The position numbers and the translations under genes were made by a program. Positions 1 through 33,483 of a DNA stretch of 33,483 bases are shown here, one piece after another. Numbering within the stretch: position 1 is the stretch's first letter; every line of letters starts with the position of its first letter. The stretch lies in the IMG/VR virus record IMGVR_UViG_3300031623_000025, positions 1 through 33,483 of that record; one strand, given 5' to 3'. The notes beneath the pieces were generated by a model, which did not search any database, was not told the origin of the DNA, and worked only from the letters and a program-made list of their open reading frames with translations. This DNA is from a virus.

Positions 1-1
1 C

Positions 2-157
2 AATGATGTCTCTTCTACTCCTGAGCAGCTTGATACAGAAATTAAGACAGTTATGGCTAACCCTGATTACTGGAATGAGTCTAGTCTAGAAAGGCCTGCT
101 TTAGTGAAAAAGGTACAAGATTTAATGAAGCGTAAACACCCTGAGCAGGACTCTTGA
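2..157 (+). CDS. Probable scaffolding/capsid assembly protein, C-terminal end (partial)
   Basis: An open frame runs in from the left edge and stops at TGA 155-157, giving about 51 residues. It reads through an acidic stretch into A-N-P-D-Y-W, then L-V-K-K-V-Q-D-L-M-K-R, and ends H-P-E-Q-D-S. A short helical tail with a P-x-Y-W motif just upstream of the major capsid gene is what I recall for podovirus scaffolding (T7 gp9-like) proteins. The position fits the usual portal-scaffold-capsid order. The stop codon lies inside the -35 box of the next promoter. The function is inferred from position and the short tail only; another head protein is possible. Confidence 0.5.
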   Translation, partial: NDVSSTPEQLDTEIKTVMANPDYWNESSLERPALVKKVQDLMKRKHPEQDS

Positions 158-182
158 CAAAAAATTCTTATTAGTGTATAAT
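154..182 (+). promoter_or_regulatory. Consensus sigma-70 promoter for the capsid gene
   Basis: TTGACA at 154-159, a 17-base spacer and TATAAT at 177-182 match the bacterial sigma-70 consensus exactly. The -35 box overlaps the TGA stop of the upstream gene. The capsid gene begins about 120 bases downstream, leaving a leader of about 115 bases. Within the leader, GGCGTT near 190 and AACGCC near 212 could pair. No other gene fits in the leader. A host-polymerase promoter here would give extra transcription of the most abundant virion protein. Confidence 0.85.
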
Positions 183-310
183 ATAAACTGGCGTTACTTT
201 AGATACCGTTTTTAAAACGCCTAAGTAGCGTATCGCCAATCAAAAAGGCCGATTATTTCGATACCCTTTAGAGTGGTTTTTGAAATTAACTTTTGAAAGG
301 ATGGTGCGTT

Positions 311-1192
311 ATGAGCACAGAAATTACCACTGCGTTTGTCGAGCAATATTCTGCAAACGTGCAACACCTAGCACAACAAAAAGGATCTCGTCTACGGCAA
401 GCTGTTACAGTAGAAACGGTCGTGGGCAAAAACGCTTTTTTTGAGCAGATTGGAAAAACTGCAGCAAGACAGCGTACATCAAGACATTCAGACACCCCAA
501 GAATGGACACCCCACATGCAAGACGTAGGGTGTCCCTAACGGACTATGACTGGGCTGACTTGATAGATAACGAAGACAAAGTAAGGATGCTTATAGACCC
601 TACTTCTCCATATTCCCAAGCGGCGGCTAGTGCCATGGGACGTGCAATGGATGAAGCTGTTGTAGCTGCTGCTGATGGCACAGCATACACTGGAGTTGAT
701 GGTTCTTCAAGTACTTCTTACACGGCAGCCAACACAGTTGATGTTCAGGTAGGCATTTCGCCTGCTGCAGACACTGGCTTAAATGTTGGCAAACTTCGTG
801 CAGCCAAGCAAGTATTGGATGCTAACGAAGCAGAAGACGGTGACCGTTTTGTTGTTCTTAATGCAAAGCAACTTCAAAATCTGTTGGGCCAAACAGAAGT
901 ATCAAGTAGTGATTATAACTCTGTCAAAGCTCTTGTTCACGGTGAGGTTTCTACCTTTTTGGGATTCTCCTTCCTTAGGACAGAACTTATAGGCATTGAT
1001 TCTAACTCTGATCATAAAGTGTTGTTTTTCCAAAAGAAAGGTATACTTTTAGGCGTTGGTCAAGATCCTATGGCTAAAATTTCAGAGCGTGATGATAAGA
1101 ACTACGCAACGCAAGTCTTCTACTCTATGGCAATCGGGTCTACTCGTATGCAAGAAGAGTTAGTAGGCTATATTGAATGTGACCCAACCTAA
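311..1192 (+). CDS. Major capsid protein
   Basis: This 293-residue protein is read as the phage head shell subunit. It opens with a Q-Y-S-A-N-V-Q-H-L-A-Q-Q segment, then has an F-F-E-Q-I-G motif, R-T-S-R-H-S-D-T-P and H-A-R-R-R-V-S-L-T-D-Y-D-W-A-D-L-I-D. I recall this pattern from a family of podovirus major capsid proteins, although I could not search. It also has the family's L-I-D-P-T-S-x-Y and G-R-A-M-D-E stretches. I chose ATG 311 because AAAGGA lies 9 bases upstream; a TTG at 293 is in frame but has no comparable site. It sits behind a consensus promoter and ahead of a small head protein. The size and position fit well. Confidence 0.9.
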   Translation: MSTEITTAFVEQYSANVQHLAQQKGSRLRQAVTVETVVGKNAFFEQIGKTAARQRTSRHSDTPRMDTPHARRRVSLTDYDWADLIDNEDKVRMLIDPTSPYSQAAASAMGRAMDEAVVAAADGTAYTGVDGSSSTSYTAANTVDVQVGISPAADTGLNVGKLRAAKQVLDANEAEDGDRFVVLNAKQLQNLLGQTEVSSSDYNSVKALVHGEVSTFLGFSFLRTELIGIDSNSDHKVLFFQKKGILLGVGQDPMAKISERDDKNYATQVFYSMAIGSTRMQEELVGYIECDPT

Positions 1193-1206
1193 AGGAGGAT
1201 TGAGAA

Positions 1207-1701
1207 ATGGCTGTAACTACACAGAAAAGCGTTGAATACACCAATGCGACGGCTACTCCTGTCGTAAACAACAATACAACCGAAGATCATGGTCGTGTTA
1301 GAATCATGTTTTTTACACATGACCAAGATGGGACCGGTGACACTGGTTCGAGCGTTGCGTTGGGTAAACTGCCACCCGGCAGAGTTCGTTTGTTAGCTTC
1401 CTTATCAAGGGCTTATGTAAACTGGACCACTAGTTCAGCTACATTAGATCTAGGCTGGGACGCTTACACGGCACAAGACGGGTCTACAACTGCCGCAGAC
1501 CCGGACGGTTTGATCAACGCTCTCGCAGTTGATACCGTAGGATTTCAAACGCTGGAAGGTGCCATTGCGGCAAACCTTTTAACGGGTGGAACTTACCTCT
1601 TCGAAAGCACAGACGGTGTTGTTATTCGTGCAACTGCGACAGACAATGCTCAAGTCTCCGGCGATGATTTAGTTGGATATTTGGCTTACGTGCTAGATTG
1701 A
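1207..1701 (+). CDS. Small structural protein after the capsid gene, function unknown
   Basis: This 164-residue protein is rich in Thr, Ala, Gly and Val, with few Lys and no Cys, as expected for a beta-rich virion protein. It starts 15 bases after the capsid stop behind a very strong site (AAAGGAGG) and is followed at once by a terminator. It is therefore probably co-transcribed and highly expressed with the capsid protein. Head decoration or capsid-stabilising protein is a reasonable guess from position. I recognise no domain, and a head-completion role cannot be excluded. Confidence 0.75.
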   Translation: MAVTTQKSVEYTNATATPVVNNNTTEDHGRVRIMFFTHDQDGTGDTGSSVALGKLPPGRVRLLASLSRAYVNWTTSSATLDLGWDAYTAQDGSTTAADPDGLINALAVDTVGFQTLEGAIAANLLTGGTYLFESTDGVVIRATATDNAQVSGDDLVGYLAYVLD

Positions 1702-1704
1702 TTG

Positions 1705-1740
1705 AAGGGGGAGCGGTTAATCCGCTCCCCTTTTCTTTTT
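1705..1740 (+). terminator. Rho-independent terminator after the capsid operon
   Basis: GGGGAGCGG at 1708-1716 pairs with CCGCTCCCC at 1722-1730 around a five-base loop. It is followed by TTTTCTTTTT. The stem can be extended by the preceding AAG pairing with the first T residues. It begins only a few bases after the stop of the small head protein and ends against the start region of tail tubular protein A. It would separate abundant capsid transcripts from tail transcripts. Confidence 0.9.
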
Positions 1741-1750
1741 GGGGGTTTGT

Positions 1751-2344
1751 ATGTCTTCTGAAGTCCAAGTTTGTAATTTAGCTTTAACTAAAATAGGCGA
1801 GAGTCAAATTATCAGCCTAGCTGAAAACAGTAAGGCTGCTAGACTTTGTAGTCTACATTATGCCCCTACTAGGGACGCTGTTCTCCGTTCCCATATATGG
1901 AATTTTGCTATAAAAAGAGTAGAGTTAGCTTTAAGCACTACCACCCCAGCCTATGATTATTCCTATCAGTTTGCAATACCCGTGGACAGTTTGAGAATAT
2001 TAGAAACTAATTTGTCTAACACGGCTGAGTGGAAAATTGAAAATGGGTTTTTGCTTGCTGATAGTGACGCAGTAAAAGTAAGGTATTTATCTAGAGTAAC
2101 TGATCCCACTGTGTTTGATAGTTTGTTTACTGAAGCTCTTGCTTCTAGGCTTGCTGCTGAGCTTGCTGTGCCTCTTACTGATAGTATAACTTTGTCTAAA
2201 TTGATGATAGATTTGTACGCTAGTAAAATTGCAGAGGCACGTACTATGGATGCCGTTGAGGGAACCCCTGATAATATAGAAGCAGATGCTTGGTTAAATG
2301 CTAGAGTTGGTTTAGTTACAGCTACGGCAACTAACACTGCATGA
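1751..2344 (+). CDS. Tail tubular protein A (T7 gp11-like)
   Basis: This 197-residue protein begins with V-C-N-L-A-L-T-K-I-G, then N-S-K-A-A-R-L-C and R-D-A-V-L-R-S-H-I-W-N-F-A. I recognise this as the signature of T7 gp11-type tail tube/adaptor proteins, which join the portal to the tail nozzle. ATG 1751 follows GGGGG five bases upstream; a TTG at 1739 is in frame but lies in the terminator tail. The stop overlaps the next ATG (ATGA), so translation is probably coupled to tail tubular protein B, as usual for this pair. The length is typical for the family. Confidence 0.88.
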   Translation: MSSEVQVCNLALTKIGESQIISLAENSKAARLCSLHYAPTRDAVLRSHIWNFAIKRVELALSTTTPAYDYSYQFAIPVDSLRILETNLSNTAEWKIENGFLLADSDAVKVRYLSRVTDPTVFDSLFTEALASRLAAELAVPLTDSITLSKLMIDLYASKIAEARTMDAVEGTPDNIEADAWLNARVGLVTATATNTA

Positions 2345-5073
2345 CTAAAGCAACCTATATACAAACTAACTTCACTTCTGGAGAATTGTCCCCCAGATTG
2401 CATTCTAGAATTGATATTAGTAAGTACGCTAATGGTTGTAAAACTATAGAAAACATGGTAGTAAATCCTCAAGGTGGGGTGATTAGAAGGGGTGGTTCTA
2501 AGTTTCTGGCTGAAGTAAAAACTAATACTAAGAAAGTTAGGTTAGTTAGCTTTGAATTTTCAGTTACACAAGCGTACATACTAGAATTTGGTGACTTGTA
2601 CATACGCTTTTATAAAGATCAAGGCCAAATTCATGAGGCTAATAAAACAATTAGTGGGGCCACTGCTGCTAATCCAGTAGTCATAACAGCAACTTCTCAC
2701 GGGTATTCTAATGGTGACGAAGTGTATATTTCCGGCGTGGTTGGGATGACGGAGCTAAATGGCAAACATTATAAAGTGGCTGATAAAACTACGAACACTT
2801 TTGAATTACAAAATATGCTAAGCGTAGATGTTAATAGCACAGGCTTTACTGCTTATTCGTCAGGGGGTACTGCTGCTGCGGTTTACACTATTACTTCTCC
2901 TTACCTTGAGGCGGAGTTATACCAATTACAATTTACTCAATCAGCCGACATAATGTATATTGCGCACAAAAACCACCACCCTAGATCTCTATCTAGAACG
3001 GCTCATACTACTTGGACTTTGGCTGAATATCAGCTATTGGCAGGTCCTATATTACCCCTAAATACAACAGCCACTACTTTTACGCCCTCTGCAACTTCTG
3101 GGAGTGTAAATATTACTGCTTCGGCTACGACTGGTGTTAATGGGGGTGATGGGTTCACTGCGATTGATGTTGATAGAATTATACAAATTACGCAAGGGTC
3201 TACTATTGGACATGCAAGAGTTAACACTATAACTAGCACTACTATTGTTGCATGTACTACACTAAATGACTTTGCGGACACTACGTCTGTTGCTACTTGG
3301 GGATTGGGTCATTTTCACACGGGTAATTTCCCGGCTACAGTGGCGTTTTATGAACAGCGTTTAGTGTGGGCGGGTCCACCTAATTATCCTCAGTTGATGG
3401 CGTTTAGTGTATCAGGGGATTATACGAATCATCTTGCGGGTGCAGACGCTGATGACGCTATGGTGTATACAATTGCTACGGACCAAGTTAATGCGATTCA
3501 ATTCTTAAATCCTGGGCCTGTTCTGGTGGTGGGTACTACAGGTGGTGAATTTATTGTGTCAGCCTCAGCAGACGCTGAGGCCTTAACCCCTTCAAACGTG
3601 CGTGTTGTTAGGCATACTACATATGGTAGTGCTTCGGTAGCGTCTATACGAGTTTCTAATGTGGTATTGTTTTTACAAAGAGCTAAACGTAAAATACGTG
3701 AATTTGTGTATAAATTTGAAACTGATACTTTTGTTGCCCCCGATTTGTGCTTGCTTGCAGAACATATCACAAACACAGGTATTATTCAATTTGACTACCA
3801 GCAAGAGCCTGATTCAGTAATTTGGTCTGTGCTTGCTGATGGCACACTATTGGGTATGACTTATCAAAGGGACCAAGAAGTAGTAGCATGGCACAAACAC
3901 ATATTGGGGGGTGTATCGGACACAGCTAGCACCCAAGCACAAGTAGAGTCCATAGCCATAATCCCAGCTACGGCAGACGATGGTGCTGGGATTGATGAAG
4001 TATACATAGCAGTAAAAAGGCGTGTCGATGGTGCTGATAGGAGACATGTTGAAAGAATCACTACAGGGCTAGAATTAACACAAACTCAGGAGCAGGCGTT
4101 TTTTGTGGATGCTGGGTTGTCTTTGGATGTTCCTATTGTCATTACGGCAGCTACGGCAGCAGACCCTGTAGTAGTTACGGCAAGTTCGCATGGCTTAAGT
4201 AATGGGGATAGTGTAAAAATTCGTGATATTAAAGGTATGACAAATCTAAACGACAGAAGCTTTTTCGTGGCTAGTAAAAGCACTAATACTATTTCTTTAG
4301 TGCCTACTGCCAATGCCATTTCGGCAAGTATTAGTGCAATTACGGAGGCTAATCCGGCAGTAGTTACGGCCACGGCACATGGTCTGGTTAATGGAGAAAA
4401 AGTGTACATTTCCGGCGTAGTTGGGATGACGGAAGTCAATGGTTTGGTGTTTACAGTAGCGGGTAGTGCTGCTAACACTTTCCAATTGGCTACTATTAAT
4501 AGTAGTAGTTACACTACGTACACGTCTGGGGGCAGTATACGCCACGCAGAAAACGGTGCAAGCCACACGGTCTATATATCTGGGGGCAATGTTAGACTTG
4601 AAACTACTTCTATTACTGGTCTTAATCATTTAGAGGGCCAAATAGTTAGTATATTGGGTGATGGTGCAGTGCAGTCTAATAAAACTGTTACTGGGGGGGC
4701 TGTTGTTTTAACTACTTTGGCCAGTATTGTTCACGTTGGCCTGCCTTATACATCAAAATTGGTAACATTAAATTTAGAAGCGGGTAGTCTAGATGGCACA
4801 GCACAGTCTAAAACCAAACGTATTAATGAGCTTACAGTTAGACTAAACAGGTCTTTAGGAATGTCTGCTGGCACTGAGGGGGGGACACTAGACGTAGTAC
4901 CTTTTAGAGATAGCGCAGATAGTATGGATTCCGCACCACATTTGTTTACTGGTGATAAAAGGTTGCCTTTTCCTCAAGGGTATGAAACTAGTGGCAATAT
5001 TGAAATACAACAAACCCAACCGTTGCCACAAAATATAATTGCTTTAATTACTAGGATTAATACTAACAATTAA
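2341..5073 (+). CDS. Tail tubular protein B (T7 gp12-like nozzle) with three repeat domains
   Basis: This 910-residue protein starts inside the gp11-like stop codon (ATGA). Its N-terminus (F-T-S-G-E-L-S-P-R, G-C-K-T-I-E-N, G-G-V-I-R-R-G-G) is the recognisable start of podovirus tail nozzle proteins. Three related segments lie at about residues 105-180, 599-654 and 662-732. Each follows the plan NPVVxTAxxHGxxNGxxVxI, GMTxLN and NTFxL, which resembles the FCCH-type beta domains found in phage tail proteins. Copies 1 and 3 are near-identical in DNA over 33 bases (2721-2753 and 4401-4433, two differences). The protein should form the tail tip that contacts the host surface; the repeats are inferred to be surface insertions. 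Confidence 0.88.
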   Translation: MTKATYIQTNFTSGELSPRLHSRIDISKYANGCKTIENMVVNPQGGVIRRGGSKFLAEVKTNTKKVRLVSFEFSVTQAYILEFGDLYIRFYKDQGQIHEANKTISGATAANPVVITATSHGYSNGDEVYISGVVGMTELNGKHYKVADKTTNTFELQNMLSVDVNSTGFTAYSSGGTAAAVYTITSPYLEAELYQLQFTQSADIMYIAHKNHHPRSLSRTAHTTWTLAEYQLLAGPILPLNTTATTFTPSATSGSVNITASATTGVNGGDGFTAIDVDRIIQITQGSTIGHARVNTITSTTIVACTTLNDFADTTSVATWGLGHFHTGNFPATVAFYEQRLVWAGPPNYPQLMAFSVSGDYTNHLAGADADDAMVYTIATDQVNAIQFLNPGPVLVVGTTGGEFIVSASADAEALTPSNVRVVRHTTYGSASVASIRVSNVVLFLQRAKRKIREFVYKFETDTFVAPDLCLLAEHITNTGIIQFDYQQEPDSVIWSVLADGTLLGMTYQRDQEVVAWHKHILGGVSDTASTQAQVESIAIIPATADDGAGIDEVYIAVKRRVDGADRRHVERITTGLELTQTQEQAFFVDAGLSLDVPIVITAATAADPVVVTASSHGLSNGDSVKIRDIKGMTNLNDRSFFVASKSTNTISLVPTANAISASISAITEANPAVVTATAHGLVNGEKVYISGVVGMTEVNGLVFTVAGSAANTFQLATINSSSYTTYTSGGSIRHAENGASHTVYISGGNVRLETTSITGLNHLEGQIVSILGDGAVQSNKTVTGGAVVLTTLASIVHVGLPYTSKLVTLNLEAGSLDGTAQSKTKRINELTVRLNRSLGMSAGTEGGTLDVVPFRDSADSMDSAPHLFTGDKRLPFPQGYETSGNIEIQQTQPLPQNIIALITRINTNN

Positions 5074-5090
5074 ATGGGATAGGTGGTATT

Positions 5091-5570
5091 ATGTGTTTTG
5101 ACCCAGCAACGATGGCAGCAATATCGATGATTACTACGGTGGCATCGGCAGTCGGGTCTTTATCTAAAGGACAATCGGCCGGACAGTCAGGGGATTATAA
5201 CTCTGCTATACAAGACAACGCAGCCATCGCAGCTCAACAAAAGGCTGAATACGACGCTGGTGTTTTGCGAAAAAAAGGTGACACTCAAAGGGCCATCGCT
5301 AGAGTGGGTTATGGTAAAGGCGGTGTCGCCATAGAGGGTACGCCTTTGCTTTTTTTAGCGGACTCAGCTGAGCAAAATGAATTGGACGCACAGGCTCTAA
5401 TCTATGGTGGTGATGTACGTGCTGGTAATTATAGGGCGCAAGCTAATTTGTCTCAAATGGAAGCCCGATCAGCTGAGAGAGCAGGAGTGACAACTGCCGG
5501 GACCACTTTATTAACGGGATTGGGGAAGGCTAGTAGCGCATACACTAAATCCACAAAGGCCGTCGTATAA
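5091..5570 (+). CDS. Internal virion protein, gp14-like
   Basis: This 159-residue protein begins M-C-F-D-P-A-T and has an Ala/Ser-rich hydrophobic stretch to about residue 25. The rest is predicted long helix with many Gln and Ala, including R-A-I-A-R-V-G-Y-G-K-G-G-V and G-T-P-L. The C-D-P start, small size and place after the nozzle protein and before two larger internal proteins match T7-like ejection proteins of the gp14 class. These leave the virion first and enter the host outer membrane. The start is preceded by AGGTGG. The stop TAA shares one base with the ATG of the next gene. Confidence 0.72.
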   Translation: MCFDPATMAAISMITTVASAVGSLSKGQSAGQSGDYNSAIQDNAAIAAQQKAEYDAGVLRKKGDTQRAIARVGYGKGGVAIEGTPLLFLADSAEQNELDAQALIYGGDVRAGNYRAQANLSQMEARSAERAGVTTAGTTLLTGLGKASSAYTKSTKAVV

Positions 5571-7138
5571 TGCCTAGAATTCCTGCATACCAAAGAGTCG
5601 CTAGTATTCCAGGGCCTCAAGGAATGGCAATGCCCCGTGCTACACCTGCAGCAATGGGTAGTTTAGAAGGTGCTGCTATGGAAAGGGGTGGTGCGAATAT
5701 CAGTGATTACGTACTGGATGAGAATGATAAAAAAATCACAGCAGAAGCCCAAATATATGCGGCTAAAACTTTGTCGGCTGTAAGGGCGAAATTCGCCAAA
5801 CGTGAGGTACACTTAAGACGGACTACGGACAGTGATATTGCACCAGTTTTAGATTCAGAATTTGCAACTGAAGTGGATGCTGCACAACGCAACGCCCCTA
5901 ACCCGGTGGCGGCGGATAAAGTAGCTATTGGATTACAAACATTTTGGGGAACTCTGAGTACTAGAGCAATATACGAAGACAGCGTTTTTAGAGATAAACG
6001 AGTAATAAATTCAAATACTGTTGCACACGAAAACGACCAGTCAGCCGTGTATAATAATTATGGTGTGTTAAACACAACAATTGCAGCGTCTAAAGCTAGA
6101 GTAAACGCTCTAGTTTTACCAGATGTTGTTAAACAAAAAATGATACAAGATCAAAAATTAGAATTGGGTTATGATGGTGTTAGAGGCTATATTGATGTTG
6201 GTCCTGCTCAAGCTTCTCAAATGCTAAAGGATTTAAATGATCCTACTAATGATGCATATTTTAAAAACATTTTAGGGGATAAAAAGCAGCAATTAATAAA
6301 ATACGCTAATTCTGAAATTAAAGCGTTTGAAACATCACAGCGATTAAATGAAACAGCAAGACGTATGCAAGAAACACAGGACCAGCGTGATATTAATACC
6401 CATTGGGTAGATAGATTATTAAATCCTGCTGTGGGTGTAACTATGGAAGAGATAAGAACTTATGAGCACAAAACAACGGACGGAAGAATTGTTAAACCAA
6501 ATGGTGGAACTATAGCTACACTTAAAAATCATTTTAACACATTAGCCAAACCGCCTATAACTACTTCTGAAGAAAAATTACAGACTTTTAGTGATTTAAT
6601 GGAGCAAGTAGACTATATAAAGTCTGATCCGGAGTCGTATGGCGAAAATGTATTCTTACAGGAGATTGCTATTGAAGAATCTTTAGCCCAAGGAGACATT
6701 GGTTTACAACACTACAATGTATTAATCAAAAATTTAAATAAACCATTAGACGGACAGAAAAAATTGTTTTTGGATGTAATGAAACAGGAGTTAGTTAGAA
6801 GCAATGGCATGTTGGGGATAAAAGACCCTGAAGGCACAGAACGTTATATGCAGGCTGTGGTACGAATAAACGAATTACTAGAGCAGGCTGAACAAAACGA
6901 AGATATTAATATTATGGATTTGTATGATCCTAAGTCTGATTTGTATATGAAAAAGGACTCTGAGATTGCGAAGCTAAAAAGAACAGACATAGAAATTCAA
7001 CACTCACTAATATACAACTTGACGGGTAAAAAGCGCCCCACCGGCGATGGTAAAAAGCCCCCCACCGGCGGTGGTAAAAAGGTCGTCCCCGGCTCCACAG
7101 CAGATAACGTTCTGAGGATTCTGGGGCTTATAAACTAG
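5570..7138 (+). CDS. Internal virion protein, gp15-like
   Basis: This 522-residue protein is mostly charged helix (for example N-E-T-A-R-R-M-Q-E-T-Q-D-Q-R-D), with no clear membrane segment. Its start overlaps the preceding stop by one base. Its place between the small gp14-like protein and the giant protein matches the T7 gp14-gp15-gp16 ejection set. The C-terminus holds a short tandem repeat of K-K-x-P-T-G-x-G-K-K, encoded by a repeated GC-rich stretch at about 7025-7080, before a short conserved-looking end. The role in forming the DNA ejection channel is inferred from order; I see no enzymatic motif. Confidence 0.68.
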   Translation: MPRIPAYQRVASIPGPQGMAMPRATPAAMGSLEGAAMERGGANISDYVLDENDKKITAEAQIYAAKTLSAVRAKFAKREVHLRRTTDSDIAPVLDSEFATEVDAAQRNAPNPVAADKVAIGLQTFWGTLSTRAIYEDSVFRDKRVINSNTVAHENDQSAVYNNYGVLNTTIAASKARVNALVLPDVVKQKMIQDQKLELGYDGVRGYIDVGPAQASQMLKDLNDPTNDAYFKNILGDKKQQLIKYANSEIKAFETSQRLNETARRMQETQDQRDINTHWVDRLLNPAVGVTMEEIRTYEHKTTDGRIVKPNGGTIATLKNHFNTLAKPPITTSEEKLQTFSDLMEQVDYIKSDPESYGENVFLQEIAIEESLAQGDIGLQHYNVLIKNLNKPLDGQKKLFLDVMKQELVRSNGMLGIKDPEGTERYMQAVVRINELLEQAEQNEDINIMDLYDPKSDLYMKKDSEIAKLKRTDIEIQHSLIYNLTGKKRPTGDGKKPPTGGGKKVVPGSTADNVLRILGLIN

Positions 7139-7140
7139 TA

Positions 7141-10100
7141 ATGGACACATTCCAAAAAGCATTGCACGAACAAAACATCACCTCAGCAGATGGCAATGCC
7201 GCAATTGGCTTAATTAGAAAAACAGCTGATGCTGAGGGTGTGGCCAGCCGTGATGTGGATGAAAGACTAGGTATCCAGCCGTTTGATACTTCCCCTATAC
7301 AAGAATTTTTGGTTAATAAAGCTAAAGAAACGTTCGGGGACAGCGGAGAGAAATTCACCCGTGAATTGTTTACCTTAGATGACTTTGCTAGTGCCGGTTT
7401 TGATCGCAGTGTGCTTGGTTTGGCTATCGAACCAATGGATAAATCTTCCAAAGAAACAATGGCTATGCCCGATCAGTCTAATATACAACATGCTGCTGCT
7501 GCCACAGGTCAAATTTTTGGGGACCTACCGGTGATAGTCCCCGCTATGGCTGCTGCTTTGGTGCTTACCAAAAAACCCCGCCACGTATATGGAGCTGGTT
7601 TTGCTGCCCCAGAGGTAATTAGGCATTTTTTATTAGACGCATACGAAAATGGGAGTATAGACAGTTTTTCCAAATTTTGGGACGTGTTTACAGGTGCAGC
7701 AAGGGCTGGGATGGAAGGGTATATTACGGGGTATTCTGCCGGTCTTACAAAAGAAATAGTTGCTGGGCCACTTAAGAAAGCTCTGCCGGGGGCGTTTTTG
7801 CCAAATGTTGCTACTACAGCAGCAGAAATAACCGCATTTACTACTACTGGGGCAGCACTACAGGGTAGATTGCCTACTAAGGATGAGTTTATAGTTGGTG
7901 CTCTAGCTATTGGGGGACTTAAAGCTGCTGGTAAAATTGTACAGGTAGGTGTCCAGTCCGTCCAGTCCGTCCGTGGTAAATTTGAAAAAGTGTATGCCGA
8001 AAATAATATTCGCCCTTCGGACGTGTTAGAAGATACCAAAACTGATTTTACTATTAGAGAAGACTTAAATTCTGTTAATATTGATATACCTAGGTCTTAT
8101 CAAACTGCAGAACAAGCTGCAAGGGCTGCAGAAACTAGGGCAGACCCCTTTGCTGGAGAAACTATTGAGTTTCAAAAGCAAAACGAAGTATGGTCTATGC
8201 AAGAGCCAGTGGAAGCTTTTGGTGAGTTAAATATGGAAAATATGATGTCTGGAGCAAAAGATGTTAATTTCCTAAGAGACACGTACAACAGACTATTAAA
8301 AGAACATGGGTTAGATGTTTTACATACTTCAGAAAGGTCTGCATTAAAGGCTTGGGTAGACCATTCTAAAGGCAATATTACTCGTATGGATGATCTATTT
8401 ATACCATTAAATGAGCCACTAGTAATATACCATGGGTCGTCTACTAAAGGACCTAATAAAAATATATCGGGTAGCTTGTCTCCAGACGTTGCTTTTGCAC
8501 GTGCTGATAAAAATTTTGGTGAAATACATAGAATAGTTCTACCAGCTAATACTAGAGTAGCCCTACCATCAAAATCTACTAATCTTGAGACTTTACAAAA
8601 CGAGTTAGAAGTAGTTGTACATCCAGAAAATAAAATAGAAGTAATTAGAGAATTAGATGTTACTACACCCACACCAGCCGCATTCCAGGAAGTAGTGGGT
8701 GATCCAGGAAGAAGAACATTTTTAAAACAAGCCGCTGGAACTGCAGCCGCCGTAGTCGCTGCGCCATTAATGCCTTTGTCTAAAATTGCTCCAGTAGCTA
8801 AAAAAGTGGTCGACAGTAGTAAATCTATATCTGTTATTGCAGGGTCTTTAGGCGAAAGTGGTGCAGTGATTTTACCACGTGATGCAATTATGAATGAATT
8901 AAGTGCGCTAGGTATGAAAGAAGCTGATCTCACTACTTATACATTTCATCCACAAAGTGCTGTTAAAACATTTGCAAAATTTGAAAAGGCATTAGAAGAA
9001 GGGGCTAACCCTAGATCTTTCCCAGATGCAGACTTAATTATGTTTAAAGGTGATCAAATATTAGTAGATAGAATTAAAAACAATCAACAAGCTTTAGATG
9101 CGCTAGAAGATGGAACATTATTTGAAAGTTATTATCAACCTAAATGGGAAAGCAAAGGCTGGGAACTAATTGATAATTTTGAAACTTTCTCTTCCCGTAG
9201 TATACAAGAAGTTATTGAAAGAGGTGTTGGGGATTTACCAGTAAGCAAAGGTAGTCCTTTTAACAAACAAAAAGCTTTAGAGTATTTTGAAGATTCGGGA
9301 TTTGATGTTAATCTTGCATCTAAAATGGCTGATCAAGCAGAATTATTATTTCAGCCTAAAACTATTGAAGCTAAGCCTAAAGATGCTCCACAAATTGAAG
9401 CTAAGCCTAAAGATGCTCCTCCGCAATTAAATGTCCAAAAAATTGCAGATTCTAGAGTAATACGTCGAGACGAAAGCACAGAGGTTAGTAGCCGCATATC
9501 TATTGGTGAGCCGTCTAACGTAAAACGTCCTTATGGTTTTAACGAAATATATCGAGATATATTTGATGATTTACATCCATTAAATCAAGTGGTAAAAGCA
9601 ATTAAAGACGGCAAAAAACTACCTGCCTATCAAGACCCTTACATATTAGCTAGAAATTTAAAAGGTGTGTCTGGTGTAGGTGATACGTTTTTAGAATTTG
9701 GCACAATGGACTATGCTTCTAAATTGCAAATAGGTGAGTCATTTAGAAGCATAGTTCGACCTATAGACCAAGCTGGTTTTTTAGATGCGTTTAGAGAATA
9801 TGCTGTTGCTAGAAGAACTTTAGAGTTGGTTGAAAGAGGTGTTGTAACTGGTATTGACCCAGTGATGGCAAAAAATGTAGTTAAAAAACACGGTAATAAA
9901 CCTAATTTTGAAAAAGATTTCCAAAGATTACGTAAATATCAAGAGGATGTACTAGCGTATGTACGAGACTCAGGCTTAATTAGTAAAGAACAATTTAAAG
10001 CTATTCAAGAAGCTAACAAAGATTACGTGCCATTTCATAGAGTAATGGCCCCTGGAAAATCCACAGGATCAGGCCTGCGGGGCGGCAAATCTGGAAGTTT

Positions 10101-12081
10101 AAAGAAGATTAGAGGGTCTGAAAGACCAATTATTGATCCGATTGAATCTATTATTAGAAATACTTATATATTAACTACCCTAGCTGAGAGAAACAGGGTG
10201 ATGAACGCTCTTGTAGATCTAGCTGAAACAGCCCCTGAATTAGGATTTATAGCTAAGAAAAAAGCAGCGACTATTGTCACTAATGTGACTAATAAAGAAC
10301 TAAAAAAATTGATGGAGCCATATCTTAAAGATGAGTCTATTAAATTTGGCGAAGAAGACCTAACAATATTTCGCAAAAAAGTATTTATTAATGAAAATAA
10401 TGTAGTTAGATACAAAGACGGTAAACCAGAAGTGTATGAAGCAGACCCTTTAATTATTGAAGCTTTGAGTGCTATGGACCGTGCAGCTTTAGATATGACT
10501 GTAAAGATTCTAGCATTACCGGCTACCATGTTACGCACGGGTGCTGTCTTGTCCCCAGATTTTATGTCACGTAATGCTACTAGAGACACAGTATCAGCAT
10601 TTATGTTTTCTAAAGATGGTTTTATACCCGTAATAGACACGTTTAGGGGGATGGGCCATGTTTTAGGTAAATCAAAAGCTTATCAAGAATGGGTGGCTAA
10701 TGGTGGGCAATTTTCACATCTACAATCTATTGATAGAAGTTACTATCAAAAAGGCGTAAAAGAAATATTACAAAGTATACCCGTTAGAAATGTGCTAAGA
10801 AATCCTATGGAGCAACTACGTGCATTGTCTAGCTTAATAGAACAATCAACACGTGTACAAGTATTTGCGAAAAGCGCCAAAAAAGCTCGTAAAAGAGGCG
10901 AACTGGATATAGAGGCTACAACACGTGCAGCGTTTGAAGCTAGAGACGTTACTTTAGACTTTCAAAGAATGGGGGCTAAAACCAAATCGTTAAATGCTAT
11001 GTCAGCGTTTTTTAATGCTTTTGTACAAGGCCCCGATAAAATGATTAGGTATATGAAAGAACACCCTAAAGCTTTTGCTATGAAGGCTTTTGCAGGATTA
11101 GTGTTACCTTCGGCTACTTTATATCTGATTAACAAAGATGAAGAATGGTATAAAGACTTACAACAATGGGAAAAAGACATATACTGGCATATCGAAATTG
11201 ACGAGGTAAGATGGCGTATACCTAAGCCATTTGGGGTGGGGTTAATATTTGGCACAGGCACTGAAAAATTTATGGAGTACATGATTTCTAAAGACCCTAA
11301 CGGGGGTAAGAAGTTTTTAAAGGCTGTGGGTGGTGAGTTTGTTCCTAATATGATGCCACAAGCTTTGGCTGTACCAGTTGAAGTGTGGGCAAACAAATCG
11401 TTCTTTTTAAATAGACCTATTATACCCAGAGATAGAGAAGGCGTACTACCCCACCTTCAATATGGTACATATACTTCGGAGACTGCTAAAGTAATAGCAG
11501 CATTGATAGGTACACTACCTGCAGTAGGAGACTCACTATTAGCATCGCCTGCTGTAGTAGAACACATAATTAAAGGATGGACAGGTGGATTAGGAAAATA
11601 CGTATTAGATGCCACGGATAAAGTATTGTCTATAGCAGGTCTTTCCCCAGATACCAACGAACCAACACCACAATACTTAACAAACATCCCTATAGTAAAA
11701 GCGTTTGTAGTAAGATACCCTTCTATGAATACTATCCCAATTGAAAAATTTTATAAAGAGTATGCTGATAGAGAAAGGTATATTAAATCATTTCGTGCAT
11801 TAATAACTGAGGGTAGGTATCTAGAAGGGGCAGATTTTTTACAAGCGTCTTTAGAATCAGGCAAATTAATAAGACTAACTGGAATTAAAAAGGGAATGTC
11901 TAATATGAGCAAAGCTATTCGGAGTATACACCGAATACCTGAAATGGAAGGTATGACGGACAAAGAGCTGTCCAATTGGAAGCGGGAACAAATCGACGGG
12001 TTATACTTAAAAATAAACCAATTAGCAAAACGGGGACTAGAAGTAGTAAAAACATTAGATACACTAGACACAAAAAATTGA
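7141..12081 (+). CDS. Giant ejection protein with putative ADP-ribosyltransferase and LPD38-like regions
   Basis: This 1646-residue protein occupies the place of T7 gp16. Residues 427-505 look like an ADP-ribosyltransferase: V-I-Y-H-G-S-S (H431), S-L-S-P-D-V-A-F-A, a P-A-N-T-R-V strand, then E488-L-E490 followed by V-V-V-H-P. At 524-529 is R-R-T-F-L-K followed by an Ala/Val run, which looks like a twin-arginine signal but is internal. A duplicated block (I-E-A-K-P-K-D-A-P) lies near 742-760. From about 800 to 1050 the pattern (H-P-L, D-P-Y-I-L-A-R, N-K-D-Y-V-P-F-H-R-V, I-D-P-I-E-S-I-I-R-N-T-Y) is that of large polyvalent ejection proteins (LPD38 type, from memory). The C-terminus has hydrophobic helices. 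It is probably packaged and injected with the DNA. I see no lysozyme motif. Confidence 0.78.
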   Translation: MDTFQKALHEQNITSADGNAAIGLIRKTADAEGVASRDVDERLGIQPFDTSPIQEFLVNKAKETFGDSGEKFTRELFTLDDFASAGFDRSVLGLAIEPMDKSSKETMAMPDQSNIQHAAAATGQIFGDLPVIVPAMAAALVLTKKPRHVYGAGFAAPEVIRHFLLDAYENGSIDSFSKFWDVFTGAARAGMEGYITGYSAGLTKEIVAGPLKKALPGAFLPNVATTAAEITAFTTTGAALQGRLPTKDEFIVGALAIGGLKAAGKIVQVGVQSVQSVRGKFEKVYAENNIRPSDVLEDTKTDFTIREDLNSVNIDIPRSYQTAEQAARAAETRADPFAGETIEFQKQNEVWSMQEPVEAFGELNMENMMSGAKDVNFLRDTYNRLLKEHGLDVLHTSERSALKAWVDHSKGNITRMDDLFIPLNEPLVIYHGSSTKGPNKNISGSLSPDVAFARADKNFGEIHRIVLPANTRVALPSKSTNLETLQNELEVVVHPENKIEVIRELDVTTPTPAAFQEVVGDPGRRTFLKQAAGTAAAVVAAPLMPLSKIAPVAKKVVDSSKSISVIAGSLGESGAVILPRDAIMNELSALGMKEADLTTYTFHPQSAVKTFAKFEKALEEGANPRSFPDADLIMFKGDQILVDRIKNNQQALDALEDGTLFESYYQPKWESKGWELIDNFETFSSRSIQEVIERGVGDLPVSKGSPFNKQKALEYFEDSGFDVNLASKMADQAELLFQPKTIEAKPKDAPQIEAKPKDAPPQLNVQKIADSRVIRRDESTEVSSRISIGEPSNVKRPYGFNEIYRDIFDDLHPLNQVVKAIKDGKKLPAYQDPYILARNLKGVSGVGDTFLEFGTMDYASKLQIGESFRSIVRPIDQAGFLDAFREYAVARRTLELVERGVVTGIDPVMAKNVVKKHGNKPNFEKDFQRLRKYQEDVLAYVRDSGLISKEQFKAIQEANKDYVPFHRVMAPGKSTGSGLRGGKSGSLKKIRGSERPIIDPIESIIRNTYILTTLAERNRVMNALVDLAETAPELGFIAKKKAATIVTNVTNKELKKLMEPYLKDESIKFGEEDLTIFRKKVFINENNVVRYKDGKPEVYEADPLIIEALSAMDRAALDMTVKILALPATMLRTGAVLSPDFMSRNATRDTVSAFMFSKDGFIPVIDTFRGMGHVLGKSKAYQEWVANGGQFSHLQSIDRSYYQKGVKEILQSIPVRNVLRNPMEQLRALSSLIEQSTRVQVFAKSAKKARKRGELDIEATTRAAFEARDVTLDFQRMGAKTKSLNAMSAFFNAFVQGPDKMIRYMKEHPKAFAMKAFAGLVLPSATLYLINKDEEWYKDLQQWEKDIYWHIEIDEVRWRIPKPFGVGLIFGTGTEKFMEYMISKDPNGGKKFLKAVGGEFVPNMMPQALAVPVEVWANKSFFLNRPIIPRDREGVLPHLQYGTYTSETAKVIAALIGTLPAVGDSLLASPAVVEHIIKGWTGGLGKYVLDATDKVLSIAGLSPDTNEPTPQYLTNIPIVKAFVVRYPSMNTIPIEKFYKEYADRERYIKSFRALITEGRYLEGADFLQASLESGKLIRLTGIKKGMSNMSKAIRSIHRIPEMEGMTDKELSNWKREQIDGLYLKINQLAKRGLEVVKTLDTLDTKN

Positions 12082-12106
12082 TTTTTGAATTTAGGCATGC
12101 TAAAAT
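12078..12106 (+). promoter_or_regulatory. Extended -10 promoter before the tail fibre
   Basis: TTGATT at 12078-12083, a 17-base spacer and TAAAAT at 12101-12106 form a sigma-70-like promoter. TG sits one base before the -10, giving an extended -10 (TGCTAAAAT). The -35 overlaps the TGA stop of the giant ejection protein, the same arrangement as the capsid promoter. The fibre gene begins 18 bases after the -10. It would let fibre genes be transcribed apart from the long upstream unit. Confidence 0.65.
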
Positions 12107-12123
12107 AACAATGGAGTGAAAAT

Positions 12124-13953
12124 ATGACCATATCCGGAACTACTACTACAGTAGCATACACAGGGAATGGAAGCACTGTTGTTTTTGCAGTTACGTTTTC
12201 GTTTTTTGGCACTGCTGCCACTTCGGAACTTGAAGTAATAGAGCGTACTATTGCTACTGGTGCGGAAGTAACTAAAGAATATTCTACACACTACACTGTA
12301 ACTGGGGGTTCAGGGTCTACTGGTGCAGTGGTTGCTGGCTCTGCACCAGCTAGTACTGTTCAGTGGCATATTAGACGTACCACTACGCAAACTCAAGCTA
12401 CCGACTACGTTGAAAACGACGAATTCCCGGCTGATAGTCACGAAGAAGCGCTAGATCGTTTAACTATGGTTGCTCAAGAGCAAAATAGCGATATTCTACA
12501 ATCCTTCAAATACCCCGACACGTACACAGGTGGCGCTTCCTCCACGTTCCCAGAGCCTGTGGCAAATGCCTATGTGCTTTTTAATGCGGCAGGTGATGCC
12601 CTTACGACTTCCATCACGACAGCAGGGCAATATCTTGGCGCAGACGGAACTGCAAGTCTTCCATTTTATAGCTATTCTGGTGATCCCAACAGCGGGTTCT
12701 ACCGAATCGGGGCTGATAATATAGGCTTGACGCTTGGCGGCACAAAACGAGTAGACTTTGCAGCAGCAGGAACATCTATTACAGGCACTCTTACTACCTC
12801 TGGCATCTTGTCTGTTGACGCTACTACCACATCCACCAGTGGCACTACAGGCTCTATCCACACAGATGGCGGTATAGGTGTAGCTGGCACGGCGCATATC
12901 GTAGGCGTAACAACGCACGGCGGGGATGTTCTATCTGACACAGATTCCACAGATTCAATTGGCTCAACAGGAGTTCGCTGGTTAAAATTGTGGGTAGACA
13001 GTATTCAAACTACAGCTAATACAGATGTGGCTGGAGATTTGACTGTTACAGGAAATCTTACAGTCAATGGTACTACGGTCACCAATGATGCGACTAACAC
13101 AGAAATCAAAGATCCGCTAATTGAATTAAATTCTGGTGCTGGTAGCAATGCCAATGATCTTGGTCTTATTATGGAGCGTGGCAGCACAGGCAATAACGCT
13201 GTTATTCTTTGGGACGAAAGCGGCGATTTCTTTACTGTAGGAACTACAACGGCAACTGCCGATTCTACTGGAAATATGAGTTATGCGTTTGCACCGTTTA
13301 AATGTTCGGCGTTAACGGCAACCTCTGGTACGTTAGCTGGCTTAACATCGATCGCTATGTCTGCCGGAGCTACGTTAACCGCAGGGTTCTTAGATGAAGA
13401 CGATATGGCATCAGATTCAGCAGTGGCTGGAGTCACACAACAGGCCGCGAAGGCGTATGTGGATTCTTCTTCAAAGGCCGCTGGCATCTCGATGACATGG
13501 GAGACTGCTACTACTGATACGGACCAAGGTGTCGGTAAAGTTTGGGCCAATAATGCGACTCTCTCTAGTGCCACGGTTCTTTATTTCGATGACGTTGAAC
13601 GAAACAGCGTTTCAATTAATGCGTTGATCGACAGCCTGGACGATCCGACTGCAACTAATTCTGCCACAATCTACATTCAAGAGGCTGGATCTGCAACGGC
13701 AGGGGTTGTCTTTCATTGCAGCGGCTCAGTTTCCTCTGCCTCAACTTATTCGAAAGTGACCGTAAGTCATGTGGCGACATTCGGCACATTAGCTGATGGC
13801 GATGTGGTCGGTGTAACTATTGCATTTTCTGGCAATAATGGCGGGGGCGGTGACTTAGAAGCCTCAAACAATCTATCGGATGTTGACTCCGCATCTACCT
13901 CTCTCACAAACATTGGCGGTGTCGGTCTCGGCCTCGTCTTAGCATTAGGATAA
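12124..13953 (+). CDS. Tail fibre protein
   Basis: This 609-residue protein starts with a T7 gp17-like attachment region: Y-T-G-N-G-S-T-x-x-F, an H-Y-T-V-T-G-G motif, and A-L-D-R-L-T-M-V-A-Q-E near residue 120. The middle is a long Thr/Ser/Gly-rich beta region (residues about 170-460) typical of fibrous trimers. The end carries the N-N-L-S-D-V-x-S-A-S-T-S-L-T-N-I-G-G motif common in phage fibres. The start follows TGGAGTG. The N-terminal part should bind the tail and the rest should reach the host receptor. Receptor specificity cannot be read from the sequence. Confidence 0.82.
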   Translation: MTISGTTTTVAYTGNGSTVVFAVTFSFFGTAATSELEVIERTIATGAEVTKEYSTHYTVTGGSGSTGAVVAGSAPASTVQWHIRRTTTQTQATDYVENDEFPADSHEEALDRLTMVAQEQNSDILQSFKYPDTYTGGASSTFPEPVANAYVLFNAAGDALTTSITTAGQYLGADGTASLPFYSYSGDPNSGFYRIGADNIGLTLGGTKRVDFAAAGTSITGTLTTSGILSVDATTTSTSGTTGSIHTDGGIGVAGTAHIVGVTTHGGDVLSDTDSTDSIGSTGVRWLKLWVDSIQTTANTDVAGDLTVTGNLTVNGTTVTNDATNTEIKDPLIELNSGAGSNANDLGLIMERGSTGNNAVILWDESGDFFTVGTTTATADSTGNMSYAFAPFKCSALTATSGTLAGLTSIAMSAGATLTAGFLDEDDMASDSAVAGVTQQAAKAYVDSSSKAAGISMTWETATTDTDQGVGKVWANNATLSSATVLYFDDVERNSVSINALIDSLDDPTATNSATIYIQEAGSATAGVVFHCSGSVSSASTYSKVTVSHVATFGTLADGDVVGVTIAFSGNNGGGGDLEASNNLSDVDSASTSLTNIGGVGLGLVLALG

Positions 13954-13957
13954 AACA

Positions 13958-14284
13958 ATGGCAGAAGTATTAACAGGTAAAGGTTATCTGGTCACAACGG
14001 GTGTTGTGGCGGGGTTGACAGCTACATCCTCTCAGACAATAACCGTGATTGGCCTAGCGGCGGCGAACATTCATGCTGACACAGGGTCTTGGCTAACTTG
14101 CGATGTAAACAGATCTGGGGGAGTTGACAGTGAAATTATTCACCAGATTGAAATTCCAATCAATGACAGTCTTGATTTACTTAATGGTGCAAAGATTGTC
14201 TTAAATGCAAGCGACACACTCGACTTTATTGCTGAAAACGCCAGCACTATTGAGGTCTCAATCAGCTATCTAATTCAAACGTAA
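13958..14284 (+). CDS. Small tail/fibre-associated protein, function unknown
   Basis: This 108-residue protein is Thr/Ser/Ala-rich with alternating hydrophobic residues, so probably all beta. It has no Cys-pair, catalytic or membrane motif. It begins four bases after the fibre stop with AGGA upstream and precedes a second fibre protein, so it belongs to the same transcription unit. A minor fibre or baseplate-like component is likely from context. I do not recognise the family. Confidence 0.65.
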   Translation: MAEVLTGKGYLVTTGVVAGLTATSSQTITVIGLAAANIHADTGSWLTCDVNRSGGVDSEIIHQIEIPINDSLDLLNGAKIVLNASDTLDFIAENASTIEVSISYLIQT

Positions 14285-14301
14285 CGTAAAGGAATAATAT
14301 T

Positions 14302-15300
14302 ATGCCCGGGTTTATGTCAGGTGCCAATGTAGCGGACGGCACAATTACCACAGCTAAAATGGCTGATAATGCTGTTACCCTCGCTAAGATGGCGGGTGGC
14401 ACGGATGGTAATCTTATAGGCATCAACGCCAGCGGTGATCCTGCATATATCGCGACAGGCTCCGATGGACAAGTGCTAACATCTGGTGGTGCTGGTGTTG
14501 CTGCTTTAATGGAGGCTGCTGGTGGTGGTAGTGACATACAAACTTTTACTAGCTCTGGTACTTGGACTAAACCAGCCTCTGGATCACTTATTAGAGTTGA
14601 AGCATGGGGCGGCGGCGGCTCTGGTGGTTCAGCTTTAGGTTCAGAGCAGCCCGGTGCTGGTGGTGGTGGAGGAGGTTATTGGGTACACTGGCTCTTAGTC
14701 TCCGCTGCTGGTTCAACCGAAACTGTAACGGTTGGTGCTGGGGGTGCAAGCCAAACTGGAAATGGTAATGGCAACAGCGGGGGCAACAGTACATTTGGAA
14801 GTCTTGCGACAGTTTACGGCGGGGGCGGGGGCAACCGCTCCAACGGTGGTAGTGGTGGCGGGGGTGTCCTTGGTGCTGGTCAAATAGGGTCTGAGGCAGC
14901 CATCGGTGCTGGTGGTTTAGGATTCTTGAACACAGCCGCTGGTGCTGGTGCTGCTGGAGGTATGGATGGCGCAGGTGCTGGTGGTTCATTAAATAATGCT
15001 GTTGGTGGTACTGCCATTTTCGGTGGAGGAGGCGGCGGCGGTGGTAGTTATGGTGGTACTGGCACCAACGGCGGCGGTAGTTATTGGGGCGGCGGTGGAG
15101 GCGGCGGTAGTCGTGATGGTGGTAGTGGTACAGGGTCTGGGGGAACATCTACTAAAGGCGGGAATGGAGGAAAGGGTGGAGAAGGTGGTGGTGTCAACGG
15201 CACTGCTGGTACTGCTCCGGGCGGTGGTGGCGGTGGTGCCGCTACTACAGGCGATAGTGGGGCTGGTGGTATAGGCAAGATGATTGTGACTACTTTTTAG
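14302..15300 (+). CDS. Glycine-rich tail fibre/adhesin, cassette 1
   Basis: This 332-residue protein has two parts. Residues 1-75 form a module (P-G-F-M-S-G, A-D-N-A-V-T-L-A-K-M-A-G-G-T-D-G-N-L-I-G, G-Q-V-L-T-S-G-G) shared with the fibre at 15813. From about residue 80 a T-F-T-S-S-G-T-W-T-K-P motif opens a domain packed with poly-Gly runs, ending G-I-G-K-M-I-V-T-T-F. Such Gly-rich regions form polyglycine-helix sandwiches in some phage adhesins, so this is probably the receptor-binding end. AAAGGA precedes the ATG. The next gene looks like its chaperone. The - strand frames here are composition artefacts. Confidence 0.8.
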   Translation: MPGFMSGANVADGTITTAKMADNAVTLAKMAGGTDGNLIGINASGDPAYIATGSDGQVLTSGGAGVAALMEAAGGGSDIQTFTSSGTWTKPASGSLIRVEAWGGGGSGGSALGSEQPGAGGGGGGYWVHWLLVSAAGSTETVTVGAGGASQTGNGNGNSGGNSTFGSLATVYGGGGGNRSNGGSGGGGVLGAGQIGSEAAIGAGGLGFLNTAAGAGAAGGMDGAGAGGSLNNAVGGTAIFGGGGGGGGSYGGTGTNGGGSYWGGGGGGGSRDGGSGTGSGGTSTKGGNGGKGGEGGGVNGTAGTAPGGGGGGAATTGDSGAGGIGKMIVTTF

Positions 15301-15309
15301 GAATATATT

Positions 15310-15696
15310 ATGAATAAAACTTATATAAATTCTTCTACCAACGAATGGGTTAATTGCATAGTCCTTCCCGATGATTGGTCTGGTGCTGATGGAGAATGGC
15401 AATTACCAGATGGACATGTCTTTGTAGATGGGAATGGGCATTCTGGATGTGTGTGGAATGGTTCAATATTTACTAATCCTAATGCACTAACTACCGATGA
15501 AATAACTGCAATTAATTGGGCGACTCTTAGATCAACAAGAGATTCTCTGCTAACTGCGTGTGATTGGACTCAAACTAGTGACACAGCCCTAAGCGATGGA
15601 GATAAGAATAAATGGATTGCCTATAGAATACTACTGAGAAATTTGCCAGCTAATACAAGTGACCTTTTAGATGTTACATGGCCTGATGCGCCATGA
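15310..15696 (+). CDS. Tail fibre assembly chaperone, cassette 1
   Basis: This 128-residue protein contains N-W-A-T-L-R-S-T-R-D-S-L-L, C-D-W-T-Q near residue 85, and W-I-A-Y-R-I-L-L-R-N-L-P. This is the pattern of the phage tail assembly chaperone family (R-x-x-R-x-x-L-L-x-x-x-D-W-T, then Y-R-x-x-L-R-x-L-P). The N-terminal half is specific to this phage. It lies directly behind the Gly-rich fibre with TAGGA as ribosome site, which fits a helper that folds or attaches that fibre. It may instead remain as a small fibre component. Confidence 0.75.
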   Translation: MNKTYINSSTNEWVNCIVLPDDWSGADGEWQLPDGHVFVDGNGHSGCVWNGSIFTNPNALTTDEITAINWATLRSTRDSLLTACDWTQTSDTALSDGDKNKWIAYRILLRNLPANTSDLLDVTWPDAP

Positions 15697-15812
15697 TGTT
15701 TGTAAAAATATTTAGTTTATTTAAATTTAAGACTAGATTGTTACGCCCAATCTATTGGTGGTGGTAGAGGTGGCTAATGATAGCAGATTCAAACGTAAAG
15801 GAGTAAAATGTT

Positions 15813-16592
15813 ATGCCCGGTTTTATGTCAGGTAATGCGGCTTTAGGGGCGGGTTCCGTTTCAACAGCCGCACTCGCAGATAATGCAGTTACCCTTGCAA
15901 AGATGGCTGGTGGAACTGACGGCAACCTCATTGGGATAGACGCCAGCGGCGACCCTGCTTATATCGCAACGGGAGATGACGGACAGGTGCTAACATCTGG
16001 TGGTACTGGAGTAGCGGCTTTGATGGAGGCGTCTGGTGGCGGCGGTGCTTGGAATATTATCGGTACAGCCGTTGCTTCAAGTAGCGCCAGCCTCACGGTC
16101 ACGGGATTGGACAGCGCTTACGACACTTACGCTATCGCATTCGCTGATATTATCCCAGCTACTGATGGTGTAGAAGCTATCTTCAGAGTTGGGGATAGTA
16201 GTGGTGTGGATAGTGGTGCCAGTGACTACGCATGGTTTAGTAACGGCGATGAGGTAACCGACACAACGTATGGAAATGCTGGAGAGTCTGATGAGGCTGA
16301 TAGCGGAATACGCATAGCGCACGATGCTGGAGGATCACATAACAGGATTGGCACCGGCACCGGAGAGGGTTTTGGAGGTCTTCTTTATCTACATAGGCCG
16401 GGTGATGGCACTATGAACCCTATGGTTACAGGGCAAACTGTGTGGGGATCAACAACAAGCGCACAAATTACATCTATGAAATGTGCAGGGGCTAGGAAAT
16501 CTTCAATTACTTTAGATAGAGTAAATTTCCTGCTTAGTAGTGGAAACATAGCCTCTGGAAGAATGACAGTGTGGGGGATAGCACATGCCTAG
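15813..16592 (+). CDS. Tail fibre protein, cassette 2
   Basis: This 259-residue protein shares its first 75 residues with the Gly-rich fibre upstream (P-G-F-M-S-G, A-D-N-A-V-T-L-A-K-M-A-G-G-T-D-G-N-L, G-Q-V-L-T-S-G-G). Its C-terminal domain is unrelated and not Gly-rich. That domain has the look of a beta-rich fibre head (S-L-T-V-T-G-L-D-S-A-Y-D-T-Y) ending R-M-T-V-W-G-I-A-H-A. I chose ATG 15813 by homology with the paralogue; AAGGAG lies upstream. It overlaps the next gene by eight bases. Two fibres with one attachment module and different tips suggest two receptors or a swap in progress. Confidence 0.8.
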   Translation: MPGFMSGNAALGAGSVSTAALADNAVTLAKMAGGTDGNLIGIDASGDPAYIATGDDGQVLTSGGTGVAALMEASGGGGAWNIIGTAVASSSASLTVTGLDSAYDTYAIAFADIIPATDGVEAIFRVGDSSGVDSGASDYAWFSNGDEVTDTTYGNAGESDEADSGIRIAHDAGGSHNRIGTGTGEGFGGLLYLHRPGDGTMNPMVTGQTVWGSTTSAQITSMKCAGARKSSITLDRVNFLLSSGNIASGRMTVWGIAHA

Positions 16593-16845
16593 ATTTAGAA
16601 ACGAAAATGGCGTTGATACTCAGTTAACGCCAGAAGAAGAAACAGCACGGGATGCAGAAGAAGCTCAATTCGCCCAAGATAAAGCCGACTATATCGCCAA
16701 TGAAAAGTACAAGTATGACCGCCGTGAGGCTTATGGCGACATAGGGGCGCAATTGGACACGCAGTATTGGGACGGCGTTAACGATACAACCGTTTGGGCA
16801 GATCATATCGCAAAAGTTAAATCTGACAATCCTAAACCGTCTTGA
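16585..16845 (+). CDS. Probable tail fibre assembly protein, cassette 2
   Basis: This 86-residue hydrophilic protein starts within the fibre 2 gene. It has an acidic helical first half (T-P-E-E-E-T-A-R-D-A-E-E) and then Y-G-D-I-G-A-Q-L-D, Y-W-D and W-A-D-H-I-A-K-V-K-S-D-N-P. The A-Y-x-x-I-x-x-Q-L-D then W-x-x-x-I-x-x-V-K pattern is common in small phage fibre-assembly or tail proteins. Its place mirrors the chaperone of cassette 1. The chaperone role is inferred. Confidence 0.65.
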   Translation: MPRFRNENGVDTQLTPEEETARDAEEAQFAQDKADYIANEKYKYDRREAYGDIGAQLDTQYWDGVNDTTVWADHIAKVKSDNPKPS

Positions 16846-16866
16846 TGGTAGTGGTAGAGGTGGCTG

Positions 16867-17373
16867 ATGGTACTCGCAGAAATCTCACTCGCAATAGGAG
16901 CTGTAAAAGCTGTTGGATCAGCTATTGAATCTGCTAAATCATTAGTAGAAGTAGCTGGTCAATTAGATAGAGTGTTCTCGTTAGCTGATCAAGTAGAACA
17001 GAAGCCACATACAAAAGGTGCTACGGAATCTAAGATTGAACATCGATTAGGAAAATTTGAACATCACTCTACTGGAGAAGACACAAGCTTTGCAGGAATA
17101 GCGCAAGAAATTGTAGATGCTAAAGCACTTAGGAATGAATTATATACACTTAAGATTCAACTGAATAACAAGTGGGGTCCAGATACTTATGATACTATTA
17201 TTAATACTCGCAAAAAACGTTTAGAAAAACAAGAAAAACTAGAATACGAACACCGACAACTATTACATGAAAGAAAAGTTGCTCGTAAAAAGTTTTGGTT
17301 GGAAATGTTAAAGGTTGGTGGCTTAGTATTATTTGTATCTGGAGCTGCATATTGGATTGTTATGAATGTTTAA
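16867..17373 (+). CDS. Membrane-anchored coiled-coil protein, function unknown
   Basis: This 168-residue protein has a small-residue N-terminal stretch (A-I-G-A-V-K-A-V-G-S-A-I) and a charged central helix (K-K-R-L-E-K-Q-E-K-L-E-Y-E-H-R-Q) likely to form a coiled coil. It ends with a transmembrane segment (V-G-G-L-V-L-F-V-S-G-A-A-Y-W-I-V) near residues 148-165. GAGGTGG precedes ATG 16867. It opens the run of lysis-region genes, so a role in lysis or in virion attachment of the following proteins is possible. I recognise no family. Confidence 0.6.
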   Translation: MVLAEISLAIGAVKAVGSAIESAKSLVEVAGQLDRVFSLADQVEQKPHTKGATESKIEHRLGKFEHHSTGEDTSFAGIAQEIVDAKALRNELYTLKIQLNNKWGPDTYDTIINTRKKRLEKQEKLEYEHRQLLHERKVARKKFWLEMLKVGGLVLFVSGAAYWIVMNV

Positions 17374-17382
17374 AGGTGACAT

Positions 17383-17721
17383 GTGGAGTTAACTGGCGCA
17401 CACGCAATGCAAGGCTTAATGTTAGTAGCTACAATTGCAGGTGGCTACGCTGTAGTTAAGAACCAACTAGCTAGAGTTATTCAAGACTTATCTAAGATTA
17501 ATGATGAGTTAGAGTCTGTTAATAAACGATTAGATGTTGCTGAAAGTAGTACTGCTGTGTTTCAGCATCAAATAACTGTATTAGGACATATACTTTCACC
17601 AGCTCAATTAGAGAAACAAAACAGAGAGATGGCAGATCTAATTGCTAGAGTTAAAGTTACTGAGAGTAGGATTAATTCAAATGCTTCAATGCATAACCAC
17701 AAACATCCAAAGGTAGATTGA
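17383..17721 (+). CDS. Small membrane/coiled-coil protein, lysis region
   Basis: This 112-residue protein starts at GTG 17383 behind AAAGG. The ATG at 17381 is in another frame and stops after three codons. A hydrophobic N-terminus (M-Q-G-L-M-L-V-A-T-I-A-G-G-Y-A-V-V) could be a membrane anchor. A long amphipathic helix follows (D-L-S-K-I-N-D-E-L-E-S-V-N-K-R-L), with a His-rich tail. One N-terminal anchor plus a coiled coil, next to an endolysin, is compatible with an inner-membrane spanin, but it is short and unrecognised. Its stop overlaps the endolysin ATG (TGATG). Confidence 0.6.
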   Translation: MELTGAHAMQGLMLVATIAGGYAVVKNQLARVIQDLSKINDELESVNKRLDVAESSTAVFQHQITVLGHILSPAQLEKQNREMADLIARVKVTESRINSNASMHNHKHPKVD

Positions 17722-18128
17722 TGCATAAAGTCTTTGATCATTGGAAAGAAGTCCCACAAACATGGGCAGCTTGGCCTTGGAAATACTTTTCTCCAAAGGA
17801 AATGGCATGTAGAGGAACTGGCTCATTAGATGTTGCTGAGTCATTATTAGATCATTTAGAACTTCTTAGATCTAGGTTTGGATCTTCTCTTACAGTCTTA
17901 AGTGCTTTTAGATCAAAGTACCACAATGCTAAAGTAGGTGGAGCTGTTAGGAGTAGGCATCTTTTTGGGGATGCATGTGACATATCAATTAGAAACAAAG
18001 ATAAGTTTTTACTTGAGAAGTTAGCATTAGATTTAGGTTTTACTGGATTAGGATACTATAATACTTTTTTACACATAGATCGGCGGCCTAAGAAAGCACG
18101 TTGGGGGAGGAAGAAATGGAATGTTTGA
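17721..18128 (+). CDS. M15-family peptidase endolysin
   Basis: This 135-residue protein has the plan of small M15 zinc D-Ala-D-Ala or L-Ala-D-Glu peptidases. It has an F-S-P-K-E-M-A-C opening, S-A-F-R-S near residue 67, G-G-A-x-R-S-R-H with the first His ligand, G-D-A-C-D-I with the Asp ligand, and F-L-H-I-D near the end with the second His. A basic C-terminal tail follows. It would cut peptidoglycan cross-bridges or stems at lysis. ATG 17721 shares a base with the upstream stop; TTG 17718 is an unlikely alternative. A holin-like gene follows at once. There is no signal peptide, so a holin is expected to release it. Confidence 0.85.
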   Translation: MHKVFDHWKEVPQTWAAWPWKYFSPKEMACRGTGSLDVAESLLDHLELLRSRFGSSLTVLSAFRSKYHNAKVGGAVRSRHLFGDACDISIRNKDKFLLEKLALDLGFTGLGYYNTFLHIDRRPKKARWGRKKWNV

Positions 18129-18576
18129 TTTAATAGGAACAGTTTTGTCGGGAGGTTTAACTGGAGTTGTGGGCAGTGTTATAGGGAAATGCTTCAGTTT
18201 TCTTGATGCATGGCAAGAGGAAAAAAAAGCTGACAAAGAACACGGACGAACGCTTGAAATGCTTCGACTCCAAAATGAAATTGGCGCAGAAGAAAATGAA
18301 CGTGAAATGGCAGTTGCGGAGGCGAATGCAGATGCCAATATGCGAATGGCATCCTACTCGCACGACTCTATGGGTGGTCCAAGTAGTATCTGGGTCGCTA
18401 ATATCTTACGTCTTGTGCGTCCTTGCCTTACTCTTAGTCTCATTGTTTTAGTCGGAGTTTTATATTTCTCGGCAGAAGTAAATGGTCGTGCTACAATAGA
18501 AGCAAGCGTTATTTATATGTGTTCTTCTTCCGTTCTTTGGTGGTTCGGAGACCGTGCTTTAAGGAGTAAGAAATGA
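18121..18576 (+). CDS. Holin-like membrane protein (3TM type)
   Basis: This 151-residue protein has a small-residue N-terminal hydrophobic stretch (G-G-L-T-G-V-V-G-S-V-I-G) and a charged helix (W-Q-E-E-K-K-A-D-K-E-H). An Ala/Glu/Met-rich middle follows, then R-L-V-R-P-C-L-T-L-S-L-I leading into two hydrophobic segments, with a basic end (R-S-K-K). The R-x-x-R-P motif before paired membrane helices resembles the three-TM holins of gene transfer agents and marine phages. It overlaps the endolysin by eight bases, the usual holin-endolysin pairing. Confidence 0.72.
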   Translation: MFDLIGTVLSGGLTGVVGSVIGKCFSFLDAWQEEKKADKEHGRTLEMLRLQNEIGAEENEREMAVAEANADANMRMASYSHDSMGGPSSIWVANILRLVRPCLTLSLIVLVGVLYFSAEVNGRATIEASVIYMCSSSVLWWFGDRALRSKK

Positions 18577-18668
18577 ACCCAATTCTCAAATTCATACTGC
18601 TGTGGATATCTTCTAAAGTTGTGCGGTTAGATAATTACTTATGGCGGAAGTTATGGGCGCGAAAATAA
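18573..18668 (+). CDS. 31-residue small membrane-type protein
   Basis: ATG 18573 overlaps the stop of the holin-like gene (ATGA), and AAGGAG lies six bases upstream, giving a strong coupled start. The 31-residue product begins M-N-P-I-L-K-F-I-L-L-W-I and ends with a Trp/Arg-rich tail (W-R-K-L-W-A-R-K), so it could be a small membrane peptide. It overlaps the next reading frame by 28 bases. Translation is well supported by the start signals, but no function can be assigned; it could serve as the leader that delivers ribosomes to the next gene. Confidence 0.5.
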   Translation: MNPILKFILLWISSKVVRLDNYLWRKLWARK

Positions 18669-18844
18669 ACATTACTTTACTTACTAGTATACTTTTGCTG
18701 GGGACTGGGTGCGCCTTGGCCTTGCCATTAGCTGGTGCTGGCAGCGCAGTACGATCAGAAGTAAGGGTACAAAGAATAGAACATCGGCTAGAATCCAACG
18801 AAAAGATCATAGACTATCTATTGGAACAGCATCCCGATATATAA
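18641..18844 (+). CDS. Small exported or membrane-anchored protein, last late gene
   Basis: This 67-residue protein has a hydrophobic stretch (I-T-L-L-T-S-I-L-L-L-G-T-G-C-A-L-A-L) that could be a signal or lipoprotein sequence, although the residues before Cys do not match a good lipobox. A short charged helix ends in E-Q-H-P-D-I. A spanin-like outer subunit is one possibility from its place after holin and endolysin. ATG 18641 has a weak ribosome site; an in-frame ATG at 18653 has GGAAG close by. Its 3' end overlaps the convergent - strand gene by 38 bases. Confidence 0.5.
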   Translation: MAEVMGAKINITLLTSILLLGTGCALALPLAGAGSAVRSEVRVQRIEHRLESNEKIIDYLLEQHPDI

Positions 18845-19112
18845 CATTGTACTTTTTACCATTCAATAATCTCTTCCACGATAGCTCCGGATCAATTTTA
18901 GCATCTTTTTCCAACTCTGGCCAATCCTGTGTCCGGGCCAAGAGTTTATCAGATATCTTTTTTTTATACTCTGCGGTCTGCATTGTGCGAATACGATTAT
19001 TATGTTGGCTATCGTTTAAAAGTGTGCGCTTGCATCTGCCGCAAGCATAATCACCATTCGCTCTTTTAACTGGGCGAGTCTGTGTTCCGCACCAAGGACA
19101 TTCGACTATCAT
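18807..19112 (-). CDS. Zinc-ribbon-like protein, function unknown
   Basis: This protein of about 101 residues starts with C-P-W-C-G-T-Q and then C-G-R-C-K-R within 25 residues: two Cys pairs that should bind zinc. A mixed-charge region follows with Y-K-K-K-I-S-D-K-L-L and W-P-E-L-E-K-D-A-K. I chose ATG 19112; GTG 19124 in the same frame would add four residues. It is the last - strand gene and converges with the late genes. Nucleic-acid binding is a guess from the ribbon. Confidence 0.65.
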   Translation of the reverse strand: MIVECPWCGTQTRPVKRANGDYACGRCKRTLLNDSQHNNRIRTMQTAEYKKKISDKLLARTQDWPELEKDAKIDPELSWKRLLNGKKYNVIYRDAVPIDSL

Positions 19113-19137
19113 AACTCTATCCACACGCTATCGGGCA

Positions 19138-19296
19138 TTAAGTTTCCTTTTCTTCTTTAGGATAGTACACCTCTACAGAACTATTACATTTTGGGCAGCT
19201 TAAATTAGTTACCATACTATAACTTTCGTCTTCGTCGTCATCAATATCATGGTCCCCGCCCCAAATTAATTCTGTCTTACAATGCCAGCAATTCAT
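19138..19296 (-). CDS. 52-residue two-Cys-pair protein
   Basis: A 52-residue frame reads M-N-C-W-H-C-K-T-E-L-I-W-G-G, then an acidic patch (D-I-D-D-D-E-D-E), then N-L-S-C-P-K-C-N-S-S-V-E-V-Y-Y-P. The two CxxC pairs suggest a rubredoxin- or ribbon-like zinc site. I recall near-identical short proteins, annotated hypothetical, in aquatic phage genomes. It lies between two other CxxC proteins. The function is unknown; it might be a regulator or an adaptor of a host complex. Confidence 0.65.
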   Translation of the reverse strand: MNCWHCKTELIWGGDHDIDDDEDESYSMVTNLSCPKCNSSVEVYYPKEEKET

Positions 19297-19303
19297 AAAA
19301 TAG

Positions 19304-19468
19304 CTAGCCCCCAGACTTCTCTTCTAAACGTGTATCGGGTGTAACTAAATCATAAGCAGTTCTACTTTCCCATTCACAGTCTACGCACATTTTTATATCC
19401 ACATTGCTTATTGTGTATAAATATTCTAACAGACCACCACAATTGAGGCAAGTGCTATATTTTTTCAT
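19304..19468 (-). CDS. 54-residue two-Cys-pair protein
   Basis: This 54-residue frame begins M-K-K-Y-S-T-C-L-N-C-G-G-L-L-E and continues I-K-M-C-V-D-C-E-W-E-S-R, so two CxxC pairs sit about 20 residues apart. The tail is hydrophilic. It lies 24 bases after the helicase stop and eight bases before the next CxxC gene, in the same operon. A zinc knuckle is likely; no function is recognised. Confidence 0.6.
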   Translation of the reverse strand: MKKYSTCLNCGGLLEYLYTISNVDIKMCVDCEWESRTAYDLVTPDTRLEEKSGG

Positions 19469-19492
19469 ATAAAACTCCAGGGTTTTTGATTT

Positions 19493-20851
19493 TCACGATC
19501 TAATAGAATCTATAATAGCCTCAGCCATAGACAACTTTTTTTGTAAAGCCACTATGATTTTTTCATCCAGCTTAGTACCAACTATATCTACATAAGTAAC
19601 TGGGTAATTTTGCCCATGTCTATGATTTCTAGCTTCAGCTTGAACACGTGCATCTAAATCGTAGTTATTTTCATAAAATATAGTAGTGTGACAAGGTACT
19701 GACCCCGACCCTAATAAAGTGTGACCGTATTTGCCAGCTGTCAACTGTGCGATCATGACCGTAGTATCACCTTTATTAAACAAAATTTTGTTGTCTACTT
19801 GGTCTTCTTCAGACTGGTTGCCTGTTAAAACAGCACATTTAATCCCAATCTTGTGCATCAGACGTATAAGATCTTTAATTGATTGTTTATAAAAGGCGAA
19901 CACAATTACTTTAGTATTAATTTCTTCTAATATTTCTTTTATTAGAGCTAATTTAGGGTTTTTATCTAGATGAACTAACTCATTAGTCTCACCCTGTTCG
20001 TCTATTATAAATCCAGACGATATCTGTTGTAGTTTCATCATTTGTGTTATAACCATTGGGGCAGTGATAGTTTCTTCTTTAATGTGAAGTACCAATTCTT
20101 TGCGCATTGTTTCATATTGATCGTATTGTTCACCAGACAATTCGTATCTTCTGGTAGTACACAGCGTGTCCGGCAGGTCCGTCCATTCGCTTTTTTTAGC
20201 TCTAAATGATGATTGGTCAATGATTGATGTAAGCTCGTCTTGATTTCTAACTCCAATAATTTGTTTACCTAAATATCCCCCCATTTTACAAAAACGATTT
20301 CTAAAGGCATATTGGTTTTTACCTTTTAGTTCTCCAATGCACCTAAATTGACCCCATATATCTAACGGTGATTTTACTATTGGTGCTCCTGATAGTATTC
20401 TAACGTAAGACGCAAAACTAGCTAAACCAATGATTCTTTTGGTTCTTTTAGCTTGTGGGTTTTTTACATGGATAGATTCGTCTAATACCAAATAAGTGTT
20501 GTTTGTTTGTAATTGGTCTTCAATGTATTGGCCACCCTTACCTATCATTGCTTCGTAATTAATAGCTAATATATCCCAATCGTCCGTTATTTTAGGCCAT
20601 GTACTAATATTCAATTTTACGTCCCACTCTTTCGCCTCAGCCACCCACACTTGTTTTAAAGACTGTGGGCAAATTATAATCATTTTACTCACTAAACCCA
20701 TAGTATATAAATTAATAAACTCGTTATAGGCAGTAGCCGTCTTTCCTAGCCCCATTTCCATAAAAAACCCAAATCCTCTTAAACCTTCTGCTTTTTCTAA
20801 AGCTTTAGTCTGGACAGCATACGGAGAACCTTTTAAGTGCCAAGGATACAC
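19493..20851 (-). CDS. SNF2-type superfamily 2 helicase
   Basis: With GTG 20851 as start the protein has 452 residues. It shows M-E-M-G-L-G-K-T (Walker A, 31-38), L-D-E-S-I-H (motif II, D124-E125), L-S-G-A-P-I (motif III), and Q-A-E-A-R-N-H-R-H-G-Q (motif VI). The last is close to the SNF2 hallmark. It should be a DNA-translocating ATPase in replication or recombination. I prefer GTG 20851 because AAGGAG lies seven bases upstream and it begins one base after the datZ-like stop. ATG 20896 and an earlier ATG at 20929 are in frame but overlap that gene. It is the last enzyme gene of the Z-nucleotide run. Confidence 0.88.
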   Translation of the reverse strand: MYPWHLKGSPYAVQTKALEKAEGLRGFGFFMEMGLGKTATAYNEFINLYTMGLVSKMIIICPQSLKQVWVAEAKEWDVKLNISTWPKITDDWDILAINYEAMIGKGGQYIEDQLQTNNTYLVLDESIHVKNPQAKRTKRIIGLASFASYVRILSGAPIVKSPLDIWGQFRCIGELKGKNQYAFRNRFCKMGGYLGKQIIGVRNQDELTSIIDQSSFRAKKSEWTDLPDTLCTTRRYELSGEQYDQYETMRKELVLHIKEETITAPMVITQMMKLQQISSGFIIDEQGETNELVHLDKNPKLALIKEILEEINTKVIVFAFYKQSIKDLIRLMHKIGIKCAVLTGNQSEEDQVDNKILFNKGDTTVMIAQLTAGKYGHTLLGSGSVPCHTTIFYENNYDLDARVQAEARNHRHGQNYPVTYVDIVGTKLDEKIIVALQKKLSMAEAIIDSIRS

Positions 20852-20852
20852 A

Positions 20853-21395
20853 CTAAAACTCCTTACTACTATATAGGTAGGTACGAGGCGTTTCATATAC
20901 TTTTTCTGCCAACGTTTTGGGTAAACCACCGTCTAAATCTTTTGCCATAGTACTCAAATGCCAATGCATGTCTTGTAATAGGGGGGCGACTGTTCTATTT
21001 CCCATGCCTAATTCATCACTTAGGTACATACAGGCTTCAAATATATCCGCTACTTTAACTACGTCTTTGCAGTATTTTATATCAGTAGAAGAATTAACCT
21101 GTATTTCTTCCGCCATTGTACTCAGGTGCTGTAATATTGGTGCGTCTTTCACTGTGTACTTTTTATAGGGTGTTGGTATATCGCCACTGACCATTTCATC
21201 AAAATCGTGTGTTAAGGAATATTGTGTTATCCAATTTATATCCTGCGTTCTCATACTCAATAATTTGGCAATTGCCGTCGCATAAATTGCCACATAATAT
21301 GAATGTTCGGCCACTGACTGTTGTCTAAGTGTTCTTATAATCGCCCACCTTGGAACGTGTTGTAATACTCTGTTGGTTGAGTCTAGTATGGACAT
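20853..21395 (-). CDS. datZ: HD-domain dNTP phosphohydrolase, DatZ-like dATPase
   Basis: This 180-residue HD-domain enzyme resembles YfbR nucleotidases and phage DatZ. The metal ligands are H31 (in V-A-E-H-S), H63-D64 (T-H-D-F-D-E) and D117 (V-A-D-I-F-E-A). R16-W17-x-I19 and T-P76 match the positions that I recall as lining the base pocket in YfbR/DatZ. DatZ strips the triphosphate from dATP, so A cannot be incorporated instead of Z. The DatZ call rests on neighbours (purZ, a PolA-type polymerase and a MazG-fold enzyme in one operon); on sequence alone a general 5'-nucleotidase is possible. ATG 21395 follows AGAGGA. Confidence 0.8.
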   Translation of the reverse strand: MSILDSTNRVLQHVPRWAIIRTLRQQSVAEHSYYVAIYATAIAKLLSMRTQDINWITQYSLTHDFDEMVSGDIPTPYKKYTVKDAPILQHLSTMAEEIQVNSSTDIKYCKDVVKVADIFEACMYLSDELGMGNRTVAPLLQDMHWHLSTMAKDLDGGLPKTLAEKVYETPRTYLYSSKEF

Positions 21396-21397
21396 AA

Positions 21398-21604
21398 TTA
21401 TTCCTCTTTAAAAGGGTATATGTGTAATTTTCTTTCTATAGCCTCTTTACACTCCGCATAAAAAATTGTACCAGTTGGTATATGAGTATACATAGTAGCA
21501 ATGTGACGATTCATCTCTCCCCACTGCCCATGTATCTTAAAATCTTCTTTTTTTAATAATAATTTTTCTTCAGTTATTGTTTTAATAGTAACATACTTAG
21601 TCAT
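21398..21604 (-). CDS. Unknown 68-residue protein inside the Z-nucleotide operon
   Basis: This small protein sits between purZ and the datZ-like gene, joined to purZ by an ATGA overlap and ending two bases before the datZ ATG. It begins M-T-K-Y-V-T-I-K and contains W-G-E-M-N-R-H-I-A-T-M-Y and F-Y-A-E-C-K. The mix of beta and charged residues suggests a compact fold. I recognise no family and see no catalytic motif. Its conserved operon place makes a cofactor or regulator of the Z pathway possible, but that is inference only. Confidence 0.7.
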   Translation of the reverse strand: MTKYVTIKTITEEKLLLKKEDFKIHGQWGEMNRHIATMYTHIPTGTIFYAECKEAIERKLHIYPFKEE

Positions 21605-22689
21605 TTTGTGGCCCCCTCATACATGCCGGTTATTCCAGGCCTAACTTTTTCTATTTCAGAACCCCAGCCCATTAACAACTCAGGATAGTATGATAATTTT
21701 TCTAAACAGGATTTTCCTATTTGTTCGCAAATGTCTTGTAGTAGCTCGTCACTAGCATAATTACAAAAATTTAAAAATATTAAAGTGGGTCTGTTTATGG
21801 AGACTGCCTCATCGAATTGCTGTTGACTCCATGTGAAAATTCGTCTAACTCGTTTTGTTACAGTAGTATATTCGTTTTCTACTTGTAATTCTTCAAATGA
21901 CACTTCGTTTTGATCGGGATAAAAGTCTCCACTATACCCTAATTCTGGTATAGAGCCTACTCTAATTGGGTAAGTTCTTAATGACATGGCAACGTTTTCT
22001 ACAAAAATAGGGTGTATCTCCGCATCAGCAATACCCTGTCCTACATTACAATTTCTAGAAGTACAATAAGGATAAAATCTGCCGTTAACTGATAAACTAT
22101 GACCCTGAGGTACTTCTACAGACACCCTAGCCCCATGACTAAGTTTATCATTTAAATCAATCCTCTTGATTCTAAATCTCGATTTTAATACATTGCTATT
22201 TTTGGCTAAACTACCAGTTCTTTGAGTTTTTCTAGCTAAAGCGTTTCCCACCCCCTTTCTAGTCGAAGATATTTTAGTAGCCATAGACGTTTTTATGTTT
22301 TCGTCATCTATGTCCTGCTGTGTGATAATAGTCGCATTAGGGTGGATAACTACATTTTTACTATTAATACCTATTTCGTCCGCCTCTTTCATTAATAAAT
22401 TAACATTAATGATGGCCCCTGCATTAACATATATAGTCGTGTCCTGCTGAATAACCCCAAAAGTTGGTAAGTGAAAACAACAAAAATTACGCTCTGGTGT
22501 TGATTGAAATTTAGTCCAGTGTCCTGCATTAGCACTTGCATTAGTGGTAGCAATATCCACTTCGTTTTGGGGTTGAAGAGCCAAATACGCAGCAAGCAAA
22601 CCTTTACCAGTGGAGCCAAATTGCCCATCCACTAAAACTGACGCTTTGCCATTTTTAATATATTCGAAGTTGTGTCTATCTACAGTCAT
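21601..22689 (-). CDS. purZ: PurZ: aminoadenylosuccinate synthetase for 2-aminoadenine DNA
   Basis: This 362-residue protein is a phage homologue of PurA that should join aspartate to dGMP, giving the precursor of dZMP. The P-loop reads G-Q-F-G-S-T-G-K-G (22-30); the catalytic Asp of PurA (in G-D-E-G-K-G) is S26, the change that marks PurZ. N-A-G-H (54-57), S-T-R-K-G-V-G (142-148), T-S-R-N (210-213) and T-T-V-T-K-R-V-R-R (275-283) match substrate and Asp-binding loops. The TKxD guanine-recognition motif is replaced by L-N-F-C-N near 306-310, so GTP may not be the phosphate donor. It is shorter than PurA (about 430). Both neighbours overlap by ATGA. Confidence 0.92.
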   Translation of the reverse strand: MTVDRHNFEYIKNGKASVLVDGQFGSTGKGLLAAYLALQPQNEVDIATTNASANAGHWTKFQSTPERNFCCFHLPTFGVIQQDTTIYVNAGAIINVNLLMKEADEIGINSKNVVIHPNATIITQQDIDDENIKTSMATKISSTRKGVGNALARKTQRTGSLAKNSNVLKSRFRIKRIDLNDKLSHGARVSVEVPQGHSLSVNGRFYPYCTSRNCNVGQGIADAEIHPIFVENVAMSLRTYPIRVGSIPELGYSGDFYPDQNEVSFEELQVENEYTTVTKRVRRIFTWSQQQFDEAVSINRPTLIFLNFCNYASDELLQDICEQIGKSCLEKLSYYPELLMGWGSEIEKVRPGITGMYEGATK

Positions 22690-22979
22690 TTTTTGCCCCC
22701 ATTATTACAGTCAGCCCAAATCAAAAACCATGCGTTGCAAATTGCGTGGGCCAAGTGGTGCTTGCCACTTTCTTTATCGTTAATTTCGCCAAGTCTCCAA
22801 GCCATAATATGTCTCATCATCGCATCAAAATAACGATCCCAGTCATCGCATTTTTTCCAATTATTAATACCATATTTTTCCGCACCAAAATCAAAAATGT
22901 CCACTACCTGTTGCAAAACTTCATATGGCAGCAATCTCCATCTCCTTTTCTTAGCGTCGTGTTTTTTGTAGTTCGTCAC
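22686..22979 (-). CDS. dATP/dGTP diphosphohydrolase N-domain-like (MazG-fold), candidate MazZ
   Basis: This 97-residue protein has K-H-D-x-x-K-R-R-W-R-L-L-P, F-G-A-E-K-Y-G-I-N-N-W, M-R-H-I-M-A-W-R-L-G-E-I-N-D and H-H-L-A-H-A-I-C-N-A-W-F-L. This pattern belongs to the phage family annotated as the N-terminal domain of dATP/dGTP diphosphohydrolases. Such all-alpha enzymes release pyrophosphate. Here the useful product would be dGMP, the substrate of PurZ. It is coupled by ATGA overlaps to the nuclease upstream and purZ downstream. Whether it or the MazG-like protein at 27152 is the MazZ equivalent cannot be decided by reading. Confidence 0.75.
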   Translation of the reverse strand: MTNYKKHDAKKRRWRLLPYEVLQQVVDIFDFGAEKYGINNWKKCDDWDRYFDAMMRHIMAWRLGEINDKESGKHHLAHAICNAWFLIWADCNNGGKK

Positions 22980-23380
22980 CCTAATTTGTCCATTTCAACA
23001 GTAGACCAAATATTAATACTAGATACTATTTGGCCCACGTCCCATTCATTTCCACTATAAGTTATACAGTGGGAATCCTTTGTGTAGTCTTCTGCATTAG
23101 GGTCAGCGCCTACATACATCACATGAAATTTGCCCTCTGGCTTATATAACAACCAACCAGAGGGCATATTGGCTATGTGTAGTCTTTTTAGTGTTTCTAT
23201 CTGCAACTTTGTTAGAGCCAACTTGTCTTTTTTACACTCAATAAACACAGCAGGAAGAGCATGCATTTTTATAAACAAATCCGGCAGACCACCTTGGTGT
23301 CTGTTGGCTACTTTGAAGGCCCATCCTTTTTTTCTATTTACTTCTTTTACTATACGAGATTGTAAAGTTAACTCATCCAT
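22976..23380 (-). CDS. VRR-NUC family nuclease
   Basis: This 134-residue protein shows the PD-(D/E)xK pattern of VRR-NUC enzymes: G-G-L-P-D34-L-F, F-I-E48-C-K50-K, and L-T-K-L-Q-I-E-T-L near 55. These are structure-selective nucleases acting on Holliday junctions or flaps, so it would process replication intermediates. It starts inside the polymerase gene (overlap of eight bases) and its stop overlaps the next ATG. The C-terminal third (after residue 90) is not recognised. Its length is normal for phage stand-alone VRR-NUC. Confidence 0.85.
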   Translation of the reverse strand: MDELTLQSRIVKEVNRKKGWAFKVANRHQGGLPDLFIKMHALPAVFIECKKDKLALTKLQIETLKRLHIANMPSGWLLYKPEGKFHVMYVGADPNAEDYTKDSHCITYSGNEWDVGQIVSSINIWSTVEMDKLG

Positions 23381-25178
23381 AGCTAGCCTCCGACCAATTT
23401 TTGCCTTCCCCTACATCCACCACCATAGGTACTTGCAATTCTATGGACTTTTTCGGGCCAAAGTCTTGCATTATTTCTATCGCAGTATTAAAGTCTTGTC
23501 TGTCATCCTCATAAAATTGGAAATCAATCGAATCGTGTATGCTTAATAACATGTGAACTTTATCCCCGTTTGCTTCTAAGTAATTATCAATATTAACCAT
23601 TGCCTCTTTTATAATGTCCGCATTACCACACTGTAATAGTCTATTAATGGCTTTATAACTCATGTCATAATTAGATCGTTTATCTAAACGTGCTCTTCTA
23701 CCCATAATACTTTTTACGAATCCAACAGACTTCATTTTATTGGCGGCAGTTTTTTGTAGTACTTTAATTTCTGGCATGTTTGTAAAATAGTCATTCCAAA
23801 TCTTTTCCCCTTGAGCCTCAGACACGCCCAATTCAACAATTAATTTAGCCTTTCCCATACCAGTTAGTAGCCCTTGATTGAGCCTTTTGCCTGAGTCCCT
23901 GTCTATCCCGGCAGCGTTTGCAACGGCCGTGTGCGCATCTATTGGTGGATCGGACAAATAACCCGATAGTAACACTTTACACTTTGAATAGTGGGCCAAC
24001 AGCCGTGGTTCACACTGGCTATAATCCACACTGCCCCACACCATGCCTTCATCTGGTACAAACACCGACCTAAACAATTGCCCCAATTCCTTATTTCTTT
24101 TGGGTACTTGCTGCATATTTGGCCTAGATGAACTAAGTCTACCAGTGATTGTACCAAAGTGATCAGACCTTGATTGGTTAAATTCCGTATGGATTCTACC
24201 ATTAAAAATGTGTGTGTTCATGGGTGATATAAAGGAATTGAGCAGGTTGCCATACTTTCTTGCTGCGACTATTTTCTTCCCTATTTCGTTAGTTAACAAG
24301 TAGTTCTCTGTAAAAGAAGGGTTTCCTTTCTCTGTAATAGGGTAGTCAGTAATGTTAGCTTTGTCAAATAACGCTTTCATCTGAGCACCAGACCGTATGT
24401 TTAAGTCCTTTGGAAGTGATTCATTAGCCTCTATTAAACGTTGCTCAACTAATTTAGAAACGTCAACCAAACGCTGCTCGTCTATGTTTACTCCTCTAAC
24501 TACCATCCTATGTAGAACTCTAATTACTTTGTTTTCTAAAGACCACACCCGCCTAAGGTCTTGGTCGTCCAAATCTTTCTGCTGCTGCTCCCATAACTGA
24601 TATGTTGATGTGCCATCACCTTTAGCATATTCCGTACCCATGTCGTCCTGACCATCTAATCTCCAGTAATTAGCCATTTGCTTACTACCGTCATTACCAC
24701 CAAATTGACTTTTTAAATACTGATATAACTCGCCGCCTCTTTTAGGCTGAACACCCGCATCTATACAACAGTTCTCAAGTGAGTAGGATGACCTATGCTC
24801 GTTAATTAACCCCGCATTTACCATCGTGTCCTCAAAAGTGCATTTGGATAGGTCGATGTTGTGCCTATGTAAGAATTTTAAATCAAATGCAAGATTATGC
24901 CCAATTATATGAATCGGTTTAGATTTGAATATTGAATTAATGTCCATTTCAAATGGATGGGGCTTAGGGCTTACACACTTCTCTTCTTCTGGCGGAATAA
25001 AATTATCAACATTATTAGACCTATGGCGGACAGGTATATAAAAGCTATCACTAGGATTGGAAGAAAAAGTAAACACATACCCAACAGCATAGTTACTTTT
25101 CCAATCAAGCCCACTAGTCTCAACATCTAACACTACCTTTTCAGCAGTCGATAATCTACGTAATAATTGGTCTGTCAT
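23373..25178 (-). CDS. dpoZ: Family A DNA polymerase with proofreading, DpoZ-like
   Basis: This 601-residue polymerase has a 3'-5' exonuclease domain (D18-V-E20; H-N-L-A-F-D99; Y184-x-x-x-D188) and a PolA polymerase domain, with no 5' nuclease. Motif A is D385-Y-S-Q-C-E-P. Motif B keeps R427 and K431 but reads N434-Q-G-L-L-T-G, where the Phe/Tyr of the O-helix is Gln and the second aromatic is Thr. Motif C is H548-D549-S550 rather than H-D-E. These departures and its operon with purZ and datZ suggest the DpoZ type, which prefers Z over A; I could not compare it directly. Upstream is a terminator. The start has only a weak AGG site. Confidence 0.87.
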   Translation of the reverse strand: MTDQLLRRLSTAEKVVLDVETSGLDWKSNYAVGYVFTFSSNPSDSFYIPVRHRSNNVDNFIPPEEEKCVSPKPHPFEMDINSIFKSKPIHIIGHNLAFDLKFLHRHNIDLSKCTFEDTMVNAGLINEHRSSYSLENCCIDAGVQPKRGGELYQYLKSQFGGNDGSKQMANYWRLDGQDDMGTEYAKGDGTSTYQLWEQQQKDLDDQDLRRVWSLENKVIRVLHRMVVRGVNIDEQRLVDVSKLVEQRLIEANESLPKDLNIRSGAQMKALFDKANITDYPITEKGNPSFTENYLLTNEIGKKIVAARKYGNLLNSFISPMNTHIFNGRIHTEFNQSRSDHFGTITGRLSSSRPNMQQVPKRNKELGQLFRSVFVPDEGMVWGSVDYSQCEPRLLAHYSKCKVLLSGYLSDPPIDAHTAVANAAGIDRDSGKRLNQGLLTGMGKAKLIVELGVSEAQGEKIWNDYFTNMPEIKVLQKTAANKMKSVGFVKSIMGRRARLDKRSNYDMSYKAINRLLQCGNADIIKEAMVNIDNYLEANGDKVHMLLSIHDSIDFQFYEDDRQDFNTAIEIMQDFGPKKSIELQVPMVVDVGEGKNWSEASYG

Positions 25179-25184
25179 ATTGCG

Positions 25185-25222
25185 CCTAAAAATAGGCCCC
25201 CCACAACTGGAAGCAGGGGGCC
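25185..25222 (-). terminator. Rho-independent terminator between SSB-like and polymerase genes
   Basis: GGCCCCC (25195-25201) pairs with GGGGGCC (25216-25222) around a 14-base loop. Reading the - strand, the stem is followed by TATTTTTAGG. It sits just after the stop of the SSB-like gene and ends seven bases before the polymerase ATG. It would reduce transcription into the polymerase and Z genes. I saw no clear promoter between hairpin and polymerase, so read-through or antitermination may set their level. Confidence 0.75.
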
Positions 25223-25229
25223 TTGGGTT

Positions 25230-26063
25230 TCAGTAATTGTCGTCACTTTTTGTAACAACTTCTTCGGACTCTTCTTCACCCGACATACCAAAACCCTTTT
25301 GGGAAAAGTGCTCATACATTCCTCTGTATGTACCAACGTCTTGCTTTTCTATAATCCTTGCTTTAGGAGCAGGGCCACTTGTGTCACTAGAAGCTTGGAA
25401 GTGCCAATTAAAATAACTGTCGTTATCTGAATTACGGTCTTTACGGCTAGTAAGATCGAATATCCTGGACCAACTAGGTAACTTGCTGATCGCTAGCTTA
25501 GATACAAATTGCTGTCCTACCTTGAAAGACGATCTTTGTAAAGATATTGCCGCAGGGCTTAGATCGATGTGCTCTGGAAACATTGCTATTACATTAATCA
25601 TTCTAGTAGCCGCAGGATAAGAATTCTTATCATCGGGGTTCATAGTACCAAAATTAGTTAATCCACCTTGTTGCACTGTAGTCCCAGTGCGCCAAGTTAC
25701 TTTTTGGCCTGTGTCTAGCTTTACCTCAAAATCTTGATCTGGTCGATCCCAATGGATGCCATCATCAGCACGTGCTAAAATCCCACCACCGTCTTTGCGT
25801 GGTCGCCATAAAATTACGCTTTGTGACACAAACACAGGTACTATCTGTAGTGCACTACCCATGGATGTTTCAGCTACGGTGTGGTAAAAATCGCCAGCCT
25901 TTTTATCATCGTCTATCACCTCAGGGCTAAGCCCCTGTAATAGCTTGATACGGGGTACAATTGTTAGATCAGAAACGTTTTCTGTGCCTTCTCCTGAGTA
26001 CTGTGCTAAGTAATCAGGTATACTTACTTCACTAGTCTCTTTTTTTGCTACTGATTTAGCCAT
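25230..26063 (-). CDS. Putative single-stranded DNA-binding protein
   Basis: This 277-residue protein has L-K-L-like beta segments: V-P-R-I-K-L-L-Q-G-L-S-P-E-V, A-G-D-F-Y-H-T-V and A-L-Q-I-V-P-V-F-V. It ends with an acidic tail (E-E-E-S-E-E-V-V ... D-D-N-Y) of the kind that replication SSBs use to contact partners. I recall similar proteins next to phage polymerases, usually hypothetical. The start has TAGGAGA plus the shared box. Its place before the polymerase and after other replication genes supports DNA binding. The function is inferred from the tail and context. Confidence 0.45.
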   Translation of the reverse strand: MAKSVAKKETSEVSIPDYLAQYSGEGTENVSDLTIVPRIKLLQGLSPEVIDDDKKAGDFYHTVAETSMGSALQIVPVFVSQSVILWRPRKDGGGILARADDGIHWDRPDQDFEVKLDTGQKVTWRTGTTVQQGGLTNFGTMNPDDKNSYPAATRMINVIAMFPEHIDLSPAAISLQRSSFKVGQQFVSKLAISKLPSWSRIFDLTSRKDRNSDNDSYFNWHFQASSDTSGPAPKARIIEKQDVGTYRGMYEHFSQKGFGMSGEEESEEVVTKSDDNY

Positions 26064-26077
26064 ATCTTTTCTCCTAT

Positions 26078-26566
26078 TTAGACCTTGGTTACGGATGTAT
26101 TTTCAAAGCTATATATATTAAAAATGTCGTCTGGTAGGTCAACCCCTTCTGACATTAATGATTTAGCCGTTGCGGATAGAGTAGAAGAATTAACAGTCTC
26201 AGTGACCAAATCTCCTAGCCCATTATTGCGAAGCCAATCGTACGCTTCGTCTTTCATGTCTCTTTGTATCGTAGTTCTAGCCTGTGAGGACACTGTAAAT
26301 CTGTACCCATCTACGGTTATACTACTAATACCTTGCTCTGTAAATTTCTGTGGTACTATCTCCTCCTTCATACGTTTGTGTATCTCAGCCGTTCTTTTTT
26401 TAAGATACTTAAGATTGTCGTCATATTGCCTTACTTCAGACAACAACGATAGTACAGTAGGCGTATCAGCTGATAGTATAGCTTCCATCTCTCCTTCTGC
26501 GCTAATAGCTAGCTCATTGATAGTCTGTATCGCCGTCAAAAATTTATCCATATTTTCTTTTGTCAT
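26078..26566 (-). CDS. Coiled-coil protein of the replication region, function unknown
   Basis: This 162-residue protein has a helical first half (V-L-S-L-L-S-E-V-R-Q-Y-D-D-N-L-K-Y-L-K-K) likely to coil. A beta segment follows (S-S-I-T-V-D-G-Y-R-F-T-V) and then D-M-K-D-E-A-Y-D-W-L-R-N-N-G-L-G-D-L-V. The coiled coil plus beta plan resembles phage Gp157-type proteins of unknown role. It starts at ATG 26566, overlapping the upstream stop (ATGA) and carrying the shared box. The family is not firmly identified. Confidence 0.6.
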   Translation of the reverse strand: MTKENMDKFLTAIQTINELAISAEGEMEAILSADTPTVLSLLSEVRQYDDNLKYLKKRTAEIHKRMKEEIVPQKFTEQGISSITVDGYRFTVSSQARTTIQRDMKDEAYDWLRNNGLGDLVTETVNSSTLSATAKSLMSEGVDLPDDIFNIYSFENTSVTKV

Positions 26567-26913
26567 ATCTTCTCTCCTATCTGTATAGTATAGTATCCCT
26601 TAAGCTTTTTATCGTACTTAAGGAATGTTGCAGGTAACAAGCCGTGCCTTTCTAACCAAATAGCAATGGTTGACACGACACACGAATCCCCTAACGGAAC
26701 AATATAATCCGTATTTGGATTAAAGTCTATTAGCATTTTGTCACAGGATGCTAATATCTCACGTGTGTATATTTCTACGTCATCAGGGAAATACCCCCTG
26801 CCCAATAGAGGGACTAAACTACCAAATCTAGCAAGTACTTGTAAATCATGCTTGGCTGAGGGTAACTGGGTAATAAAACACCTAGAAAACTTTGCACTGA
26901 CCATAACTACCAT
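26563..26913 (-). CDS. Unknown 116-residue protein
   Basis: The protein has no recognised domain. It starts M-V-V-M-V-S-A-K-F, holds two Cys in the middle, and ends with Y-Y-T-I-Q-I-G-E-K-I. The start overlaps the upstream gene by seven bases; ATG 26904 is an alternative three residues in. The stop overlaps the next ATG. It is part of the tightly packed run of small accessory genes, and nothing in the sequence suggests an enzyme. Confidence 0.6.
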   Translation of the reverse strand: MVVMVSAKFSRCFITQLPSAKHDLQVLARFGSLVPLLGRGYFPDDVEIYTREILASCDKMLIDFNPNTDYIVPLGDSCVVSTIAIWLERHGLLPATFLKYDKKLKGYYTIQIGEKI

Positions 26914-27155
26914 GCCTTCCTAGCAGATGCCTTAATTAAGATTGCTGGACCCACGATCACGTCATCAGACAAGACGCTATACAACTTGGTTGCTTTCAAA
27001 TTGGGGGCCAGCCCAGTTAGTTTACCCTCTTCGTTAACTAGCATATAGTCACCATTAGGAAAATTAATCCCTTCAACATAGCCACCAACAAACTTCTGCG
27101 CTTCTCTTAGGCTTGGTTCGTCTTGGCCGTTTTGTATAATTTTATAAGCGGTCAT
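26907..27155 (-). CDS. DUF3846-like protein
   Basis: This 82-residue protein has F-V-G-G-Y-V-E-G-I, N-G-D-Y-M-L-V-N-E-E-G-K-L-T-G-L, P-N-L-K-A-T, and D-D-V-I-V-G-P-A-I-L-I. This order (V-G-G-x-x-E, N-E-x-G, G-x-P-x-N, I-V-G) is that of the DUF3846 family found in phages and plasmids. The role of the family is unknown. ATGA overlaps with the upstream MazG-like gene, so they are co-translated. Confidence 0.7.
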   Translation of the reverse strand: MTAYKIIQNGQDEPSLREAQKFVGGYVEGINFPNGDYMLVNEEGKLTGLAPNLKATKLYSVLSDDVIVGPAILIKASARKAW

Positions 27156-27481
27156 TTGCTTATACGATTAAATAAATCTGGTTGGCTTCGTCCAAGATAA
27201 CCATCGCCCCTTCTGTCTAATACTGATGCAATTATTAAAGCGAAATTGGCCACGTCAGCAGCTTCAAGCTTTACAGAGTCACCGTCTTCTTCTTTAATAG
27301 CTGCCCTTAATTCTTCTACCTCATCAATTAAAAGGTCAAAAGCCTGTGTTACGTCTACGTTATCCCAATGGCCTTTGTGGATGTTCCTATTAAGCTTATC
27401 TAGCATTAATACTACAAATCGCCATATGTCACTTTCATATGCTTCACAACCATCAGGAATGGGAATCGACAGCGTTCTCAT
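27152..27481 (-). CDS. MazG-like nucleotide pyrophosphohydrolase
   Basis: This 109-residue protein has the MazG metal site: E54-V-E-E57-L and E73-A-A-D76, an exact ExxE...ExxD motif, followed by V-A-N-F-A-L-I-I. Such enzymes hydrolyse (d)NTPs to (d)NMPs and pyrophosphate. With purZ nearby it may be the (d)GTP-specific MazZ activity that feeds PurZ with dGMP; a (p)ppGpp- or dUTP-directed role is also possible. It is the second MazG-fold enzyme in the window. Both ends overlap neighbours by ATGA. Confidence 0.72.
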   Translation of the reverse strand: MRTLSIPIPDGCEAYESDIWRFVVLMLDKLNRNIHKGHWDNVDVTQAFDLLIDEVEELRAAIKEEDGDSVKLEAADVANFALIIASVLDRRGDGYLGRSQPDLFNRISK

Positions 27482-27666
27482 GTCTTTTCCTCTGTTGCCA
27501 CAAAGCCTTCATTTTCAAGGGCTTCCATAGCAGCTTCTCTAGGGGAAAAGCCATCTTCATACATGTCATGAAAAGAAACATCTGCAAGATCATACACACC
27601 CAGCCCAGCTATCTTTTCAACTTCTTTATTAATTTTCTCCATAAATCTATTAAATCGCTCAGTCAT
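27478..27666 (-). CDS. DUF5419-like small protein
   Basis: This 62-residue acidic helical protein reads F-M-E-K-I-N-K-E-V-E, G-V-Y-D-L-A-D-V-S-F-H-D-M-Y-E-D-G and S-P-R-E-A-A-M-E-A-L. The D-L-x-D-x-x-x-x-D-x-Y-x-x-G-x-x-P-x-E-A-A plan matches phage DUF5419-type proteins as I recall them. It overlaps both neighbours. No function is known. Confidence 0.6.
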   Translation of the reverse strand: MTERFNRFMEKINKEVEKIAGLGVYDLADVSFHDMYEDGFSPREAAMEALENEGFVATEEKT

Positions 27667-28147
27667 GACTATATTCCTCCGCTTTTATGGTTTCATCACC
27701 AATGATAACGTCTTCACCTCTACGGAGCTTGCCACGAAGACGATTGCCAATATTCATTCTCCTCATGCCATTATTAAGATGATCGTAAACGGAATGATCA
27801 ATACCATTAATCTTGGCCACATTACACACAACAGTGTGCTCTAGCCCCGCCATGGCCTTTGACACGATGTCACCACACTGACCGTCTTTTTGGTTATATT
27901 TGTCTCTGTAATACTCAGCCATTACCACTACATTATCGGACTTCTTTTCAATCCATGTAGCATACTCAAGAATGGCTTGATCTAGAGCATCCTTGGGGTT
28001 TCCACCCCTAGCCCATTCATATCTGTCTGGGGTGTCAGTCCTCTCAACTATAAAAGAAGTGCCAGATTTGTTTATAAAAGGGCATGCTCTAATAGTAAAG
28101 CCCAGACTGCTAGCTCTGGCTGCTGTTTTATGGTGTACGCTTACCAT
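27659..28147 (-). CDS. HLN-motif family member (copy 1 of 4)
   Basis: This 162-residue protein joins a double-stranded-RNA-like or phage-specific N-terminal half (residues 1-70: F-T-I-R-A-C-P-F-I, A-R-G-G-N-P-K-D-A) to a C-terminal region. The C-terminal region reads N-G-I-D, Y-D-H-L-N-N-G-M-R-R-M-N-I-G-N-R-L-R-G-K and R-R-G-E-D-V-I-I-G. That C-terminal motif recurs in three other small proteins of the window. It sits behind one of the TTGACA-N17-TTTTTT elements and the shared start box. The function is unknown. The basic, compact motif suggests nucleic-acid or nucleoprotein binding. Confidence 0.7.
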   Translation of the reverse strand: MVSVHHKTAARASSLGFTIRACPFINKSGTSFIVERTDTPDRYEWARGGNPKDALDQAILEYATWIEKKSDNVVVMAEYYRDKYNQKDGQCGDIVSKAMAGLEHTVVCNVAKINGIDHSVYDHLNNGMRRMNIGNRLRGKLRRGEDVIIGDETIKAEEYSHD

Positions 28148-28180
28148 TTATATTCTCCTATCTAGTTACTATATACAATT

Positions 28181-28209
28181 AAAAAAGCACGTTTTGTGTG
28201 GCTTGTCAA
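28181..28209 (-). promoter_or_regulatory. TTGACA-N17-TTTTTT element
   Basis: On the - strand, TTGACA (28209-28204) is followed after 17 bases by TTTTTT (28186-28181), with TGC just before the T run. The flanks ATATTGACAAG and GTGCTTTTTTA match the element at 31847. It lies about 35 bases upstream of the gene starting at 28147. The -35 is perfect, but the -10 lacks the usual A, so the sigma-70 assignment is uncertain. Confidence 0.5.
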
Positions 28210-28212
28210 TAT

Positions 28213-28494
28213 CTATTCTTTAAATTCTTGCTCCCCAATATGAACTGTACCACCTCTCCGTATCCTACCACGTAGAACATTGCCTAATAACATCCTTCTT
28301 TGTCCAGCGTTAAGATGCGCCCAACTAGCCATTGCAACACCATTATCCTTTGCTACTGTTGCTACTTTCTCTGGGTTAGTTTTGCCTGTTACGCTGTCCA
28401 TTAAAAAATAAGATAAGGCTGTTGCAAGATCGTCACTACAAGTCCCTGACCTACCATATTTGTCCATAAATTGTTTCGTCATAAAGTCTGGCAT
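28213..28494 (-). CDS. HLN-motif family member (copy 2 of 4)
   Basis: This 93-residue protein begins M-P-D-F-M-T-K-Q-F and has C-S-D-D-L-A-T-A-L near 19. It ends in the shared motif: N-G-V-A, W-A-H-L-N-A-G-Q-R-R-M-L-L-G-N-V-L-R-G-R-I and R-R-G-G-T-V-H-I-G. It is the shortest member and nearly all of it aligns with the shared domain. It begins 10 bases after the primase-helicase stop. The function is unknown. Confidence 0.7.
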   Translation of the reverse strand: MPDFMTKQFMDKYGRSGTCSDDLATALSYFLMDSVTGKTNPEKVATVAKDNGVAMASWAHLNAGQRRMLLGNVLRGRIRRGGTVHIGEQEFKE

Positions 28495-28503
28495 TGTTTT
28501 TCC

Positions 28504-30816
28504 TTAATAGTCTATGTTTCTTTGATCAAAGACAGGGGGGGGTTCATAGGACAGAGACATATCTGATTCCCCTGCTGAAAGCCACGTCTTCGCATTTCTA
28601 ACTGCCCACATTTTAACCTTTTTGTTATTAATTCTTTTTGCACCTAAATTCGTAAAACCTAACCTTTTTAATGTCTGGGTCAAAGCTATGGGATTTATGC
28701 CACGGAATCCTGGAGCTGTATTAATTGCAGCAGCCAAGTCAGTAGCGTTTACAATATCGCAAGTCATTGGCCACTCGTCATTTTCTGCACACTCTTTTAT
28801 ATAAGCATCAACTGGTCTAGTAGTCTCGTCTACCATATCTCTAAAGTGTTTAGTCTTTGGAGGTGGAGCTTCTGGGTCAAAATTAGTTAAATTAAAGTCT
28901 AAAGCCCACCTATATATAGGAGCAAAATTGTCTTTAGTCCACCCAAACAACTTTTTATAATAAGACGGGGGGTGTGGGTCAGACTCAGACATCCACACCC
29001 AAAATCTCCGACTGTCCTTATCTAGGATAATGGCGTTTGTATGGTTAGTCGTACAGAAGAAAGACGCTGGGTTGTTCGACACGTAGCTGTCTGTCCTCAT
29101 TTTTCGAATTGTAACATTATCTTCAGACAACATAGGCTTCATTCTATTTGCAATTTCTAGTCTGCCACCAGCCATTAACTCTTCAATAAACACCACTTCT
29201 GAATTAGCAAGCCAGTCATTATATTGTTCTCTCAATTGGTCTGTGCCTACTTCCATTACGTGATCGTTGCCTATAATTCCTCTAAATACTTGCTTTAAGT
29301 AACTTTTGCCAGTACCCTCTTTATGTGACCCAATTACCACTGCGTGGCGCAATCGTCTTCCTGGGTTCGCCAACACGTGAGCTATACAAGAACCAAGATG
29401 TTGGAATCCCTCTTCGTCATAGTCAGTCAAATACTTCAAATGGTCAGTAAAAATGGAAACGTCAGCACCTTCGTCACTTGGTATTATCTTTCGTGGTTGC
29501 CAAGTGTTGAAAATCCTGCGGCCTTTATGCATCGACATAGACTGGTCAACTCCTGGAACAAATTCACAAGTATCAACCATCTTTAAATCTACTGATTCCA
29601 ACATTAACTTGGCTATGTTTTTGCTTGGGGCTAATGATGCATGAGCACGTTGCACTGCTGAAGGAGTAAAAGTCAAATCCTTTACAGGGTGATAGAACGA
29701 CTCTTCAAAGGCCACATATACATATGACTTAAGCAACTCTGATATGTCAATTTTTGCCCTTGTACCTCTAGCAAATCCTTTATTAATTGCCCCATCAATT
29801 AAACCATCTAAAAAATGGTCCGATTTATACCTGTCTACTTCTGAATTGCCTCTGTCCGGTGCTATATGAGCATCATCAACATAACTACGAACTAATCTCT
29901 TAATTTCTATTCTCGCAGAACTTTCTGGCTCTCCATGGAAATTAATCCAACTTGCGATACCCTGCATGATAGGGTGGTGGAATCCGTCTTTGTCGTCACC
30001 AATCGAATTCAAAAACCTCATATACTTGCGATCTTCTGGCTCGTCTTCTGAAGTATAAATCCATTCTCTAGATAGGGGTACTGCGTCATTAGCCCCTTTA
30101 ATTATACCACTCCGCTGGACCATCGGGTCTTCAATTTCTTCGATTATTGGTCGTGCAGTATAATGTGGTTGAATTGGATTGAGTAAGGCAGGATCAATTA
30201 GTCTTCGGCCATACACACCCATAAACGACTCATTAAAAGTCTGGAAGTAGCGTTTAAGATCATCATCACTAATAGGAACATCCAAGACAAAAGAAAGGTG
30301 GCAGCTGACCGTAGACCCCTTAAACCCTGCACTTGCTGAATAGCGCCAATGGCAGGATGCATCATGAAATGCAGCTGGTAGTAAGTCTATAACGTCCCTA
30401 ATCGTAGTTTCTGGGTCTTTTGGGTTAAATTCGTGACTAAGTATCTTTCTTGATGCGTCTGCTGGTAGTCCATCAATGTCAAGGGTTACCCATCTTCTGG
30501 GTGTTGATATTATTGTTCCTTCTCCTGTAGTGCGAACTATACGCCTCACATCACAAGACAAGTCAGTATTCTTTGTGGGGTGGCCTCTTACTATAAACGA
30601 ATATGGGACCTCTTGTAACTTCTCCAACTGCTCAAAAAATTCGTCTGATGTGTTAAATTGTCTAACTCTAAACTGGAAATTCTTAGCCACACGATGAGAA
30701 ACCGTCTTGCCTTTTTTAATGATTTTGGTGCAAATAGCTTTAGGAACTGGGGTTAGTACCAAAAACTCATGGGGTACTGGGTCTGAAAGTATCTCAGCTT
30801 CAATTGTTCGTGTCAT
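28504..30816 (-). CDS. Primase-polymerase fused to SF3 helicase
   Basis: This 770-residue protein combines an archaeo-eukaryotic-type primase with a superfamily 3 helicase. Primase motifs are D113-I-D115 (V-T-L-D-I-D-G), S171-C-H173 and L-I-D208-P, followed by Q-P-H-Y-T-A-R-P. The helicase Walker A is G-S-H-K-E-G-T-G-K504-S, with V-V-F-I-E-E near 540 as Walker B and C-T-T-N-H-T-N as sensor region. It would prime and unwind at the phage origin. A primase-polymerase of this type is known in the Z-DNA cyanophage S-2L. AAGGTAA precedes ATG 30816. A promoter lies about 30 bases upstream. Confidence 0.9.
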   Translation of the reverse strand: MTRTIEAEILSDPVPHEFLVLTPVPKAICTKIIKKGKTVSHRVAKNFQFRVRQFNTSDEFFEQLEKLQEVPYSFIVRGHPTKNTDLSCDVRRIVRTTGEGTIISTPRRWVTLDIDGLPADASRKILSHEFNPKDPETTIRDVIDLLPAAFHDASCHWRYSASAGFKGSTVSCHLSFVLDVPISDDDLKRYFQTFNESFMGVYGRRLIDPALLNPIQPHYTARPIIEEIEDPMVQRSGIIKGANDAVPLSREWIYTSEDEPEDRKYMRFLNSIGDDKDGFHHPIMQGIASWINFHGEPESSARIEIKRLVRSYVDDAHIAPDRGNSEVDRYKSDHFLDGLIDGAINKGFARGTRAKIDISELLKSYVYVAFEESFYHPVKDLTFTPSAVQRAHASLAPSKNIAKLMLESVDLKMVDTCEFVPGVDQSMSMHKGRRIFNTWQPRKIIPSDEGADVSIFTDHLKYLTDYDEEGFQHLGSCIAHVLANPGRRLRHAVVIGSHKEGTGKSYLKQVFRGIIGNDHVMEVGTDQLREQYNDWLANSEVVFIEELMAGGRLEIANRMKPMLSEDNVTIRKMRTDSYVSNNPASFFCTTNHTNAIILDKDSRRFWVWMSESDPHPPSYYKKLFGWTKDNFAPIYRWALDFNLTNFDPEAPPPKTKHFRDMVDETTRPVDAYIKECAENDEWPMTCDIVNATDLAAAINTAPGFRGINPIALTQTLKRLGFTNLGAKRINNKKVKMWAVRNAKTWLSAGESDMSLSYEPPPVFDQRNIDY

Positions 30817-30845
30817 GGTTTACCTTGTTAGTAGGGGGGTTGATA

Positions 30846-30887
30846 ATTAAACCACGATCAGCACTAACTGTCAATGGGGTTTTCCCC
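30846..30887 (-). promoter_or_regulatory. Promoter with palindrome upstream of primase-helicase
   Basis: On the - strand TTGACA (30874-30869), a 17-base spacer and TTTAAT (30851-30846) form a good sigma-70-like promoter. GGGGTTTTCCCC at 30876-30887, a perfect inverted repeat, lies directly upstream of the -35. It could be an operator or UP-like site. The promoter would drive the primase-helicase and the genes behind it. Confidence 0.65.
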
Positions 30888-30915
30888 TGTACTTCATGAC
30901 ACGAACAACTAATTG

Positions 30916-31095
30916 CTAATATGTGAATGGGGAATAAAATAAACGCACTTCATCAATCTCACGTTGCTGTCGGTTGTACTCGTCCGGATCGTTGTGTAAT
31001 AACAGCCATTCAGTCCAGCGTGGAAAATCGTGGTCACCACACGCTCTCGCTTCTGCGATGGCTTCTTGATACTCTTTATATAATTCATCACTCAT
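30916..31095 (-). CDS. Unknown 59-residue acidic protein
   Basis: ATG 31095 overlaps the stop of the upstream gene (ATGA). The frame encodes 59 residues, starting M-S-D-E-L-Y-K-E-Y-Q-E-A-I-A-E-A-R-A and continuing D-F-P-R-W-T-E-W-L-L-L-H-N-D. The composition and coupled start make it more believable than the 60-residue frame that overlaps it in another phase. It is helical and acidic. No function is recognised; its Trp-rich core suggests a compact helical fold. Confidence 0.65.
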   Translation of the reverse strand: MSDELYKEYQEAIAEARACGDHDFPRWTEWLLLHNDPDEYNRQQREIDEVRLFYSPFTY

Positions 31096-31535
31096 ATCTG
31101 TTCCCCCAAAATCTCGTCTAAGTAGTCGTCATCAACAACGTTCCCACCAATAAACACTGGCTCATTTTCATAGTATAGTCCTCGAATTACGTTTGTCAAG
31201 GTCATTGCTACGTGTCCATTATTCAGATGGTCCCACTTCGTAGGGTCTACGCCGTTCTCCTCAGCGATGGCGTAGCATGCATCTCGCCTTACGTCGCCAG
31301 CTAGCTTACCAAGCTGTCGCTTAATAGCTAAGGTCGTGGGATGGGCTGGCTTACTTTGCTTAACGCCTTTTCGTTTAGCCAAGATGTCGATCTTCTGGAC
31401 TTTAGGCCTAGTGTTGTACTTCGGTGGGTCTGGAAGTCTAATTCGTGAGCCTCGATGACCAGTGGGTGGAACGTGCGCCTTGTCATCCTTCGGATCACGC
31501 TTTAGGAAGTCAGGGATTTCTAAAAGGTCCGTCAT
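31092..31535 (-). CDS. HLN-motif family member (copy 3 of 4)
   Basis: This 147-residue protein has a basic, Pro-rich first part (P-P-T-G-H-R-G-S-R-I-R-L-P-D-P, K-R-K-G-V-K-Q). It then has N-G-V-D-P-T-K-W-D-H-L-N-N-G-H-V-A-M-T-L-T-N-V-I-R-G, then P-V-F-I-G. It is the most diverged copy: the R-M and second G of the motif are changed. The start carries the conserved box with TAGGAGA. The following 59-residue gene overlaps its stop. The function is unknown. Confidence 0.68.
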   Translation of the reverse strand: MTDLLEIPDFLKRDPKDDKAHVPPTGHRGSRIRLPDPPKYNTRPKVQKIDILAKRKGVKQSKPAHPTTLAIKRQLGKLAGDVRRDACYAIAEENGVDPTKWDHLNNGHVAMTLTNVIRGLYYENEPVFIGGNVVDDDYLDEILGEQI

Positions 31536-31552
31536 ATCTAAGTCTCCTATCT
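31533..31552 (-). promoter_or_regulatory. Conserved start-site box (one of eight)
   Basis: On the - strand AGATAGGAGACTTAGATATG covers the Shine-Dalgarno (TAGGAGA), spacer and start codon. Close copies lie at 32972-32991, 32454-32473, 32278-32297, about 31801-31818, 28145-28164, 26564-26583 and 26061-26080. The conservation extends to both sides of the ribosome site, mostly AGATA before it and AGATATG after it. Confidence 0.75.
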
Positions 31553-31563
31553 AGTCTCATCAG

Positions 31564-31594
31564 TGGGTTCAAACCCATACGCCCCTAGGGGCGT
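31564..31594 (-). other. Tandem stem-loops between two early genes
   Basis: TGGGT-TCAA-ACCCA (31564-31577) and the perfect 16-base palindrome ACGCCCCTAGGGGCGT (31579-31594) lie between the gene ending at 31600 and the start box of the next. Neither is followed by a strong T run in the - strand. A transcript-processing site, a protein-binding site or a weak terminator are possible. Confidence 0.5.
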
Positions 31595-31599
31595 TTCGA

Positions 31600-31803
31600 C
31601 TAGCGGGTGATCGAGGCGAGGAAGTCATCATCCAAGCCGTGGTGGTTCCGTAGCCAGCGCCTTAAGGCTCCTTTCGTTGAGTCGATCTGCCTCTGGACGG
31701 GTCGTCCTTTAAAGGTAGCGTCAAAAGGAAGGTTGAGGAGCATCTCAAGCTTTTTCTTTAGACGCTGGACCCGCTTGGCAGCGTAGTCTCTGTCATGTGC
31801 CAT
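31600..31803 (-). CDS. Small basic protein, function unknown
   Basis: This 67-residue protein is strongly basic: A-A-K-R-V-Q-R-L-K-K-K-L-E then R-P-V-Q-R-Q-I and R-R-W-L-R-N-H-H. It is predicted helical. ATG 31803 carries the shared start box and lies behind a TTGACA-N17-TTTTTT element. Early, small and basic proteins of phages often bind host nucleic acid or polymerase, but there is no domain to show this here. Confidence 0.65.
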   Translation of the reverse strand: MAHDRDYAAKRVQRLKKKLEMLLNLPFDATFKGRPVQRQIDSTKGALRRWLRNHHGLDDDFLASITR

Positions 31804-31846
31804 CTTAGTCTCCTATCTAAGCGAGGCGAAAGCGCCCCGCCCATCT

Positions 31847-31875
31847 AAAAAAGCACAGGCTGGCCGTCTTGTCAA
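31847..31875 (-). promoter_or_regulatory. TTGACA-N17-TTTTTT element
   Basis: On the - strand, TTGACA (31875-31870), 17 bases, then TTTTTT (31852-31847), with TGC before the T run. The flanks ATATTGACAAG and GTGCTTTTTTAG match those at 28181 and 33013. It is about 45 bases upstream of the basic protein starting at 31803. It begins at the inner edge of a duplicated 35-base segment. Confidence 0.5.
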
Positions 31876-31992
31876 TATCGATGCTTTTGAGCATGACGAA
31901 GAGGGATGACGCGACGGCCCTTTCGGTCTCTCATTTCGGTCTCTCATTTCGGTCTCCTATCGATGCTTTTGAGCATGACGAAGAGGGACGAC
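31876..31992. repeat. 35-base direct repeat plus 13-base tandem repeats
   Basis: The 35-base segments 31876-31910 and 31958-31992 differ at one base. The second holds the last 12 codons of the gene at 31957-32280; the first is a copy lying before the next promoter. Between them TTTCGGTCTCTCA is repeated three times (31921-31959, the third copy ending CCTA). On the - strand the tandem units contain degenerate copies of the start box. Confidence 0.85.
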
Positions 31993-32280
31993 ATCAGCCA
32001 GATCAGTGTCGTCGTCGCCATCTTCGAAAGGGTAAACTTCATAGATCCAGTCTAGCCATTGTAAGGGGCGCTCATCTTCGTCGATCGCCATATAGAGGCC
32101 TACTCGCTCGCTAACCCCGTAGTTTATTACCATGTCACCGCCACGAATAATCCACTTAGCAGCCATATTCCAATTCACGCTGCCTGTGTCACCGACTACC
32201 ATCGTTCGTTGTAATAACGAAGTGGTTACCTTTCGGCTACGGTAGCTGGGATTAGGGCTTAAGTCTGTCATTTTCGGCAT
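31957..32280 (-). CDS. Unknown 107-residue early protein
   Basis: This protein begins M-P-K-M-T-D-L-S-P-N-P-S-Y-R and has W-I-I-R-G-G-D-M-V-I-N-Y-G, V-G-L-Y-M-A-I-D-E-D-E, and an acidic stretch (F-E-D-G-D-D-D-T-D) before a basic end (R-H-A-Q-K-H-R). No family is recognised. The start uses the shared box, in which the upstream gene's stop is embedded. The last 35 bases are duplicated downstream. Confidence 0.65.
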   Translation of the reverse strand: MPKMTDLSPNPSYRSRKVTTSLLQRTMVVGDTGSVNWNMAAKWIIRGGDMVINYGVSERVGLYMAIDEDERPLQWLDWIYEVYPFEDGDDDTDLADVVPLRHAQKHR

Positions 32281-32291
32281 ATCTAAGTCTC

Positions 32292-32456
32292 CTAGTTAAG
32301 TAAAAAGGTAAAAATCGGGCCTAAGTAGTGGTTCACTAAAACCAGCTCAAAAGCCAGCAAAGTGCTTACTGGAATTGCTAATAAGGCAATCCTTAGCTTA
32401 TGGTCCTCAGGGGATGCGAAAATCTCCCTCAAAGTTGGTTGATTTTGGGTGTTCAT
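32292..32456 (-). CDS. Small membrane protein, 54 residues
   Basis: The frame from ATG 32456 encodes M-N-T-Q-N-Q-P-T-L-R-E-I-F, then one long hydrophobic segment (L-R-I-A-L-L-A-I-P-V-S-T-L-L-A-F-E-L-V-L-V), ending F-T-F-L-L-N. It has the shared start box, and its TAG stop lies inside the box of the next gene. It is probably an inner-membrane early protein, such as an exclusion or host-takeover factor; this is inference. Confidence 0.6.
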   Translation of the reverse strand: MNTQNQPTLREIFASPEDHKLRIALLAIPVSTLLAFELVLVNHYLGPIFTFLLN

Positions 32457-32548
32457 ATCTTGGTCTCCTATCTGGTCCGGAATTGGACACCCCAGAAGCT
32501 AGGCGGTAAATCCTAGCAACCGGAGCGTTCAGCTCAATGTGTCTTAGA

Positions 32549-32974
32549 CTAGTTCAAATGTAACCTGTCCAACTCGCCTCGCTTGATGAGGCCCCTGATG
32601 GCGTTACCTAAGTTCATTCTTTGCATTCCTGCATTAAGGTGGGACCAGCGGCCTATGTCCAACTGGTTAAAGTTAGCTATATCTTCCAGCGTTATCCCCG
32701 CAGCAGTTGCCGTCTTCATTAGTTTGGAAATGTTGTCTTGGCAGGATTGGGTGGGACCGTAAGCCTTTTTCTTTTTTGGTGGGATCACTGACTTAGAGGC
32801 TAAATCGGCAGCTTCATCATCGGCGGCGTTGCCATTATCGGCAGCAGAAATCCCTGACAAGACAACTACGTTTGCCTTGTCATCTAATACGTATTCTACC
32901 TTGTTAGCTACGTCCACGGCTTCGGATTTGTAGACCTTGCTACCTTTTCGTGGTGTCTTTACTTTCTTTGTCAT
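32549..32974 (-). CDS. HLN-motif family member (copy 4 of 4), first early gene
   Basis: This 141-residue protein starts with a basic segment (K-K-V-K-T-P-R-K-G-S-K-V-Y-K) and has K-K-K-K near residue 90. It ends with D-I-G-R-W-S-H-L-N-A-G-M-Q-R-M-N-L-G-N and A-I-R-G-L-I-K-R-G. ATG 32974 was chosen because it sits in the shared box; a TTG two codons earlier is unlikely. It is the first gene after the repeat-rich end and follows a TTGACA element, so it is probably made early. The function is unknown. Confidence 0.7.
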   Translation of the reverse strand: MTKKVKTPRKGSKVYKSEAVDVANKVEYVLDDKANVVVLSGISAADNGNAADDEAADLASKSVIPPKKKKAYGPTQSCQDNISKLMKTATAAGITLEDIANFNQLDIGRWSHLNAGMQRMNLGNAIRGLIKRGELDRLHLN

Positions 32975-33012
32975 ATCCAAGTCTCCTATCTGTGTTGGTT
33001 AATGATGAAACC

Positions 33013-33041
33013 AAAAAAACACACCTTGTTGCTCTTGTCAA
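33013..33041 (-). promoter_or_regulatory. TTGACA-N17-TTTTTT element, early end
   Basis: On the - strand TTGACA (33041-33036), 17 bases, then TTTTTT (33018-33013), with TGT before the T run and ATATTGACAAG at the left. It lies about 40 bases upstream of the first early gene. It is the most upstream of three near-identical elements. Confidence 0.5.
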
Positions 33042-33055
33042 TATTTGGTCTTTTA

Positions 33056-33443
33056 TGCCACGATTAATAGGGGCAAAAATAGGGGCAAAAATAGGGGCAA
33101 AAATAAGGCAAGCTAGGGCAATAAGCCAAGGACTTTTTTAAAAGCCACTTGCCACGATTTTGCCACGATTTTTGCCACGATTGAAGCGTGGCAAACCAAA
33201 GTCCCAACGATCAAGGCCTTTAGGTGTGTGCCACGATTGCCACGATTTTTGTAGCTTTTCTTTTTTTTTTTCACCAAAGCGAAAGAGCATATGTCTCCGC
33301 CCCCATGGCACCCCCCCAATCGTGGCAATCGTGGCAACCCCAGAAACGAAAGTTGTCAATACGAACAACGAAAGGCAAGGGTCGAGCGACGAAGGGTCAG
33401 GGAGCGAACAACGAAAGGCAAGGGAATCGTGGCAATCGTGGCA
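33056..33443. repeat. Gene-free end with ten TGCCACGATT iterons; candidate origin or control region
   Basis: TGCCACGATT occurs six times forward (33056, 33150, 33161, 33173, 33229, 33238) and four times inverted (33318, 33327, 33425, 33434), several head to tail with a nine-base period. AGGGGCAAAAAT is repeated three times at 33069-33104, and the 20-base CGAACAACGAAAGGCAAGGG occurs at 33362-33381 and 33405-33424. A pyrimidine tract lies near 33257-33272. From about 33042 to the window end I see no believable gene. Iterons in both orientations suggest binding of a protein in replication initiation, early control or end recognition. Confidence 0.75.
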
Positions 33444-33483
33444 GACCTTCGCATTCCGCTCCATAGAACGGCATCGGCAGACT

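Follow-up and report, generated by a model that had tools for sequence, protein, structure and literature searches.

The window analysed here is the whole 33,483-nt stretch of IMG/VR record IMGVR_UViG_3300031623_000025 (positions 1-33,483), in which an operon was reported at 19493-25178. The operon genes and three genes upstream of the polymerase were as follows.

19493..20851, minus strand: SNF2-type helicase with a corrected start, GTG 20851 (SNF2-rel_dom 9.5e-16, phrog_62 1.8e-99)
20853..21395, minus strand: datZ, 180 aa, predicted HD dATP triphosphohydrolase (phrog_7076 dATP triphosphohydrolase 1.5e-23)
21398..21604, minus strand: gene for a 68-aa protein, between purZ and datZ, conserved in the window's subclade
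21601..22689, minus strand: purZ, 362 aa, predicted succino-2-aminodeoxyadenylate synthase (NCBIfam NF038379 PurZ 2.4e-69, 233.8 bits)
22686..22979, minus strand: DUF5664 / dGTP_diPhyd_N protein (dATP/dGTP diphosphohydrolase N-terminal family), 97 aa, between the nuclease and purZ (PF18909 7e-32)
22976..23380, minus strand: VRR-NUC-like nuclease, 134 aa, whose relatives match PF08774
23373..25178, minus strand: family A DNA polymerase (polA) with 3'-5' exonuclease, 601 aa (Pfam DNA_pol_A 1.3e-64 plus exo domain)
25230..26063, minus strand: Pam3 gp34-like protein, upstream of the polymerase (PF23977 6e-35)
27152..27481, minus strand: mazZ-2 orthologue, 109 aa, predicted MazG-type (d)GTP diphosphohydrolase (Pfam MazG 2.1e-4)
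28504..30816, minus strand: P4/VapE-type primase, counterpart of the primase-polymerase of Ochrobactrum phage vB_OspP_OH (OH)

All seven genes from polA to the SNF2 gene lie on the minus strand. Overlaps of 4 bases join the nuclease to the DUF5664 gene, the DUF5664 gene to purZ, and purZ to the 68-aa gene, which is separated from datZ by 2 bases, and a Shine-Dalgarno-like stretch was seen upstream of most of the starts. The first-pass annotation had described a coupled operon on one strand, and this layout bears it out. The gene order recurred in ~70 loci with 54 non-identical polymerases, which makes it more than chance, and the operon is real. Across dozens of contigs the repeated order was Pol-(nuclease)-PurZ-MazZ2-DatZ-SNF2, and a Pam3 gp34-like homologue adjoined Pol in most related loci. 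The earlier assignment to a podovirus agreed with the tail tubular proteins, with no tape measure gene being seen in the window and with the podoviral relative OH. Terminase and portal genes were absent from the window, which is a genome fragment, and a search of the phage collection gave no match to it at the DNA level. A scan of bacterial genomes found a related operon on one MAG contig, L208, which bears the label Gottesmanbacteria; since phage contigs cannot be binned reliably, we assign no host.

The purZ product carried GQFGSTGKG where PurA has GDEGKGK, with Ser at the position of the catalytic Asp13, as had been claimed for a PurA homologue with this Asp replaced. Its best solved-structure matches were the phiVC8 (6FM1) and S-2L (7ODX) enzymes. 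NF038379 was the best model for this protein, yet the 233.8 bits lay below the 300-bit cut-off; the model appears to have been trained on the other PurZ clade. We placed the protein in a tree with E. coli PurA and Preamble PurZ0 as outgroups (one long-branched row each). The window PurZ grouped with PurZ, apart from PurA and PurZ0 (54 PurZ rows, support 95/79), and its clade was the sister of the phiVC8/SH-Ab/S-2L PurZ (95/92 and 98/97). This clade was almost wholly uncultured, with OH as the only cultured member found.

The first-pass annotation had also reported an HD phosphohydrolase, which we confirmed at 20853-21395. The best PDB match of this protein was DatZ 6zpa. The HD metal site and the base and sugar specificity residues of S-2L DatZ have been defined (PMC8065100), and all 13 of the published residues were aligned (R19, W20, I22, Q29, A32, H34, H66, D67, G74, P79, K81, K116, and D119). 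With the published active-site residues all kept, the sequence makes the DatZ assignment secure, as it does that of PurZ.

In contrast, the "MazG-fold hydrolase" placed in the operon was not MazZ. The gene at 22686-22979 encodes DUF5664 only, failed the MazG/MazZ family test and was rejected as MazZ. BLAST gave no match between its product and the MazG-like ORF at 27152-27481. The product did match the N-terminal half, a DUF5664 domain, of the SH-Ab 15497 MazZ fusion, and its closest phage relatives come from phages for which no Z pathway has been reported. The MazZ-2 orthologue was found instead at 27152-27481, with 46% identity to the MazZ-2 of OH (2e-17) and the E-rich motif EVEEL...EAADVANF retained. 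The pathway had been described as complete within 19493-25178; PurZ and DatZ are indeed inside, but the MazZ-2 gene lies outside, 2 kb upstream of the polymerase.

We compared the window with OH (MT028492, Wolominvirus). OH is likewise a podovirus and has the order primase ... gp34-like, PolA, nuclease, PurZ, MazZ-2, small gene, DatZ, SNF2. Identities between the two were 44% for PurZ, 35% for Pol and 46% for MazZ-2. However, MazZ-2 lies between purZ and datZ in OH and upstream of the polymerase in the window; no DUF5664 gene was seen in the OH cluster, while one precedes purZ in the window; the small genes differ; and the Pol active site (762/766) is M/S in OH and Q/T in the window. OH was previously named as a MazZ-2 Z-cluster phage (PMC8342488). 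Its own authors, in the accessible part of their paper, read these genes as phosphate salvage, and that part reports no base analysis of the phage DNA. A cluster that makes no Z-DNA today, serving nucleotide salvage only or replacing A with Z only partly, would fit this salvage reading. We consider it very improbable, since the Ser at the Asp13 position, the full DatZ site and MazZ-2 are kept in dozens of diverged contigs, the pattern expected if the pathway is under selection.

Because PurZ and DatZ are secure, the locus is best read as a Z-DNA pathway, with genes that probably allow a podovirus to replace adenine with 2-aminoadenine (Z) in its DNA. The sequences themselves show the gene identities, the catalytic residues, the order of the genes, their phylogeny and the residue association described below; by analogy with the published enzymes we expect the catalytic activities, the presence of Z in virion DNA and a selective polymerase. 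In the proposed scheme, MazZ-2, perhaps with the DUF5664 enzyme, would convert dGTP to dGMP, PurZ would join dGMP and aspartate into dSMP, and host PurB and kinases would complete dZTP. DatZ would destroy dATP, and PolA and the primase would synthesise DNA with Z for A, a change that should protect the DNA from many restriction enzymes. As in S-2L, most of the synthesis could fall to the primase.

The polymerase had DpoZ_1 as its best NCBIfam model (336.5 bits, under the cut-off of 500). The catalytic residues D355, E357, D424, D501, D705, and D882 were all present; they are common to all PolA and so are not specific to DpoZ. The window polymerase has T at E. coli Y766 and Q at E. coli F762. 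The Tyr766 position was Thr or Ser in 47 of the 54 sequences of the window PolA lineage, Phe in all 18 DpoZ-2 enzymes, and Tyr or Phe in all 62 polymerases from loci without PurZ. Phe at this position is common to both known DpoZ groups, while the window polymerase has Thr. Linkage to PurZ does not depend on the substitution, since six PurZ-linked basal members of the clade keep Tyr and one member has Asn. A literature search on Tyr766 mutants found nothing bearing directly on the window substitution.

The features of DpoZ-2 were only partly present. Helix-O insertion 2 was absent (R754-K758 gap of 3 residues versus 10 in DpoZ-2), as was insertion 3 at the fingers tip (region of 31 residues versus 45-55), and the DpoZ-2 residues L455, F459, and G548 were replaced by Q, T, and N. 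The exonuclease helices E1/E2 were extended, with a D424-Y497 span of 84 residues versus 75-78 in the nearest canonical relatives. The M165 equivalent was present, with S-K-Q-M there instead of the exact R161. This position (exonuclease E2 Met of DpoZ) was M or I in 54/54 members of the window clade and M, I or A in DpoZ-2, and the E2 element was missing from 7/7 nearest canonical polymerases. A scan that started from the polymerases found PurZ in the same record for 20 of 21 window-type polymerases and in none of six canonical relative records. The record of L056, a clade member that has the E2 element, spans 70 kb and had no PurZ.

These results can also be read as exclusion of A at the nucleotide-pool level only, by DatZ and the diphosphohydrolases, with a PolA that has no Z preference and Thr766 as a lineage trait unrelated to Z. 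The unselective PrimPol of S-2L is a precedent (PMC8065100; PMC8342488), OH has a PrimPol-type gene and the window a primase, and both the five missing DpoZ-2 features and the Tyr of the basal members fit such a polymerase. However, the Y766 change was tightly linked to PurZ and was absent from the 62 polymerases whose loci have no PurZ, and DpoZ-2 has the E2 element too, but the nearest canonical group does not. We regard exclusion at the pool level as possible, though on balance doubtful.

The window polymerase group and DpoZ-2 formed separate clades, each fully or almost fully supported (100/100 and 100/99), and the window polymerase was 27-30% identical to VP2/SH-Ab Pol versus 33% to canonical HTVC023P. 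A common clade of the window group and DpoZ-2 was not rejected by the AU test (p 0.40), and the three-way fork with canonical phage PolA (AU p 0.40 and 0.22) favoured no branching. The polymerase was rejected as an ordinary DpoZ-2 on features and clade, with a sister relation allowed; recruitment independent of DpoZ-2 was not kept, because of this fork and the common E2 element. A divergent phiVC8-type DpoZ (DpoZ-2) that has lost some insertions would agree with that element, with DpoZ_1 as best model and with the AU result, but it is unlikely given the two separate clades and their fork with canonical PolA that favoured no branching, the five missing features and an identity not above that of HTVC023P. 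The first-pass annotation had named the established set including DpoZ and expected PurZ and the polymerase within the Z-phage clades. This held for PurZ, DatZ and MazZ-2 as members of the set and for the position of PurZ inside PurZ; the polymerase failed the DpoZ-2 sequence tests, with T and not F at 766, and fell outside the DpoZ-2 clade, in part the outcome that the first-pass annotation had named as refuting its claim.

The explanation that we hold with high confidence is a dZTP-making and replication operon of an OH-related podovirus, with a polymerase adapted to Z along its own line. This polymerase has the additional exonuclease E1/E2 element in common with phiVC8-type DpoZ, and at helix O a Thr for Tyr766 rather than Phe and an insertion. 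More tentatively, and as a nearly balanced call, the window, together with some fifty related contigs, may carry a third kind of Z-selecting polymerase, with the E2 element of phiVC8 DpoZ and fingers selectivity via Tyr766 to Thr/Ser (Gln/Met/Leu at 762) instead of Tyr-to-Phe and an insertion, co-evolving with its own PurZ sister clade in almost entirely uncultured phages.

Other known systems resembled the window in part. Phages phiVC8/VP2 and SH-Ab 15497 also encode a Ser-bearing PurZ, DatZ, a (d)GTP diphosphohydrolase and a PolA whose exonuclease has the E2 element, but their PurZ belongs to the sister clade, their Pol has insertions 2 and 3, L455, F459, and G548 and no Thr766, and their gene orders differ from that of the window (VP2, Pol-primase-PurZ; SH-Ab, Pol-SSB-PurZ). 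Cyanophage S-2L shares PurZ, MazZ and DatZ, and a VRR-NUC nuclease and SF2 helicase near the replication gene; unlike the window, it has PrimPol only and no PolA, and its MazZ is MazZ-1, not MazZ-2. Wayne/Preamble-type PurZ0 Arthrobacter phages (DpoZ-1, DutZ, DmtZ, DUF5664-1) likewise have a DUF5664 domain and an enzyme of the PurZ family that carries Ser, but they have PurZ0, DutZ/DmtZ for DatZ/MazZ and a polymerase of an unrelated clade.

The Z pathway is already known, and the polymerase and its clade are the new variant. The branch to which the window belongs is large and has almost no cultured members; its polymerase is without the signature of known Z polymerases and, at the key active-site position that is changed in those enzymes, has a different substitution. 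The phiVC8 study found no single residue that explains how DpoZ tells Z from A. A Z-associated group without the DpoZ-2 insertions, with another helix-O Tyr change and with the E2 element separates candidate selectivity features from bystanders and makes this question testable with few mutants. The diversity of PurZ phages is much greater than cultured collections suggest, and the current NCBIfam PurZ and DpoZ models score this branch under their cut-offs.

The identities given earlier to the PolA, VRR-NUC and SNF2 genes were upheld. The window nuclease alone gave no PF08774 match, but 6 of 14 aligned members (the nuclease family and S-2L VRR-NUC) matched it, at best with 3.5e-8, and D34, E48, K50, and Q60 were invariant. 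We read the nuclease and the SNF2 helicase as replication or recombination partners with no sign of Z-specificity. A model of the 68-aa protein (pLDDT 77) had no PDB match at E <= 0.001; the protein corresponds to the C-terminal domain of longer proteins in two related loci (L141 and L152). The SNF2 gene most likely starts at GTG 20851 and not at the ORF start 20929, in agreement with a relative (L003) and with AAGGAG upstream.

The window is one IMG/VR virus record (33,483 bases) and a fragment: the major head protein lies at its start, tail tubular proteins and tail fibres are present, and neither terminase nor portal was seen in it. Replication and nucleotide genes form a minus-strand block between about 19.5 and 30.8 kb. 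All seven genes named in the first-pass annotation were found at their positions. Adjacent genes either overlap by four bases or lie a few bases apart, and a Shine-Dalgarno-like stretch precedes most gene starts. The SNF2 start is most likely the GTG at 20851, one base past the datZ stop, as in a related locus (L003). A 1,646-aa ORF at 7141-12081 probably encodes a virion protein; the phrogs that it matches (phrog_9854, 4e-104) have no known function.

The motif GQFGSTGKG of PurZ carries Ser in place of Asp13, and the best solved structures were phiVC8 and S-2L PurZ. The best match of DatZ was S-2L DatZ, and alignment showed that the window protein keeps the metal, phosphate, base and sugar contact residues named in the S-2L structure (PMC8065100). 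Both identities are secure. PurZ (21601-22689) and the polymerase (23373-25178) score under the NCBIfam cut-offs NF038379 (PurZ) and NF038380 (DpoZ), so automated annotation would overlook this branch. The PurZ proteins of L048, L049, L051, L069 and L101 showed the motif GQ[WYF]GSEGKG, with Ser at the key site followed by Glu rather than Thr, like PurA. About eight related operons (e.g. L049, L051, L178, L184, L186, L188) encode PurZ and MazZ-2 with no detectable DatZ, and a different dATP-removing enzyme may substitute there. A further small gene lies within the operon:

Window 21398-21604, minus strand, between purZ and datZ: 68-aa protein, motif HGxW...TGxxFY...IYPF

The structure model of this protein gave no significant PDB match. 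At a similar place in related loci, longer proteins carry it as their C-terminal domain (L141:9662-9862, L152:10110-10322).

The pathway was proposed to be complete within 19493-25178, with the MazG-fold gene at 22686-22979 as MazZ. This gene is instead DUF5664/dGTP_diPhyd_N (PF18909, 7e-32); BLAST showed no similarity to the window's MazG-like protein, and it is most similar to proteins of Marinomonas, Erwinia, Pseudoalteromonas and Edwardsiella phages, for which no Z pathway is reported. The MazZ-2 orthologue lies outside the interval, at 27152-27481, with 46% identity to MazZ-2 of Ochrobactrum phage vB_OspP_OH (OH); the entire phage collection gave just two other phage matches, both weak. 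The majority order in relatives is Pol-(nuclease)-PurZ-MazZ2-DatZ-SNF2, while the window's subclade has MazZ-2 upstream of Pol, DUF5664 ahead of purZ and the 68-aa gene between purZ and datZ. Judged from gene order, MazZ-2 has been relocated and DUF5664 inserted in this subclade. The stand-alone DUF5664 enzyme of phage Wayne converts dATP, dGTP and dUTP to monophosphates (PMC12884076), so the window enzyme may, by analogy, supply extra dGMP and deplete dATP.

The polymerase had been taken for an established DpoZ. What sets the phiVC8-type enzymes apart is three insertions, the residues L455, F459 and G548, and a longer, mobile exonuclease element that contains R161 and M165; the one substitution that both known DpoZ groups have in common is F459 (PMC8599892). 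The window polymerase lacks insertions 2 (R754-K758 gap of 3 residues vs 10 in DpoZ-2, the phiVC8/SH-Ab clade) and 3, and has Q, T and N at the L, F and G positions. The window enzyme does have insertion 1 and Ser583, which canonical polymerases also carry. The exonuclease element is shared: its stretch measures 84 residues, against 81-94 in DpoZ-2 and 75-78 in the nearest canonical group, and the M165 position is Met/Ile in 54/54 window-clade polymerases and missing in 7/7 nearest canonical ones. By these sequence features, the enzyme is outside the established DpoZ enzymes.

A polymerase tree computed without motif-B columns placed the window, OH and L006 in one clade (100/100) and DpoZ-2 in a separate clade (100/99). 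Branching among these and the canonical HTVC023P/PaMx11 group had no firm order, and the AU test rejected neither alternative. The PurZ tree separated a phiVC8/SH-Ab/S-2L clade (98/97) from a window/OH clade (95/92; 100/99 in another tree), corresponding to the polymerase clades. Grouping with the Z-phage clades, on which the first-pass annotation had staked its prediction, thus stands for PurZ as a sister clade of phiVC8/SH-Ab/S-2L and does not hold for the polymerase, which is outside DpoZ-2. OH was the only cultured phage of the collection to come up in the window's clade, judged by PurZ, polymerase and MazZ-2 matches and with part of the 201 PurZ-matching records placed in a tree.

Scanning for the polymerase first found 21 loci with an enzyme of the window type, 20 of them with PurZ in the same record. 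The exception, L056 (70-kb contig), has a window-clade polymerase with the E2 exonuclease element and Tyr766 and no PurZ found across the record, possibly an ancestor-like or reverted state. No PurZ was found in 6/6 canonical relatives, searched as whole records. Many further loci came from a PurZ scan, so their PurZ linkage is by construction. Among 54 non-identical window-clade polymerases, a set in which near-identical sequences were kept and metagenome contigs may be duplicates, residue 766 was T in 45, Y in 6, S in 2 and N in 1. It was F in 18/18 DpoZ-2. The 62 polymerases from PurZ-less records or loci, for many of which PurZ absence was judged from the polymerase flanks, had Y (57) or F (5) and never T or S. 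The association of residue 766 with PurZ is a correlation inside one clade and may be caused by descent; basal members that combine Tyr766 with PurZ indicate that PurZ linkage does not require the substitution.

The Z pathway itself is already known, OH was previously listed among Z-cluster phages (PMC8342488), and DpoZ-2 was reported as the polymerase of PurZ phages (PMC12884076). None of the Z-pathway texts examined describes the sister PurZ clade, a polymerase with Thr/Ser766 or the E2 element shared with DpoZ-2. The analysis shows directly which genes are present, their catalytic residues, their order and phylogeny, and that residue 766 and E2 are associated with PurZ; by analogy with published enzymes, MazZ-2, perhaps with DUF5664, would convert dGTP to dGMP, PurZ would convert dGMP to dSMP, and host PurB and kinases would yield dZMP and then dZTP. 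DatZ would convert dATP to dA, and PolA and/or the primase would incorporate Z opposite T.

Window-clade PurZ was also found in six phage contigs of 67 to 287 kb (L005, L147, L160, L161, L166, L173), where it forms its own subclade and window-type DatZ, MazZ and polymerase are absent within 8 kb of it. PurZ-like genes occur in two bacterial MAGs:

L203:7980-9023: PurZ-like gene, Proteobacteria MAG UBA6503 (DJLZ01000001.1, 994-kb contig)
L202:7989-9026: PurZ-like gene, Alphaproteobacteria MAG OFTM141

A domesticated PurZ in bacteria would have no precedent known to us. Neither genome (1.6-1.8 Mb) yielded a YfbR/DatZ-like gene, and the top purB-model matches there look like fumarase. Both genes carry the Ser motif DGQFGSTGKG in an apparently chromosomal context, with the conserved order glpD-glpK-cmk-purZ-HAM1-like-rpsA-sppA-ihf (neighbours assigned by eye from sequence). 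They share 63% identity, are nested within window-clade phage PurZ and are the sole PurA-family genes detected in their respective genomes.
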